From contig JAURFU010000001.1 in the NCBI GenBank assembly GCA_030834165.1, positions 1-64,000 of the forward strand: DNA of 64,000 nt, written 5' to 3'. The number at the start of each line of letters is the position of its first letter. Position 1 is the first letter of the stretch. The notes under the pieces were generated by a model that was not told the DNA's origin, did not search any database, and saw nothing but the letters and a program-made list of their open reading frames with translations. Below are positions 1-64,000 of this stretch, in pieces. The translations under genes were made by a program, and so were the position numbers. The DNA is from Verrucomicrobiota bacterium. Its GTDB lineage: Bacteria; Verrucomicrobiota; Verrucomicrobiia; Opitutales; UBA953.

Positions 1-682
1 GATCGAGCCAGCCGACCGCCATGTGTTCGCCGAAGCGAGGAGATGCCAGCAATGCGTCGATGCGCTTCTCGTAGGCGTCGCCGGAACTGTCGGTCAGGAA
101 GGCGGCGACCTCGTCGGCGGTGGGCGGGAGGCCCGTCAGGGCGAAAGAAGCACGACGGAGCAAGGTGGTGCGGTCGGCGGCGGGCGAGGTCTTCAATCCG
201 GCCTTGGCGGCCTGCGCTGCGATGAAGGCGTCGAGGGGGTCCTTGACCCAAGCGGGGTCCGCCACCTGGGGGGCAGGAGTGGGGCTTGGACTGACGAAGG
301 CCCAGTGAGGGTCATACTTGGCACCTTGCTTGATCCAGCGCGTCAGGATGTCTTTCTCGGCGGCAGAGAGCGGACGGTGCAGCTCCGGCGGCGGCATGAT
401 CTCCTCAGGATCATCCGTGCGCATGCGATGGACCATGGCGCTCTTCTCGATGTCACCGGGGACGATCGCCCGCTCGCCGCTCTTCAGTTCCTTGGTCGCT
501 CCGGCGAACTCATCGAGACGAAGGCCCGCCTTGCGTCCCTTGTCGGCGTCGGGACCGTGGCAGCCGTAGCAACGATCGGAGAGGATCGGACGGATGTCGC
601 GGTTGAAATCCACGGGCGACTCGGAGCCTAGGACCACCGCGGAGATCGAGAGGCTTGAAATGATGAGCGCCGAGGAACGCAT
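1..682 (-). CDS. PSD1/DUF1549-type planctomycete cytochrome c protein, truncated by window start
   Basis: Own minus-strand translation from ATG at 682: MRSSALIISSLSISAVVLGSESPVDFNRDIRPILSDRCYGCHGPDADKGRKAGLRLDE...IMPPPELHRPLSAAEKDILTRWIKQGAKYDPHWAF; CYGCH heme motif plus PSD1-type context. Absent from ORF track because it runs off the edge. Confidence 0.85.
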   Translation of the reverse strand, partial: MRSSALIISSLSISAVVLGSESPVDFNRDIRPILSDRCYGCHGPDADKGRKAGLRLDEFAGATKELKSGERAIVPGDIEKSAMVHRMRTDDPEEIMPPPELHRPLSAAEKDILTRWIKQGAKYDPHWAFVSPSPTPAPQVADPAWVKDPLDAFIAAQAAKAGLKTSPAADRTTLLRRASFALTGLPPTADEVAAFLTDSSGDAYEKRIDALLASPRFGEHMAVGWLD

Positions 683-947
683 GAGGTGAAGACACTCAAC
701 TTCCATGCCCTGTTCCTGTCCAACTATGTTTGGGCGTTGGGTGATTTATCTCATCTCATTTCCGTTCGTTTAGAGGTTCATCCTTGTCGGGATCTGCTCA
801 TTTGCTCGCTCGAACTCTTTCGGTCGTTTGGCCTGCTGATTTACGAAGGATAGGGTCGGCTAATTTCGAGGCATTCAACATTAATGAGCGATACAATCAT
901 ATCCATCATAAAAGAAGGTTTCCAATCGTTTATTCTTGCGGAAACAC

Positions 948-961
948 TGTGTTTTAACACA
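948..961. promoter_or_regulatory. Perfect inverted repeat TGTGTT-TT-AACACA just upstream of glmM, candidate operator
   Basis: Sequence tgtgttttaacaca; 6-bp arms, 2-bp spacer, ends 9 nt before the glmM ATG at 971. Confidence 0.3.
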
Positions 962-970
962 AAACCGGCC

Positions 971-2326
971 ATGGCGAACAAACTCTTCGGTACGGACGGC
1001 ATCCGCGGACGGGCTAACGAATATCCGATCACCCCGGAAATCGCCCTGCGCATCGGCCAGGCGATCTCGCGCGTGCTCCGCTCCAGCGGGGCCAATCATA
1101 ACCGGGTCATCATCGGCAAAGACACGCGCATTTCTGGCTATATGTTGGAGACCGCGCTGACGAGCGGACTGGTCTCGAGCGGCATGGATGTCTTCCTGGT
1201 CGGTCCCATGCCGACTCCCGCGGTCGCGCATCTGACCCAGTCGATGGGCTGCGGCGCAGGCATCATGCTGACGGCCTCGCACAACCCTTACGAAGACAAC
1301 GGACTCAAGATTTTCGGCCCGGACGGCTTCAAGCTTTCCGACGACCTCGAAGCGCTCGTCGAGCAGGAGGTCCTTTACGATGTGAAGGCGAACGGCGTCA
1401 CCGGCGACAAGATCGGCAAGGCTTATCGCATCGACGATGCCCGCGGCCGCTACATCGAATTCGTCAAGCAGAGCCTGGGTGGCGCGGGCCTCGATGGCAT
1501 GAAGATCGTCGTGGACTGCGGCCATGGCGCCGGCTATCTGCTGGCCCCGCTGATCTTCAAGGAACTGGGCGCCAAGGTCGTGAAGCTCGGCGTCGAGCCC
1601 GATGGCATCAACATCAACGCCGGGGTCGGCGCGCTCTATCCCGATTTCGCAGGCAAGGTCGTGAAGGAGCAGGGCGCCGATGTCGGCATCTCCCTCGACG
1701 GCGACGCCGACCGGGTGATCTTCAGCGACGCCTCCGGCGCCAGCGTCTCCGGCGACCGCGTCCTCGCGCTGTGCGCGCTGGCCTTGAAGGAAGAAGGCAA
1801 GCTCAACGGCGACACGATGGTCTGCACGGTCATGTCGAACCTCGGCCTGCACGAGGCCATGCGCAAGGCGGGGATCGGCGTCGTGACCACCGCCGTGAGC
1901 GACCGCCATGTCATCGAAGCCCTGCGTAAGGGGGATTATTCCTTCGGCGGCGAGAACTCCGGCCACCTCATCTTCTCCGACTACGCCTCCACCGGCGACG
2001 GCATCCTGAGCGCCCTGCAGGTCCTGCGCTTCATGCGCAAGAAAGGCGCCACCTTGGCCGACCTGGCCGCCGGGATGCGTGAGTATCCTCAGGCGCTCGT
2101 CAACCTGAAGGTCCGCGCGCGCGTCCCCTTGGCGCAGCTCGCCTCCTTGCAGGAAGAGATCCGCAGGGCGGACGAGGCCTTCGGCAAGGTCGGCCGCCAC
2201 CTGATCCGTTACTCCGGCACCGAGAACAAGCTCCGCATCCTCGTGGAGCACCAGGATCAGGGCGAAGTCGACCGCTGGTCGCTCGCGTTCAAGTCCGCCG
2301 TGGAGGCGGATTTCGCCGCTCTCTGA
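971..2326 (+). CDS. glmM: Phosphoglucosamine mutase
   Basis: MANKLFGTDGIRGRANEYPITPE; TASHNPYEDNG phosphoserine loop; DGDADR metal loop; RYSGTENKLRILVE. Start 971 preferred over 884. Confidence 0.95.
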   Translation: MANKLFGTDGIRGRANEYPITPEIALRIGQAISRVLRSSGANHNRVIIGKDTRISGYMLETALTSGLVSSGMDVFLVGPMPTPAVAHLTQSMGCGAGIMLTASHNPYEDNGLKIFGPDGFKLSDDLEALVEQEVLYDVKANGVTGDKIGKAYRIDDARGRYIEFVKQSLGGAGLDGMKIVVDCGHGAGYLLAPLIFKELGAKVVKLGVEPDGININAGVGALYPDFAGKVVKEQGADVGISLDGDADRVIFSDASGASVSGDRVLALCALALKEEGKLNGDTMVCTVMSNLGLHEAMRKAGIGVVTTAVSDRHVIEALRKGDYSFGGENSGHLIFSDYASTGDGILSALQVLRFMRKKGATLADLAAGMREYPQALVNLKVRARVPLAQLASLQEEIRRADEAFGKVGRHLIRYSGTENKLRILVEHQDQGEVDRWSLAFKSAVEADFAAL

Positions 2327-2327
2327 C

Positions 2328-3212
2328 ATGACCACCTTCCGCCTGACCGACGCCGGCGAGACGCCCGGCTGCCACCCGCTCACGTCGACCCGGGCGCTCG
2401 GAGATTTCCCGGTCGCCAACCTCGCGTTGCGTCGTCACCAGGCGGCCGCCCTCCTGGCGCTCGGTCTCGTCGAAACCCAAGGTCCGGAGGCGGACCTGAC
2501 CGTCCATGCCGCGGCTTGGTTCTCGGCCGCGGAACTCGCCACCTTCGTCGCGGACGCCTCTTACGGCACGATGACGACCGAGGAGGGCGTCATCCTGCTG
2601 GCACGCAAGGCCCCCGGGCGCGACCTGCGCGCCAGCCAGTCTTTCGCCATCACCTACGCCTGGGACCTGCTGCGGGCCAATGCCGAAGCCATGACCTCTC
2701 GCAAGAACTACGTCCAAGAGTCGGGCGCCCATGCTTCGCTCTACGTCGACGGACGCCTGCAGGTCGGGAAGGGCACCAAGATCCTCCCGGGCGTCGTCAT
2801 CGAGGGCGACGTCATCATCGGCGACAACTGCAAGGTCGGCCCGAATTGCTACCTCCGCGGTTCGACCGCCATCGGCGACAAGTGTCACGTCGGCCAGGCC
2901 GTCGAGATCAAGAACTCGATCCTGCTGTCCGGCACGAACGTCGGGCACCTTTCTTATCTGGGCGACTCGATCCTCGGTGAGAAGGTCAACTTCGGCGCCG
3001 GCACCATCACTTCGAACCTCCGGCATGACGGCGGCCCGCATCGCAGTCCGGTCGCCGGCCGCATGGTCGACACCGGACGCCGCAAGCTCGGAGCCATCGT
3101 AGGTGACGGCGTGCACACCGGCATCCATACCTCCCTTTACCCCGGGCGTAAGCTCTGGCCCAAGACTTCGACGCTTCCCGGCGCCATCGTCGACAAGGAC
3201 ATCCTTTCCTGA
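2328..3212 (+). CDS. GlmU-like left-handed beta-helix acyltransferase lacking a recognisable uridylyltransferase domain
   Basis: Hexapeptide repeats (VGKGTKILPGVVIEGDVIIGDNCKVGPNCYLRG) and GHLSYLGDSILGEKVNFGAGTITSN matching the GlmU acetyltransferase region; no GxGTRM-type motif at the N-terminus. Confidence 0.75.
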   Translation: MTTFRLTDAGETPGCHPLTSTRALGDFPVANLALRRHQAAALLALGLVETQGPEADLTVHAAAWFSAAELATFVADASYGTMTTEEGVILLARKAPGRDLRASQSFAITYAWDLLRANAEAMTSRKNYVQESGAHASLYVDGRLQVGKGTKILPGVVIEGDVIIGDNCKVGPNCYLRGSTAIGDKCHVGQAVEIKNSILLSGTNVGHLSYLGDSILGEKVNFGAGTITSNLRHDGGPHRSPVAGRMVDTGRRKLGAIVGDGVHTGIHTSLYPGRKLWPKTSTLPGAIVDKDILS

Positions 3213-3214
3213 AC

Positions 3215-5053
3215 ATGTGCGGCATCGTCGGCTATGTCGGTCGCTCCGCGGCCACCCCCGTCCTCCTGGGCGGCCTTCGTCGTCTCGAATATCGCGGCTA
3301 TGACTCCGCCGGACTGACGGTGCAATCTTCCGAAGGGCTCCTGACGCTGCGGGCCGTCGGCAAGGTCACCCGGTTGGCCGACAAGGTCCGGGCCGAGTGG
3401 TCCGACGCCCGCCAGGGCGCCTGCGTCGTCGGCATCGCCCATACGCGCTGGGCGACGCACGGGGCGCCGACCGAAGCCAACGCCCATCCGCATGCCGATG
3501 CCGGCGGCCGCATCCGTCTGGTGCATAACGGCATCATCGAGAACTACCGGGCCCTCCGGGCAAAGCTCGAGGCCAAGGGGCACGTCTTCTCGTCGGAGAC
3601 CGACACCGAAGCCGTCGCCCGGCTCGTCGGCGAATATTACAAAGGCGACCTCCGCAAGGCCGTCATCGCGGCCTTACGTCAGGTAGAAGGCGCCTACGGC
3701 ATCGCCGTGATCTCAGCCGACGAACCGGGCCGGATCGTCGTCGCACGCAAAGGCAGCCCCCTGGTGATCGGCGTCGGCGAAGGCGAGTGCCTGATCGCTT
3801 CCGACCCTTCGGCGCTGATCTCGCACACCCGCCGCGTCATCTATCTCGACGACGGTGACGTCGCCTTGGTCACGGCTGATTCCGTCGACATCACGGACCT
3901 GAACCATGCGCCGATGGACCGCGACGTGGCGGAGCTCGCATTCGAGGTCAGCGCGGTCGAGAAGGGCGGCTTCGAGCATTTCATGCTCAAGGAGATCCAC
4001 GAGCAGCCGGAGTCCGTCCGGAACGCGCTGCGCGGTCGTCTGGATCTCCTGAACGGCACCGCCGTGCTTTCGGGCATGGGCGCGACCGCCCGCGAACTCC
4101 TCGACCTCCAGCGCATCGTGATGGTCGGCTGCGGGACCTCCTTGCACGCCGGCATGGTCGGCGACTTCGCCTTCGAGGAACTCGCCGCCCTCCAGGCAGA
4201 GGTGCAGCCCGCCGCTGAGTTCCGCTACCGTAATCCGCTGGTGGACGGACGCGACCTGGTCGTCGCCATCTCCCAGTCCGGCGAGACGGCCGACACCCTG
4301 GCCGCCGTCCGCGAGGCCAAGGACAAGGGCGCCCTGGTCATGGGTCTCGTCAACGTGGTCGGCTCGACCATCGCGCGCGAAGCGGGGCGGGGCGTCTACC
4401 TGCATGCCGGCCCGGAGATCTCCGTCGCCTCGACCAAGGCCTTCACCGGGCAGGTCGCCGTGCTGCTCCTGATGGCCCTGAAGCTCGGCCGCGGCCGTCG
4501 CCTGTCCCGGGAGCGTGGGCTCGCTATGGCCGCCGAGCTCGCGCGGCTGCCCGAACTCATCGAAAACGTCCTCCGTCAGGACGCCGCCATCGCCAAGGTG
4601 GCCGCATCGATGGTGAAGCATGAGCATGCGTTCTTCCTTGGACGCGGCCCGATGCATCCCGTGGCCCTCGAAGGCGCCCTGAAGCTCAAGGAGATCTCGT
4701 ACGTGCACGCGGAAGGGTATCACGCCGCCGAGCTCAAGCACGGACCCATCGCGTTGCTCACGCCGGGCATGCCGGTCGTCGTGCTCGCCAACCGGTCGCC
4801 GGTCCTGGACAAGACCCTAGGCAACGCCGAGGAGTGCAAGGCCCGCGGCGCTCACGTCATCGCCATCGTGACCGAGGGCGGACCGGAAGCCGCGGTCGCC
4901 GACGAGACCATCCGCATCCCGGACTGCGATCCGTTGGTCGCCACCATCCCGGCCGCCGTCGCCTTGCAGCTGCTGGCATACCATGTCGCGCGTCTGCGCG
5001 GATGCCCGATCGACCAGCCGCGTAACCTCGCGAAGTCGGTCACCGTCGAGTAA
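3215..5053 (+). CDS. glmS: Glutamine-fructose-6-phosphate aminotransferase (isomerizing)
   Basis: MCGIVGYVG N-terminal Cys, HTRWATHG, SQSGETADT, C-terminal DQPRNLAKSVTVE. Confidence 0.97.
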   Translation: MCGIVGYVGRSAATPVLLGGLRRLEYRGYDSAGLTVQSSEGLLTLRAVGKVTRLADKVRAEWSDARQGACVVGIAHTRWATHGAPTEANAHPHADAGGRIRLVHNGIIENYRALRAKLEAKGHVFSSETDTEAVARLVGEYYKGDLRKAVIAALRQVEGAYGIAVISADEPGRIVVARKGSPLVIGVGEGECLIASDPSALISHTRRVIYLDDGDVALVTADSVDITDLNHAPMDRDVAELAFEVSAVEKGGFEHFMLKEIHEQPESVRNALRGRLDLLNGTAVLSGMGATARELLDLQRIVMVGCGTSLHAGMVGDFAFEELAALQAEVQPAAEFRYRNPLVDGRDLVVAISQSGETADTLAAVREAKDKGALVMGLVNVVGSTIAREAGRGVYLHAGPEISVASTKAFTGQVAVLLLMALKLGRGRRLSRERGLAMAAELARLPELIENVLRQDAAIAKVAASMVKHEHAFFLGRGPMHPVALEGALKLKEISYVHAEGYHAAELKHGPIALLTPGMPVVVLANRSPVLDKTLGNAEECKARGAHVIAIVTEGGPEAAVADETIRIPDCDPLVATIPAAVALQLLAYHVARLRGCPIDQPRNLAKSVTVE

Positions 5054-5127
5054 GGATAACGCCTCAGCGATACACCTCAGGTCCTTGCCGTTGATGGGGA
5101 CGCCCGGCGCGCCTTCCTCGGAGCGCC

Positions 5128-5448
5128 ATGAACGAACGCTCCAAGAAGAAGTGCCGCTGCTGCCGGAAGACCTTGCCGATGGGACAGTTCCATCGTCTCG
5201 AGGGCACCGCGGCCATCCACCCGTTCTGCCGACCCTGCCTGGTCACCGCCGCGCGGCGTCGCTCGGCCCGTCGTGCCGACCAACGGGCGCAGAAGACCCG
5301 ATGCTGCGCGCAATGCGGCCAGGACCTGCCCGTGCAGATGTTCCATTGGCTTCGCGCCTCCGGCAGTTTCCACAGCTACTGCCGCCCGTGCCACGCCGCC
5401 TACATGGCCGAACGTTACCGTCGCCTGCAGTCAGGTCGCCGGAAGTGA
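5128..5448 (+). CDS. Small protein with two tandem zinc-ribbon-like repeats, unknown function
   Basis: CRCCRKTLPMGQFHRLEGTAAIHPFCRPC and CCAQCGQDLPVQMFHWLRASGSFHSYCRPC: duplicated CxxC...CRPC module. Confidence 0.65.
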   Translation: MNERSKKKCRCCRKTLPMGQFHRLEGTAAIHPFCRPCLVTAARRRSARRADQRAQKTRCCAQCGQDLPVQMFHWLRASGSFHSYCRPCHAAYMAERYRRLQSGRRK

Positions 5449-5464
5449 TCGAAAGGTTTCCCGC

Positions 5465-5539
<75 letters not shown>

Positions 5540-5643
5540 GGACAGCGGGATGGGAATGAGTGCGATTCGCGGGAAGGATTTCAAGAGCAAATGCACATTA
5601 ATCGGCGATGACGCCGGAAGGCGGAAAAAGGGACGGTTCGGAG

Positions 5644-5715
5644 TGGCCAGACAGGGACTCGAACCCTGAACCAATTGATTAAAAGTCAACTGCTCTACCA
5701 TTGAGCTATCTGGCC
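5644..5715 (-). tRNA. tRNA-Lys(TTT), CCA not encoded
   Basis: Minus strand GGCCAGATAGCTCAATGGTAGAGCAGTTGACTTTTAATCAATTGGTTCAGGGTTCGAGTCCCTGTCTGGCCA; anticodon loop CTTTTAA. Confidence 0.95.
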
Positions 5716-5769
5716 TTCCGAACGGGACGATTACGACACGCCCGACCGCACGGGTAAAGGAAAATTGCC

Positions 5770-6333
5770 TCAGCGATGGCCGCGCTGGCGGACCGCCTCG
5801 AAAAGGCAGACCCCGGCGGAAACCGAGACGTTGAGGCAGGGTACCTGACCGAGCATCGGGATACGGAGCAGGAAATCGCAGGTCTCGGCCGTCAGGTGGC
5901 GGATGCCGTCGCCCTCGGCGCCGAGCACGATCGCCAGGGGGCCCGTGAGCTTGGCTGAATAGAGCGACTGGCTCGCCTTATGGTCGGAGGTGCCGGCCAG
6001 CCAGACGCCGTTGTCCTTGAGTTTGACCAAGGCGTTGCGGAGGTTGTTGGCCTGGACGATCGGCATGGTCTCCGCGGCGCCGACGGCGACCTTACGGACC
6101 GTATCGGTGACCGGGGCCGAGTTCTTGCGCGTGATGACCACGAAAGCGCAGCCGGCGCACTCCGCGTTGCGCAGGCAGGCGCCGAGGTTATGCGGGTCCT
6201 GGACGCCATCGAGGACGAGGATCAGCGGATCCTTGACGTCCTTGAGCAGCGCGGGGATGTCCGCTTCGTCGTAGAGCCTGACCGGCTTGTGCAGGTCGGC
6301 GTGCCGCGGGGCGCGATCGTTGCTCCGGGCCAT
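5770..6333 (-). CDS. rlmB: SpoU/TrmH-family RNA 2'-O-methyltransferase (RlmB-like, SPOUT domain only)
   Basis: LDGVQDPHNLGACLRNAECAG, LVLGAEGDGIRHLT-type motif, IPMLGQVPCLNVSVSAGVCLFEAVRQR. Confidence 0.85.
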   Translation of the reverse strand: MARSNDRAPRHADLHKPVRLYDEADIPALLKDVKDPLILVLDGVQDPHNLGACLRNAECAGCAFVVITRKNSAPVTDTVRKVAVGAAETMPIVQANNLRNALVKLKDNGVWLAGTSDHKASQSLYSAKLTGPLAIVLGAEGDGIRHLTAETCDFLLRIPMLGQVPCLNVSVSAGVCLFEAVRQRGHR

Positions 6334-6340
6334 GGTCGGC

Positions 6341-7360
6341 TTACTTGCGGGCGAGAAGTCCCCGGGCGTGCAGCGCTTCGGCGATCTGGATCGCGTTGAG
6401 CGCGGCGCCCTTCCAGAGCTGGTCGCCGGAGACCCAGAGGGAGAGGCCGTTGTCGAAGAGGGTGTCCTTGCGCAGACGTCCGACGCCGCACTTCTCCTTG
6501 CCGGCGTAGTCGAGCGGCATCGGGTACTTCTTGTTGGCCGGGTCGTCGCAGAGTTCGGCGCCGGCGAAGGCGCTGATGGCCTGGCGGGCGACGGCGAGGT
6601 CGACCGGACGCTCGAACTCGGCGCTGATGGCGATGGAGTGGGCGCGGAAGACCGGGACGCGGACGCAGGTGGTGGTCACCTTGAGGCCGGGCAGGTCCAT
6701 GATCTTGCGGCCTTCGTTGACCATCTTCATCTCTTCCTTGGTGTAGCCGTCCTCGAGGAACGAATCGACCTGCGGGATGAGGTTGAAGTTGATGGTGTGA
6801 GGGTAGACCTTCGGGGCGAGGGTCTCGCCCTTGGCCCAGGCGCGGGCCTGGGCGTCGAGTTCGCGCATCGCTTCGGCGCCGGTGCCGGAGACGGCCTGGT
6901 AGGTGGAGGCGAAGAACTTCCTGAGGCCGAAAGCCTGATGGAGCGGGAAGAGCCCCATCAGCGCGATCGCGGTGGAGCAATTAGGGTTGGCGATGATGCC
7001 CTTGTGGTCGGCCAGGTGATGGGCGTTGATCTCCGGGACGACGAGCGGGACGTCCGGGGACATGCGGAAGGCCGAGCTGTTATCGATGACGATGCAGCCG
7101 CGCTTGACCGCTTCGGGGGCGAGGGCGAGGGAGATCGAACCGCCGGCGCTGAAGACGGCGAAATCAAGGCCTTCGAACGCCTCCGGTTTGGCTTCCTGGA
7201 CGGTCCATTCCTTGCCGCCGTAGGTCACCTTGGAGCCTGCGGAGCGGGCGGAAGCCAGGGGACGGAGTTCGGCCACGGGGAAGTTCCGCTTGGCCATGAG
7301 CGCCAGCAGTTCTTGACCCACCGCGCCTGTCACGCCCACGATGCCGATGCGATATGCCAT
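6341..7360 (-). CDS. asd: Aspartate-semialdehyde dehydrogenase
   Basis: MAYRIGIVGVTGAVGQELLALM; NPNCSTAIALMGLFPL catalytic Cys; VSGTGAEAMREL. ORF extends to 7402 but 7360 is the likely start. Confidence 0.93.
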   Translation of the reverse strand: MAYRIGIVGVTGAVGQELLALMAKRNFPVAELRPLASARSAGSKVTYGGKEWTVQEAKPEAFEGLDFAVFSAGGSISLALAPEAVKRGCIVIDNSSAFRMSPDVPLVVPEINAHHLADHKGIIANPNCSTAIALMGLFPLHQAFGLRKFFASTYQAVSGTGAEAMRELDAQARAWAKGETLAPKVYPHTINFNLIPQVDSFLEDGYTKEEMKMVNEGRKIMDLPGLKVTTTCVRVPVFRAHSIAISAEFERPVDLAVARQAISAFAGAELCDDPANKKYPMPLDYAGKEKCGVGRLRKDTLFDNGLSLWVSGDQLWKGAALNAIQIAEALHARGLLARK

Positions 7361-7914
7361 GTTCTGAGTTCGAGTTAGGTTTGAAGAAGGAGGTGACCGC
7401 ACGCCTGCATGGGCTGGGTCTGCCTGCCGCTGAACATTGCATCGTTGTGTCGATTGACCAGCAAAAACTATGGTTTTTCGAGGGTGAAGACTGCGAGACC
7501 TACGTGGTCAGCACCGCCCGGGCCGGCCGAGGATGCGTCCAGGATTCCCTGATGACTCCCGATGGCCTGCATCGCGTCTGCGAGAAGATCGGCGAGGGAG
7601 CGGCGCCCGGCATGGTCTTCAAGGCCCGCCAGCCGACCGGCAAGCTGTCCGGCGAATGGCCGACACCGGAGGACAACCTCATCACCTCTCGCATCCTCTG
7701 GCTCGAAGGCCTGGAGCCGGGTCACAACCAAGGACAGGACTCCCAAGGGCGCGTCGTGGACACCCGTCGACGCTTCGTCTACATCCATGGCACCAATCAG
7801 GCCGACAAGCTCGGCCGGCCTAACAGCCACGGCTGCGTGCTGCTCTCGGACACCGACGTCATCCGACTCTTCGGACGGGCGCCGAACGGCACGCCGGTCC
7901 TGATCCGCGACTAA
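7354..7914 (+). CDS. L,D-transpeptidase (YkuD domain) without obvious signal peptide
   Basis: FVYIHGTNQADKLGRPNSHGCVLLSDTDVIRLF: YkuD catalytic HGTN...SHGC motif. Start uncertain (ATG 7354, TTG 7381 or GTG 7393). Confidence 0.85.
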   Translation: MPCSEFELGLKKEVTARLHGLGLPAAEHCIVVSIDQQKLWFFEGEDCETYVVSTARAGRGCVQDSLMTPDGLHRVCEKIGEGAAPGMVFKARQPTGKLSGEWPTPEDNLITSRILWLEGLEPGHNQGQDSQGRVVDTRRRFVYIHGTNQADKLGRPNSHGCVLLSDTDVIRLFGRAPNGTPVLIRD

Positions 7915-10007
7915 CGCGGAGGCGCTTGGCCGGACTTCTCGGCCGTGTCAGCCCAGGCTTGCAGCATCTGCTTCACCACCGGACCGGCCGTCTTGCCACC
8001 CCAGGTATTGGTGTCGATCTGCCCCTCGACGAGGACGCAGAAGGCCACGACCGGCCTGTCCGCCGGAGCGTAGCCGATCATCCAGGCGAGGTGGGCTTTT
8101 TCGCCTTTCTTGAAATACTCGGACGTACCGGTCTTCGCGGCGACAGGCAGGCCTTGGATCCGTGCGCTCCGTCCCGTGCCTTCCTCGACGCAACGCACCA
8201 GGCCGCCGCGGATCGCCTCCAACTGCGCCTGGCTCAGGCCGATGGGCGAGGACCCGGCATGGATTCCGCTGCGTGACGGGTCATGGATGATGGTCGGGGC
8301 CGTCCGGGTCTCACCGCGCGCCAAGGATGCGGAGAACGCCGCCATGTGCAGGGGGGTTGTCAGCAGGTAGCCTTGGCCGATCGAGAAATTCGCCGTGTCG
8401 CCATCCTGCCATGGTCCGGCCTTGATGCGCAGCTTGTACTCGCGGTCGGGGACCACCAGTCCGCGCGCGGCGGCGTAGGGCAGCTCGGTGTAGGACCGTC
8501 CTTGCGCGTCGGGTCCGTCCGTGGTCTCGAGCAGCGGCGACTCCAATCCGAAACGCCTGGCTTCCGCCGCCAGCGCCTCGGGACCGGCCCGGAGACCGAC
8601 CTGGTAATTCCAGACGTTGGACGAGATCGCCAGCATCTTGTCGAGGTCGACCTCGCCGTAGCCCACGGGCTCGTGCTCGGGGAAATCCCGTCCTCCCACG
8701 CGGTAGGAAGCGCCGCACTCGAGGATGTCATCCCAGTCCACCACTTTCTTCCGCATGCCGGCGAGGGCCGTCACGATCTTGAACGTCGAGCCGGGCGGAT
8801 AGAGTCCTTGGGTCGCCCGGTTCAGCCAGGCGCCGGCCTGCTCGACCTCGTCGTAATCGGCGGCGGTGATCCGCCCGGCGAGCCGGTTCGGGTCGAAGGT
8901 CGGCTGGCTCGCCAGCGACAGGATCTCACCGGTGTGGACGTCGAGCATCACGGCCGCGGCGGGCAGGGGGACACCCTGCGGGTCCTTGATCTCCGCGAGA
9001 GCCTGCTCGGTCGCGCGCTGGATGCGGAGGTCCAGGGAGAGCACGATGTTGCTGCCCTGGACGGGCTCGCTGTACTTGAGCCGGGTCTGGTTGTAGCCCG
9101 AGGACGTCTTCGTCCACAGCTCCCATCCGCTCAGTCCTTTGAGGACATGGTCGAAGGACAGCTCGACGCCGGCGGCGCCGGTCTTGCCCGTCTGTCTGAG
9201 CTTCTGCAAGGACTCCAGGCGGATCTCCGCGATGTCTTCCACGTTGGGAGGCAGGTCATCGGAGTCTTTGACGTAGCCGAGGACGTGGGCGGCCATGCCG
9301 CCGTAGGGGTAGGTCCGGATGATGTCGGATTCCAGACGGATCGGCCCGTCGACGGGGAACTGTTCGATGAAGCGCGCGACGGCCTTGACGCCTTCCTCGG
9401 GACCGGCCGGGACGTTCGCCACGGGAAAAGCGAGGTCGCGGACCAAGGTGAATGGCATGGCGCGTCGCTCGCGCAGGTGCTTGCGCAGGTCCTCGATGTT
9501 CACCTTGCGTTCGCCGGGAGGATCGAGGGGGGTGGCTTTCGCCGGCATCGGCCGCTTCGTCGTCGTGCGCTGGTTCTCGTCGATGACGAACCACACCTTG
9601 TTCAGCCAGCCTTGCAGCACGTTGACGCGCGCCAGCTCCATCACGCGTTCGGTGTCGATCTGGACGGCCTGCCGGGCGCGTTCGGCGGCGAGCAGCCGCA
9701 GGTATTCGGCGCGGAACTCCTTCTGCAGCGCGGCGAGGTCGGCCTTGATGCTCCAGCGGGCGCGGTTATCCACGAGCACGAAGCCGTTGCGGTCGTAGAT
9801 GCGGCCGCGGGCGGGCGGGCGGAGGATGACGCGCCGGCTTTGGCTGTCCGATTGTTCCTTGAGGTCACCGGTCTGGACCAGCTGGCGGTAGGCCAGCCCG
9901 CCGGCCACGTAGAGGAAGCCCAACGCGAAGATGCCGAAGACCGCGTAAAGACGCAGCCGTTCGACCGGCGTCGAAGGGAGCACCTTGGTGTCTTCGGGGT
10001 CCCTCAT
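7911..10007 (-). CDS. mrdA: Penicillin-binding protein 2
   Basis: N-terminal TM, PARGRIYDRNGFVLVDN, GLYPPGSTFKIVTAL (SxxK), SSN motif (LAISSNVWNYQ), KTGTSEY; in mre cluster. Start at ATG 10007, shorter than the ORF-track model. Confidence 0.93.
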   Translation of the reverse strand: MRDPEDTKVLPSTPVERLRLYAVFGIFALGFLYVAGGLAYRQLVQTGDLKEQSDSQSRRVILRPPARGRIYDRNGFVLVDNRARWSIKADLAALQKEFRAEYLRLLAAERARQAVQIDTERVMELARVNVLQGWLNKVWFVIDENQRTTTKRPMPAKATPLDPPGERKVNIEDLRKHLRERRAMPFTLVRDLAFPVANVPAGPEEGVKAVARFIEQFPVDGPIRLESDIIRTYPYGGMAAHVLGYVKDSDDLPPNVEDIAEIRLESLQKLRQTGKTGAAGVELSFDHVLKGLSGWELWTKTSSGYNQTRLKYSEPVQGSNIVLSLDLRIQRATEQALAEIKDPQGVPLPAAAVMLDVHTGEILSLASQPTFDPNRLAGRITAADYDEVEQAGAWLNRATQGLYPPGSTFKIVTALAGMRKKVVDWDDILECGASYRVGGRDFPEHEPVGYGEVDLDKMLAISSNVWNYQVGLRAGPEALAAEARRFGLESPLLETTDGPDAQGRSYTELPYAAARGLVVPDREYKLRIKAGPWQDGDTANFSIGQGYLLTTPLHMAAFSASLARGETRTAPTIIHDPSRSGIHAGSSPIGLSQAQLEAIRGGLVRCVEEGTGRSARIQGLPVAAKTGTSEYFKKGEKAHLAWMIGYAPADRPVVAFCVLVEGQIDTNTWGGKTAGPVVKQMLQAWADTAEKSGQAPPR

Positions 10008-10522
10008 GGCGTTTCGGGCGCGGGGGGCACGCCCAGACGGTCCATCGCGGCGTTCTGGGTCAGCGCGATCGGCACGAATCCGAGCACGCCGACGACGGCG
10101 GCCAGCAGGAGCTGACCGAAGAGGTGGCCGGCCATGCCGTCGGCGGAGGAGGGAGCGGCCAAGGCCGCGGCGGCATACCATGCCAGGCAGGCGCCGACGT
10201 TGACGGCCGCCGCGCCCTGGAGCATCCGCGGCGTGGTGCGGAGGAGCGCGCGATGGGAGGACAGGTAGATCGCGACCGCCACGAGCGTCAGCGCCAGCGC
10301 CCCGTCAGGGACGGCCCGGCGGGCCTCGAAGAGGAACCCGAGGCAGGCGGCGAACAGCACGCATTGCCAACGTTTCAGTCGCCGGCAGGGAGCGACAAGG
10401 CAGGCCCCCGTCACGAACACCACAAGCGAGGAGGGCGCCAGGGCGTCGCTGGCGAGGTCAGCCCCGAGCAGCCAAGGGTAAGTCGCGAGGAGGAGGAAGA
10501 GCCAGGCCCAGCCCATCGTCAT
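10004..10522 (-). CDS. mreD: Rod shape-determining protein MreD
   Basis: Hydrophobic multi-TM protein MTMGWAWLFLLLATYPWLLG... between mreC and mrdA, 4-nt overlaps with both. Confidence 0.75.
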   Translation of the reverse strand: MTMGWAWLFLLLATYPWLLGADLASDALAPSSLVVFVTGACLVAPCRRLKRWQCVLFAACLGFLFEARRAVPDGALALTLVAVAIYLSSHRALLRTTPRMLQGAAAVNVGACLAWYAAAALAAPSSADGMAGHLFGQLLLAAVVGVLGFVPIALTQNAAMDRLGVPPAPETP

Positions 10523-11394
10523 TGGAATTGGTCGCCTTGCATGAGGGCCTCGCCCGGCGTCTGGTGAATCGGCACGAGCACGGACACCTCCTGCAGGTTG
10601 TACAGGTCTCGCGAGGGCACCAGCAGGCTTTCCTTGAAGTTGCCCACCTGCGTGGCGTAAGCCCCGCCGTCGAGATACCCCAATGTCAGCCCGCTCGGAA
10701 AGACGCCGCCCATCCCGGTGGTGGTCACGCGGGCCGGCGTGCCGGCGGGCAGCAGGTAATCGTAAGGGATCACGCTCACGCGCGCCTTGGCCGCGCCGAG
10801 GGAGTTGGCGGCGACGCCGTTGACGAGGACGATCCGGTTCTGGTCGTCGCCTTCGAGGTAGGCGGTGCACCGGAAGCCGGGGCTCGTGACGAGGTCGACT
10901 TCGCTGGTCGTCAGGTGCACGGCGGTGACGCGACCGACGACGGTGTCGCCGAAGATCACCGGAGCGCCGGGCCGGATGCCGTCATTGCGCCCCTTGCGGA
11001 TGACGATGCGCTGCCACCAGGAGGAGCTGTCGCGGGTGGCCACGCGGGCGACGACGGAGAGGTATTCGGCCGGGACGTTGTAGCGGGTCAGTTCCCGCAG
11101 CCGGAGGTTCTCGCGACGGAGGTCTTCCATCGTCTTGAGCTTGAGCTCGAGGGCGGCGTTGATGCGCGCAAGGTCGCGTCCGGCGGCGGCAAGCTCCTCG
11201 GCGCTGCGGCTCTTCTTCTCGAAGAAGGTGGCCAGGTCGCGGGACCGGCCGAGCAGGTGGAGGGCCGGAGCCTGGAATTCGACGAAGGCCTCGCGATTGA
11301 AACGACGGACCGCGGAAGGCAGCAGCACCCAGACCGCGACGAAGGCGGCGAGGACGACATAAGAGGCGCGGGCTCCCTGACGATTCTGGTCCAT
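10519..11394 (-). CDS. mreC: Rod shape-determining protein MreC
   Basis: N-terminal TM, coiled coil, VVARVATRDSSSWWQRIVIRKGRNDGIRPGAPVI...GVVGRV-like segment; adjacent to mreB. Confidence 0.92.
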   Translation of the reverse strand: MDQNRQGARASYVVLAAFVAVWVLLPSAVRRFNREAFVEFQAPALHLLGRSRDLATFFEKKSRSAEELAAAGRDLARINAALELKLKTMEDLRRENLRLRELTRYNVPAEYLSVVARVATRDSSSWWQRIVIRKGRNDGIRPGAPVIFGDTVVGRVTAVHLTTSEVDLVTSPGFRCTAYLEGDDQNRIVLVNGVAANSLGAAKARVSVIPYDYLLPAGTPARVTTTGMGGVFPSGLTLGYLDGGAYATQVGNFKESLLVPSRDLYNLQEVSVLVPIHQTPGEALMQGDQFQ

Positions 11395-11418
11395 GGCGGG
11401 TCGGCCCGCGAGCGGGGC

Positions 11419-12435
11419 TTAGTCTCGACCGCTCCAGCGGGAGGAATTGGCGAGGATCTTGCCGGTGCCGTTGACGACGGCGCAAAGCGGGTCTTCGGCG
11501 ACGAAGACCGGCAGGCCCGTGGCCTCGGAGATGGCGCGGTCGATCTTGCGGATCAGGGAACCGCCGCCGGCGAGCACGATGCCGCGGTCGACGAGGTCGG
11601 AGGAGAGTTCCGGCGGGATGCGCTCCAGGGAGCCCTTCACGGCCTCGATGATCTGGTTGATGTTGTCGGCCATGGCCTCGCGGACCTCCTGGGAGGTGAG
11701 GTGGAGCTGGCGGGGCAGGCCGGTGACGTTGTCACGGCCCTTCACTTCGAAGGTGAGTTCCTGTTCGAGCGCGTAGGCCGAGCCGATCTTGATCTTGATC
11801 TCTTCGGCCGTGCGTTCGCCGATGATCAGGTTGTACGAGTTGCGGATGTACTTGATGATCGACATGTCGAACTCGTCGCCGCCGACGCGGATGGAGCGGG
11901 CGTGGACGATGCCGCCGAGGGAAAGCACCGCGACTTCGGTGGTGCCGCCGCCGATGTCGACGATCATGGAGCCGGTGGGCTCTTCGACGGGCAGGCCGAC
12001 ACCGATGGCGGAGGCGACGGGCTCGGGGATGGTGATGACGTCATCGGCCCCGGCGCGGTAGGCCGAATCCATGACGGCGCGTCGCTCGACCGCGGTGATG
12101 CCGTAGGGCACGGCGACGACGACGGTGAGGTTGGTGAAGAGGGATTTGCGGGCGACCTTGCCGATGAAGTAGCGGAGCATGTGCTCGCTGATCTCGAAGT
12201 CGGCGATGACGCCGTCCTTCATCGGACGCAGGGCCTGGATGTCGCCCGGGGTGCGGCCCAGCATCATGCGCGCCTCGTTGCCGACGGCGATGGGCTTGCG
12301 GGTGCTCGTGCGGATGGCGACGACCGAAGGTTCGCGCAGGACGACGCCGCGGTCCTTGAGGAACACGAGGGTGTTCGCGGTGCCTAGGTCGATGCCGATG
12401 GCTTGGTTGAATAGCCCGGGGAAGCGCTTGAACAT
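11419..12435 (-). CDS. mreB: Actin-like cell shape protein MreB
   Basis: IGIDLGTANTLVF, PVASAIGVGLPVEEPTGSMIVDIGGGTTEVAVLSLGGIV, GGGSLIRKIDRAI. Confidence 0.97.
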   Translation of the reverse strand: MFKRFPGLFNQAIGIDLGTANTLVFLKDRGVVLREPSVVAIRTSTRKPIAVGNEARMMLGRTPGDIQALRPMKDGVIADFEISEHMLRYFIGKVARKSLFTNLTVVVAVPYGITAVERRAVMDSAYRAGADDVITIPEPVASAIGVGLPVEEPTGSMIVDIGGGTTEVAVLSLGGIVHARSIRVGGDEFDMSIIKYIRNSYNLIIGERTAEEIKIKIGSAYALEQELTFEVKGRDNVTGLPRQLHLTSQEVREAMADNINQIIEAVKGSLERIPPELSSDLVDRGIVLAGGGSLIRKIDRAISEATGLPVFVAEDPLCAVVNGTGKILANSSRWSGRD

Positions 12436-12601
12436 CAGGGTCGTGTGGTTTCCTTTATGAACAGTTTATTCACATGAGAGTCAAATGAAACTTCGGCCGG
12501 CAGGACAGGGGGACAGCCGTCATAAGATTCATCCAGACAGCGAGATAGGCGGGGCGGATGACCTGACCATCCGACCTGTTCACAACCCACCGTCCGAGCC
12601 T

Positions 12602-12649
12602 TGGTTCGCTGCCGGGCCCTTGCGGTCCGAGGGCCGGACCAAAAGTCCG
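12602..12649 (+). other. Leader segment with three mutually exclusive predicted hairpins
   Basis: Arms: TGGT..CCGGGCCCT/AGGGCCGG..ACCA; GGTCC(12624-12628)/GGACC(12636-12640); CGGAC(12635-12639)/GTCCG(12645-12649). About 55 nt upstream of the Gfo/Idh ATG. Confidence 0.3.
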
Positions 12650-12703
12650 TCAAGGAACTTGCGAGCGTGGCGGGCCACTCATAGACCTCCTTATCCCAAC
12701 CCC

Positions 12704-14083
12704 ATGACACCCCACCTCAATCGTCGCTCCTTCCTCCGCCAGACCAGCGTGGCCGCCGCCGCCTTCGTGGTGTCGCGCCCCTGGCTCAACTCCGCCGCCC
12801 GCACGATTTCGCCGAACGAGAAGCTCAACATCGCCGCGATCGGCTTCGGCGGCGTCGGCAAGAGCAACGTCAACAACTCGGCCGACGAGAACATCGTCGC
12901 GCTGTGCGACCTGGACCTGAGCCGCTGCGGCGGCACGATCAAGCAGTTCCCCAAGGCCGCGCTCTTCACGGATTTCCGCAAGATGCTCGACCAGCAGAAG
13001 GACATCGACGCGGTCATCATCGCCACGCCCGACCACTCCCACGCCTACATCGCGATGGAGTGCATGCGCCGCGGCAAGCACGTCTACGTGCAGAAGCCGA
13101 TCTCCCATTCCGTCTTCGAGGCCCGCATCCTCACCGAGTCGGCCCATAAATATAAGGTCGCGACCCAGATGGGCAACCAAGGCCACTCCGGCGAAGGCAT
13201 CCGCCAGGTGACCGAATGGATCGCCGCCGGCCTCATCGGCAAGGTGCGCGAAGTCCACACCTGGACCAACCGTCCGATCTGGCCGCAGAGCCTCGAGATG
13301 GGCCGTCCGACCGAAGTCCAGCAGGCCCCCGAAGGCATGGACTGGGACCAGTGGTGCGGCCCGGCGCCGTTCCGGCCTTTCCACGCTTCCTACCATCCGG
13401 GCAAGTGGCGCGCCTGGTGGGACTTCGGCACCGGTTCCCTCGGCGACATGGGCTGTCACATCATCGACCCCGCCTTCATGGCGCTCGACCTCCGTTACCC
13501 GATCAGCGTCGAGGGCAACGTCTCGACCGTCTATGAGACCTTCGGCAAGAAGACCACGGGCAAGAACGAATCCTACCCGCGCTCCTCGATCGTCCGCTTC
13601 AAGTTCCCGGCCCGCGGCGACAAGCCGCCCGTGACCCTCACCTGGTGGGACGGCGGCCTGATGCCGGCCCGCCCGGAAGAACTGGAGGACGACATGCCCT
13701 TCGGCGACCCCAACGGCGGCTGCCTCTTCATCGGCGACCAGGGTAAGCTGGTCTGCGGCTGCTACGGCCTCAACCCCCGCATCCTCAACGCCGACCTGCG
13801 CGCCGCGGCCAAGACCGTGGCCAAGACCATCCCGCGCATCCCGGGCAATTCATCCGGCCACGAGAAGGATTGGATCCGCTCCTGCAAGGGCGGCGCCGTC
13901 GCGTCCTCCAACTTCGATTATTCCGGCCCGCTCTCCGAGATGGTGCTCATGGGCAACCTCGCTTCGCGCTACCCCGACCGCAAACTGCTGTGGGACGGCG
14001 CGAAGATGGAGGTCACCAACGACAAGGAAGCGAACGCCTACGTCCGCCGCGAATACCGCAAGGGCTTCGAACTCGGCACGTAA
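12704..14083 (+). CDS. Gfo/Idh/MocA-family oxidoreductase with Tat signal
   Basis: MTPHLNRRSFLRQTSVAAAAFVVSRP twin-arginine leader; IAAIGFGGVGKSN; GKHVYVQKPISHSVFEAR. Confidence 0.9.
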   Translation: MTPHLNRRSFLRQTSVAAAAFVVSRPWLNSAARTISPNEKLNIAAIGFGGVGKSNVNNSADENIVALCDLDLSRCGGTIKQFPKAALFTDFRKMLDQQKDIDAVIIATPDHSHAYIAMECMRRGKHVYVQKPISHSVFEARILTESAHKYKVATQMGNQGHSGEGIRQVTEWIAAGLIGKVREVHTWTNRPIWPQSLEMGRPTEVQQAPEGMDWDQWCGPAPFRPFHASYHPGKWRAWWDFGTGSLGDMGCHIIDPAFMALDLRYPISVEGNVSTVYETFGKKTTGKNESYPRSSIVRFKFPARGDKPPVTLTWWDGGLMPARPEELEDDMPFGDPNGGCLFIGDQGKLVCGCYGLNPRILNADLRAAAKTVAKTIPRIPGNSSGHEKDWIRSCKGGAVASSNFDYSGPLSEMVLMGNLASRYPDRKLLWDGAKMEVTNDKEANAYVRREYRKGFELGT

Positions 14084-14089
14084 GGCGGC

Positions 14090-15055
14090 TCAGTTCAAGG
14101 CGAGGTAAGCCAGGATCGCCCCGCCCAGCGCGAGGCGATACCAGGCGAACACGCCCAGCCCATGGCGGGAGACGTAGCCCACGAGCCATTTCACGGAAAC
14201 GAAGGCGGTGACGGCGGCGACGAGCAGGCCGACGCCGGCCGGGCCGGCCGGGTAGACCTGCGTGAGGGCAGGGCCGAGCGACCACATCTTGTAGACCGAA
14301 GCCGCCGAAAGGGTGAGCAGGCCGACCAGGAAGGAGAATTCGGTCGAGGCGGCATGGGACAGCCCGGCGACGCGTCCGCCGAGGATCGTGGCGAGGGAAC
14401 GGCTCGTGCCGGGGATCAAGGCGAAGCACTGGCACAGCCCGACCGTCAGCGCGGTGCGCCAACCGATGGAGGTGACTTCGTCGCCCTCGGCGGAACGCGC
14501 TTTCGGCAGCGCCTGTTCGGCGACGAGGATGAGGAGTCCGCCCACGACCAGGGCGGCCGCGACGACTTCGACGGAGAACAGATAGGCGGTGATGGCGTCC
14601 TTGAAGAGGAAGCCGAGCAGGGCGGCGGGGAGGAACGCGACGACGATCGCCGCCGCAAGGCCGACGGATGCCTTGTCGCCGCGGAACAATCCTTTCACGA
14701 GGTCGCGGAGCCGCGCGTAGAAGGCGACGAACACGGCGAGGATCGCGCCGAGCTGGATGATGACGAGGTAGTCGTCGGCGACACGTTCCATCGAAACCGC
14801 GCGACCTTTGCGGTCGGTCACGCCTGCGACGACGACATCAGGGAAAGCCGGTACGCCCAGGGCACGGTCGGTGATGATCATGTGGCCCGTGGAGCTGACC
14901 GGCAGGTATTCGGTCACGCCTTCGACCGTGCCGGTGACGACGGCCCGCGAGTAGGTGAACTCTCGGCGGATCTCCTCGGGGGAAACCGACGGACCGTAGC
15001 CCGCGAAAGAGGGCAGGGAGGACAGCAGCCACAGGCCGAAGGCGAGACGAAGCAT
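14090..15055 (-). CDS. uppP: Undecaprenyl-diphosphatase with N-terminal extension and insertion
   Basis: GTVEGVTEYLPVSSTGHMIITDRALG, VIIQLGAILAVFVAFY, CFALIPGTSRSLATILGG. Confidence 0.93.
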   Translation of the reverse strand: MLRLAFGLWLLSSLPSFAGYGPSVSPEEIRREFTYSRAVVTGTVEGVTEYLPVSSTGHMIITDRALGVPAFPDVVVAGVTDRKGRAVSMERVADDYLVIIQLGAILAVFVAFYARLRDLVKGLFRGDKASVGLAAAIVVAFLPAALLGFLFKDAITAYLFSVEVVAAALVVGGLLILVAEQALPKARSAEGDEVTSIGWRTALTVGLCQCFALIPGTSRSLATILGGRVAGLSHAASTEFSFLVGLLTLSAASVYKMWSLGPALTQVYPAGPAGVGLLVAAVTAFVSVKWLVGYVSRHGLGVFAWYRLALGGAILAYLALN

Positions 15056-15157
15056 GGGCGATGCATAAGGCCCACGGCCGTGCCGGGGCAAGGATAGCCG
15101 TCAAAAGTCCTTGTCGCTTGCCCTCTCCATGGCTTCTCCCTTTATGCAGGCATCACC

Positions 15158-16393
<1,236 letters not shown>

Positions 16394-16395
16394 CG

Positions 16396-17271
16396 ATGGC
16401 GGCCTCCTCGATGACGGGTTTCGGACGCGCGGAGATCGATCTCCCCGGCGTCCGCCTCTCGGTCGAAATCGCCACCGTGAACCAGAAGAATCTGCAGGTC
16501 TCGGTCTTCGGACCGGATGCCTGGCCCGCCCTGGAATCCACCGCTTCGGCGTGGATCCGCGCCCGCCTGCAACGCGGCAAGGTCACCGCCCGCGTGACGC
16601 AAGCCGCTGCCTCGACCTGTTCGGGGCAGTGGGATGCGGAAGCCGTCGCAGGCAGCTTGGATGAGCTTGCGAAGGTCGCCGCACGCTGCGGCGTGAAGAT
16701 CTCCCCGGACGCCGAACTGCTGCTGAGGCTCGCCGAATCCACGCGCCGCCCTTCCGTCGTCCTGCCTGAGCTCAGCAAGGTGGAGTCCTTCGTCCAGAAA
16801 GCCTTCGAGGAAGCGTTGAATCGTCTCGTCGCCATGCGTCAGGCCGAAGGCGCCGCCTTGGCCCGCGATCTCAACGATCGCCTGGCCAAGATGGCGACGA
16901 TGGTGGTCGGCATGGAGGCCGCCGAGAAGTCGGCTCCCGTCCGCCATCGCGATGCCATGCTCAAGCGTCTGAAGGACGCCGGGCTGGCGCTCGACGTGAA
17001 CGACGAGAGGGTGCTCAAGGAACTCGCCTTGTTCGCGGACCGTTCGGACATCACCGAAGAGGTCGTCCGCCTGAAGAGCCATATCGCCCAATTTTCAGCA
17101 GAACTGGGACTGCCCAACGGCGGACGTAAGCTCGACTTCCTGATCCAGGAACTCCTGAGGGAAGTAAACACCATCGGCAGCAAGGCCTCGGAAATCGCCA
17201 CGACGAAGCTGGTTTTGGAGGCAAAAACCGAGATCGAGCGCATCCGGGAGCAGGTCCAGAACTTGGAATAA
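16396..17271 (+). CDS. yicC: YicC-family protein
   Basis: SMTGFGRAEID N-terminus; GRKLDFLIQELLREVNTIGSKASEIATTKLVLEAKTEIERIREQVQNLE C-terminus. Confidence 0.95.
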   Translation: MAASSMTGFGRAEIDLPGVRLSVEIATVNQKNLQVSVFGPDAWPALESTASAWIRARLQRGKVTARVTQAAASTCSGQWDAEAVAGSLDELAKVAARCGVKISPDAELLLRLAESTRRPSVVLPELSKVESFVQKAFEEALNRLVAMRQAEGAALARDLNDRLAKMATMVVGMEAAEKSAPVRHRDAMLKRLKDAGLALDVNDERVLKELALFADRSDITEEVVRLKSHIAQFSAELGLPNGGRKLDFLIQELLREVNTIGSKASEIATTKLVLEAKTEIERIREQVQNLE

Positions 17272-17341
17272 GGTTTTTTAGGGTGCGGTGTTGCAACCGT
17301 CGCTTTCCCATGCCTTTGTCTATCAACACTTACGCAACGTC

Positions 17342-17665
17342 ATGTCCAACAACCTCACCAAGCGCGACATCGTCCTGAAAATTTTCACGGACAAGGGGTA
17401 TCCCCAGAAGCATATCCGCGACTCGGTCCAGATGACCCTCGACGCCATCAGCGAAGCGCTGCTGGCCGGTCGTGACGTCGAGCTCCGCAACTTCGGCGTC
17501 TTCCAGGTCCAGGTCCGCAAGAGCCGCATCGGTCGCAACCCGAACCGCCCGGAGACGGACGTCGTGATCCCGAAGCGCGCGGTCATCAAGTTCAAGGCGG
17601 GCAAGGAACTGAAGGCCAAGCTGAAGTCGATCGACGTGGAGAAGCCGAGCCAGCCGCAGCAGTAA
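17342..17665 (+). CDS. HU/IHF-family DNA-binding protein
   Basis: MSNNLTKRDIVLKIFTDKGYPQKHIRDSVQMTLDAISEALLAGRDVELRNFGVFQVQVRKSRIGRNPNRPE. Confidence 0.92.
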   Translation: MSNNLTKRDIVLKIFTDKGYPQKHIRDSVQMTLDAISEALLAGRDVELRNFGVFQVQVRKSRIGRNPNRPETDVVIPKRAVIKFKAGKELKAKLKSIDVEKPSQPQQ

Positions 17666-17676
17666 TCCGCTCCGCG

Positions 17677-19014
17677 ATGTCCGACATTCGAACGCTCCCC
17701 GGCTTCCGGGAGTTCTATCCCGAAGACCGTGCTGTCTTGGGACACATCATGGACGTCTGGCGACGCGCCTGCCGTCGTTACGGCTTCCGGGAGTGGGAAT
17801 CCCCGGTGCTCGAGCCGCTGGAACTTTTCACGGAGAAGTCGGGCGAAGAGATCGTCCGTCAGCTCTTCAACTTCGAGGACAAGGGCGGCCGCAAGGTCAG
17901 CCTCCGTCCGGAGATGACGCCTTCGCTGGCCCGCATGGTCGGGGCCAAGGCCAACGGCATGCCCAAGCCCATCCGCTGGTTCGCGATCGGCGAGAACTAC
18001 CGCTACGAGAAGCCGCAGAAGGGCCGCCTCCGTTCCTTCTATCAGCTCAACGCCGACCTCCTCGGCGAAGCCGGTCCGGCGGCCGACGCCGAGATCATCG
18101 CGCTCTGCGCCGACTGCCTCCTGGGTTTCGGACTCACGCAGCAGGACTTCCGCATCCGCGTCTCCGACCGCACGCTCTGGTTCCGCTATCTCGCCAGCCT
18201 CGGCGTGCCCGAAGCCCAGGCGGTGGCCGTCCTCGGCGTCGTCGACAAGCTGGAACGCGGCGCGCCCAAGGATCTGCTCGACGCCATGACGGCGGCCCTG
18301 GCCGGCACTTCGGTCGATCCGGCCAAGGCCCTCGAATCCGCCCGCGCTTTCGCGAACACGAAGTCGCTCGCCGACCTTGAAAAGCTCGCCGCCGGCGACG
18401 TGGCGATGACCGAACGTCTCACCGAATGGAAGCAACTGCTCGGCACGCTCAACGCGATGGGCTTCGCCGAATGCGTCGCGATCGACCTCACGATCGTCCG
18501 CGGCCTGGCGTATTACACGGGCTTCGTCTTCGAGGCTTTCGAGACGGGCGGAGAAGCCCGCGCCTTGGCCGGCGGCGGCCGCTATGACGCCTTGGTCAAG
18601 AAACTGGGCGGGCCGGACCTTCCGGCGGTCGGCTTCGGCATGGGCGACGTGACCATGCGCGACCTGCTCGAGCTCAAGAAACTGATCCCGGCTTATGCCG
18701 ACGGGCCTGACTTCTATGTCATGATCCTCGGTGACGACGCCCGTCAGGCCGCGCTGGAAGATATCGCGAACCTGCGTCGCGCCGGTTTCCGCGTCGAATA
18801 CAACCTGAAGGACGGCAAGTTCCCCAAGCTGATCCAGGCGGCCGAAGTCGCCGGCGCGAAATACGCGCTCGTCTACGGCGGCAGCGAAGTCGCCAAGGGC
18901 GTGACCAAGGTCCGCAGCCTGGCTGACCGCGCCGAAGCCGAGGTCCCGCGCACGGACCTGGTGCCGGCGCTGCGTGCGGTGCTGGAAGAAGGCATGCGCG
19001 CGATCCAGCCCTGA
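17677..19014 (+). CDS. hisS: Histidyl-tRNA synthetase
   Basis: RPEMTPSLARMV, NYRYEKPQKGRLRSFYQLNADL, RGLAYYTGFVFE, AGGGRYDALVKKLGG, anticodon-binding C-terminal domain. Confidence 0.92.
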   Translation: MSDIRTLPGFREFYPEDRAVLGHIMDVWRRACRRYGFREWESPVLEPLELFTEKSGEEIVRQLFNFEDKGGRKVSLRPEMTPSLARMVGAKANGMPKPIRWFAIGENYRYEKPQKGRLRSFYQLNADLLGEAGPAADAEIIALCADCLLGFGLTQQDFRIRVSDRTLWFRYLASLGVPEAQAVAVLGVVDKLERGAPKDLLDAMTAALAGTSVDPAKALESARAFANTKSLADLEKLAAGDVAMTERLTEWKQLLGTLNAMGFAECVAIDLTIVRGLAYYTGFVFEAFETGGEARALAGGGRYDALVKKLGGPDLPAVGFGMGDVTMRDLLELKKLIPAYADGPDFYVMILGDDARQAALEDIANLRRAGFRVEYNLKDGKFPKLIQAAEVAGAKYALVYGGSEVAKGVTKVRSLADRAEAEVPRTDLVPALRAVLEEGMRAIQP

Positions 19015-19018
19015 GGCC

Positions 19019-20602
19019 ATGACCGAGCAGACGCGCCAGTACCAGGCCATGGCGAAGACCGCCTCCTGGACGATGGTCTCGCGCGTCCTCGGCCTGTTCC
19101 GCGACCAGCTGACCGCGGCCGTCTTCGGCGCCTCGGCGATCGGCTCGGCCTTCGTCATCGCGTTCCAGATCCCGAATCTCTTCCGACGTCTGCTGGGCGA
19201 AGGCGCGCTGACCGCGGCCGTCGTGCCGGTCCTCGCGGACAAGTCCGTCAGGGACGGCAAGCTGGCCTCGTTCGGCTTCCTCAACTTCGTCCTGCGCAAG
19301 GTGCTGCCATGGATGGTCGGCTTGGCCCTCCTCGGCGTGGGGACGGCCCTGGCTTACGATTTCGCCTCCGCGGGAAGGTCCCAGGCCGCGCCGCTGACCG
19401 CGCTCTGCATGCCTTACATGCCGCTGATCTGCGTCGCGGCCTTGTTCACCTCGGCGGTCAACCTCTCCGGTCGCTTCGGATTGGCGGAAATCGCTTCAGG
19501 GGTCCTGAACCTCTGCATGATCGTCGCCTTGGGCGTCTTCGGTGAGAATTTCGCTTCGGACGACATGGGTAAGGCCGTCTGGCTCTGCCTCGGCGCCTTG
19601 GTCGGCGGGGTCTTCCAGCTGCTGATCCCCTTGTGGGGGCTGCGGCAGGAAGGGTGGCGCCCCGGCCAGCTGCATGTGGACGAAGCCGCCTGGAAGACCA
19701 TGAGCCTGGCATTCCTGCCGGCCGCGCTAGGCGCCGGCGTGCAGCAGGTGAACGTCCTCATCTCCCGAGGAATCGCCTATAATGTCAGCGACGCCGGGCT
19801 GATGTATTATTACGTCGCCAACCGCATCGTCGAACTCCCGATCGGATTGTTCTCGGCCTCGGTCGCCGTCGTTATCTTCCCGGCGCTCGCCACGGCCTTC
19901 GCCGCGCGCGACGTCCCGTCCTTGGCGCGCAACTACGGCCGCGGCATGCGTCTGGTCCTGGCCATCAACGTCGGCGCGGCCTTCGGCCTCGCCGCCTTGG
20001 CCGTGCCCATCGTGCAGCTGCTGTTCCAATACGGACGGTTCAACGAGACCAACAGCAAGGCTACGGCGACGCTGCTGGTGCTGTTTGCGATCGCCATGCC
20101 GTTCTACGCGATGATCTCGATCGTCACCCGGGCGCTCAACGTGGCGGGCCGGACCAAGGCCACCTTCATCGCCGCCATCCATGCGTTGGTCGTCAATGCC
20201 GTCGGCTCGCTCATCGCCGTCGGGATGGGCCAAGGGGTCGAAGGCCTGGCCTGGGCCAACGCCGCCTCGACTATCTGGCAGTACCTGGTCCTGCGCCATC
20301 ACCTCAAGAAGCACGCACCGGAGTTCCTCGCCGAGAGCCTGTCCAGGCCGGCCGCGCAGGTGATCCTCGGCTCCGTCATGCTCGCGGTCATCTCGTTCCA
20401 AGGCTTCACCTTCCTGCGCGACGTCTTCAGCGGGCATCTCAACGAGAAGCTCAACCTCGTCTTGTCCATGGGGATCGCCGGCGGCGCCGGCATGGCCGTC
20501 TATGCCGTCTTCCTCGACAGGATGGGGTATCCCGAGCGCGACCTCCTGCGCGGTTACGCCAACAAGGTCCTGCGCCTGTTCGGACTGCAGCTCAGAGCCT
20601 GA
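19019..20602 (+). CDS. murJ: Lipid II flippase MurJ
   Basis: SWTMVSRVLGLFRDQLTAAVFGASAIGSAFVIAFQIPNLFRRLLGEGALTAAVVPVL; multi-TM MOP family. Confidence 0.95.
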   Translation: MTEQTRQYQAMAKTASWTMVSRVLGLFRDQLTAAVFGASAIGSAFVIAFQIPNLFRRLLGEGALTAAVVPVLADKSVRDGKLASFGFLNFVLRKVLPWMVGLALLGVGTALAYDFASAGRSQAAPLTALCMPYMPLICVAALFTSAVNLSGRFGLAEIASGVLNLCMIVALGVFGENFASDDMGKAVWLCLGALVGGVFQLLIPLWGLRQEGWRPGQLHVDEAAWKTMSLAFLPAALGAGVQQVNVLISRGIAYNVSDAGLMYYYVANRIVELPIGLFSASVAVVIFPALATAFAARDVPSLARNYGRGMRLVLAINVGAAFGLAALAVPIVQLLFQYGRFNETNSKATATLLVLFAIAMPFYAMISIVTRALNVAGRTKATFIAAIHALVVNAVGSLIAVGMGQGVEGLAWANAASTIWQYLVLRHHLKKHAPEFLAESLSRPAAQVILGSVMLAVISFQGFTFLRDVFSGHLNEKLNLVLSMGIAGGAGMAVYAVFLDRMGYPERDLLRGYANKVLRLFGLQLRA

Positions 20603-21470
20603 GGTCGGCCGGACGGTAGGGCGCGGAACGATAACGGCGGACCAGGCATTCCAGGATGGCGGTCGATTCGACGTCGATGACACCGTCGACCTTGGACGGA
20701 CGGAAGTGGCGCTGGAAAGCCTCGGTCGCGAGTTTCAAAGCGGGCTCATCAGGGCCGACGGCGTAACCATAGTCCTTGAGGAGCTGACGGAAATGCGCCG
20801 GGGTGGCGACGCGGCCACGGGCGATGCGCTCCTTGAGTTCGTCGGGCAGCGGCGCAGCGCCGATGCCCAGCTTGGCCAGCTTGGCCCAAGGAAACTTCGA
20901 ACCCGGGTCGACCTTGCGGCCGACGGCGATGTCGGAGTGCGCGACGACGTTCCACGGCTTGATGTCATGACGTCGGATGATTTCGGCGCAGAGCGCGAAG
21001 ATGATGTCGGCCTGGGCGTCGGAATAAGGATACACGTTGCCGTCGTAGTTGATGACCTCGATGCCGATGGAGTGTTGGTTCAATCCCTCGAGCTTCCCCC
21101 AGGCGCTCTTGCCTGCGTGGTAGGCGGCCAAGTTCTCGGGCACCATGCGGATGACCCGAGGCTTGGCCTCGTCGGTCACCACGTAATGGACCCCGACCGG
21201 GCGCTTGGGGTCCTTGCCTTGGAGGATCTCCAGGGAGGAGGGCAGGGAGCCCGCGGTATGGTGAAGGACCAGGATGGAGACCGGATGTCGACGAGGCTCA
21301 CAGCCCAGGGATGTCGGACCTTGCTCGATCCGCAGCCCCGTGAAGACGGGTTCCTCGATGACCGACTTGGCGGGCGGAATTTCCGGACTTGAAGCGCAAC
21401 CCGTGAAAAGGGACAAAAACGCCGTCAAAACCATGATCTGGCTGCAATATGAGCGAATCGAGGCAATCAT
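20592..21470 (-). CDS. Lipoprotein N-acetylmuramoyl-L-alanine amidase (AmiD/AmpD-like) with C-terminal peptidoglycan-binding-like domain
   Basis: Lipobox LFTGC; ILVLHHTAG, HYVVTDEAKPRVIRMVPENLAAYHAGKSAW, NQHSIGIEVIN, VVAHSDIAVGRKVDPGSKFPW. Confidence 0.9.
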   Translation of the reverse strand: MIASIRSYCSQIMVLTAFLSLFTGCASSPEIPPAKSVIEEPVFTGLRIEQGPTSLGCEPRRHPVSILVLHHTAGSLPSSLEILQGKDPKRPVGVHYVVTDEAKPRVIRMVPENLAAYHAGKSAWGKLEGLNQHSIGIEVINYDGNVYPYSDAQADIIFALCAEIIRRHDIKPWNVVAHSDIAVGRKVDPGSKFPWAKLAKLGIGAAPLPDELKERIARGRVATPAHFRQLLKDYGYAVGPDEPALKLATEAFQRHFRPSKVDGVIDVESTAILECLVRRYRSAPYRPADLRL

Positions 21471-21627
21471 GGCTGGGGTGAGAACAAGATAACCAAAGGG
21501 TGATTAGCCCCAAGAAAATACCTTTTTAACCAACATTTAGCCCGTCTTTATTATCTTATCCACTATTAGACATAATGTATATTGTGCGAATTAAACCTAA
21601 GGTCGGTTAGACGTTCGGATTGCGTTA

Positions 21628-21656
21628 TTGATTGCTCGATTGGATACGCTCATAAA
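21628..21656 (+). promoter_or_regulatory. Possible sigma70-like promoter TTGATT-N17-CATAAA upstream of DeoR-family regulator
   Basis: Lies in an AT-rich ~200-bp intergenic region, ~32 nt before the proposed start 21688. Confidence 0.3.
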
Positions 21657-21687
21657 GAGATCCCCCCGCACCGAATTCACCGACATC

Positions 21688-22467
21688 ATGAAAGTAGCCC
21701 GACACATCATCGAAGCCCGACGTGAAGCCATCGCCAAGCTTCTGTCCAAGGTCGGATACGTTCCGGTCCTGGAGATCTGCAAGCAGTTCAACGTCTCCGA
21801 GGCGACGGCGCGCCGCGATCTGACCGAGCTCGAGAACCAGCGACGCATCACCCGTACGCATGGCGGAGCGCTTTCGGATTTCAACCGCAACTTCCCTCCG
21901 CTCGACGACCGCAAGATCGAAGACGCCGAGGCCAAGCGCCGCATCGGCAATCTCGCCGCTTCGCGCGTCAAGGCCGGCATGACCGTCTACCTCGATTCGG
22001 GCTCGACCATCTTCTTCGCCGCCGAAGCCATCGCCGCCGCCGGCGTGCCCGACCTGCAGATCGTCACGACCTGTCTGCCGACCGCCCAGCTGATCTCATG
22101 CCTCCCGGGCGTGGAAGTCTACATCCCGGGTGGCCTGTTCCTGACCCGGCACGCGATGGTCGCCGGCGACCGCACGCTCGAGGAAGTCGCCCGCTGGAAT
22201 TTCGACGTGGCCCTGCTCGGCGCCGAAGGCATCGATGAGAACGGCCTTTGGAATTCGCAGCGCGACATCTCACATCAGCAGCGCGAGGTCATCCGTCGCA
22301 GCGACGAGGTCCTGATCTGCATGAACAAGGTGAAGCTCGGTCGCGGCGGTCCTTGCGCCGTCACCCGTGACGTCACTTCGCTCTTCCTGGTCACCGACGC
22401 CGACGTCGCCGCGATCCAGAAAGCCAAGGTCAAGCTGCTCCCGGAGCGCGTGCTCACCGCGGTCTGA
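21688..22467 (+). CDS. DeoR-family transcriptional regulator
   Basis: VPVLEICKQFNVSEATARRDLTELENQRRITRTHGGAL HTH followed by DeoR sensor domain (VYLDSGSTIFFAAEAIA). Confidence 0.93.
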   Translation: MKVARHIIEARREAIAKLLSKVGYVPVLEICKQFNVSEATARRDLTELENQRRITRTHGGALSDFNRNFPPLDDRKIEDAEAKRRIGNLAASRVKAGMTVYLDSGSTIFFAAEAIAAAGVPDLQIVTTCLPTAQLISCLPGVEVYIPGGLFLTRHAMVAGDRTLEEVARWNFDVALLGAEGIDENGLWNSQRDISHQQREVIRRSDEVLICMNKVKLGRGGPCAVTRDVTSLFLVTDADVAAIQKAKVKLLPERVLTAV

Positions 22468-22490
22468 GCCCGACCTCGTCTTGCCGAGGC

Positions 22491-23246
22491 ATGTCGAACG
22501 AGCCCGTCCAGTCGCTGCTTGAACTGTCCCATCAGCTGGGCGGCGAGCGTCTGCGCATGGCGATCCTCGGCGAAGGCAACACCTCGGTCCGCATCGACGA
22601 AGAGACCTTCGCGGTGAAGGCCTCCGGCTCCAATCTCGCGACCCTGACTTCCGCGGACGTCACGCATTGCGCATTCTCACGATTGCTGCCCCTTTTGGAC
22701 AAGCCCTCCGCGACGGATGTCGAGGTCGACCAGGCCCTGCTGGACGCCCGGCTGGACCCCGCGGCCAAGAAGCCTTCGATCGAGGCCCTCTTCCACGCCT
22801 ACCTGCTCACCCTGCCCGGCGTCCGCTGCGTCGGCCACGTCCACGCCATCGCCGTGAATCGGATCCTCTGTTCTCCGCGTGCCCGTGAGTTCGCCGAGAG
22901 GCGCGCCTGTCCGGATGAGATCGTGATGTGCGGAGTCGAATCCGTGTTCGTGCCTTACGCCGAACCCGGCCTCGGCCTTTCCCAGGCTATCCGCCGTGAA
23001 GTCGTCGCATTCGTGAAGCGTACCGGACGCGACCCGAAGATCATCCTCCTTCAGAACCATGGCATCATCGCCGTCGGTTCCTCCCCTAAGTCCGTCCTAG
23101 GCTCCCTGCTCATGGCCGAGAAAGCCGCCGAGATCTTCGTCGGCGCCGCTTCCCTGGGCGGCCCGGTCTTCCTGACCGCCGAACAGTGCGAGCGTATCGC
23201 CGGACGACCGGACGAACATTACCGGCAGAAAATGCTCGGTATGTGA
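22491..23246 (+). CDS. Class II aldolase/adducin family protein (sugar-phosphate aldolase-like)
   Basis: GEGNTSVRIDEETFAVKASGSNL; metal-binding HVHA; LLQNHGIIAVG. Confidence 0.85.
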   Translation: MSNEPVQSLLELSHQLGGERLRMAILGEGNTSVRIDEETFAVKASGSNLATLTSADVTHCAFSRLLPLLDKPSATDVEVDQALLDARLDPAAKKPSIEALFHAYLLTLPGVRCVGHVHAIAVNRILCSPRAREFAERRACPDEIVMCGVESVFVPYAEPGLGLSQAIRREVVAFVKRTGRDPKIILLQNHGIIAVGSSPKSVLGSLLMAEKAAEIFVGAASLGGPVFLTAEQCERIAGRPDEHYRQKMLGM

Positions 23247-23276
23247 CCTCTTCCCCCTCCCCTGCCCCTTCAGACC

Positions 23277-24746
23277 ATGTCCCATTACCTCGCCATCGAC
23301 CTCGGAGCCGAATCCGGGCGTGTCATCCTCGGCCAGCTCAAGGCCGGCAAGTTCACCATGAAGGAGGTGCACCGTTTCTCCAACGGCGCCATCACGGCCA
23401 ACGGCACCCTGCGCTGGGATATCATCCGCATCTTCCGTGAGATCCGCATCGGCCTGGCCAAGGGCGCCAAGCTCGGCCCGGTCAAATCGGTCGCCTGCGA
23501 CTCCTGGGGCGTCGACTACGTCCTGCTCAAGGGCGACGGTCCGCTCCTTTCGCTTCCGTTCACTTATCGCGACGAACGCAGCTTCAAGGCCTACGAGCTG
23601 GCCATGCGCCGCTTCTCGCAGAAGGAGATCTTCGAAGGCACCGGCATCGCCTCGATCTCCATCAACACGCTCTACCAGCTCTTCGACGACGCCGAGAACC
23701 GTCCCGAGATGCTGCAGTTCGCCGACAAGTTCCTGCTCATCGGGGATTACATCACCTGGCTGCTCACGGGCAAGGCCCGCGCCGAAGAGACGTTGATCTC
23801 CGGCAGCCAGTGCTGGGATACGCGCAATCGCGACTGGGCCTGGCCGGTGCTCAAGAAACTCGGCATCCCGAAGCATATCTTCCCCAAGCCCGTCGCGCCC
23901 GGCGTGAAGCTCGGCAAGATGCTGCCTTACCTCGCCAAGGAAACCGGGCTCGGCAAGGCCGAGGTCGTCACCACTTGCGCGCACGACACCGCCGCTGCCG
24001 TCGCCGCCGTCCCCGCCACCAAGGGCGATGACTGGGCCTACCTCTCCTCCGGCACCTGGTCCCTCCTCGGCGTGGAACTCCCGAAGCCGCTGGTCAACGA
24101 GACCGTGCGCAAGGCCAAGTACACCAATGAAGTCGGTTTCGGCGGCACCTCCCGCTTCCTCAAGAACCTCGTCGGGCTCTGGGTGCTCCAGGAGTGTCGC
24201 CGCGAGTGGATGGAGAAAGGCGAAGTCTCCGATTACGGCGAGATCGTGAAGCTCGCGCTCAAGGCTCCGTCGCTACGCTCGTTCATCCGTCCTGACGACA
24301 TCCGCTTCGCCAAGCGCGGCGACATGGTCGCCAAGGTCCAGGCCTTCTGCCGCGAGACCAAGCAGCCGGTGCCGAAGACCCACGGCGAGATCGCGCGCTG
24401 CGTGCTCGAATCTCTCGCGCTCCTCTACCGCGTCGAGATGGACGGCATGGAGAAACTCACCGGTCGCAAACTCAAGCGCCTGCACATCGTGGGCGGCGGC
24501 TGCCGCAACGCTTTGCTCAACCAGGCGACCGCCGACGCCACCGGCCGTACGGTCATCGCCGGACCGGTCGAGGCCACCGCCGCGGGCAACATCCTCGTCC
24601 AAGCCATCGCCATGAAGGAGCTCAAGAACCTCGACGAACTGCGCAAGGTCGTCCGAAACTCCTTCGAGGTAGTGACTTACAAACCGAATTCCACCGCCGC
24701 ATGGGCCGCCGCCCAAGCCAAGTTTAATGGTTTAAAGAAGTCATAA
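23277..24746 (+). CDS. rhaB: Rhamnulokinase (FGGY family)
   Basis: YLAIDLGAESGRVILG; ACDSWGVDYVLL; ISGSQCWDTRNRDW; HIVGGGCRNALLNQATADATGRTVIAGPVEATAAGN. Confidence 0.9.
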   Translation: MSHYLAIDLGAESGRVILGQLKAGKFTMKEVHRFSNGAITANGTLRWDIIRIFREIRIGLAKGAKLGPVKSVACDSWGVDYVLLKGDGPLLSLPFTYRDERSFKAYELAMRRFSQKEIFEGTGIASISINTLYQLFDDAENRPEMLQFADKFLLIGDYITWLLTGKARAEETLISGSQCWDTRNRDWAWPVLKKLGIPKHIFPKPVAPGVKLGKMLPYLAKETGLGKAEVVTTCAHDTAAAVAAVPATKGDDWAYLSSGTWSLLGVELPKPLVNETVRKAKYTNEVGFGGTSRFLKNLVGLWVLQECRREWMEKGEVSDYGEIVKLALKAPSLRSFIRPDDIRFAKRGDMVAKVQAFCRETKQPVPKTHGEIARCVLESLALLYRVEMDGMEKLTGRKLKRLHIVGGGCRNALLNQATADATGRTVIAGPVEATAAGNILVQAIAMKELKNLDELRKVVRNSFEVVTYKPNSTAAWAAAQAKFNGLKKS

Positions 24747-24786
24747 AACCCCTTACTCACCCCTCACCCATTTCCACGTAACAAAC

Positions 24787-26979
24787 ATGTCCAACTACAA
24801 GTACGTCTCCCACCTCTGGAATGATGCCGAAGCCGCGAAGCTCGATCCGGTCGGCCGTCTGGTCTACCGTTCCAACAAGCTTGGAGCAGACCAGCGCATC
24901 ACGAACACCGGCGGCGGCAACACCTCTTCCAAGATCGTCGAGAAGGACCCCCTGACCGGCGCCGACACCCAGGTCCTCTGGGTCAAGGGTTCCGGCGGCG
25001 ACCTCCGCACCAGCAACCGCGAGAACTTCTCCTCCCTCTACCAGGACAAGCTCATCGGCCTCCAGAAGTCCTACGCCGCCCGCGCGGACAAGGGCCTGAA
25101 GTCCCAGGCCGAGGACGACATGGTCGCGATGTACAACCACGCGACCTTCAACCTCAACCCCCGCGCCTCGTCGATCGACACCCCGCTGCACAGCTTCCTG
25201 CCCGGCAAGCATGTCGACCACATGCACCCGAACGCGATCATCTCCATCGCCGCTTCCAAGCACTGCGAAGCCCTCACCAAGGAGATCTTCGCCGGCAAGA
25301 TGGCCTACGTGAAGTGGATGCGCCCGGGCTTCGAGCTCGGCCTTGCCATGCAGGAGATCTCCCGCCAGCAGCCGGCCATCAAGGCCATCATGATGGGCCA
25401 GCACGGCTTCATCTCCTGGGCTGATGACGACAAGGCCTGCTACGTGCTGACCCTCGCCATGATCGAGCAGGCCGCGGCCTACATCGAAGCCAAGTACCAG
25501 GCCAAGGGCGGCGACGCCAAGGCCTTCGGCGGCGCCCTTTACCAGACCCTCGACGCCGAGAAGCGTCACGCGACCTTCGCCGCCATCCTGCCTTGGCTCC
25601 GCGGCCAGGTCTCCAAGGAGAAGCGCTTCATCGGCACGATCCAGGACGACGAGAAGATCCTCCGCTTCGTCAACTCGAAGGACGCCCCTCGTCTCGCCGA
25701 GCTCGGAACCTCTTGCCCGGACCACTTCCTCCGCACCAAGATCAAGCCGCTCTACGTGAACTGGAACCCCCAGTCCGAGGACGCCGCCGCGCTGAAGGCC
25801 AAGCTCGCCGCCGCCCTTGAGCAGTACCGCAAGGACTACGCTTCCTACTATAACGCCTGCAAGCGCCCGAACTCCCCGGCGATGCGCGACCCGAACCCGA
25901 CGGTCGTCCTGATCCCCGGCCTCGGCATGATCGCCTGGGGCAAGGACAAGTCCGAATCCCGCGTCACCGCCGAGTTCTACAACTGCGCCGTCGAAGTCAT
26001 GCGCGGCGCCGAAGCCATCGACCAGTACATCGCCCTGCCCCAGCAGGAAGCCTTCGACATCGAGTACTGGCTGCTCGAAGAAGCGAAGCTCAAGCGCATG
26101 CCGGCCGAGAAGGAACTCGCCCGCCAGGTCATCATCGTCGTCGGCGCCGGCTCCGGCATCGGCAAGGAGACCGCCCACCGCCTCGTGAAGGAAGGCGCGC
26201 ACATCGTCTGCGTCGACAAGAACGTCGAGGCGGCGCAGGCCACCGCCAAGGAGATCACCGACAAGCTCGGCACGGGCATCGGCGTCGCCGGCACCGGCCT
26301 TTCGAACTGCGGCCCCGCCATCGGCCTCGCCGGCGACATCATGGACCGCGCCTCGATCCGCAAGATGCTCGACCAGGTCGCGCTCGCCTACGGCGGCTTC
26401 GACTCCATCTGCGTCACCGCCGGCATCTTCGTCTCGCCGGACACCACCGGCCACATCCCGGACGACAAGTGGGCCCTCACCTTCGCCCTCAACGTCACCG
26501 GCAGCTACCTCGTCGCCGACGAAGCCTTCAAGACCTGGAAGGAACAGGGTCTCCGCGGCAACCTCGTCCTGACCACCAGCGCCAACGCCGCCGTGGCCAA
26601 GAAGGGTTCCGTGGCCTACGACACCTCGAAGGCCGCCGCCAACCACCTCGTCCGCGAGATGGCCATGGAGCTTTCGCCCCTGATCCGCGTCAACGGCGTG
26701 GCCCCCGCCACCGTCGTGCAGGGTTCGGCGATGTTCCCGCGCGACCGAGTGATCGCCTCGCTTGCGAAGTACGACATTCCCTACACCGATGATGAGGCGA
26801 CCGATTCGCTGACCACGAAGCTCTCCCGCTTCTACGCCGATCGCACCCTGACCAAGAACCCCATCACTCCCGCCGACCAGGCCGAAGCCTACTTCCTCCT
26901 CGTGACCAACCGCCTCAGCAAGACGACCGGACAGGTCATCACCGTCGACGGCGGCCTCCACGAGGCTTTCCTCCGCTAA
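24787..26979 (+). CDS. Bifunctional rhamnulose-1-phosphate aldolase / short-chain dehydrogenase (RhaEW-like)
   Basis: N-terminal class II aldolase (TGGGNTSSKI, VDHMHPNAI, GQHGFISW); C-terminal SDR (VIIVVGAGSGIGKETAHRLV, VAYDTSKAAANHLVREMA). Confidence 0.92.
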   Translation: MSNYKYVSHLWNDAEAAKLDPVGRLVYRSNKLGADQRITNTGGGNTSSKIVEKDPLTGADTQVLWVKGSGGDLRTSNRENFSSLYQDKLIGLQKSYAARADKGLKSQAEDDMVAMYNHATFNLNPRASSIDTPLHSFLPGKHVDHMHPNAIISIAASKHCEALTKEIFAGKMAYVKWMRPGFELGLAMQEISRQQPAIKAIMMGQHGFISWADDDKACYVLTLAMIEQAAAYIEAKYQAKGGDAKAFGGALYQTLDAEKRHATFAAILPWLRGQVSKEKRFIGTIQDDEKILRFVNSKDAPRLAELGTSCPDHFLRTKIKPLYVNWNPQSEDAAALKAKLAAALEQYRKDYASYYNACKRPNSPAMRDPNPTVVLIPGLGMIAWGKDKSESRVTAEFYNCAVEVMRGAEAIDQYIALPQQEAFDIEYWLLEEAKLKRMPAEKELARQVIIVVGAGSGIGKETAHRLVKEGAHIVCVDKNVEAAQATAKEITDKLGTGIGVAGTGLSNCGPAIGLAGDIMDRASIRKMLDQVALAYGGFDSICVTAGIFVSPDTTGHIPDDKWALTFALNVTGSYLVADEAFKTWKEQGLRGNLVLTTSANAAVAKKGSVAYDTSKAAANHLVREMAMELSPLIRVNGVAPATVVQGSAMFPRDRVIASLAKYDIPYTDDEATDSLTTKLSRFYADRTLTKNPITPADQAEAYFLLVTNRLSKTTGQVITVDGGLHEAFLR

Positions 26980-26983
26980 CCCT

Positions 26984-27703
26984 GTGCGCATCTCCCTCTT
27001 CGTCCCTTGCTTCGTCGACCAGCTGACCCCTCAGGTCGGCCTGGCGACGGCCAAGGTGCTGAAGCGCCTCGGCCATGAGGTGGATTTCCGCTCCGCGCAG
27101 ACCTGCTGCGGACAGCCCTCCTTCAACTCCGGGCAATGGGACGTGGCCCGCGAGGCCGCCATCCGCGCGCTCGGCGTCTTCCGCGGCGCCGATGTCGTCG
27201 TGGGACCTTCCGGTTCCTGCGTGGCGATGATGCGTAACTTCTACCCGGAACTGCTGAAGGGCACGCCGCATGCGGCCGAAGCCGACGACCTTGCGTCGCG
27301 CACCTTCGAGTTCTCGGAATTCCTGGTGAAGAAGCTCGGCGTCACCGACGTCGGGGCGAAGTTCGCCAAGAAGGTCACCTATCACGACGGTTGCCACGCC
27401 CTGCGCGAGCTTCGTCTCAAGGAGGAACCCCGCCAGCTGCTCCGCGCCGTGAAAGGACTTGAACTCATCGAATCCGAAGAAGGCGAGACCTGCTGCGGTT
27501 TCGGCGGCCTGTTCTCGGCCAAGTTCCCCATGATCTCGACCGCGATGGTCCAGGTCAAAGGCGGCGCCCTCGCCCGCACCGGCGCCGACTACGTCGTCTC
27601 TTCCGACCCCTCCTGCCTCCTGCAGATCGGCGGCTGGCTGTCCCGCGAGGGCAAGCCGATCCTCCCGCTGCACATCGCCGAAGTCCTGGCCAACGACGCC
27701 TGA
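26984..27703 (+). CDS. lutA: (Fe-S)-binding lactate utilization protein, LutA/LldE-like
   Basis: Two CCG domains: RSAQTCCGQPSFNSG and EEGETCCGFGGLFSAKFP; upstream of lutB/lutC-like genes. Confidence 0.9.
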   Translation: MRISLFVPCFVDQLTPQVGLATAKVLKRLGHEVDFRSAQTCCGQPSFNSGQWDVAREAAIRALGVFRGADVVVGPSGSCVAMMRNFYPELLKGTPHAAEADDLASRTFEFSEFLVKKLGVTDVGAKFAKKVTYHDGCHALRELRLKEEPRQLLRAVKGLELIESEEGETCCGFGGLFSAKFPMISTAMVQVKGGALARTGADYVVSSDPSCLLQIGGWLSREGKPILPLHIAEVLANDA

Positions 27704-27705
27704 AA

Positions 27706-29086
<1,381 letters not shown>

Positions 29087-29094
<8 letters not shown>

Positions 29095-29767
29095 CGCCCG
29101 CTCCGACATCTTCGCCCGCATCCGCGAGGCGCTCAAAGTCAAGGCCCCCAAGCCTCACCTCAAAGGCGAACCGGCTGCCGGCAAGACTTCGGCCGTCGCC
29201 AAGCCCTGGCTTCCCGAAGGCGGCGAGACCGCCGACGCGAGCCTGTCCATCCTGGCCGAACAGCTGGCCAAGCTCAAAGCCGTCCTGATCCGCGTGCCGG
29301 ATCACGCCGCCGCCGCCAAGGCGGTCGCCGACCTTTCATCGTCCAAAGGATGGAAGAAGGTCGCCTACCACGGGCACCCGCTGACGCGTCCGATCGCCGC
29401 GGCCCTGACCTGCGAGACGTGGGAGGCGGACGCTTCCTTCGACAAGCAGAAGCTCGAAGGCTGCGACGCCGGCCTGACCACGTGCGAGGCGATCGTCGCC
29501 CAGCTCGGCGCCATCCTCGTCTCCAGCGCCAGTTCCGGCGGACGCGCCCTTTCGATCCTCCCGCACGTCCACGTGGTCGTCGCCGAAGCGTCCCAGGTCG
29601 TACCCGACCTGGGTTCGTCCCTCGCCCTCGTACAGGCCCGTCACGGCAAGGACATGCCCAGCATGCTCTCGTTCATCACCGGGCCGAGCCGTACGGGCGA
29701 CATCGAGCGCATCTTGGTCCTCGGCGCCCATGGCCCGAAGGAACTGTACCTGGTGCTCGTCGGCTGA
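29087..29767 (+). CDS. lutC: LUD-domain lactate utilization protein, LutC-like
   Basis: LEGCDAGLTTCEAIVAQLGAILVSS, SFITGPSRTGDIERILVLGAHGPKELYLVLV; 8-nt overlap with lutB. Confidence 0.9.
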
Positions 29768-29781
29768 ATCCGTCCTTACTT

Positions 29782-29819
29782 GGTTTTTTCCGCCCCACAT
29801 GCCGGAAAAGGACCTTTTT
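29782..29819 (+). terminator. Possible Rho-independent terminator downstream of lutC
   Basis: ggttttttccg-ccccacatgc-cggaaaaggacc imperfect stem-loop followed by tttttc. Confidence 0.45.
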
Positions 29820-29852
29820 CATCACCGCGGAAACCTCCTACCATCCTCTCCG

Positions 29853-32800
29853 ATGAGACTGTCACCCCAGGTCGCCTTCCTCTTGGCGGCTCTCGCCCTC
29901 GAAGGCGCGGAACTTAAACCTTTCCTTTGGTCCGGGCAGCTGAACGTCCCCGATCCCACCGCCTGCACGGTCGACGAAGCAGGCGATGTCTACGTCTCTT
30001 CGACGACCCGCCGCAAGGCGGCGGACCTCGACATCCGCGAGCACATGCTCTGGGTCACCGACGACGTGGCGCTCACCTCGCCGGCGGAAAAACTGGCCTT
30101 CTACCAGCGCGAACTGGCGCCGGGTAAGATGAAAGGCCCGCGCGGCGGACTCAAGGACCACAACAAGGACGGCAGCGTCGACTGGCAGGACCTGACTCAC
30201 TTCAAGGAGCGCATCTACAAGCTCTCCGACACCGACCGCGACGGCGTGGCCGACAAGCTCACGGTCTTCGCGGAAGGCTTCGATTCGCCGGTCTCCGGCA
30301 TCGCCGCCGGCGTGCTCTACTTCGACGGATGGGTCTACGTCACCGCCATCCCCGACGTCTGGCGTCTGAAGGATACCGACGGCGACGGCGTCGCCGACGT
30401 GAAGGAAATCGTGGCCACCGGCTTCGGCGGTCACATCGCCTACGCCGGACACGACATGCATGGCCTGAGGCTGGGGCCGGACGGCCGCATCTATTGGACG
30501 GTCGGCGACAAAGGCGCGAACGTCCTCAGCAAGGAAGGCCGTCGCTTCGTCTATCCGCACGAGGGCTGCGTCCTGCGATGCGAGCCCGACGGCACCGGCT
30601 TCGAGGTCTTCGCCCACGGCATCCGCAACACCCAGGAGATCGCCTTCGATGATTTCGGCGACGTCATCGGCGTCGACAACGACGGCGACCAGCCCAAGGA
30701 GCGTGAGCGCCTGACGTATCTGGTCGAAGGCTCCGACTCCGGCTGGCGCAACCAGCATCAATATCAGAAGACCGAAAGCCGCTGGGTGAAGGAGAACATG
30801 TGGCAGCCTCACGGCGCACCTGATCAGCCCCTGAACATCACTCCCCCGATCGCCAACTACTCCGACGGCCCAGCCGGCTTCCTGCACGAGCCTGGACATG
30901 CCTTGGATGGGGATCTGCGCGGGAACTACCTGCTCAACCAGTTCCCGAAGGGCAAGATGGACGCCTTCACGCTGGAGCCGCATCAGGACGGCTTCCGGCA
31001 GACGAACCTACGTACGATCTCTTCCGGCATCATGGGAATCGGGATGTCATGGGGCATCGACGGTCGCGCCTATTACGCCGACTGGATCGGCGGGTACCCG
31101 CTCGACGGCAAAGGCGCGGTCTGGCGCCTCGACGTCGCCTCCGCGATCGACAAGACGTCCGAGGAATTCCTTTCCAAGCCTTTCTCGGCAGCCGTACCGA
31201 AGGACGAATGCCTGCGCCTGCTCGGCCATCGCGACCAGCGCGTACGCGTCAACGCTTCCATCCGCCTGCATCGTCAGCGTGCCTGGTCCGAGATGCTCTC
31301 CTTGGCCAAGGATGCGACAACTCCTCGTCTCGCGCGCATCCATGCGATCTGGGGCTTCGGCATGGGACTCCGTCTTGGCCAGGTCGCCGACATCACTCCG
31401 GCTCTCGCGTTATTGGACGACGCCGACCCTGAGATACGTGTCCAGGCTTTGAAGGTCTTCAGCGAAGCCAAGGCCACTCCGGCGCTCATCGCCAAGTCGA
31501 CCGACCAGCTCGGTCAATCGGACCTTCGACTCCGCACTCAGGCCGGCATCACGCTCGGCAAGCTCGGAGGCAACGTGCCTTTCGGAGCCTTTTTGCACGA
31601 CGCCGCGACCGAGCTCCGCCTCCCCTGGTTGCGGCACGGCCTGGTCTCGGGCCTCGCCGGCACCCAATCCTCGGACGTGCTGCTCAAGCTCGCCCAGACG
31701 CATCAGGAGGCCGAAGCCGTCTTCGCCACGCTCGCCCTCGCTCGACAGCGTTCACCCCTTCTCGCGCAGCTGCTTGATCATGCTAACCCGGAGGTCGTGG
31801 TCGAAGCCGCGCGGGCGATCCACGACGACGAAGGCATCCCGGACGCGGAAGCCAAGCTGGCGCAGGCATTCGGCGTAGCCGCGCTCCCGCCTCACGCGGC
31901 GCGCCGCGCGCTCAACGCGAACCTGCGTCAAGGCGACGAAGCATCGCTTCGTCGGATCCTGGAGTGGACGCTGCGGCAGCCTGACGGAGCCCTCCTGCGT
32001 GTCGAAGCCTTGCAGGCCCTGATCAGCTTCGACCAGCCGGCGAAGCTGGACGCCGTCGACGGCACCGCCAGAAAGCACGCGCCCCGGCCGACCTCGATGA
32101 TCGCCGCCGTCCTGCGGGGACGCCAGCAGGAGCTGCTGCGGATCACGAAAGCCGATGAGCGCGCCCTCTCCCTCGCTTTGCTGGTGAAGTATGAGCTCGA
32201 CGTGCCCTTCGCCGTCCTGAGCGGACTGGCCGAAGACCTGAAAGCCGCGCCGGAAGTCCGCCTGCAGACGCTCCGGCTCCTCGGACGTAAGAACGACGAA
32301 CCTGCGGCGGTGACCCAAGTCCTCCGGGCCGCCGCCGGCGAAGGCAACCCGTCGGAAGTCCGCATCGAGGCCGTCCGTCAGCTTTTCGGACGCGAAATCG
32401 TCGCCGCCTTGGAGGTTTCCCGCCAGATCATCAATTCCAAGTCGGCCAAGACTCCGGAGAAACAGGCCGTGGTCTCCGCCCTGCGGGGCCGGACCGACGG
32501 AGCTTCGCGTAAGCTGGTCGGAGAGCTCGTCGAACGGCTCGAGGCCCGGAAACTGGACAACGGACTGAAGCTGGATGTCTTCGCCCTCGCGAAGGACTCC
32601 GCCGACACCGTGATCTCCGCGTCGCTCCGCCGATACCTCGACGCCGCCTCCAAGCCGGCCGGTGCCATGGCCGGCCCGGATCTTCCCTACGAACTGCTCA
32701 CCGAGGGCGGCGACCCCGTCGCGGGACGGGACTTGATCAACGGCCACCTAGGCGCCAACTGCGTGGCCTGCCATCGCGTCGATTCGGACGAAGGCAGCGA

Positions 32801-33164
32801 AGTCGGACCGAGCCTGCGCCAGGTCGGAGGCCAACGCACCCAATTCGAGCTGGCCCAGTCCCTCGTCGAGCCCTCGGCTAAGGTCGTCGTCGGCTTCGGC
32901 ATCGAGACGATACAGTTGAAATCCGGCGAGACCGTCGCCGGAAGCGTCCTCAATGAGACCCCGAAGACCATCGATGTGAAGCTGCCCGACGGCAAGACTC
33001 GCCGCCTGAACGTGAGTGACGTCGCCCAGCGCACTCCGCCCGTTTCCGTCATGCCTCCGATGCTCGGCATCCTGACGCCAGCGGAAATCCGCGACGTGGT
33101 GGCCTATCTGACGACCCTGAAGCCAAAGGGCAGCAAGTCCAAGACCGCCGCCAAGGCCAAATAA
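29853..33164 (+). CDS. PVC-type membrane-bound dehydrogenase/HEAT-repeat/heme c protein
   Basis: Signal peptide MRLSPQVAFLLAALALEGAE; beta-propeller-like N-terminal part; Ca-binding-like DHNKDGSVDWQDL, DTDRDGVAD, DTDGDGVAD; HEAT-like repeats; C-terminal CVACHRVDSDEGSEVGPSL heme c motif. Confidence 0.88.
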   Translation: MRLSPQVAFLLAALALEGAELKPFLWSGQLNVPDPTACTVDEAGDVYVSSTTRRKAADLDIREHMLWVTDDVALTSPAEKLAFYQRELAPGKMKGPRGGLKDHNKDGSVDWQDLTHFKERIYKLSDTDRDGVADKLTVFAEGFDSPVSGIAAGVLYFDGWVYVTAIPDVWRLKDTDGDGVADVKEIVATGFGGHIAYAGHDMHGLRLGPDGRIYWTVGDKGANVLSKEGRRFVYPHEGCVLRCEPDGTGFEVFAHGIRNTQEIAFDDFGDVIGVDNDGDQPKERERLTYLVEGSDSGWRNQHQYQKTESRWVKENMWQPHGAPDQPLNITPPIANYSDGPAGFLHEPGHALDGDLRGNYLLNQFPKGKMDAFTLEPHQDGFRQTNLRTISSGIMGIGMSWGIDGRAYYADWIGGYPLDGKGAVWRLDVASAIDKTSEEFLSKPFSAAVPKDECLRLLGHRDQRVRVNASIRLHRQRAWSEMLSLAKDATTPRLARIHAIWGFGMGLRLGQVADITPALALLDDADPEIRVQALKVFSEAKATPALIAKSTDQLGQSDLRLRTQAGITLGKLGGNVPFGAFLHDAATELRLPWLRHGLVSGLAGTQSSDVLLKLAQTHQEAEAVFATLALARQRSPLLAQLLDHANPEVVVEAARAIHDDEGIPDAEAKLAQAFGVAALPPHAARRALNANLRQGDEASLRRILEWTLRQPDGALLRVEALQALISFDQPAKLDAVDGTARKHAPRPTSMIAAVLRGRQQELLRITKADERALSLALLVKYELDVPFAVLSGLAEDLKAAPEVRLQTLRLLGRKNDEPAAVTQVLRAAAGEGNPSEVRIEAVRQLFGREIVAALEVSRQIINSKSAKTPEKQAVVSALRGRTDGASRKLVGELVERLEARKLDNGLKLDVFALAKDSADTVISASLRRYLDAASKPAGAMAGPDLPYELLTEGGDPVAGRDLINGHLGANCVACHRVDSDEGSEVGPSLRQVGGQRTQFELAQSLVEPSAKVVVGFGIETIQLKSGETVAGSVLNETPKTIDVKLPDGKTRRLNVSDVAQRTPPVSVMPPMLGILTPAEIRDVVAYLTTLKPKGSKSKTAAKAK

Positions 33165-33210
33165 ACGGATGCGGGGTTGAGTCGAAGGGCCTCGGGCCAT
33201 TGGATAGGGC

Positions 33211-35400
33211 ATGCTGCTGAGACTCCTCCTGCTGCTGTCCCCGTTGGCGATCTTCGCCCAGGGGGACCTCATCGCCGAATGGCAGAAACAGTATGACGCT
33301 TGGCATGGGCGTTCGCCCCGCACCAGGGTCGACGCGCCTCAATGGTCTCGCGACGGAAACACCCTCGCGTATGCGTGGACCGACCCGGCGGGCATTTCCT
33401 GGCGACTCGTCGAATGCGGGACCGGTAAGATCAGGCCCGCCTTTGATCCGGCCAAGCTGAGCGCCGCCTTCGCCTCGTTCGACGGCAGGAAAGTCACCGC
33501 CAAGAGGTGGCCTTTCACCCGCGTCATCCCCATGGACGACGGGCGCCTGAGGCTCGAAAGCGACAAGGAGAGCTGGTTCCTCGGCACGGATGGGGAACTG
33601 GTCATCGCCGCCGGGCCGTCCGCAGCTCGCCCCGCGGGCAGGCTCGAGTCCGGCAACCGAACGTCGAACGCCGGCAAGCAAGGGCCGGTCTCTCCGGACG
33701 GTCGGACGCGCGTCGAACTACGCGAAGGCAGCGTTCACCTGACCACGGCGGCAGGGCATTCGACCAGCTGGGCACCGAGCGTACGCGAAACTTTCGTCGG
33801 CCCGGTCAGCTGGGCTCCGGATGGACGCCACTTCGCGGTCTGGAGCGAGCGCAAGGAAACCACCCGCCTCTATAAAGTCGTCGACTCGGTCAAGGGCACG
33901 AGCCGCGAGATTCCCTACGACAAACCCGGCGACCCGCGGACGACACGCACGCCCTGGGTCTTCCAGGCCGACGGCAAAGGCGCCAGCGGCTGCCCGCTCA
34001 ACGTCCTGCCTCAAGCCTATGCGACGGACCGTCTGGATTGGTCGGCCGACTCCAAGGTGCTGCGGACCGAGTTCATCCGCCGCGGTTTCACCGGACATGG
34101 CATCGTCACCTTCGACGTCGCAAAAGGGGCCTGGCGCAAACTCCTCGCCGAGGAAGACGCCAAGTTCGTCTACACCTTCAACGCGCGCTACCGACATGAT
34201 CTTTCGGATGACCTGACCCTCTGGGCTTCGGAGCGCTCCGGCTGGAACCATCTTTACGCCGTCGACCTAAGGACAGGTCAGACGCTCCGCCCGCTCACCT
34301 CCGGACAATGGGTCGTGAAACAGGTCGCTCACCTCGACGCGGAAGCGAAAGAGATCTATTTCCAAGCCGTCGGCAAGGTCGCCGGCGAGAACCCTTATCA
34401 TACGCATCTCTGCAAGGTCGGTTTGGATGGAAACGGCTTCGTCGACCTCACGCCTGATGACGCCTATCATGACGTCAGTTTCTCTCCGGATCGTCGTACG
34501 TTCATCGACACCGCCTCCCGGGTCGACGTCCCGCACGCCTTCTTCCTGCGCAGCGCCAAAGACGGCCGGATCCTGGCGACCCTCGGGGTGAGCGACGCAT
34601 CCGACCTGCGCAAGGCCGGCTGGCAGCCGGCCCGCCCGTTCGTCGCCAAGGACCGCGAGGGCAAGTTCGACATCTGGGGCGTGGTCACGCGGCCCCATCC
34701 CTTCGACCCCAAGAAGAAGTATCCCGTCATCGAGAACATCTATGCCGGACCGCACGGCTCGTTCGCGCCCCGCACTTTCAACTGGTGGCACCGCAACCAT
34801 CGCGAGCTTTCGATGCTTGGCTTCTATGTCGTGCAGCTCGACGGCCGGGGGACCAACCATCGCGGCAAGGAGTTCCATCAGCAGAGCTGGCGCAACCTCA
34901 AGGACGGCGGCTTCCCCGACCGCATCGCCTGGATGCAGGCCCTGGCCAAGACCGAGCCCAACATGGACCTCACGCGCGTGGGCATCTTCGGCGGATCCGC
35001 CGGCGGGCAGAACACCGCGCATGCCTTGCTCCTGCATGGGGCCTTCTACAAGGCCGGCGCGGCGGACTGCGGCTGCTACGACAACCGCGTCGACAAGCTC
35101 TGGTGGAACGAGCAGTGGCTGGGCTATCCGGTCGGCCCATGGTATGAGGAGAATTCCTGCGCGAAGTACGCCGCCAACCTGAGCGGGCGTCTGTTCCTTT
35201 CCGTCGGCGAGTCCGACACGAACGTCGACGTGAAGTGCAGCTATGACTTCCGCGACGCCCTCATCGCCGCCGGCAAGAGGGACCAATTCGAGTTCCACGT
35301 CGTGCCCGGCGCCAACCATGGCGCCGGCGAATCCAACGACATGCGCGTGAAACGGGCACGTTTCTTCCAGTCCGCCCTCGGAAACCCCCTGCCCTTATGA
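33211..35400 (+). CDS. S9-family (DPP IV/prolyl oligopeptidase-like) serine peptidase, secreted
   Basis: Signal peptide MLLRLLLLLSPLAIFAQ; WSRDGNTLAY propeller repeats; nucleophile FGGSAGGQNT; catalytic Asp/His candidates ESDTNVD and GANHGAGES. Confidence 0.88.
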   Translation: MLLRLLLLLSPLAIFAQGDLIAEWQKQYDAWHGRSPRTRVDAPQWSRDGNTLAYAWTDPAGISWRLVECGTGKIRPAFDPAKLSAAFASFDGRKVTAKRWPFTRVIPMDDGRLRLESDKESWFLGTDGELVIAAGPSAARPAGRLESGNRTSNAGKQGPVSPDGRTRVELREGSVHLTTAAGHSTSWAPSVRETFVGPVSWAPDGRHFAVWSERKETTRLYKVVDSVKGTSREIPYDKPGDPRTTRTPWVFQADGKGASGCPLNVLPQAYATDRLDWSADSKVLRTEFIRRGFTGHGIVTFDVAKGAWRKLLAEEDAKFVYTFNARYRHDLSDDLTLWASERSGWNHLYAVDLRTGQTLRPLTSGQWVVKQVAHLDAEAKEIYFQAVGKVAGENPYHTHLCKVGLDGNGFVDLTPDDAYHDVSFSPDRRTFIDTASRVDVPHAFFLRSAKDGRILATLGVSDASDLRKAGWQPARPFVAKDREGKFDIWGVVTRPHPFDPKKKYPVIENIYAGPHGSFAPRTFNWWHRNHRELSMLGFYVVQLDGRGTNHRGKEFHQQSWRNLKDGGFPDRIAWMQALAKTEPNMDLTRVGIFGGSAGGQNTAHALLLHGAFYKAGAADCGCYDNRVDKLWWNEQWLGYPVGPWYEENSCAKYAANLSGRLFLSVGESDTNVDVKCSYDFRDALIAAGKRDQFEFHVVPGANHGAGESNDMRVKRARFFQSALGNPLPL

Positions 35401-35933
35401 CGACCGCACCGCGGACTACCGGCCTGATCGAACTCCGGCTCAACAACGTCGGCCAGCTCTTCAACACCATGGACCCGTCGCCCTTCCATGAGCGCGACCT
35501 GGACCATGACGCCGAGGAGTTCATCCTGAGCTGGGCGCGGGAACACGAGAAGGACTCCGAACTGCGCATCAAGGTCGTCCTCCGGCAGCCCCCGGATACG
35601 GAAGCGGCCCGACTGGTCGGCGAATCCATCCAGCATTACTTCGGCTACCGGGCGCGGATCGCGGAGCGCGACCTCGCCGAGCTGTTCCAGGAAGGTCGGA
35701 TGGCCCTGCTCATCGGCCTCCTCTTTCTGGGCGCCACATTGGTGCTGCGGGATCTCATCACCCCCGGGCAGCGTCTTACCGACTTCGTCCGTGAAGGCCT
35801 GACCATCTGCGGCTGGGTCGGGCTCTGGAAGCCCGTCGACATCCACCTCTACCGCTGGTGGCCGTTGCAGGCTCATGGGCGGCTCCTGAAGCGGCTGTCC
35901 GCCTGCCCGGTCGAAGTCGTCTTTGAGGCCTGA
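35397..35933 (+). CDS. Conserved hypothetical membrane protein
   Basis: LFNTMDPSPFHERDLDHDAEEFILSWARE motif; TM segment MALLIGLLFLGATLVL; translationally coupled (ATGA) to the S9 peptidase. Confidence 0.7.
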   Translation: MTTAPRTTGLIELRLNNVGQLFNTMDPSPFHERDLDHDAEEFILSWAREHEKDSELRIKVVLRQPPDTEAARLVGESIQHYFGYRARIAERDLAELFQEGRMALLIGLLFLGATLVLRDLITPGQRLTDFVREGLTICGWVGLWKPVDIHLYRWWPLQAHGRLLKRLSACPVEVVFEA

Positions 35934-36043
35934 AATCAAGGCTTCCCCTTGCTTATGGGGTGGGTATGAACGGCCGAAATAACGATTTTTTTACGATGAG
36001 GCATTGACGGAGGGGAGCGCCTGCCCCAATCCCAACCTTCCGC

Positions 36044-37828
36044 ATGCAGAATTTCGCGAGCCAGTGCCTGGACCAGACCAAGGCCCTCCTCAAACTCAAC
36101 TTCAACTCCCTAGCCCCTGACGGCACCGTCGTGCCCGTCGAAGGCGAGGTCTCCCGCGCCGATGAGCCGGGTCACGCCGCCCTGGCCTTCGGGGAATACT
36201 TCCGGGCGACCGGCGAGCTCGCCCTTGACCGCCAGAACATCGCCGAGGTCGTGGCGAAGACGATCACCGCCCAGGTACGCATCAGCCAAGGCTCCGACAA
36301 CGGCATGGCCTTCGCCTGCCTCGGCCTGCTGGCCTTCGGCCCGACCCGCGAACGCAACCCGGTCTGGGAACTCCTCGACGAATCCACGCGCGCCCTGATC
36401 GACGAGCGTCTGGCCGTCGAGCATGACCACCACGACCACGTCCAGGCCTTCGACATCGCCAAGGCGGTCTGCCGCTTCTCCTTCGGCCTGACCAAGAAGG
36501 ACGACACCGGCGCGCTCGTCGACCGTTTCATGGACCGCATCGCGGCGGCCTCGACCGGCGGCTTCCACGACGAAGCCTCCCGGGCGGCCGACGCCGAGAA
36601 CTTCGGCGGCGCCTTCGACCTCTACGGCGTGGTGTCGCTCATCTTCATCCGCCAGTCCCTTCAGCTGCACGCGAACATCCAGGTCCGCGACGCCAAGCTG
36701 CCCAAGCTCCGCGGCCTCGCCGAGAAATACCTCCGCGTGATCATGGACACCGTGCGCGAAGACGGCCTCGGCTGGTGCTACGGACGCGGCATCGGCGCCT
36801 ACGGCCAGATGCACTGCATCACCCTGCTCCTGCAGGCCCTCCGTGACCGCTGGGTGCCGGTCGACAAGGAGCCGGTCGCCCGCGACCTCGTCCGCCGTCT
36901 CTACGCCCACTTCTTCACGACCTTCTTCGACGCCGAACACGGCCTGATCGTGATCCGTGACGCCGAGCGCGACACCATCCCGGGGCACACGACCCGCATG
37001 GCGAACTTCGACGCCGCCCGCTACCTCTCCCAGTGGTCTCGCCTGGCGAAGACCATCGGCGGCTCCATGGACGTGGTCAAGCCGGCCAGCCGCCTGCCGG
37101 TCTGCCGCTTCTTCTCCTACGACAAGTCGCCGCGCAAGGAGCAGGGGCTGCTTTCTTACCAGGATCCGGCCTCCGGCCTGCACGTGATCCTCCCGCTGGT
37201 CTCCTCCGGCTCGCAACGCTTCTCCGACTCGCTGGCCTTCCCGCACATGCCGGGAGTGTTCGACTGGCCCGCCAACCAGGCTACCACGCCGTTCATTCCC
37301 GAATTCACCATCGGCGACAAGGTCTTCACGCCTTCGTTCTACGGCAAGAACGCCCAGGTCGCCATGGGTACCAAGGCCGGCACCTACCACTTCCGCTACG
37401 AACAGCCGGATCTCATCGATCGCGACGAGAAGCTCTCCGCGAACATCGCCTCCCTCAAGGTCGACTGGGAGTTCAGCGGCGGCCGCGTCGTCGGTCGTTT
37501 CACCCTGTCCGCCAAAGCCGCGGTCGTGCTGGAGGAATTCCGCCTGGTGCTGCCCATCGCCGCGTCGCACTCGCGGATGACCCCGGGCAACGCGCTCGTG
37601 CTCGGAGCCGAATCGCATCGCTGCGAGGTGCTCAAGGACGACTTCCACGCGGCATGGGGCGAGACCAAGGTCGTCAGCGACAACCCGAAGCACCGCAGCT
37701 GCTGGGGCAAGGTCCATTTCTACCAGACGCTCGAGCGCGACAAGCCGATGCCCCTGCGGGCCGGCATGAGCTATTCGTTCGAGATCGCCTACCAGCCCCA
37801 CATCGTGCGGGCGGGTGAAGCGGTCTGA
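36044..37828 (+). CDS. Uncharacterised 594-aa protein; possible (alpha/alpha) toroid plus beta-sandwich enzyme
   Basis: Long intact ORF; helical N-terminal region with GWCYGRGIGAYGQMHCITLLLQALRDRW; beta-rich C-terminal half; no signal peptide seen. Confidence 0.6.
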   Translation: MQNFASQCLDQTKALLKLNFNSLAPDGTVVPVEGEVSRADEPGHAALAFGEYFRATGELALDRQNIAEVVAKTITAQVRISQGSDNGMAFACLGLLAFGPTRERNPVWELLDESTRALIDERLAVEHDHHDHVQAFDIAKAVCRFSFGLTKKDDTGALVDRFMDRIAAASTGGFHDEASRAADAENFGGAFDLYGVVSLIFIRQSLQLHANIQVRDAKLPKLRGLAEKYLRVIMDTVREDGLGWCYGRGIGAYGQMHCITLLLQALRDRWVPVDKEPVARDLVRRLYAHFFTTFFDAEHGLIVIRDAERDTIPGHTTRMANFDAARYLSQWSRLAKTIGGSMDVVKPASRLPVCRFFSYDKSPRKEQGLLSYQDPASGLHVILPLVSSGSQRFSDSLAFPHMPGVFDWPANQATTPFIPEFTIGDKVFTPSFYGKNAQVAMGTKAGTYHFRYEQPDLIDRDEKLSANIASLKVDWEFSGGRVVGRFTLSAKAAVVLEEFRLVLPIAASHSRMTPGNALVLGAESHRCEVLKDDFHAAWGETKVVSDNPKHRSCWGKVHFYQTLERDKPMPLRAGMSYSFEIAYQPHIVRAGEAV

Positions 37829-37905
37829 GCGCGTTTCCGCCTCCGGTCCTCCTTCGGGGTTGTCCTGACCCCTGCCCCTGCCCTATGTCCCTAGGGTATT
37901 CCTTC

Positions 37906-39447
37906 ATGCCCAGTCCGTTCTACATCACCACGGCCATCGACTACGCCAACGGCTCGCCGCACCTCGGCCATGCCTACGAGAAAGTCCTCTCCGACGTGAT
38001 CTCGCGGCACATGCGCATGGGCGGCCGCAAGGTCCACTTCCTGACCGGGCTCGACGAACATGGGCAGAAGGTCCAGCAGACGGCGCAGAAGCGCGGCGTC
38101 GAGCCGCAGGTCCTGGTCGACGAGATCGCCGCCGTCTTCAAGGGGATGCTTGGCGACCTCAACATCTCCCACGACGACTACATCCGCACGACCGAACCGC
38201 GTCACAAGAAGGTCGTCCAGGGGTTCCTCCAGCAGCTCTTCGACCAAGGACTCATCTACAAAGGTCAGAAGACCGACTGGTACTCGACCCGGCAGGAGCA
38301 GTTCCTCACGGACAAGGACCGGGCGCCTGACGGCTCCTGGCCGGAGATCTACGGCGAGGTCACGCAGACCACCGAGGAGAACTATTACTTCAAGCTCACG
38401 CAGTTCCAGCCCTGGCTCATCGAACACATCAGATCGCACCCGGAATTCATCACCCCGCGCTTCCGCCAGAACCAGGTCCTCGAGTTCCTCAAGGAACCGA
38501 TGAACGACCTCTGCATCTCGCGCCCGAAGACCCGCCTCGCCTGGGGCATCGAGCTCCCGTTCGACACGTCCTTCGTGACCTATGTCTGGTTCGACGCCCT
38601 GACCAACTACTACTCCGCCGTCGCCGACAAGGGCCTCTGGCCGGCCGATGTCCACGTCATCGGCAAGGACATCCTCTCCCCTCCGCACGCCGTCTACTGG
38701 CCCTGCATGCTCAAGGCCCTCGGCATCGAGCCCCCGCGTCAGCTGCTCGTCCACGGCTGGTGGACCGTCAACAACCAGAAGGCTTCCAAGTCCGCCGGCA
38801 ACGCCGCGGACACCCTCGGCTTCGTCGCTTCGCACGGCGCCGACGCCTTCCGCTTCTACCTCTGCCGCGAGATGGTCGTCGGCCAGGATGCCGACTTCTC
38901 GACGATCACCTTCGAGAACCGCTACAAGGCCGACCTGGGCAACAACCTCGGCAACCTGGTCAACCGCCTGCTCAACATGGTCGGCCGCAACTACGCCGGC
39001 GCCATCCCTGCGGCGTCGGCCGACGAAGAGCTCGAGCAGGACCTGCGTCGCCTCTGGGACGACAGCGTCAGGAAGTATGCCGAAGCCTTCGCCGAGTATC
39101 AGGTGAGCCACGCCCTCGAAGCCCTCTGGGTCTTCATCAGCGCGATGAACGCCTACATCGAAGCCCGCGCTCCGTGGAAGCTGGCGAAGTCCGCCGATGC
39201 CGCCGATCGCGCCCGCCTCGATTCCTGCCTGGCCCACGTGGCCGAAGGCCTCCGTCTCGTCGGCACCTTGCTGACCCCGGTGATGCCGGCGACCTGCGCC
39301 AAGCTTCTCACCAACATCGGCCGCCCCGTGGCCGCGAGCTTCGAGGGTCAGCTGACCTGGTCGGCCGTCTGTACCGGCTCGAATGTCGCCGAAAAGTGCA
39401 TCCTTTTCCCGCCGGTCGAAGCGCCGCAGGAAACTTCGGCCACCTGA
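37906..39447 (+). CDS. metG: Methionyl-tRNA synthetase (no C-terminal tRNA-binding extension)
   Basis: FYITTAIDYANGSPHLGHAYEKVLSDVISR (HIGH-like), FLTGLDEHGQKVQQ, WTVNNQKASKSAGN (KMSKS-like). Confidence 0.96.
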   Translation: MPSPFYITTAIDYANGSPHLGHAYEKVLSDVISRHMRMGGRKVHFLTGLDEHGQKVQQTAQKRGVEPQVLVDEIAAVFKGMLGDLNISHDDYIRTTEPRHKKVVQGFLQQLFDQGLIYKGQKTDWYSTRQEQFLTDKDRAPDGSWPEIYGEVTQTTEENYYFKLTQFQPWLIEHIRSHPEFITPRFRQNQVLEFLKEPMNDLCISRPKTRLAWGIELPFDTSFVTYVWFDALTNYYSAVADKGLWPADVHVIGKDILSPPHAVYWPCMLKALGIEPPRQLLVHGWWTVNNQKASKSAGNAADTLGFVASHGADAFRFYLCREMVVGQDADFSTITFENRYKADLGNNLGNLVNRLLNMVGRNYAGAIPAASADEELEQDLRRLWDDSVRKYAEAFAEYQVSHALEALWVFISAMNAYIEARAPWKLAKSADAADRARLDSCLAHVAEGLRLVGTLLTPVMPATCAKLLTNIGRPVAASFEGQLTWSAVCTGSNVAEKCILFPPVEAPQETSAT

Positions 39448-39483
39448 TTGGACATCGGTCGAGGAAGGCCTTACCTGCTGACC

Positions 39484-40824
39484 ATGGAACCGACCAGATT
39501 CCTCGACGAAGCCGACCTGCTGGCTCAGGCCGAGGCTCGCGCCGGCGAGCATGGTTTCGTATCCTACCAGTTCGAAGTCCCCGAGCTCGATCCGTTGGCC
39601 GTGCTCGAGACGCTGGATGAGCCGGCGCCTCGCGGCTATTTCGAAAACCCTTCCCGCCGCCGCGCCCATGCCGCGGGGGCGCCGGTCCTCCAGTGGCGCG
39701 GACGTGGCGAACGCCGCTTCGCGGACGCGGATGCGTGGTTGCGCGAACTCGACGCCAGCCTGACTTCGGTCGGCCAACGTCCCCGCGTCATCGCCACGTT
39801 CCCGTTCTATCCCGGCACGGAGGACGAAGGCGCCGAGGCCCGGCTCTTCCTCCCGGGATGGCAGGTCGTGAGCGAAGACGGCATCACCATCGTCACGCTC
39901 GTCGAACTGGCCGGCGCCGGCTGCGCCGCCCGGCTCGCCATCCGCGCCGAGGGCTTCCGACGCTTTAGCTATCGCTCCACGCCCCCTTCGCCCCGCGCGC
40001 CGGTCCCGACCGTCCTGTCGGAAGTGGGCGGATCCTGGTTCCCGTCGGCGGTGCTGCGGGCGACCGAACTCATCAAGGAAGGCTCCTTCGAGAAGATCGT
40101 GCTATCGCGCGCCTTCGACTGGCGGCGCAACGAACCCTTCAGCACCTACGCCACCCTGCATCGTCTTCGCCGCGGCAACCCGCAGTGCCACACCTTCCTC
40201 GTCGACGAAGACGAAGGGGCGCTCGTCGGCGCCACGCCTGAGACGCTGCTTTCCCTCTTCGACGGCGCGGTCCGTTCCGAATCCGTGGCCGGCACCACGC
40301 GTCGCGGAGAATCGGCATCCGAAGACGCTTCGCTCGCCGAGGCCCTGCTGACCAGCGACAAGGACCGGCGCGAGCACACGGCGGTCACCGCCTCGATCCT
40401 GCGTCGTCTCCGGATGGTCGGCGTCCTCGCCGCCACCTCCCGCAACGCCGAACTGCTCCGGCTCGGCAACGTCATGCACCTCCGGACGCCCATCGAAGGC
40501 ATGATGCCGGCGGACCGGCGTTTCCTTGAGGTCGCGGGCGAACTGCATCCCACCCCGGCGGTCGGCGGCAAACCGCGCGCCCTCGCCCTTCCGTTCATCC
40601 CCGGCTTCGAACCTCATCAGCGCGGGCTCTACACCGGGGCGGTCGGCTGGGTGCGATCGGACGGACATTCCGGCAAGCTGTTCGTCGCCCTCCGATGCGC
40701 CCGCCTCAAGGGTTCCGCGGCCCGCGCCTTCGCCGGCGCCGGCATCGTGGCGGGATCCGACCCGGGCGCCGAAGCGACCGAGACCGAGATGAAGCTGCGC
40801 ACGATCCTCGAGGCGTTGATCTGA
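39484..40824 (+). CDS. menF: Isochorismate synthase (chorismate-binding)
   Basis: FEKIVLSRAFDWR, FLVDEDEGALVGATPETLLSLFDGAVRSESVAGTTRRGES, HPTPAVGGKPR, GLYTGAVGWVRSDGHSGKLFVALRCA, AGAGIVAGSDPGAEATETEMKLRTIL. Confidence 0.9.
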   Translation: MEPTRFLDEADLLAQAEARAGEHGFVSYQFEVPELDPLAVLETLDEPAPRGYFENPSRRRAHAAGAPVLQWRGRGERRFADADAWLRELDASLTSVGQRPRVIATFPFYPGTEDEGAEARLFLPGWQVVSEDGITIVTLVELAGAGCAARLAIRAEGFRRFSYRSTPPSPRAPVPTVLSEVGGSWFPSAVLRATELIKEGSFEKIVLSRAFDWRRNEPFSTYATLHRLRRGNPQCHTFLVDEDEGALVGATPETLLSLFDGAVRSESVAGTTRRGESASEDASLAEALLTSDKDRREHTAVTASILRRLRMVGVLAATSRNAELLRLGNVMHLRTPIEGMMPADRRFLEVAGELHPTPAVGGKPRALALPFIPGFEPHQRGLYTGAVGWVRSDGHSGKLFVALRCARLKGSAARAFAGAGIVAGSDPGAEATETEMKLRTILEALI

Positions 40825-40826
40825 AG

Positions 40827-41264
40827 ATGAAGGTCGTCCTGCAGCGCGTACTCTCCGGTTCGGTCAGCGTGGGCGGGGTGGTCATCGGCTCCATCGGCGC
40901 CGGGTACGTGCTGCTGGTCGGCATCGCCGCCGGGGACGATGAATCGACCGTCCGCCGCCTGGCCGCGGACGTCGCCAAGGCCCGACTGATGTCGGATCCG
41001 CAGGGCAGGATAGGCATCAACCTGAAGGACGCCGGCGCCGACGCCCTCGCCGTCAGCCAGTTCACGCTGCTCGCTGACTTCTCCAAAGGCAACCGGCCCG
41101 CCTTCAACGGCGCGGCCCGACCGGAGGTCGCCCGTCCGCTTTTCGACCTCTTCGTGACCGAACTTTCGGCGCGCCTCGGTCGTCCCGTGCGGACCGGCGT
41201 CTTCGGGGCGGACATGCGCGTCGAGATCGTCAACGACGGCCCCGTGACGGTCGTGCTGGAGTAG
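40827..41264 (+). CDS. dtd: D-aminoacyl-tRNA deacylase
   Basis: MKVVLQRVLSGSVSVGG; LAVSQFTLLADFSKGNRPAF; RTGVFGADMRVEIVNDGPVTVVLE. Confidence 0.96.
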   Translation: MKVVLQRVLSGSVSVGGVVIGSIGAGYVLLVGIAAGDDESTVRRLAADVAKARLMSDPQGRIGINLKDAGADALAVSQFTLLADFSKGNRPAFNGAARPEVARPLFDLFVTELSARLGRPVRTGVFGADMRVEIVNDGPVTVVLE

Positions 41265-41312
41265 TTTAGGCTTAACCTCGGGACGGGTTCGCCCTACCCC
41301 TCTGCTTCCTCC

Positions 41313-42067
<755 letters not shown>

Positions 42068-42071
<4 letters not shown>

Positions 42072-43420
42072 GCGACGGACGGCGGGACCGCCTTGGGCAT
42101 CACCAGGATCTTGTCCAGCCGATGGCCGTCCATGTCGACGACCTCGAACACATGGCCGAGCGCCTCCACGCGGTCGCCTTCGGCGGGGATGCGGCCGAGG
42201 GTACGCATGATGAATCCGGAGATCGCGGTGAAACGCCCGGAGCCTTCCCCGGGGAAACGTCCGACGATGCCGGTGGCTTCACGGAAATCATCCAAGGTCA
42301 CGATCGCGTCGACCAGCCAGCTGCCATCCTCGCGCCGGCGGACCGGCTTGGGCTGAGCGACGGGTGAGCCTTCGTTCGGCAGCTCGCCGACCACGGACTC
42401 GAGGACGTCGTTGAGCGAGACCACGCCGCGGACGCGGCCGAACTCGTCGGTCACCAGGGCGATGTGGATCTTGTCCTTGCGGAACTTCTCAAGGAGCTGC
42501 GTGCCCGTGCACTGCGGAGGGACGGTCGGCGGTTCGGTGAGCAGGTCCTTGATGGAAGCGCTGCCGACGAGCGAAAGGTTGGCCCAGAGCCGCTTCACCG
42601 AGATGACGCCCAGGGGCCGGTCGGGAGACCCCCGGTAGACGGGGAACCAGGTATGGCCGGAGGCGACGACCTTGCGCCAGTTGACTTCGTCGGAATCGTC
42701 GAGATTGAGCCAGACCACGCGATTGCTGGGCGTCATCAATCTATCCGCGGTGATAAGGTCGAGCGACAATGCGCCATGGACCATGCGATGCTCGGCCGCG
42801 TGCAGGACGCCCGAAGCCATGCCTTGGTCGACCATCATGCGCAGTTCGTCTTCGGACATCGTATCCTCCGGGGCCCGCTTGCGACCGAGCACGCGGAGGA
42901 TGATGTCGGCGAAGAAGCCGAGCGTGCTCACCAGCGGCGACGCCAGGAACGAGACGAGCATCATCGGTCGTGACAGGAGGACGGCCAGTCCCTCCGGGTC
43001 CGACAACCCGAGCCGCTTCGGCACGATCTCCGCGCAGATGATGGTCAGCGATCCGATCACGAACGAGACCCCCATCCGGGAGAGGTTCGCGGCGTTGTCA
43101 TGCAGCCAGGCGAACGAACTGGCCTCGAGGTGAGGCCGCAGGGCATCGGCGATCGGAGCTCCGCCGAAGGTGGCCGCGATGATGCTTCCGAAGGTGAGGC
43201 CGACCTGGACGGTCGAGAGGAACTTGGAAGGATTGGCCAAGAGCTCCAAGGCGGCCTTGGCCCCCTTGCTCCCATCCTCGGCCAGCCGCGTCAGGCGGCG
43301 ACGATTGGAGGAGACCAGCGCCATTTCCGAGAGCTCGAAAATGCCGATCGTCGCCCAGCAGGCCAATATGACGAATAATTCCACGAAAACAGCCCTACGG
43401 CTGGCCGGACGAACAGTCAA
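42068..43420 (-). CDS. CNNM-domain/CBS-domain transporter-like protein (HlyC/CorC-associated family)
   Basis: [36 protein letters not shown] pair ([10 protein letters not shown]..., [27 protein letters not shown]); CorC/HlyC C-terminal domain. Confidence 0.9.
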
Positions 43421-43463
43421 ATCCGCTTGTTCACCCCCACTCTTGGCCTAGGTTAAACCCTCG

Positions 43464-45074
43464 ATGGCGACCCATTTCGAGGCAATCATCGTCGGCAGCG
43501 GCATCGGCGGACTGAGTTTTGCGCTCAATCTGGCCGAACGCGGCCACGCGGTCGCGATCGTCACCAAGAAGACCAGTTCAGAGTCGAACACCAACTGGGC
43601 CCAAGGCGGCATCGCCTGCGTCACCGACCAGACCGACGATTTCGCCAGCCACGTCCAGGATACCCTGACCGCCGGGGACGGCCTCTGCGACCTCGCGGCC
43701 GTCCGTCACATCATCGAAGCCGGTCCGGCCCGGGTGGCCGAGCTCATCGCCTGGGGCGTACGGTTCGAGAACGGCGCCGACGGCCGGCCGGACCTCGGGC
43801 GCGAAGGCGGCCACTCGAAGCGAAGGATCCTGCATGCGCGCGACATGACCGGCCGGGCCATCGAATCCGCCCTGCTCCGCGCCATCTCCCGCTCGGCTCG
43901 GGTGACGATGCTGGAACACCACCTCGCGATCGACCTGATCACCCGCGGGAAGCTCGGCCACTGCCCCGTTGGGGCCCCCGAGGACCGCGCGCTCGGGCTC
44001 CACGTGCTCGACACCAAGTCAGGAAGGGTGGAGACGCTTTCCGCCTCCGCGGTCGTGCTCGCGACCGGAGGCACGGGCCAGGTCTATCAGTTCACGACGA
44101 ACCCGGACATCGCGACCGGCGACGGCATCGCGATGGCTTATCGCGCCGGCGCCGAAGTCCGCGACATGGAGATGGTCCAGTTCCATCCCACGGCGCTGAA
44201 AGCACCCGACGGCGGACGCGCCCTCATCTCCGAAGCCGTCCGCGGCGAGGGCGCGATCCTGCGCGACCTGAATCAACGCGCTTTCATGAGGGATTTCCAT
44301 GCGCTGGGCGACCTCGCCCCGCGTGACATCGTCGCCCGGGCGATCGACTCGGTGATGAAGAAGGACGGAGCGCCGCACGTGCTGCTCGACGCCACGCAGG
44401 TCGCCAAGGGACACCTGCCCGAACGCTTCCCGCACATCCATGAGACCTGTCGCAAAGCCGGCTTCGATCTCGCCACCGAGCCGGTCCCGGTCGTGCCCGC
44501 CGCCCACTACCTCTGCGGCGGCGTGGCCACCGACCTCCGCGGCCAGACGACCTTGGCCGGCCTGTTCGCCGTCGGCGAAGTCGCCTGCACCGGCCTGCAC
44601 GGGGCCAACCGCCTCGCGTCCAATTCGCTCCTGGAAGCCGTCGTGCTCGCCTATGACGGCGCCGCCGCGGCCCATGAGGAGATCGTCCGGACCGCCGCGC
44701 CCTCCGGCGTCCTGCCCGCCTGGATCGACGGTTCGGCCGGCGACCCCGATGAGCGCGTCGTGCTGACGCATAACTGGGACGAACTCCGCCGCACGATGTG
44801 GGACTACGTCGGCATCGTACGTTCGACCAAGCGCCTCCAGCGCGCGCGAACCCGCGTCGGCACGCTCTCCGACGAGATCCGGGAATACTACTGGAATTTC
44901 CGCGTTGAACCGAGGCTGCTCGAACTGCGCAACCTCATCCAGGTGGCCGAGCTCATCATCGACTGCGCGCTGCAGCGCCGCGAGAGCCGCGGCCTCCACT
45001 TCACCCTCGATTATCCGACGAAGCTGGCCGAAGCCCGGCACACTTCCGTCCGTCGTCCCCTCGGCCGAGCATGA
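43464..45074 (+). CDS. nadB: L-aspartate oxidase
   Basis: IIVGSGIGGLSFALNLAERGHAVAIVTK; NTNWAQGGIACV; GANRLASNSLLEAVV. Confidence 0.95.
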   Translation: MATHFEAIIVGSGIGGLSFALNLAERGHAVAIVTKKTSSESNTNWAQGGIACVTDQTDDFASHVQDTLTAGDGLCDLAAVRHIIEAGPARVAELIAWGVRFENGADGRPDLGREGGHSKRRILHARDMTGRAIESALLRAISRSARVTMLEHHLAIDLITRGKLGHCPVGAPEDRALGLHVLDTKSGRVETLSASAVVLATGGTGQVYQFTTNPDIATGDGIAMAYRAGAEVRDMEMVQFHPTALKAPDGGRALISEAVRGEGAILRDLNQRAFMRDFHALGDLAPRDIVARAIDSVMKKDGAPHVLLDATQVAKGHLPERFPHIHETCRKAGFDLATEPVPVVPAAHYLCGGVATDLRGQTTLAGLFAVGEVACTGLHGANRLASNSLLEAVVLAYDGAAAAHEEIVRTAAPSGVLPAWIDGSAGDPDERVVLTHNWDELRRTMWDYVGIVRSTKRLQRARTRVGTLSDEIREYYWNFRVEPRLLELRNLIQVAELIIDCALQRRESRGLHFTLDYPTKLAEARHTSVRRPLGRA

Positions 45075-45985
45075 GGATCGCCATCGTCGGAACCGGCGCC
45101 TTGGGCGGCTGGTATGCGGGACTGCTGGCCGAAGCCGGCCATGAGGTGCATTGCCTGGCCCGGAGCGACCATGAGGTGATCAGCCGCGACGGGCTCATGC
45201 TTCGTCACGAAGGCACCCAGCGGGTCGTCCGGGTCGCTTCGGCGACCGCCGAAGCCGCTCAGATCGGCCCCTGCGACCTGGTGGTCGTCACGATCAAATC
45301 CACTTCCAACGAAGCCCTGCCTTCGCTCGTGGGTCCTTTGCTCGGAAAGCAGACCTTGGTGGTGACCCTGCAGAACGGCATGGGCAACGTGGAAGCGCTC
45401 GCGCAGCTCCTGCCCGCGGAACGCATCGTCGCCGGCCTTTGCTTCGTCTGCATCAACCGACTGGCTCCGGCCGTCATCGACACGACGTTGGCCGGCTACG
45501 TGCGCATGGCGGCCGCGGAAGGCCCCGTCAATCCGGCCGTCCGGAAGTGCGTCGAGGTCTTCGCGACCGCCGGCGTGGATTGCCAAGCCGAGGCCTCATT
45601 GGAAGCGGTCCTCTGGAAGAAGCTGTGCTGGAACATCCCCTTCAACGGGCTTTCGATCGCCGGCGGCGGCGTCACGACGGACCTGATCCTGGCCGATCCT
45701 GCGCTCAACGAACGGGCCTACCTGCTCATGAAGGAAGTCCAGGCGGCCGCGGTCGCCCATGGGCACGGCTTCGAAGACTCTCACATCAAACGCCAGTTCG
45801 TGGTGACGGTCGGGATGGGTCCCTATCGTCCGTCGAGCCTCATCGACTTCCTCGAAGGCCGTGAGGTCGAAGTGAACGGCATCTGGGGCGAGCCGCTGCG
45901 TCGCGGCCTGGCCGCCGGCGTCGCGATGCCGGAGACGCAGAGACTGGTCGGTGACATCAAGGCGCGTCTGGCCGCGCGCAAGTAA
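45071..45985 (+). CDS. panE: 2-dehydropantoate 2-reductase (ketopantoate reductase family)
   Basis: MRIAIVGTGALGGWYAGLLAEAGHEVHCLAR; LWKKLCWNIPFNGLSI; MGPYRPSSLIDFLEGREVEVNGIWGEPLRRG. Confidence 0.88.
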   Translation: MRIAIVGTGALGGWYAGLLAEAGHEVHCLARSDHEVISRDGLMLRHEGTQRVVRVASATAEAAQIGPCDLVVVTIKSTSNEALPSLVGPLLGKQTLVVTLQNGMGNVEALAQLLPAERIVAGLCFVCINRLAPAVIDTTLAGYVRMAAAEGPVNPAVRKCVEVFATAGVDCQAEASLEAVLWKKLCWNIPFNGLSIAGGGVTTDLILADPALNERAYLLMKEVQAAAVAHGHGFEDSHIKRQFVVTVGMGPYRPSSLIDFLEGREVEVNGIWGEPLRRGLAAGVAMPETQRLVGDIKARLAARK

Positions 45986-45991
45986 GACGCC

Positions 45992-46453
45992 TCAGCGGAC
46001 GAGCGGCGCCTTGCCAAGTTCGGTGATTTTACGACCCGTCTCTTCAGCCACGCGATCCTTGCTCAGGAAGCTCAGCAGGGTGCCTTGGGCCACCTGGGTC
46101 GTGAACAACACTTTCCCGCCGCGTGCCCTGAGCATGATTCGGAGAGTCACCCGAGCGCGGCCATCCCTGGAAAGGTCGGTTTCAGGAACCCAGGCACCCT
46201 CAAGCGTGGCATCGGCTCCGGCCTCCTCGACGGCGTCCTGGTATCCCAGCTTGCGCAGACCGCGGACCGCGGAGTCATGGGCGGCCTCCCCGCATCGCTT
46301 CATCTCATCCGTGAAGCTTCCGGCCGGCTCATGGACGAAGATTCTCCTGATTTCCTGAGGGTGCTTGTCCTGCGCTGGAATCACGGAGCAACCAGACAGG
46401 AATGCCGTCAGGGCCATGTAAAGCGCGGTCAAAGACTGCCCTGCTCGGTGCAT
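45992..46453 (-). CDS. Predicted lipoprotein, unknown function
   Basis: N-terminal hydrophobic stretch and lipobox (LTAFLSGC). Confidence 0.6.
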   Translation of the reverse strand: MHRAGQSLTALYMALTAFLSGCSVIPAQDKHPQEIRRIFVHEPAGSFTDEMKRCGEAAHDSAVRGLRKLGYQDAVEEAGADATLEGAWVPETDLSRDGRARVTLRIMLRARGGKVLFTTQVAQGTLLSFLSKDRVAEETGRKITELGKAPLVR

Positions 46454-46545
46454 AAGTTGTTTATTACCCGTTCTCGCCCTGCGTCCAGCAGGGACATGAT
46501 AGGACGGGTTGACCTTTGCCCCCGGTGAAGGTCCCCTCTCCGCCC

Positions 46546-47601
46546 ATGGCCCGAGTCCAAGCCGTCACTTTCGACCTCGCAGGCACCCTGCTCTTCCCCC
46601 ACCCCTCGGTGGGTTCGGTCTACGCGGCCTGCGCCAAGGCGCACGGCGTCGAGACCGAGGCGGCCGTCCTGGACGCGGCTTTTCCGCTCGCGTTCAAAGG
46701 TGGCCCGAAGAACGCGAAACCGGAGGCGTTCTGGCGGGAGGTCGTCCAGCGCTGCTTCGGCCCGACCCTTCCCTCGTCCAGGAGCGAAGCCGTCTTCCGG
46801 GCCTGCTGGGAGGCCTTCGCGAAGCCTGACTCTTGGCGACTCGCCCCGGGCACCCTCCAGGCGATCTCGGCCATCCGTTTCCTCGGCGTACGCGTCGGCG
46901 TGCTCTCGAACGCGGACTCGCGGATGAGGCAGGTCCTCGAAGGGCATGGGCTCATGAAGCATCTCGATGGGGTCTTCCTGTCCGCCGAGACCGGCCATGC
47001 GAAACCAGACGCCCGTGCCTTCGGGCAGGCGGCGCGGGCGCTGGGCGGGGCGGTCTCCGGGCTCGTCCATTTCGGCGACAGCCCCGTCGAAGACGGCGAA
47101 GGCGCCCGTGACGCCGGCGCGACCGGCGTGGTCGTCGGCGGCGCGTACGCCCCGGAACGTTGCCTGCGTAACGACCGGATCTCCGAAGCCCCTTACGCGG
47201 TGCGGGCCCTGCTGACCGAAGGCAAACTCAAGGGCAAGTTCTCCCGTACGGTCCAGAACCTGATCGCCAACCTCCGCGGCCTGCCGGAGGATCGCGGGCG
47301 TTCGAGCGACCGTCCGATGAAGAGCATCGACGATGCGGTCCAGGACGCCTTCAAGAAACTGCGCCTGGACAAGCCCGTGCCGGAGACCGCCATCGTGGCC
47401 CATTGGCCGGAACTGTTGCCCCTCAAGCTCGCCAGACGCTCGGCGCCGTTGCGCGTCCTCGAAGGCGGCAAGCTCGTCGTGCAGTGCGAAAATTCGGTGG
47501 TGAAGTCGGAGATCCGCTTCCACGAACGCGCGATGCTGGCGAAGATCCGGCTCCTGCGTGGCTGCCAGGAGATCCGCGCCATCAGCTTCGTCAACGCCTG
47601 A
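46546..47601 (+). CDS. HDHD3/DREG-2-like HAD-family protein fused to a DUF721/DciA-like C-terminal domain
   Basis: N-term VTFDLAGTLLFPHPSVGSVYAACAKAHGVE...VGVLSNADSRM...AKPDARAF...VHFGDSPVEDGEGARDAGATGVVV; C-term SIDDAVQDAFKKLRLDKPVPETAIVAHWPELLPLKLARRSAPLRVLEGGKLVVQCENSVVKSEIRFHERAMLAKIRLLRGCQEIRAISFV. One uninterrupted frame. Confidence 0.75.
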   Translation: MARVQAVTFDLAGTLLFPHPSVGSVYAACAKAHGVETEAAVLDAAFPLAFKGGPKNAKPEAFWREVVQRCFGPTLPSSRSEAVFRACWEAFAKPDSWRLAPGTLQAISAIRFLGVRVGVLSNADSRMRQVLEGHGLMKHLDGVFLSAETGHAKPDARAFGQAARALGGAVSGLVHFGDSPVEDGEGARDAGATGVVVGGAYAPERCLRNDRISEAPYAVRALLTEGKLKGKFSRTVQNLIANLRGLPEDRGRSSDRPMKSIDDAVQDAFKKLRLDKPVPETAIVAHWPELLPLKLARRSAPLRVLEGGKLVVQCENSVVKSEIRFHERAMLAKIRLLRGCQEIRAISFVNA

Positions 47602-47994
47602 TCAGTTGGCCTTCGGCTCGAAGGGACGCTGGAAGACGTCCTTGAAGTCGTAGACGTCCTTGAAGTCCTCGAGGTCGTCTTCCTCGGAGCGGCCGAACAG
47701 ACCGGTCTCGATGATATTGAAGACCACGTTGCCGACGTCGACCGACCTGCGGAGGCCCCAGTTATGCAGCAAAGGATAGGACATCGGGCCGTAGGTCTCG
47801 AGGACGTGCTGGCGGAAGCCCTCGAGCAGCTGCGGACCGGAGACGTGACGGTTCACTATGCTCTTCCCTTTCTTGGGTTCGCCGTGGACGATTTTCTGGG
47901 CGTGATCGAGGCCGAGGCGCACGACGTCGTAAGCCTGTGGCTGATAACGTGCGTCCTTCTGGCGGATGAGTCTGACGGCTTCGTCGAAATCCAT
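47602..47994 (-). CDS. Minf_1886-family protein
   Basis: MDFDEAVRLIRQKDARYQPQAYDVVRLGLDHAQ...HVSGPQLLEGFRQHVLETYGPMSYPLLHNWGLRRSVDVGNVVFNIIETGLFG. Confidence 0.85.
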   Translation of the reverse strand: MDFDEAVRLIRQKDARYQPQAYDVVRLGLDHAQKIVHGEPKKGKSIVNRHVSGPQLLEGFRQHVLETYGPMSYPLLHNWGLRRSVDVGNVVFNIIETGLFGRSEEDDLEDFKDVYDFKDVFQRPFEPKAN

Positions 47995-47996
47995 GG

Positions 47997-49100
47997 TCAG
48001 AGCTTGGCGAGTTCGGCCAGGAGGCGGGAGTTCTGAGCTTCGGTGCCGACCGTCAGGCGCAGCCATCCGGCCATGCCGTAGCCGCGCAGGGGCCGCACGA
48101 TCACGCCGGCCTTCTGCAGGACTCCGAAGGCTTCTTCGGCCTTGGGAATCTGGGCGGCCAGGAAGTTGGCCTTGCCGTCGATGTAAGCGAAGCCCAGCCG
48201 CCGCAGGCCTTCGGCGAGCTGGGCGAGTCCGATGGCGTTGACCTCACGGGTGCGCCGGAGGAAGGCCTCGTCGTCGAGCGCCGCCTCGGCGGCGGCCAAG
48301 GCCGGGAGGTTCACGTTGAAGGGCTGGCGGACTCGGTTCAGCAGGCCGCAGGCTTCGGTCGAACCCATTATGTAACCGACGCGCAAACCTGCCAGCCCGT
48401 ACGCCTTGGAGAAAGTGCGGGAAAGAACCACCTTACGTCCGGCCTTGAGCATCGGACGGAGATCGGCCGAGCTCTCGAGGTATTCGGCATATGCCTCATC
48501 GAGGCAGAAGATGACGTCTTCGGGGAGCGACGCGGCGAAAGCCAGGATCTCGGCCGGATCGTCGGTGCCGCCGGTCGGATTGTTGGGGCTGGCGAGGAAG
48601 ACGATGCGGGTGCGCGGCGTCACGGCGGCGCGCATGGCCTTGAGGTCATGGCGGAAGCCAGGCATCGGCACTTCGACCGGCGTGGCGCCGTAGAGCATCG
48701 TCGCCAGCTTGTAGACGATGAAGGCCTGCGAACCGAAGACCACCTCGTCGCCCGGCCGCAGGAAAGCCTGCGCCAACAAGATCATCACTTCGTTCGAACC
48801 GTTGCCGATGACGAAGTTGCCGGGAGCGAGGTCCCATTTCGAGGCGAGCTTCTCCCGCAGGAAAGTACAGCCGCCGTCCGGGTAGAGATGGCTCTGATCA
48901 AGGGCCTTCCGGGCGGCCGCCAGACCCAGGGGCGAAGGGCCGAGCGGGTTCTCGTTGGAGGCGAGCTTGATGACCGCGCCCGGGTCGAGGCCGAATTCGC
49001 GGGCGACGACCTCGATGGGTCGGCCGGCCTCGTAGACGGGCTGCGTCAGCACGGGTCGATTGGCGAGGTCGGCGTAGGTGGCCATGCGTGGGACACTCAT
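47997..49100 (-). CDS. hisC: Histidinol-phosphate aminotransferase
   Basis: IKLASNENPLGPSPLGLAAARKAL; FLASPNNPTGG; SRTFSKAYGLAGLRVGY (PLP Lys). Start 49100 or 49085, not 49550. Confidence 0.92.
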   Translation of the reverse strand: MSVPRMATYADLANRPVLTQPVYEAGRPIEVVAREFGLDPGAVIKLASNENPLGPSPLGLAAARKALDQSHLYPDGGCTFLREKLASKWDLAPGNFVIGNGSNEVMILLAQAFLRPGDEVVFGSQAFIVYKLATMLYGATPVEVPMPGFRHDLKAMRAAVTPRTRIVFLASPNNPTGGTDDPAEILAFAASLPEDVIFCLDEAYAEYLESSADLRPMLKAGRKVVLSRTFSKAYGLAGLRVGYIMGSTEACGLLNRVRQPFNVNLPALAAAEAALDDEAFLRRTREVNAIGLAQLAEGLRRLGFAYIDGKANFLAAQIPKAEEAFGVLQKAGVIVRPLRGYGMAGWLRLTVGTEAQNSRLLAELAKL

Positions 49101-49182
49101 GCGGGAAAATGCCCGCAAGGCAAGCGTCCGCGTGACGCCTCCCCGCTTGCCAGCAACAGGGACGGCAGGTAGACGAACCCCC

Positions 49183-50148
49183 ATGAAGATCATCGTCACG
49201 GGAGCCTCCGGATTCCTCGGCCGCGAAGCCTGCCTCGCCGCCTTGCGCCGCGGCCATGAGGTGCTGGCGCTGGGCGGGTCTCGCGCGCCCGTCATTCCTG
49301 GCGTCGCCCAGGCCCGCGCCTTCGACCTCTGCTCCGAGGCGGCGTTGGAGACGCTCGTCCTGGAAGAGTTCCCGCACGCCGTGGTCCACTGCGCGGCCCT
49401 GCCCACGATCGAGAGCTGCCTGGCCGACCCGGCGCGCGCCAAGGCCCTCAACGCCGATGTCCCGAAGAAACTCGCCCAGCTCTGCTTCCACCTCGGCGCC
49501 AAGCTCGTGCACCTTTCCACCGACACCGTCTTCGACGGCGAGGCCGGCAACTACCAGCACACCGACCGTCCCAAGCCTCTGAACCTATACGGAGAGACGA
49601 AGGCGGCCGCGGAGGTCGAAGTCCTTAAGTTCGGCCGTGAGCACGCCGCGGTGCTGCGCACCTCGCCCATCATCGGCAACTCCGTGACCGGCGACCGCGG
49701 GCTGCACGAACGTCTCTTCGTCTCCTGGCGCGAAGGCAAACCCACCCCGCTCTTCACCGATGAGATCCGCCAGCCGGTGGAAGTCTCGAACCTCGCCGAC
49801 GTGACGATCGAACTCTGCGAACGCAACAACCTTTCGGGCCTCTATCACTGGGCCGGCACGGAGGCCATGAGCCGTCACGAGATCGGCGTACGGATCGCCC
49901 GCCACTTCGGACTGGATGCCGACCAGTTGGTCCGCCCCATCTCCCGGGCCGAAGTGCCTTCCGCCGCCGCCCGCCCTCGTGACCTGAGCCTGCGGCTGCA
50001 TCCCCTGGCGGGCAAATTACGCACCGCCGCCCAATCCTTCGAAGATCAGCTGGCCCAGCTGCGCGTTCCGCGCGGCAGCGAGGACTGGTACGAGCAGGTG
50101 ACCGGCCGAAAGGTCGTGCGTCGCCTTGAAAAGGGCGTAGACTTCTGA
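49183..50148 (+). CDS. NAD-dependent epimerase/RmlD-like sugar nucleotide reductase (SDR)
   Basis: MKIIVTGASGFLGREACL; LVHLSTDTVFDGEAGNY; LNLYGETKAAAEVEVL (YxxxK). Confidence 0.82.
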   Translation: MKIIVTGASGFLGREACLAALRRGHEVLALGGSRAPVIPGVAQARAFDLCSEAALETLVLEEFPHAVVHCAALPTIESCLADPARAKALNADVPKKLAQLCFHLGAKLVHLSTDTVFDGEAGNYQHTDRPKPLNLYGETKAAAEVEVLKFGREHAAVLRTSPIIGNSVTGDRGLHERLFVSWREGKPTPLFTDEIRQPVEVSNLADVTIELCERNNLSGLYHWAGTEAMSRHEIGVRIARHFGLDADQLVRPISRAEVPSAAARPRDLSLRLHPLAGKLRTAAQSFEDQLAQLRVPRGSEDWYEQVTGRKVVRRLEKGVDF

Positions 50149-50150
50149 GC

Positions 50151-50846
50151 ATGGACGTCCTGCCCCGCCAAGCCGCCGACGCCATCGTCAACATGGCGGC
50201 CGACCAGATGTTGCTGGAGCACTACCCTGCTCCGGATCGCGTACGCTTCCGCCCGTTCTCATGGTCTGAGCCGAGCTACACTTTCGGCGTTTCCCAGTCC
50301 TGGGCTAAATACCGCGCGCTGGTGCCGGCGGCGTTCCCGCTGGTTCGTCGCTGCACGGGCGGCGGCCTGGTCTCCCACCTCGATGACTGGACGTTCGCCC
50401 TCGTCATTCCTCCGTCCCATCCGCTCTTCAAGGCCGATGCGATGGCGACCTACGGCGCCGTGCACGAAGCCTTGCTTGCGGCGCTCGCCGGACAAGGCCA
50501 GCCGGTGAAGCTCGCCCCGTTGCCCGAAGGCCAGCGGGAGTTCCAGGCTCCGGATGCCTGCGCCCAGCGCGCCGAGCCCAACGACCTCGTCCGATCGGAC
50601 GACGGCCGCAAGGTCGCGGGCGCGGCCCAGAAACGCAACCGACACGGACTCCTCATCGAAGGCTACGTCTGGCGCCCTTTCCTTCCCGGATGCGACTGGC
50701 TACGCTTCGAGAACGACTTCGTGACCCAGCTCGGTCGCATCCTGCAAAGCCCCCCGGTCGAGGTCGCCGAGCCACGCTACGACCAGTTCGACCACGAAGG
50801 CATGTGGGCCAAGTTCGCGTCGAAGGAGTGGAACGAGCGGATTTAA
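50151..50846 (+). CDS. Lipoate-protein ligase A-like (BPL/LPL fold)
   Basis: LVRRCTGGGLVSHLDDWTFALVIP; DDGRKVAGAAQKRNRHGLLIEGYV. Confidence 0.78.
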   Translation: MDVLPRQAADAIVNMAADQMLLEHYPAPDRVRFRPFSWSEPSYTFGVSQSWAKYRALVPAAFPLVRRCTGGGLVSHLDDWTFALVIPPSHPLFKADAMATYGAVHEALLAALAGQGQPVKLAPLPEGQREFQAPDACAQRAEPNDLVRSDDGRKVAGAAQKRNRHGLLIEGYVWRPFLPGCDWLRFENDFVTQLGRILQSPPVEVAEPRYDQFDHEGMWAKFASKEWNERI

Positions 50847-53386
50847 GCGAAGAGGTCCAGCTCGGGACCTGCTTCCTTGGCCGTCGGCTTGGCCGGAGCG
50901 GCCTTCCTGGGCGTGACGGGCGCCGACGGAGCCACGGTGGGCGCCGCGCCCTTGACGGGCAATCCGGAGCCTGCTTCGAGCCCCCCGAGGATCTCCCGGG
51001 CTCGCTGGACGACCGCCGGGGGCATGCCGGCGAGACGGGCGACCTGGATGCCGTACGAACGGTCGGCGGCGCCGGGGACGACCCGGCGGACGAAGACGAT
51101 CTCATCCTGCCACTCTTTGACTTCGACGGACCAGTTGCGCAGCCGAGGCCGGGAACCCGCCAGCTTGGTCAGCTCATGGTAATGCGTCGCGAACAAGGTG
51201 CGCGGCCCCGCAGGTCCGTCGCCATGCAGGTGTTCGGCGACGGCCCAGGCGATGCTGATGCCGTCATACGTGCTGGTACCTCGGCCGATCTCATCCAGCA
51301 CGACGAGCGAACGGGCGGTCGCGTTGTTCAGGATGTTGGCCGTCTCGTTCATCTCGACCATGAAGGTCGAGTTGCCGCGCGAGAGCTCGTCGGAAGCCCC
51401 GACGCGGCAGAAGATGCGGTCGACGAGCCCGATGCGGGCCTTGGTCGCGGGCACCCAGCAGCCGAGATGCGCGAGCAAGGCGATCAGGGCGACCTGGCGG
51501 ATATAGGTGGATTTGCCGGCCATGTTCGGACCGGTGAGCAACGCGATCTGCTCGCCGGAACCGGCGAGACGCGTGTCGTTCGGGACGAACGAACCGGCGC
51601 CGGGACGGGACTGCAGCATGCGCTCGACCACGGGGTGTCGGCCCTGCTCGAGGTCGAGCACGTCGGAGTCGTCGACCAAGGGCTGACACCAGTTCGCTTC
51701 GCGCGCCAGCTCCGCCCAGCCGCGCAGGATGTCGACCTCGGCCACGACCGAGGCGGTCGCGAGCAAGGCCTCGGTCCGGGCGACGACGTCGGCGAGCAAC
51801 GTCTGGAAAAGCTCGGTCTCGCGGGCGAGCGCCTGCTCGTCGGCGCGCAGGACCTCACGCTCCTTGGCGCGCAGCTCCTCCGTGGTGAAACGCTCGGCGT
51901 TCACCATGGTCTGCTTGCGGATGTAGTCGGCGGGGACGGCGGAGAGGTTGGCCTTGGTGATCTCGATGGCGTAACCGAAGGCGCCGTTGTAGCGCACCTT
52001 GAGGGACTTGATGCCGGTACGGTTCTGCTCGTTGCGCTCGAACTCCGCGATCCAGCCTTTGCTGTCGGACGCGAGCGAGCGGAGACGGTCGAGCTCGGCG
52101 TCGAAACCGGCGCGCAAGGCGCCGCCTTCGGTGAGGTCGCCGGGCAGTTCGTCGGCGAGGGCCGTGTCGAGCCGGCCCAACAAGGCGGGCTCGGTCTCGA
52201 TGCGCGCCGCCAAGGCGGAAAGCGTGCCTCCGGGCAAGGCCTGCAGCTCCTCACGCAGGGGCGGCAGCGAACGGAGCGTGTCGCGGATACCGCCGAGTTC
52301 GCGGGGATTACGCAGACGGTTCTGCAGGCGGGCGAGGATGCGAGCAAGGTCGCGGACGCCACGCAGAGCCTCGCCGACGCGGGAGGCGGCGCCGGGATGC
52401 CGTACGAATTCGCCGACGGCGGCCTGACGACGGCTGATCAGCCCGAGGTCGGTCGACGGTTCGGCCAACCAGAGCGCCAGCAGCCGGGCGCCCGCGGGCG
52501 TCTCGGTCCGGTCGATGGTCTCCAGCAGCGAACCTTCGCGCGTGCCGCCGGAAGCGGCGAACAACTCAAGGTTACGGGACGAGGCGGCGTCGAGGAGGAC
52601 GGCATCACCGAGCTTCGCCTCGATGAGGCGGAACAGGTTCTTCGGACGATCGCAGAGCGAGTCGGTGACGTAACCGAGGACCGCGCCGGCCGCGCCCAGG
52701 GCAGGATGTTCGTCGGTCAGGCCGAAGCCGGCCAAGCCATGGACGGAGAGCGTCTGGGCCACGAGCCGGGCGCCGGCCGCACCGTCGAAATTCCAACCCG
52801 GGAGACGGGACACCGCCCTGCCCTGCAGGAAGACCTCCAGGGCTTCGCGGGCGTCGGCCGAGGGCTCGAGTCCTTCGGGCAGGATGATCTCACGCGGAGA
52901 GACCGAATGAAGCAAAGGCAGCAGGCGCGAAGGACCGGTGTCGGAAGCCAGGCGGAAGTCCGCGGTCGACACGTCAAGCCACGATGCGTGCCAACCCTGC
53001 TTGTCCCAGCACAGGGCGGCCAGGTAGTTGCCACGGCGGGAATCGAGCTGCGAATCTTCCAGCGCCGTCCCGGGTGTCAGGATGCGCGTGAGTCCACGGC
53101 GGACCAGCTTGCCGGCGACAGGCGCCTCAAGCTGGTCGCAGATCGCCACCTTCCAGCCGGCGGCGAGGAGTCGGTTGACGTAAGCCGGGGCGGCATGGTG
53201 CGGCAGGCCCGCCATCGGGGTCTCGTGACGCTTCGTGAGCGTCAGACCCAGCACCTTGGCGGCGATTTCGGCGTCCTGACCGAAGACTTCGTAGAAATCC
53301 CCGAGACGGAAGAGCAGGATCGTGCCTTCCGCGAGCTTCTCGCGGAATTCACGGTACTGCCGCTGCATCGGGGTCTCTTTCTCCAC
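50843..53386 (-). CDS. mutS: DNA mismatch repair protein MutS
   Basis: TPMQRQYREFREKLAEGTILLFRLGDFYEVFGQDA; LLTGPNMAGKSTYIRQVALIALLAHLG; LVVLDEIGRGTSTYDGISIAWAVAEHL; LFATHYHELT. Confidence 0.98.
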   Translation of the reverse strand: MEKETPMQRQYREFREKLAEGTILLFRLGDFYEVFGQDAEIAAKVLGLTLTKRHETPMAGLPHHAAPAYVNRLLAAGWKVAICDQLEAPVAGKLVRRGLTRILTPGTALEDSQLDSRRGNYLAALCWDKQGWHASWLDVSTADFRLASDTGPSRLLPLLHSVSPREIILPEGLEPSADAREALEVFLQGRAVSRLPGWNFDGAAGARLVAQTLSVHGLAGFGLTDEHPALGAAGAVLGYVTDSLCDRPKNLFRLIEAKLGDAVLLDAASSRNLELFAASGGTREGSLLETIDRTETPAGARLLALWLAEPSTDLGLISRRQAAVGEFVRHPGAASRVGEALRGVRDLARILARLQNRLRNPRELGGIRDTLRSLPPLREELQALPGGTLSALAARIETEPALLGRLDTALADELPGDLTEGGALRAGFDAELDRLRSLASDSKGWIAEFERNEQNRTGIKSLKVRYNGAFGYAIEITKANLSAVPADYIRKQTMVNAERFTTEELRAKEREVLRADEQALARETELFQTLLADVVARTEALLATASVVAEVDILRGWAELAREANWCQPLVDDSDVLDLEQGRHPVVERMLQSRPGAGSFVPNDTRLAGSGEQIALLTGPNMAGKSTYIRQVALIALLAHLGCWVPATKARIGLVDRIFCRVGASDELSRGNSTFMVEMNETANILNNATARSLVVLDEIGRGTSTYDGISIAWAVAEHLHGDGPAGPRTLFATHYHELTKLAGSRPRLRNWSVEVKEWQDEIVFVRRVVPGAADRSYGIQVARLAGMPPAVVQRAREILGGLEAGSGLPVKGAAPTVAPSAPVTPRKAAPAKPTAKEAGPELDLFA

Positions 53387-53463
53387 GGAAGGGAGGGAAA
53401 GCCCCGGGAGGGCCTCCGCAAGTGCGGACTAGCGTACCCGGCCCGGGCGGACCGGGAAGTTGC

Positions 53464-54999
53464 TCACATCAGCTGGGCGGCGAGTTCGGACAAGGCGCTG
53501 CGCACCCCGCTGAGCAGGCGGACATTGGCCGTGATGGCGTGCCCTTTCATGCGTTCGTGGGTATGGATCAGGCCGTTGGACTTGCCGTCGAGGTAAGGCG
53601 TGTCGACCTGATCAAGGTCGCCGATCAGCACGACCTTGGAGCCTTCGCCGATACGGGTGATGACCGTCTTCGCCTCGTGCGGCGTCATGTTCTGGGCCTC
53701 GTCCACGATCATGAAGGCATGGCCGATGGAACGGCCGCGGATGAACGTCATGGCCTCGATCTCGATCAGGCCGGAGTCGATGAGCCATTGGTAGGGCTTA
53801 CGCGGCTGGTTGATGGCCTGGAACTGGGAACCGAAGATAGGCTGCGGGGCCTTCATCGCCTGGGCCTTCTTCTGACGACGCTGCGTGTCGGTCGCCACGG
53901 CCTCCTTGGCGGTCGGGGTCGCGGCGGCGTTGCCGTTCTTGGAGAACAGCACCTCGAGGTTGTCGAAGTAAGGCTGGATGTAAGGGGAGAGCTTCTCTTC
54001 CTTGGACCCGGGCAAGGCGCCGATGTCCTTGCCGATCTGCACCACCGGGCGGGAGACGTAGAGCTTCTTGTAGGGCGAGAAATCGCTCAGCACCTGGGAG
54101 AGCGCGGCGGCGATCGAGAGGAACGTCTTGCCCGTGCCGGCCCGGCCGAAACAGGTCACGAGGCGGATCTCAGGGTTGAGCAAGGCGTCGAGGAAGATCC
54201 ACTGCTCGAAGTTCTTGGGGATGACGCGCATGCCGCGGGGCATCTGCAGGCCCTTGCGGGCGCCGCTGTCGGAAGACATGAATTCGCGGTAGAGACCCAG
54301 CGGCACGAACGCGCCGTCGCCGAGGTGGCGGGCGGGTTCGCTCCAGGAATCGGAAGTGAACATGACGTACTCGTTGACGAGCAGCGGAGGCTCCTCCTTC
54401 ACCTTGACCTGCACCTGGCCGAGCTCGCGGAAGTCGCGCATCGCGGCGGCGGTGACCTTGATGGTGCGGTAGTCGCCGACGTCGCTGGTCTCGACGCGGT
54501 CGTTACGGTAATCCTGGACCTCGAGTCCGAGGGCCTGGGCCTTGAGGGCCATGCAGGCGTCCTTCGTGACGAGGATCACCTGCCCTTTCGATGTGTCACG
54601 GAGGTAGATCGCGGAGGCGATGATCCGGTGGTCCGGAGCGTCGACCTGCATGAAGACGGCGCGCAGGCGTTCGGCCTTGGGGCCGCTGAAATGGTCGCGG
54701 ATCAGCGCCTCGTTGACCACGATGCGGAGCTCGCCGCCGTCGCGCAGGTCGGCGTGGAGGGCGCCCGGCTTGGAGGGGTCGCCGTCGACGATCTCCTTCA
54801 GCGTCCGGTTCTCGAAGAGCGCCCGGACGGACCGGTTGACGCGGCGCGCGCTGGCGCCGAGCTGGCCTTGCTGGGTCTTCAGGCGATCGAGTTCGGACAA
54901 GACCTCGACGGGCACGGCGACGACGTGCTCATCGAACTTGAACAGGGACTCGGGATCGTGAATCAGTACGTTGGTGTCCAGGACGTAAGTCTTTTTCAC
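53464..54999 (-). CDS. PIN-domain/PhoH-family ATPase
   Basis: VKKTYVLDTNVLIHDPESLFKF PIN domain (GTG start at 54999 likely; ORF can extend to 55086); VTCFGRAGTGKTFLSIAAAL; RGRSIGHAFMIVDEAQNMTPHEAKTVITRIGEGSKVVLIGDLDQVD. Confidence 0.93.
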   Translation of the reverse strand: MKKTYVLDTNVLIHDPESLFKFDEHVVAVPVEVLSELDRLKTQQGQLGASARRVNRSVRALFENRTLKEIVDGDPSKPGALHADLRDGGELRIVVNEALIRDHFSGPKAERLRAVFMQVDAPDHRIIASAIYLRDTSKGQVILVTKDACMALKAQALGLEVQDYRNDRVETSDVGDYRTIKVTAAAMRDFRELGQVQVKVKEEPPLLVNEYVMFTSDSWSEPARHLGDGAFVPLGLYREFMSSDSGARKGLQMPRGMRVIPKNFEQWIFLDALLNPEIRLVTCFGRAGTGKTFLSIAAALSQVLSDFSPYKKLYVSRPVVQIGKDIGALPGSKEEKLSPYIQPYFDNLEVLFSKNGNAAATPTAKEAVATDTQRRQKKAQAMKAPQPIFGSQFQAINQPRKPYQWLIDSGLIEIEAMTFIRGRSIGHAFMIVDEAQNMTPHEAKTVITRIGEGSKVVLIGDLDQVDTPYLDGKSNGLIHTHERMKGHAITANVRLLSGVRSALSELAAQLM

Positions 55000-55045
55000 G
55001 TCTTTGAGCGTGTCAGGACGCGGGGAGTGGGCAATCCGTAAAAAC

Positions 55046-55348
55046 TTATTTCGTCTCATCCATCGCCCGAAGGTAATCCCAGCCATAGATGCCGGTCCGA
55101 TGTCCGTCGCTGAATTCGAAGCTCACCGCGTAGTTCCCCACCCGGCTCAGTCCCGTCACGGTCACTCCGGGGAAACGGCGCGGGCCGTCGCCACCCCAGC
55201 GCTGGCCAAGGATGTCGACCTCGCCCATGTTCTCCGCGCTCGGAGAAAGCTCCCGCAGGAGCTCGGCCCGGAGGCACTGCTCTCGTCCGTCGTCCCAGGT
55301 GATGGCGACGAAGTCTCCGATGATCTGAAGGTCGCGAGGCGGCCGCAT
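55046..55348 (-). CDS. DUF971 (gamma-butyrobetaine hydroxylase-like N-terminal) protein
   Basis: MRPPRDLQIIGDFVAITWDDGREQCLRAELLRELSPSAENMG...GVTVTGLSRVGNYAVSFEFSDGHRTGIYGWDYLRAM; true start 55348, far shorter than the 395-aa ORF. Confidence 0.9.
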   Translation of the reverse strand: MRPPRDLQIIGDFVAITWDDGREQCLRAELLRELSPSAENMGEVDILGQRWGGDGPRRFPGVTVTGLSRVGNYAVSFEFSDGHRTGIYGWDYLRAMDETK

Positions 55349-55444
55349 GCCCGACAAGGTGGACGACCCCGGGACGGGCGCAAGCGGGGACGTCGCGGGA
55401 CGACCTTGACTCCTCTCCTCGGCTGACGAGCCTCCATCATACTT

Positions 55445-55750
55445 ATGGCAGGCGTAGGCAAACTCCTCAAACAGGCCCAGAAGATGCAGCGCGGCATCGC
55501 CGAGGCCCAGCAGCAGCTCACGGCCGAAAGGCTCGAAGTCTCCCACGGCGGCGGGGCCATCCGCGTGACCGTCGACGGCCATGGGCTCGTCCACGGCCTT
55601 TCGATCGACCCCGAGTTCCTCAAGGAAGAGAAGACCGTGGTCGAACAATCCTTGGTGCTCGCCCTCCAGGAAGCTTCGGCCAAGGCCCGCGCCTTGCATG
55701 AAGCCACGATGTCGAAGGCCACGGCCGGCTTCTCCCTCCCGGGGATGTGA
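55445..55750 (+). CDS. YbaB/EbfC-family nucleoid-associated protein
   Basis: LLKQAQKMQRGIAEAQQQLTAERLEVSHGGGAIRVTVDGHG; immediately upstream of recR. Confidence 0.92.
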   Translation: MAGVGKLLKQAQKMQRGIAEAQQQLTAERLEVSHGGGAIRVTVDGHGLVHGLSIDPEFLKEEKTVVEQSLVLALQEASAKARALHEATMSKATAGFSLPGM

Positions 55751-55756
55751 TCGCCC

Positions 55757-56359
55757 GTGACCCCTTCCTTCGACAAGGTACGCCAGCTCCTCAAGATGCT
55801 TCCCGGCATGGGGCATCGCTCCGCCGAACGCCTCGCCCTCCACCTGCTGGTCGAACGTCCGGGCAAGCTCGCCCCGTTGCTGGAATCCCTGCAGGCCGCT
55901 GCCGCGGCCGTCCGTCGTTGCGGCCGATGCGGCAGCCTTGCCGAAACCGAACTCTGCCCGGTGTGCACGGACGTCAAACGCGACCCGGCCGCCGTGTGCG
56001 TCGTCGAGCAGGTCCCTGACCTCATGGCCATCGAGCGTTCCGCGGCCTATCGCGGGACCTACCATGTCTTGCATGGCCGGCTTTCGCCGATCAACGGCGT
56101 CGGCCCCGACCAGCTGAACCTCGCGACCTTCGAGCAACGCCTCAAGGACGAGCCCATCACGGAGGTCGTGCTGGCGCTGGGCAACGACATCGAGGGCGAA
56201 GCGACCTGCCATTACATCACGGAGGCGATCCATGCGATCCGCCCGACCATCAAGGTCTCCCGCATCGGCTTCGGCCTGCCCAGCGGCAGCGGACTGACCT
56301 TCGCCGATCCCGCCACGCTCCGGAGCGCCCTGGAAGGACGTCGCGATGTCGCCAACTGA
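55757..56359 (+). CDS. recR: Recombination mediator RecR
   Basis: LLKMLPGMGHRSAERLALHLL; CGRCGSLAETELCPVC zinc finger; Toprim-like VCVVEQVPDLMAIERS; GTG start. Confidence 0.96.
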   Translation: MTPSFDKVRQLLKMLPGMGHRSAERLALHLLVERPGKLAPLLESLQAAAAAVRRCGRCGSLAETELCPVCTDVKRDPAAVCVVEQVPDLMAIERSAAYRGTYHVLHGRLSPINGVGPDQLNLATFEQRLKDEPITEVVLALGNDIEGEATCHYITEAIHAIRPTIKVSRIGFGLPSGSGLTFADPATLRSALEGRRDVAN

Positions 56360-57515
56360 GGAGCATCTCGCCTACCCAGAGGCCGCGGAGGCTTTCTGGG
56401 TCGGCCAGGCCGAACTGGCCGCGGAGCGCGTCGGCGACGACGCCCTGGAGCGCATGACGCCGGCGGTGGCGCACCTTTCCGACCTGTTCACGACCGAGCG
56501 TCCGGATCAAAAGTTCCCCGACTACTTCGCCGACGCGCGCCTGCTGGCCGCCTACGGCGTCTTCTTCCTGCCGCAGAGCTTCACCCGCACTTCGTTCGCC
56601 TTGGCCCAAGCATGCGGCTTGCGCGGATGGCGTCCGACGTCCGCGTCCCCTTCGATACTCGACCTAGGCTGCGGCCCGGGTTCCTGCGGCGTGGCCGCGG
56701 CGCATCGTTTTCGTCAGCTGGGCCTCGGGACACCGCAGCTCACGGGCGTCGACAGATCACCGAGCGCCCTGGCCGCCATGGAGTCGTTCGGACGTGCCGT
56801 GCTCGGCGCCGAAACCACGGTGCGCACGCGTATCGGTGACGCCAGCCGTCCCGAGACTTGGCCGGAAGGACGCTACGACCTCATCGTCGCGGGCTTCGTG
56901 CTCAACGAGATGCCTTCGCTGGACTCCGCCGCCTTGCTTCGCTGGTTCGGCGAACTGAAAGCCCGTCTCGCGCCCGGCGGCCTCATCCTGATCCTCGAAC
57001 CTGCCTTGCGCATCACGGCCGAACGCCTGCAACGCCTGAGCGACGCCGTCGCGACGGACGTCATGACGCGCATCGCGCCGGAACTGGACGCCTTGCCCGA
57101 CCCCCAGCTGGGCTCCGGCGAACACTGGAGCCACGAGACGCGCGCCTGGGAAGCCCCGGCATCGACTCAGTTCGTCAACCGCCACCTGCATCGCGACCTC
57201 CGCGAAGTCCGTTTCTCCTTCGCGGCGTTCAGCGAAGCGGACGTCGAGCCGCTGCCAGCCGGCCTGAGCCGCCTGATCTCCGACGTCCAGATCATCAAAG
57301 GCCTCCTGCGTTTCATCACCCTTCGCGAGGGACGCATCGAATCCGTCGAAGTCCCCACCCGAGGGCTTTCCAAGCATGAGGTCAAGAAGCTCGCGGCGCG
57401 CTTCGGACGCGGCGACGTGGTCCGCCATCCTCACCTGCCCGCCCCGAAGCTCCGGCTGGCCAAACATGAGGATTTGGAGGTTTTTTGGACGCCCGAGGGT
57501 TTTCAGGCATCATAA
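56346..57515 (+). CDS. Rsm22-like methyltransferase
   Basis: FADARLLAAYGVFFLPQSFTRTSFAL; SAM motif ILDLGCGPGSCGVAAAHRF; LILILEPALRITAERLQRL. Confidence 0.72.
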   Translation: MSPTEEHLAYPEAAEAFWVGQAELAAERVGDDALERMTPAVAHLSDLFTTERPDQKFPDYFADARLLAAYGVFFLPQSFTRTSFALAQACGLRGWRPTSASPSILDLGCGPGSCGVAAAHRFRQLGLGTPQLTGVDRSPSALAAMESFGRAVLGAETTVRTRIGDASRPETWPEGRYDLIVAGFVLNEMPSLDSAALLRWFGELKARLAPGGLILILEPALRITAERLQRLSDAVATDVMTRIAPELDALPDPQLGSGEHWSHETRAWEAPASTQFVNRHLHRDLREVRFSFAAFSEADVEPLPAGLSRLISDVQIIKGLLRFITLREGRIESVEVPTRGLSKHEVKKLAARFGRGDVVRHPHLPAPKLRLAKHEDLEVFWTPEGFQAS

Positions 57516-57614
57516 TGTAACATTCCGGGCCGGGCATTTGTTTGCCTGCCCTCGGGCTGACATATGTGATGGGAAGACGCACGCCTCAGGCGGGCCCCCT
57601 TACGTCCATCTTCC

Positions 57615-59687
57615 ATGTTCAACCGCGAACTCAGCTGGCTCAGTTTCGACCGCAGGGTCCTCGAACTCGCCGAGGACGAAAGCGTGCCGCTGCTCGAACG
57701 GGTCCGTTTCCTGTCGATCGCCAGCTCCAACCTGGACGAGTTCTTCGAGATCCGCGTCGCGGGCATCATGCAGCAGGAGGAATCCGCCAGCCATCCGGCC
57801 ACCCGTGAATTCCTCACCGAAGTCCTCGGCAAGACGCGCGCCCTCGTGGATGCCGAACAGGCCTGCTGGAAGAACCAGCTCCTCCCCGCCCTCGCCGCCC
57901 AAGGCATCGTCTTCAAATCACGCGAGCAGTTGAACGAAACGGAGCGCGCCGAACTTTCCCCGCGCTTCGACACGGACATCTTCTCGGCGCTCACGCCGCT
58001 GGCGATCGACCCCTCCCACCCCTTCCCCGTCCTCACCAACAAAGGCCTCTACCTGCTGGTGCTGCTGCGCGATCCGGCCGATGGCGAGATCCGGCGCGCG
58101 GTCGTGCCGGTGCCACGCGTCCTGCCTCGCGTGCTCACGGTCGGCCAAGGCGCCGCCCGTTCCTACACGCTGCTGAGCCACGTCATCCAGCTGTTCATCC
58201 ATCGTCTTTTCCCGGGGCTGGAACTCCAGGGCTCCTGGGCCTTCCGCATCACGCGCAACAGCGACCTTTACGTCGACGAGGAAGAAGCGGGCAACCTGTT
58301 GGAAGCCATCGAGGAGGAGATCCGCAACCTGCGCAAGGGCGCGCCGGTCAGGCTCGAGATCGAAGCCGACGTCCCCGAAGGCGAGATGCGCTGGCTGCTG
58401 CAGTCGATCGGCCTGTCCGCGGACAACGCCTTCCGCGTCGCCGGTCCGGTCAACCTGCTGCGCCTGGGCAGCCTGATCGACCTCATCCCCCGGCCGGACC
58501 TACTGTATCCGACCTTCGTGCCTGCTTTGCCGCCCGAATGCGTCGACCCGGCCAAGCTCTTCGCCCGCATCGCCCAACAGGACCTGCTGCTCCACCACCC
58601 ATACGAGTCTTTCACGCCCGTCGTCGACTTCATCCGCCAGGCGGCCCGTGACGAGGCGGTCGTCGCGATCAAGCTGACGCTCTACCGCACCAGCGGGGAT
58701 TCCCCCGTCGTCGAGGCCCTGAAGGAAGCCGCGCGCAACGGCAAGCAGGTCACGGCCTTGGTCGAACTCCGCGCCCGCTTCGATGAACTGAACAACATCG
58801 AATGGGCTCGTCAGCTCGAGGAAGCCGGCGCCCACGTGGTCTACGGACTGGCGGGACTCAAGACCCACTGCAAGGCCTGCCTCGTCATCCGCCAGGAAAA
58901 AGGCGGCCTCCGGCGCTACGCCCATCTCGGCACCGGCAACTACAACCCCAGGACCGCCCGCATCTACACCGACTTCTCCCTGTTCACCGCCGACTCCGAA
59001 GTCACCGCCGACGTCGGCCTGCTCTTCAACGTGCTCACGGGCAACCTCAGCCGCCCCAAGTTCAAGCATCTCCTCGTGGCGCCGTTCGACCTCGCCCGCA
59101 GCCTCGTCGACCTGATCGACGCCGAAGCCTCGGCCGCGAAGGCGGGACGCAAGGCCGCCATCTTCGCCAAGGTCAACAGCCTCGTGGACCCGGACATCAT
59201 CGCCGCGCTCTACCGCGCCTCCGCCGCCGGCGTGAGGATCGAACTGGTCGTGCGCGGGATCTGCTGCCTCCAGCCCGGCCTGCCGGGCAAGAGCGACAAC
59301 ATCCGCGTCCGCAGTTTCCTGGGCCGATTCCTCGAGCACAGCCGCCTCTTCCGCTTCGAGAACAGCGGGGGCGAGCCGGTGATCCTGCTGGGCAGCGCCG
59401 ATTGGATGCCGCGTAACTTCCTCCGTCGCGTCGAGTGCGTCTTCCCCCTCCGCAACAAGGCCCTGCGCCGACGCATCGAGGCGGAAGTGCTCGCCACTTA
59501 CATGGAACGCGTCGGCGACGCCAAGGAGCTCCGGCCCGACGGCAGCACGGTCGCGTGCGCGCCGGAAGGCCGCCGGGCTCCCTGCGCCCAGGACGCCTTC
59601 CTCGGACTCGCCCGCAGGCTCGTCCCCGAGGATCTCAGCGCGCCGAGGAAGAAGCGCCCAGGCAGATCCGTTCGACGGCCGCGTTGA
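57615..59687 (+). CDS. ppk1: Polyphosphate kinase 1
   Basis: FNRELSWLSFDRRVLELAED; AIKLTLYRTSGDSPVVEAL; HCKACLVIRQEKGGLRRYAHLGTGNYNPRTARIYTDFSLFT. Confidence 0.97.
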   Translation: MFNRELSWLSFDRRVLELAEDESVPLLERVRFLSIASSNLDEFFEIRVAGIMQQEESASHPATREFLTEVLGKTRALVDAEQACWKNQLLPALAAQGIVFKSREQLNETERAELSPRFDTDIFSALTPLAIDPSHPFPVLTNKGLYLLVLLRDPADGEIRRAVVPVPRVLPRVLTVGQGAARSYTLLSHVIQLFIHRLFPGLELQGSWAFRITRNSDLYVDEEEAGNLLEAIEEEIRNLRKGAPVRLEIEADVPEGEMRWLLQSIGLSADNAFRVAGPVNLLRLGSLIDLIPRPDLLYPTFVPALPPECVDPAKLFARIAQQDLLLHHPYESFTPVVDFIRQAARDEAVVAIKLTLYRTSGDSPVVEALKEAARNGKQVTALVELRARFDELNNIEWARQLEEAGAHVVYGLAGLKTHCKACLVIRQEKGGLRRYAHLGTGNYNPRTARIYTDFSLFTADSEVTADVGLLFNVLTGNLSRPKFKHLLVAPFDLARSLVDLIDAEASAAKAGRKAAIFAKVNSLVDPDIIAALYRASAAGVRIELVVRGICCLQPGLPGKSDNIRVRSFLGRFLEHSRLFRFENSGGEPVILLGSADWMPRNFLRRVECVFPLRNKALRRRIEAEVLATYMERVGDAKELRPDGSTVACAPEGRRAPCAQDAFLGLARRLVPEDLSAPRKKRPGRSVRRPR

Positions 59688-60840
59688 AGCCGTCTTCCGC
59701 GCCGAGGATCTCGACCTCCAGACGGACGTACATCAGCGGCATCGGCGGACGGAAACGCGACTGGAGGCGGACGGCGTCCTTCTCGGTGGTCACGATCATC
59801 TCCGCCTTGGCCTGCATGGCCTGGTCGAGGACCTCATCGAGGTCTTCGTCGTTGAACGAGTGGTGGTCGAGGAAGCGACGGTTGGCGGCGAGCACGGCGC
59901 CCTGGGCTGCCAGCAGCTCCTCGAAACGCTCCGGCGTGGCGATGCCGGAGAAGGCGGCGACGCGCCGTCCGGCGAGGGCCGACATCGGCAGACGACGGGT
60001 TCCGTCGACCTCGACGAGCTCCTTGGCGCCATGGGCGCAGGCGATGATCTCGGCCTTCGGATTATGACGGCGGATAAGCGCCACGAGCTCCGGGTCGGGC
60101 GGACCGACCGACTTCGTCAGGAAGACGTAGGAAGCCCGGCTGAGGTTGGAGACCGGCTCGCGCAGCACGCCCCGCGGCAGCATCGAGCCGTTGCCGAACG
60201 GGTCGCGGCTGTCGACGAGCAGCAGGTTGATCTGTCCGCGGAGCGGCAGGTACTGCAGGCCGTCGTCGAGCAGGATCGTGTCGACGCCGAAGCGACGCAA
60301 CGCGAAGCGGCCGCCCTCCACGCGGTCGCGGTCGACGATCACCACGACGCCGTCGCCGCAGAGGTTCTGCGCGAGCATGTAGGGCTCGTCGCCGGCTTCG
60401 TCGGGCCCGACGAGCACGCTCCGACCGTCGGACACCACCAGCGGATCGGGACGGCTGCCCTGGGTGAGCCAGCGCCAGAAACGCTTCGCCATCGAATCCG
60501 AAGCGCCTTTGTAACCACGCGAGAGGATGGCCACGCGCCGTCCGCGCGAAGCCAGGACCTTCGCCATCTTGAGCACGATCGGGGTCTTGCCCGTGCCGCC
60601 GACGGTCAGGTTCCCCACCACGACGACCTTGCAGCCCAACGGCGTGTCGCGGAAGACGCGGTTGCGGTACAACCAGATACGGAGCCGGACGAGCGCGCCG
60701 AAGACCCAGGAGAGCACCGTGAGGAAGGCCCCGAGCAAGGCCGCCCCGAATCCGCGACGACGACCGTAGACCACGTCCACGGCATAGCTCGCGACCGACT
60801 CTCCCAGGGAGGAAAAATACCCTCTATGCTTCGCGGCCAT
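59635..60840 (-). CDS. lpxK: Tetraacyldisaccharide 4'-kinase
   Basis: [85 protein letters not shown]. Confidence 0.95.
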
Positions 60841-60906
60841 GGACGAATTGATGCAAAGTTGTTTGACGAAGGCAACCATCCCGATTGAGAAGGACGACCC
60901 AGCGCC

Positions 60907-61308
60907 ATGCTCGTACACCTGTTGCGCACCAAACTTCTCCGAGCCGAGGTCACCGCGGCCCGGCTCGATTACGAAGGCTCCCTGGCCATCGACCGCGAGC
61001 TCATGGCCCTCGTCGGGATGCTCCCCTACGAGAAGATCCTCATCGGCAACCTGGCCAACGGAGAACGCTTCGAGACCTACGCCATCCCCGCTCCCGCCGG
61101 GACCCGGGAAGTCTGCCTGAACGGCGCCACCGCCCACCTCGGGAAGGCCGGCGACCTGCTGGTCATCATGAGCTTCACCAGCGCCGAGGAATCCGTCGCG
61201 GCCGGCTGGAAGCCCCGGACCGCGACCCTCGCCGAACGCAACCGACGCATCGTGCGCCTCGAAAACCCCGAAGTCCCCGTCGAACTTCTCACCACTTTCC
61301 AACGATGA
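60907..61308 (+). CDS. panD: Aspartate 1-decarboxylase
   Basis: MLVHLLRTKLLRAEVTAARLDYEGSLAIDRELM (Gly-Ser self-cleavage site); NGERFETYAIPAPAGTREVCLNGATAHLGKAGDLLVIMSF. Confidence 0.93.
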   Translation: MLVHLLRTKLLRAEVTAARLDYEGSLAIDRELMALVGMLPYEKILIGNLANGERFETYAIPAPAGTREVCLNGATAHLGKAGDLLVIMSFTSAEESVAAGWKPRTATLAERNRRIVRLENPEVPVELLTTFQR

Positions 61309-62384
61309 GCTACCGTCTCTACATCCCCGGCCCCCTCACGGTCTCCGATTCGATCATCCAGGCCATGGCCAAGCCCATGGTCGGCCATCGTTCCGGCGAC
61401 TTCGTCAAGCTCTACAACGACATGCAGCCTCGCCTGCAGTCGATGTTCTTCACCCAGGACCCCGTCTACCTGGCCACCAGCTCCGCCTGGGGCGTGATGG
61501 AAGGCGCCCTCCGCAACGTGTGCCGCAAGGGCGTCCTCAATTGCATGAACGGCGCGTTCTCCGACAAGTGGAACGACGTCGCCAAGCGCTGCGGCAAGTA
61601 CGCCGAGGCCCTCAAGTTCGAATGGGGCCAGCCCGTCGACCCGGAGCAGGTCCGCAAGGCCCTCGCCACGGGCAAGTTCGATTGCATCACCTTCATCCAT
61701 TCCGAGACCTCGACCGGCACGCTCTCGCCCATCGCCGACATCATGGCCGTGGTGCGCGAGTTCCCCGACGTCATCTCGATCGCCGACACGGTCAGCTCCT
61801 TCTCGACCCTCCCCATCAAGAAGGACGAGCTCGGCATCGACATCTTCCTGACAGGCTCCCAGAAGGCCCTGGCCCTGCCCCCCGGCCTCGCGATCTTCGC
61901 CGTCAGCGAGCGCGCCCGCGAACGCGCCAAGGAGTCCCCGGACCGCGGCTACTATTTCGACCTGATCGAGTTCCACGACAACCACGTCAAGGGCATGACT
62001 CCTTCGACGCCTTGCATCTCGCTCCTCTACGGCCTGCAGCAGCGCCTCGTCGAAGTCGAAGCCGAAGGCCTCGAGAACCGCTACGCCCGCCACCTCCGCC
62101 TCAATGAACGCATGCGCGCCTGGGGCCTCGCCAAGGGCTTCTCGCTCCTGCCCGACGTCAGGTTCGGCACCCGCGGCCTGAACTGCTTCAAGAACGACCG
62201 TAACGCCGACCTCGAGCGCCTGAACAAGACCCTCAAGTCGCGCCACAAGCTCGTCATCGACGGCGGCTATGGCAAACTGAAGGGCAAGACCTTCCGCATC
62301 TCGAACATGGGCGACGAGACCGACGCCACGATCACCGCCCTGATCGCCGCCCTGGACGACTCCTTCGCCGAGCAAGGAATGTAA
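61305..62384 (+). CDS. Class V aminotransferase (serine/alanine-glyoxylate aminotransferase-like)
   Basis: IPGPLTVSDSIIQAMAKPMVGHRSGDFVKLYNDMQPRLQSMFFT; ISIADTVSSFSTLPI; LTGSQKALALPPGLA (PLP Lys). Real start 61305, 4-nt overlap with panD. Confidence 0.92.
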   Translation: MSYRLYIPGPLTVSDSIIQAMAKPMVGHRSGDFVKLYNDMQPRLQSMFFTQDPVYLATSSAWGVMEGALRNVCRKGVLNCMNGAFSDKWNDVAKRCGKYAEALKFEWGQPVDPEQVRKALATGKFDCITFIHSETSTGTLSPIADIMAVVREFPDVISIADTVSSFSTLPIKKDELGIDIFLTGSQKALALPPGLAIFAVSERARERAKESPDRGYYFDLIEFHDNHVKGMTPSTPCISLLYGLQQRLVEVEAEGLENRYARHLRLNERMRAWGLAKGFSLLPDVRFGTRGLNCFKNDRNADLERLNKTLKSRHKLVIDGGYGKLKGKTFRISNMGDETDATITALIAALDDSFAEQGM

Positions 62385-62414
62385 CCGGTTTGACAAACGG
62401 TTATCATCCTACGC

Positions 62415-64000
62415 ATGCGCAAGAAGTCATCCAAGCCCTCGTCCGAAGCCTCCGCTCCCGCCGGCTCCAAGACCCTCGTCATCGCCGAAAAGCCGTCCGT
62501 CGCGGCCGACCTGGCGAAGGTGCTCAAGGTCCCCAAGGCCACCAGCGACTACTTCGAGAACGACCGCTGGGTGATCAGCTCTTCGATCGGCCACGTCGTC
62601 CGCCTCAACGACCCGCAGGACCTCGACGAGAAGTTCAAACGATGGACGCTGAAGGACCTGCCGATCCTGCCCGACGACTTCGACGGCTCCGCCCGTCCGG
62701 GCATCCTCAAGGTCGTCATCAGCGAACGTAACAACGGCGACCGTTTCAAACTGCTCAAGAAGCTCCTGGCCCGCGAAGACGTCGGCACCGTCGTCAACGC
62801 CTGCGACGCGGGCCGCGAAGGCGAGCTGATCTTCCACTACATCTACCAGCTCGCCAAGTGCCGCCTGCCGGTCCGCCGCCTCTGGCTGGCCAGCATGACG
62901 AACACGGCCATCGCCGACGCGTTCGAGCACCTGCTCCCGGAGTCGGCCAAGTCCGGCCTCCTCGGCTCCGCCATCTGCCGCTCGCAGGCCGACTGGCTGG
63001 TGGGCATGAACGGCAGCCGTTACGGCACGATCCGCATCGGCGGCGCCAAGCGCGACGTCTTCTCCGTCGGCCGCGTCCAGACCCCGACGCTCATGCTGCT
63101 CGTGAAGCGCGAGTTCGAGATCCGTAATTTCGTCCCGAAGACCTTCTGGAAGATCGAAGGCGACTTCGGCGTCACCCAGGGCGGCTACCGGGGCGCCGCG
63201 CAGGTCCCCGGCGTGACCGACCGCAAGGAAGCCGAACGCTTCTACGACGAAACCCAGGCCCGGCAGGTCGCGGAAGAGACGCTCAAGCTCGGCGTCGGCG
63301 TCGTCTCCGACGAACGCAAGCCGAAGAAGGAAAGCGCCCCGCGCCTCTTCGACCTCACCACCCTCCAGCGCGAAGGCAACCGCCGCTTCGGCTTCTCGGC
63401 CAAGACGACCCTCGGCGTCGCCCAGGCCCTTTACGAGAAGCACAAGGCTCTCACCTATCCGCGTACCGATTCGCAGTATCTCCCCGAGGACTACGTGGCC
63501 AACGCCAAGGCCGCCCTGCAGTCCCTGGAAGGCGCCCACCCCGCCGGCGTCTTCGCCAAGGAAGCCCTCCGTTCCGGCTGGGTCGACTCCGCCGGCCGTC
63601 GTGTCTTCGACAACAAGAAGGTCAGCGACCACTTCGCCATCGTGCCCACCGGCACGATCCCGCACGGACTGACCGACGTAGAACAGAAGGTCTACGACCT
63701 GGTGGTCCGACGCTTCGTCGGCGTGTTCTTCCCGATGGCCGAGTTCGAGGAGACCGTCCGCACCACGACCGTCGGTCCGCATCACTTCCGCACCACGGGC
63801 AAGGTCCTCGTCGTCGCCGGCTGGCGCGCGGTGTGGGGCCAGGAAGCGGAAGCCGAGGAAGACAAGGACAAGGAAGGCTCCGCGAGCCTCCCCGCCCTCG
63901 TGTCCGCCGATGGCTCTCCCGCCCAAGCCAAGGTCCGCGGCGTCGACGTCAAGGAAGACGCCACCAAGCCGCCGGCCCGCTACAACGAAGCCTCGCTCCT
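62415..64000 (+). CDS. topB: DNA topoisomerase III-like type IA topoisomerase, truncated by window end
   Basis: Own translation from 62415: MRKKSSKPSSEASAPAGSKTLVIAEKPSVAADLAKVLKV...NACDAGREGELIFHYIYQLA...YPRTDSQYLP (catalytic Tyr). Absent from ORF track because it runs off the edge. Confidence 0.93.
   Translation, partial: MRKKSSKPSSEASAPAGSKTLVIAEKPSVAADLAKVLKVPKATSDYFENDRWVISSSIGHVVRLNDPQDLDEKFKRWTLKDLPILPDDFDGSARPGILKVVISERNNGDRFKLLKKLLAREDVGTVVNACDAGREGELIFHYIYQLAKCRLPVRRLWLASMTNTAIADAFEHLLPESAKSGLLGSAICRSQADWLVGMNGSRYGTIRIGGAKRDVFSVGRVQTPTLMLLVKREFEIRNFVPKTFWKIEGDFGVTQGGYRGAAQVPGVTDRKEAERFYDETQARQVAEETLKLGVGVVSDERKPKKESAPRLFDLTTLQREGNRRFGFSAKTTLGVAQALYEKHKALTYPRTDSQYLPEDYVANAKAALQSLEGAHPAGVFAKEALRSGWVDSAGRRVFDNKKVSDHFAIVPTGTIPHGLTDVEQKVYDLVVRRFVGVFFPMAEFEETVRTTTVGPHHFRTTGKVLVVAGWRAVWGQEAEAEEDKDKEGSASLPALVSADGSPAQAKVRGVDVKEDATKPPARYNEASL

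Follow-up and report, generated by a model that had tools for sequence, protein, structure and literature searches.

A DciA-type helicase operator joined in one frame to an HDHD3-like HAD domain in a family of uncultured Verrucomicrobiota

The window, by which we mean the whole analysed stretch of 64,000 nucleotides, contains a gene whose product combines a HAD domain with a DciA (DUF721) domain. Coordinates of the gene and its parts are listed in Table 1. The frame opens with ATG, as it does in 29 relatives from the same genus, and all 30 proteins are identical in length. According to Pfam, residues 5-191 belong to PF00702 (HAD; E 2.9e-20, 73.9 bits versus curated cut-off of 26.4) and residues 261-348 to PF05258 (DciA; E 5.5e-14, 52.6 bits versus cut-off of 24), and the two matches do not overlap. 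An earlier sequence-only reading had described a single frame of 352 aa carrying both domains; the frame is indeed uninterrupted, but its length is 351 aa, the larger figure including the stop codon. Throughout the genus, gene order is conserved as nadB-panE-(small divergent gene)-fusion-154-aa gene-hisC, and the nadB-panE-fusion order is kept in a second genus. Elsewhere in the window, two tRNA-Lys genes with CTT and TTT anticodons lie about 100 bases apart on the minus strand (5465-5715).

Table 1. Position of the fusion gene and of its domains and motifs in the window
Feature	Position	Strand	Remarks
HAD-DciA fusion gene	46546..47601	+	351 aa + stop; open frame, two Pfam domains
HAD domain, HDHD3/DREG-2-like, residues 5-191, helical cap ~22-90	46558..47118	+	PF00702, TIGR02252 133 bits, 3k1z
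HAD motif I, D10-L-A-G-T14, with nucleophilic Asp and with Ala instead of the second Asp	46573..46587	+	
HAD motif II, S121-N122	46906..46911	+	N122 invariant, S121 nearly so
HAD motif III, K153	47002..47004	+	invariant
HAD motif IV, H175-F-G-D178...D183	47068..47094	+	H175, G177, D183 invariant; D178 at least 90%
Linker, residues 231-256, KFSRTVQNLIANLRGLPEDRGRSSDR	47236..47313	+	equals N-terminal extension of stand-alone Opitutales DciA
Internal ATG, proposed second start	47317..47319	+	unconserved: ATG in 10/30 genus members; Leu or Ile codons in the rest
DciA (DUF721, KH-like) domain, residues 261-348	47326..47589	+	PF05258; folds 7ykm, 8a3v; no C-terminal extension

An AlphaFold2 model of the fusion protein, built with 38 family sequences, displays a HAD fold with helical cap and a KH-like domain, both predicted with confidence (pLDDT of the HAD domain is mostly above 90). 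Confidence is low between them, at approximately residues 226-274, and most of the linker falls into this region, except for one short helix (residues 234-243). The proposed fusion of HAD with DUF721/DciA is thus borne out for both halves by Pfam as well as by predicted fold. HAD and dciA are separate genes elsewhere in the order, and the single frame might be suspected to be two genes wrongly merged through a frame error of assembly or annotation. The chance of this is practically negligible. The same unbroken frame is found in dozens of independent assemblies from five genera and the linker evolves under strong purifying selection; assembly artefact was therefore rejected. The internal ATG, suggested previously to give a stand-alone DciA-like product, does exist. 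Since no more than 10 of the 30 genus proteins compared have ATG at this position, such a product is not supported, and a free DciA translated from this start was discarded.

The HAD half contains all four catalytic motifs (D10, S121, K153, D178 and D183 in the window protein). When residue conservation was scored over 26 diverse fusions, D10, T14, N122, K153, H175, G177 and D183 turned out to be invariant; S121 and D178 are almost invariant. Both structure and sequence place this half closest to human HDHD3: PDB 3k1z is the nearest fold in Foldseek search with the AlphaFold2 model (E 1.6e-15) and also the best solved match by sequence. TIGR02252 (DREG-2) is by far the best NCBIfam match, although its score of 133.3 bits is below the cut-off of 155.2; unfused HADs encoded next to dciA score 129-151 bits. 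The earlier assignment to HDHD3/DREG-2-like proteins therefore holds. No substrate of HDHD3 was found in the literature searched, and none for the fused HAD either.

Motif I reads DLAGT, so that the second Asp of DxDxT is replaced by Ala, exactly as noticed before. The same Asp is missing in human HDHD3 (DVKDT) and in unfused dciA-adjacent HADs of related families (DVAGT, DAVGT, DATGT, DAGGT). Judging by these motifs, its absence characterizes the HAD subfamily, predates the fusion and does not signal decay. Selection was estimated by the simple Nei-Gojobori method, where many sequence pairs have dS near or above 1; genus medians of dN/dS indicate purifying selection on HAD (approximately 0.12) and on the DciA domain (approximately 0.09), and residues 231-256 have the lowest value in the protein (0.045). 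The possibility that the window HAD is degenerate, raised in the sequence-only reading, was abandoned, since D10, S121/N122, K153, D178 and D183 are retained, the Ala is common to HDHD3 and unfused HADs, and dN/dS is low.

The C-terminal segment was recognized as DUF721/DciA correctly. Its PF05258 match is above the cut-off, and a separate model of residues 226-351 has D. radiodurans DciA DUF721 (7ykm) as its nearest structure (Foldseek E 8.5e-05, probability 1.00), followed by chain C of V. cholerae DciA, 8a3v (E 1.5e-03). Sequence search with a profile of fused and stand-alone DciAs recovers 7ykm at 5e-12. The window protein stops at the last DUF721 strand and has no C-terminal DnaB-binding extension. 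In Caulobacter and Vibrio, this extension carries DnaB-binding helices (PMC9825169, PMC9912922); it is known from these two studied species and does not define the DciA family as a whole. In C. crescentus DciA, Arg106 and Leu119 are essential residues of DUF721.

In Opitutales outside the family, DciA is a separate protein of about 120 aa. Approximately 50 of these were examined: they begin, with variation, as M-[HK]FSRxxxNLIAxLRGLPxD (M-[HK]FSR..NLIANLRGLPED) and end 1-9, mostly 1-5, residues past DUF721. Their N-terminus corresponds to residues 231-256 of the fusion. A complete HAD has therefore been joined to a complete DciA, and the alignment of termini indicates that the joint lies just upstream of residue 231 (approximately residues 226-231), immediately before the linker. 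Stand-alone DciAs from Opitutales and some other Verrucomicrobiae (L031-L113) likewise end right after DUF721 without a C-terminal extension; those of Opitutales carry the conserved N-terminal FSRxxxNLIAxLRGLP helix instead.

Upstream neighbours of dciA were inspected in 47 non-family genomes from 17 families in which at least 900 bp upstream of the gene are visible. A homologous HAD gene is located directly upstream in 7 of these genomes (4 families). In three of them (G177, G167, G082) there is a 4-nt overlap between the HAD stop and a dciA start, exact gaps being inferred because alternative starts exist in some genomes. Phylogenetically, the fused HADs cluster with one another, separate from the adjacent unfused HADs (support 89/90 in the HAD tree). 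Since HAD adjoins dciA in related families and fused HADs group together, the tree and gene order suggest a probable single event in which pre-existing neighbour genes were joined at the base of the family. No HAD was detected in the DciA frame elsewhere in the class among the longest other frames examined (L074-L081, L046). Near-complete genomes of another family of this class, f31 (G210, G218, G225, G236, G240 and others), give no PF05258 match; they would have either a diverged DciA or a different helicase loader.

Within the family, PF05258 was found in 67 of 79 genomes. There is normally a single match per genome, and the frame containing it is about 300-450 aa long except where a contig ends. 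All 46 family genomes examined at the locus, representing all five genera, have HAD and DciA in one frame, a few of these loci being cut by the contig end or having a reduced HAD. The 12 genomes lacking a PF05258 match were searched again with a profile of the fusion, which revealed a full fusion in G006, a degenerate one in G001 and an end-of-contig piece in G063; in the other nine (63-86% complete) the profile gave only weak HAD matches. At the loci examined, the same architecture, not split genes, is found across the family. Those relatives that bear names are Opitutales bins from metagenomes (such as UBA953, UBA957, UBA7397, BS8 and BS10), and many of the names refer to lakes, and the family is one of uncultured Verrucomicrobiota, mostly from lakes. 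No plasmid record with a HAD-DciA fusion was found. Bin BS8 contains two distinct copies of the fusion (L117, L144; 87% and 62% identity to the window protein) and is probably mixed. Two contigs whose titles name Akkermansia muciniphila and Polynucleobacter meluiroseus (L128, L141) hold this Opitutales locus; these titles look wrong.

The genome from which the window comes is a 2.25-Mb draft, 81% complete, and its one PF05258 match is the fusion; at this level of completeness, the assembly could lack a second dciA. Near-complete relatives, e.g. G049 and G040 (99%), likewise have no PF05258 match other than the fusion. Both DnaB (TIGR00665, 413 bits) and DnaA (TIGR00362, 513 bits) are encoded in the draft. 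No candidate for DnaC/DnaI was detected in it: the IstB/DnaC-like profile matches only DnaA and a ClpX-like protein, and both matches were rejected as hidden loaders, the former on its TIGR00362 score and the latter by its sequence. The mutual exclusivity of DciA with DnaC/DnaI is seen in this 81%-complete draft. The three findings named beforehand as speaking against the fusion, i.e. no DUF721 match, split genes in close relatives and a second dciA, were not made. The DnaB of this genome (L163:841-2337) has Met (PDERMQVDLVQAA) in place of the conserved DH-helix Trp of E. coli and Vibrio in a sequence alignment judged by eye.

In one genus, g2, HAD is intact in three of seven species. The remaining four (L062, L064, L065, L167) have lost the nucleophilic Asp together with the cap; what remains of their HAD core is its C-terminal half, in frame with DciA and with a well conserved ILHVGxDLxxDxNAALAAGxRAxWL stretch. 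These four species group together (support 94/90), which suggests a single loss event. They can be viewed as an enzyme becoming a pseudoenzyme within a replication protein. Persistence of the fusion in this subclade after loss of the catalytic site argues that the loader can do without HAD catalysis in these species.

C. crescentus and V. cholerae DciAs load DnaB and bind ssDNA (PMC12547741, PMC9825169, PMC9912922). By analogy, the DciA half of the fusion (residues ~231-351), comprising the short leucine-rich helix and KH-like DUF721, would bind ssDNA and the DnaB ring and assist DnaB onto DNA. Binding to DnaB is assumed here, since the C-terminal extension of the Caulobacter and Vibrio proteins is absent from the window protein and from the Opitutales DciAs examined. 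We weakly infer that the N-terminal leucine-containing helix might replace this element. The HAD half would be a metal-dependent phospho-Asp enzyme that folds separately, is flexibly tethered and acts on a small-molecule phosphate. The reading we favour, and hold to be reasonably probable, is that the fusion represents the DciA loader of this lineage permanently joined to an HDHD3/DREG-2-type HAD that acts largely independently of loading. The fusion would then have been fixed mainly through gene adjacency and translational coupling.

The main rival to independent modules is regulation of helicase loading by HAD. HAD would sense or hydrolyse a phospho-metabolite, or else hold a long-lived phospho-Asp, the second Asp of motif I being missing, and so alter engagement of DnaB and ssDNA by the DciA helix and KH domain, coupling loading to metabolism. 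This is possible, though we consider it rather unlikely. Strong conservation of HAD and of the fusion across the family could also mean joint function: the fusion is kept over five genera, with catalytic residues intact in most, and HAD abuts the most constrained segment of the protein. Genes that are first neighbours and then fuse are a classical sign of functional linkage; in three related genomes, neighbouring HAD and dciA overlap by 4 nt. On the other hand, four of seven g2 species retain the fusion without catalytic site and cap, and the modules are separated by a flexible, low-confidence linker. Moreover, HAD is not adjacent to dciA in most related genomes, and the loader therefore works without it. 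An extended version, improbable in our opinion, has HAD as a built-in metabolite or phospho-Asp switch on DciA and the DciAs of this phylum gripping DnaB by their N-terminal helix; if true, this helix would lie exactly between HAD switch and KH domain in the family.

Degenerate g2 proteins, which have lost nucleophile and cap but retain the C-terminal part of the HAD core, also raise the question whether the fold serves as a structural or oligomerisation platform, with enzyme activity incidental. Other genera conserve the full catalytic set and the cap, which is beyond the needs of a scaffold, and N-terminal parts of the degenerate HADs resemble ongoing decay; we regard such a role as distinctly improbable. 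DUF721 might even be a nucleic-acid-binding helper of the HAD enzyme, loading being performed by something unrecognised. Lack of the DnaB-binding C-terminal extension and the Met in the DH helix of DnaB would fit this, but the same short C-terminus occurs in stand-alone Opitutales DciAs, and single copy, strong constraint and lack of a DnaC/DnaI candidate make it very hard to believe. Independently acting modules remain our preferred explanation. That the only recognisable DciA of the family sits on an enzyme bears on the questions how DciA assists DnaB loading and whether this step is regulated. Close relatives have the intact form, a catalytically dead one or unfused genes, and so offer a natural experiment on a possible tie between helicase loading and metabolism.

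HAD and DciA are known families; their combination is absent from the open-access literature searched, where no fusion of an enzyme with DciA was found, and Brezellec et al. 2016 (PMC5109545) use neither "fused" nor "domain architecture" in their main text. Compared with HDHD3/DREG-2 proteins (TIGR02252, 3k1z), the window HAD shares helical cap, motif I without second Asp, sequence and predicted fold, and differs by its fusion to DciA and its TIGR02252 score below cut-off. Unfused HAD-dciA pairs of other Opitutales families (L094-L097, L102, L108, L085) have a homologous HAD in the same order and on the same strand, but as two genes, with spacing from the 4-nt overlap to a gap of about 90 nt. 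With DciA helicase operators of C. crescentus, V. cholerae, M. tuberculosis (Rv0004) and D. radiodurans (7ykm), the fusion has in common KH-like DUF721, single copy and a genome with DnaB and DnaA and without a DnaC/DnaI candidate. In contrast to Caulobacter and Vibrio DciAs with their C-terminal extension, it has the N-terminal leucine-containing helix common to other Opitutales DciAs, and it differs from all these operators by the complete HAD enzyme at its N-terminus.
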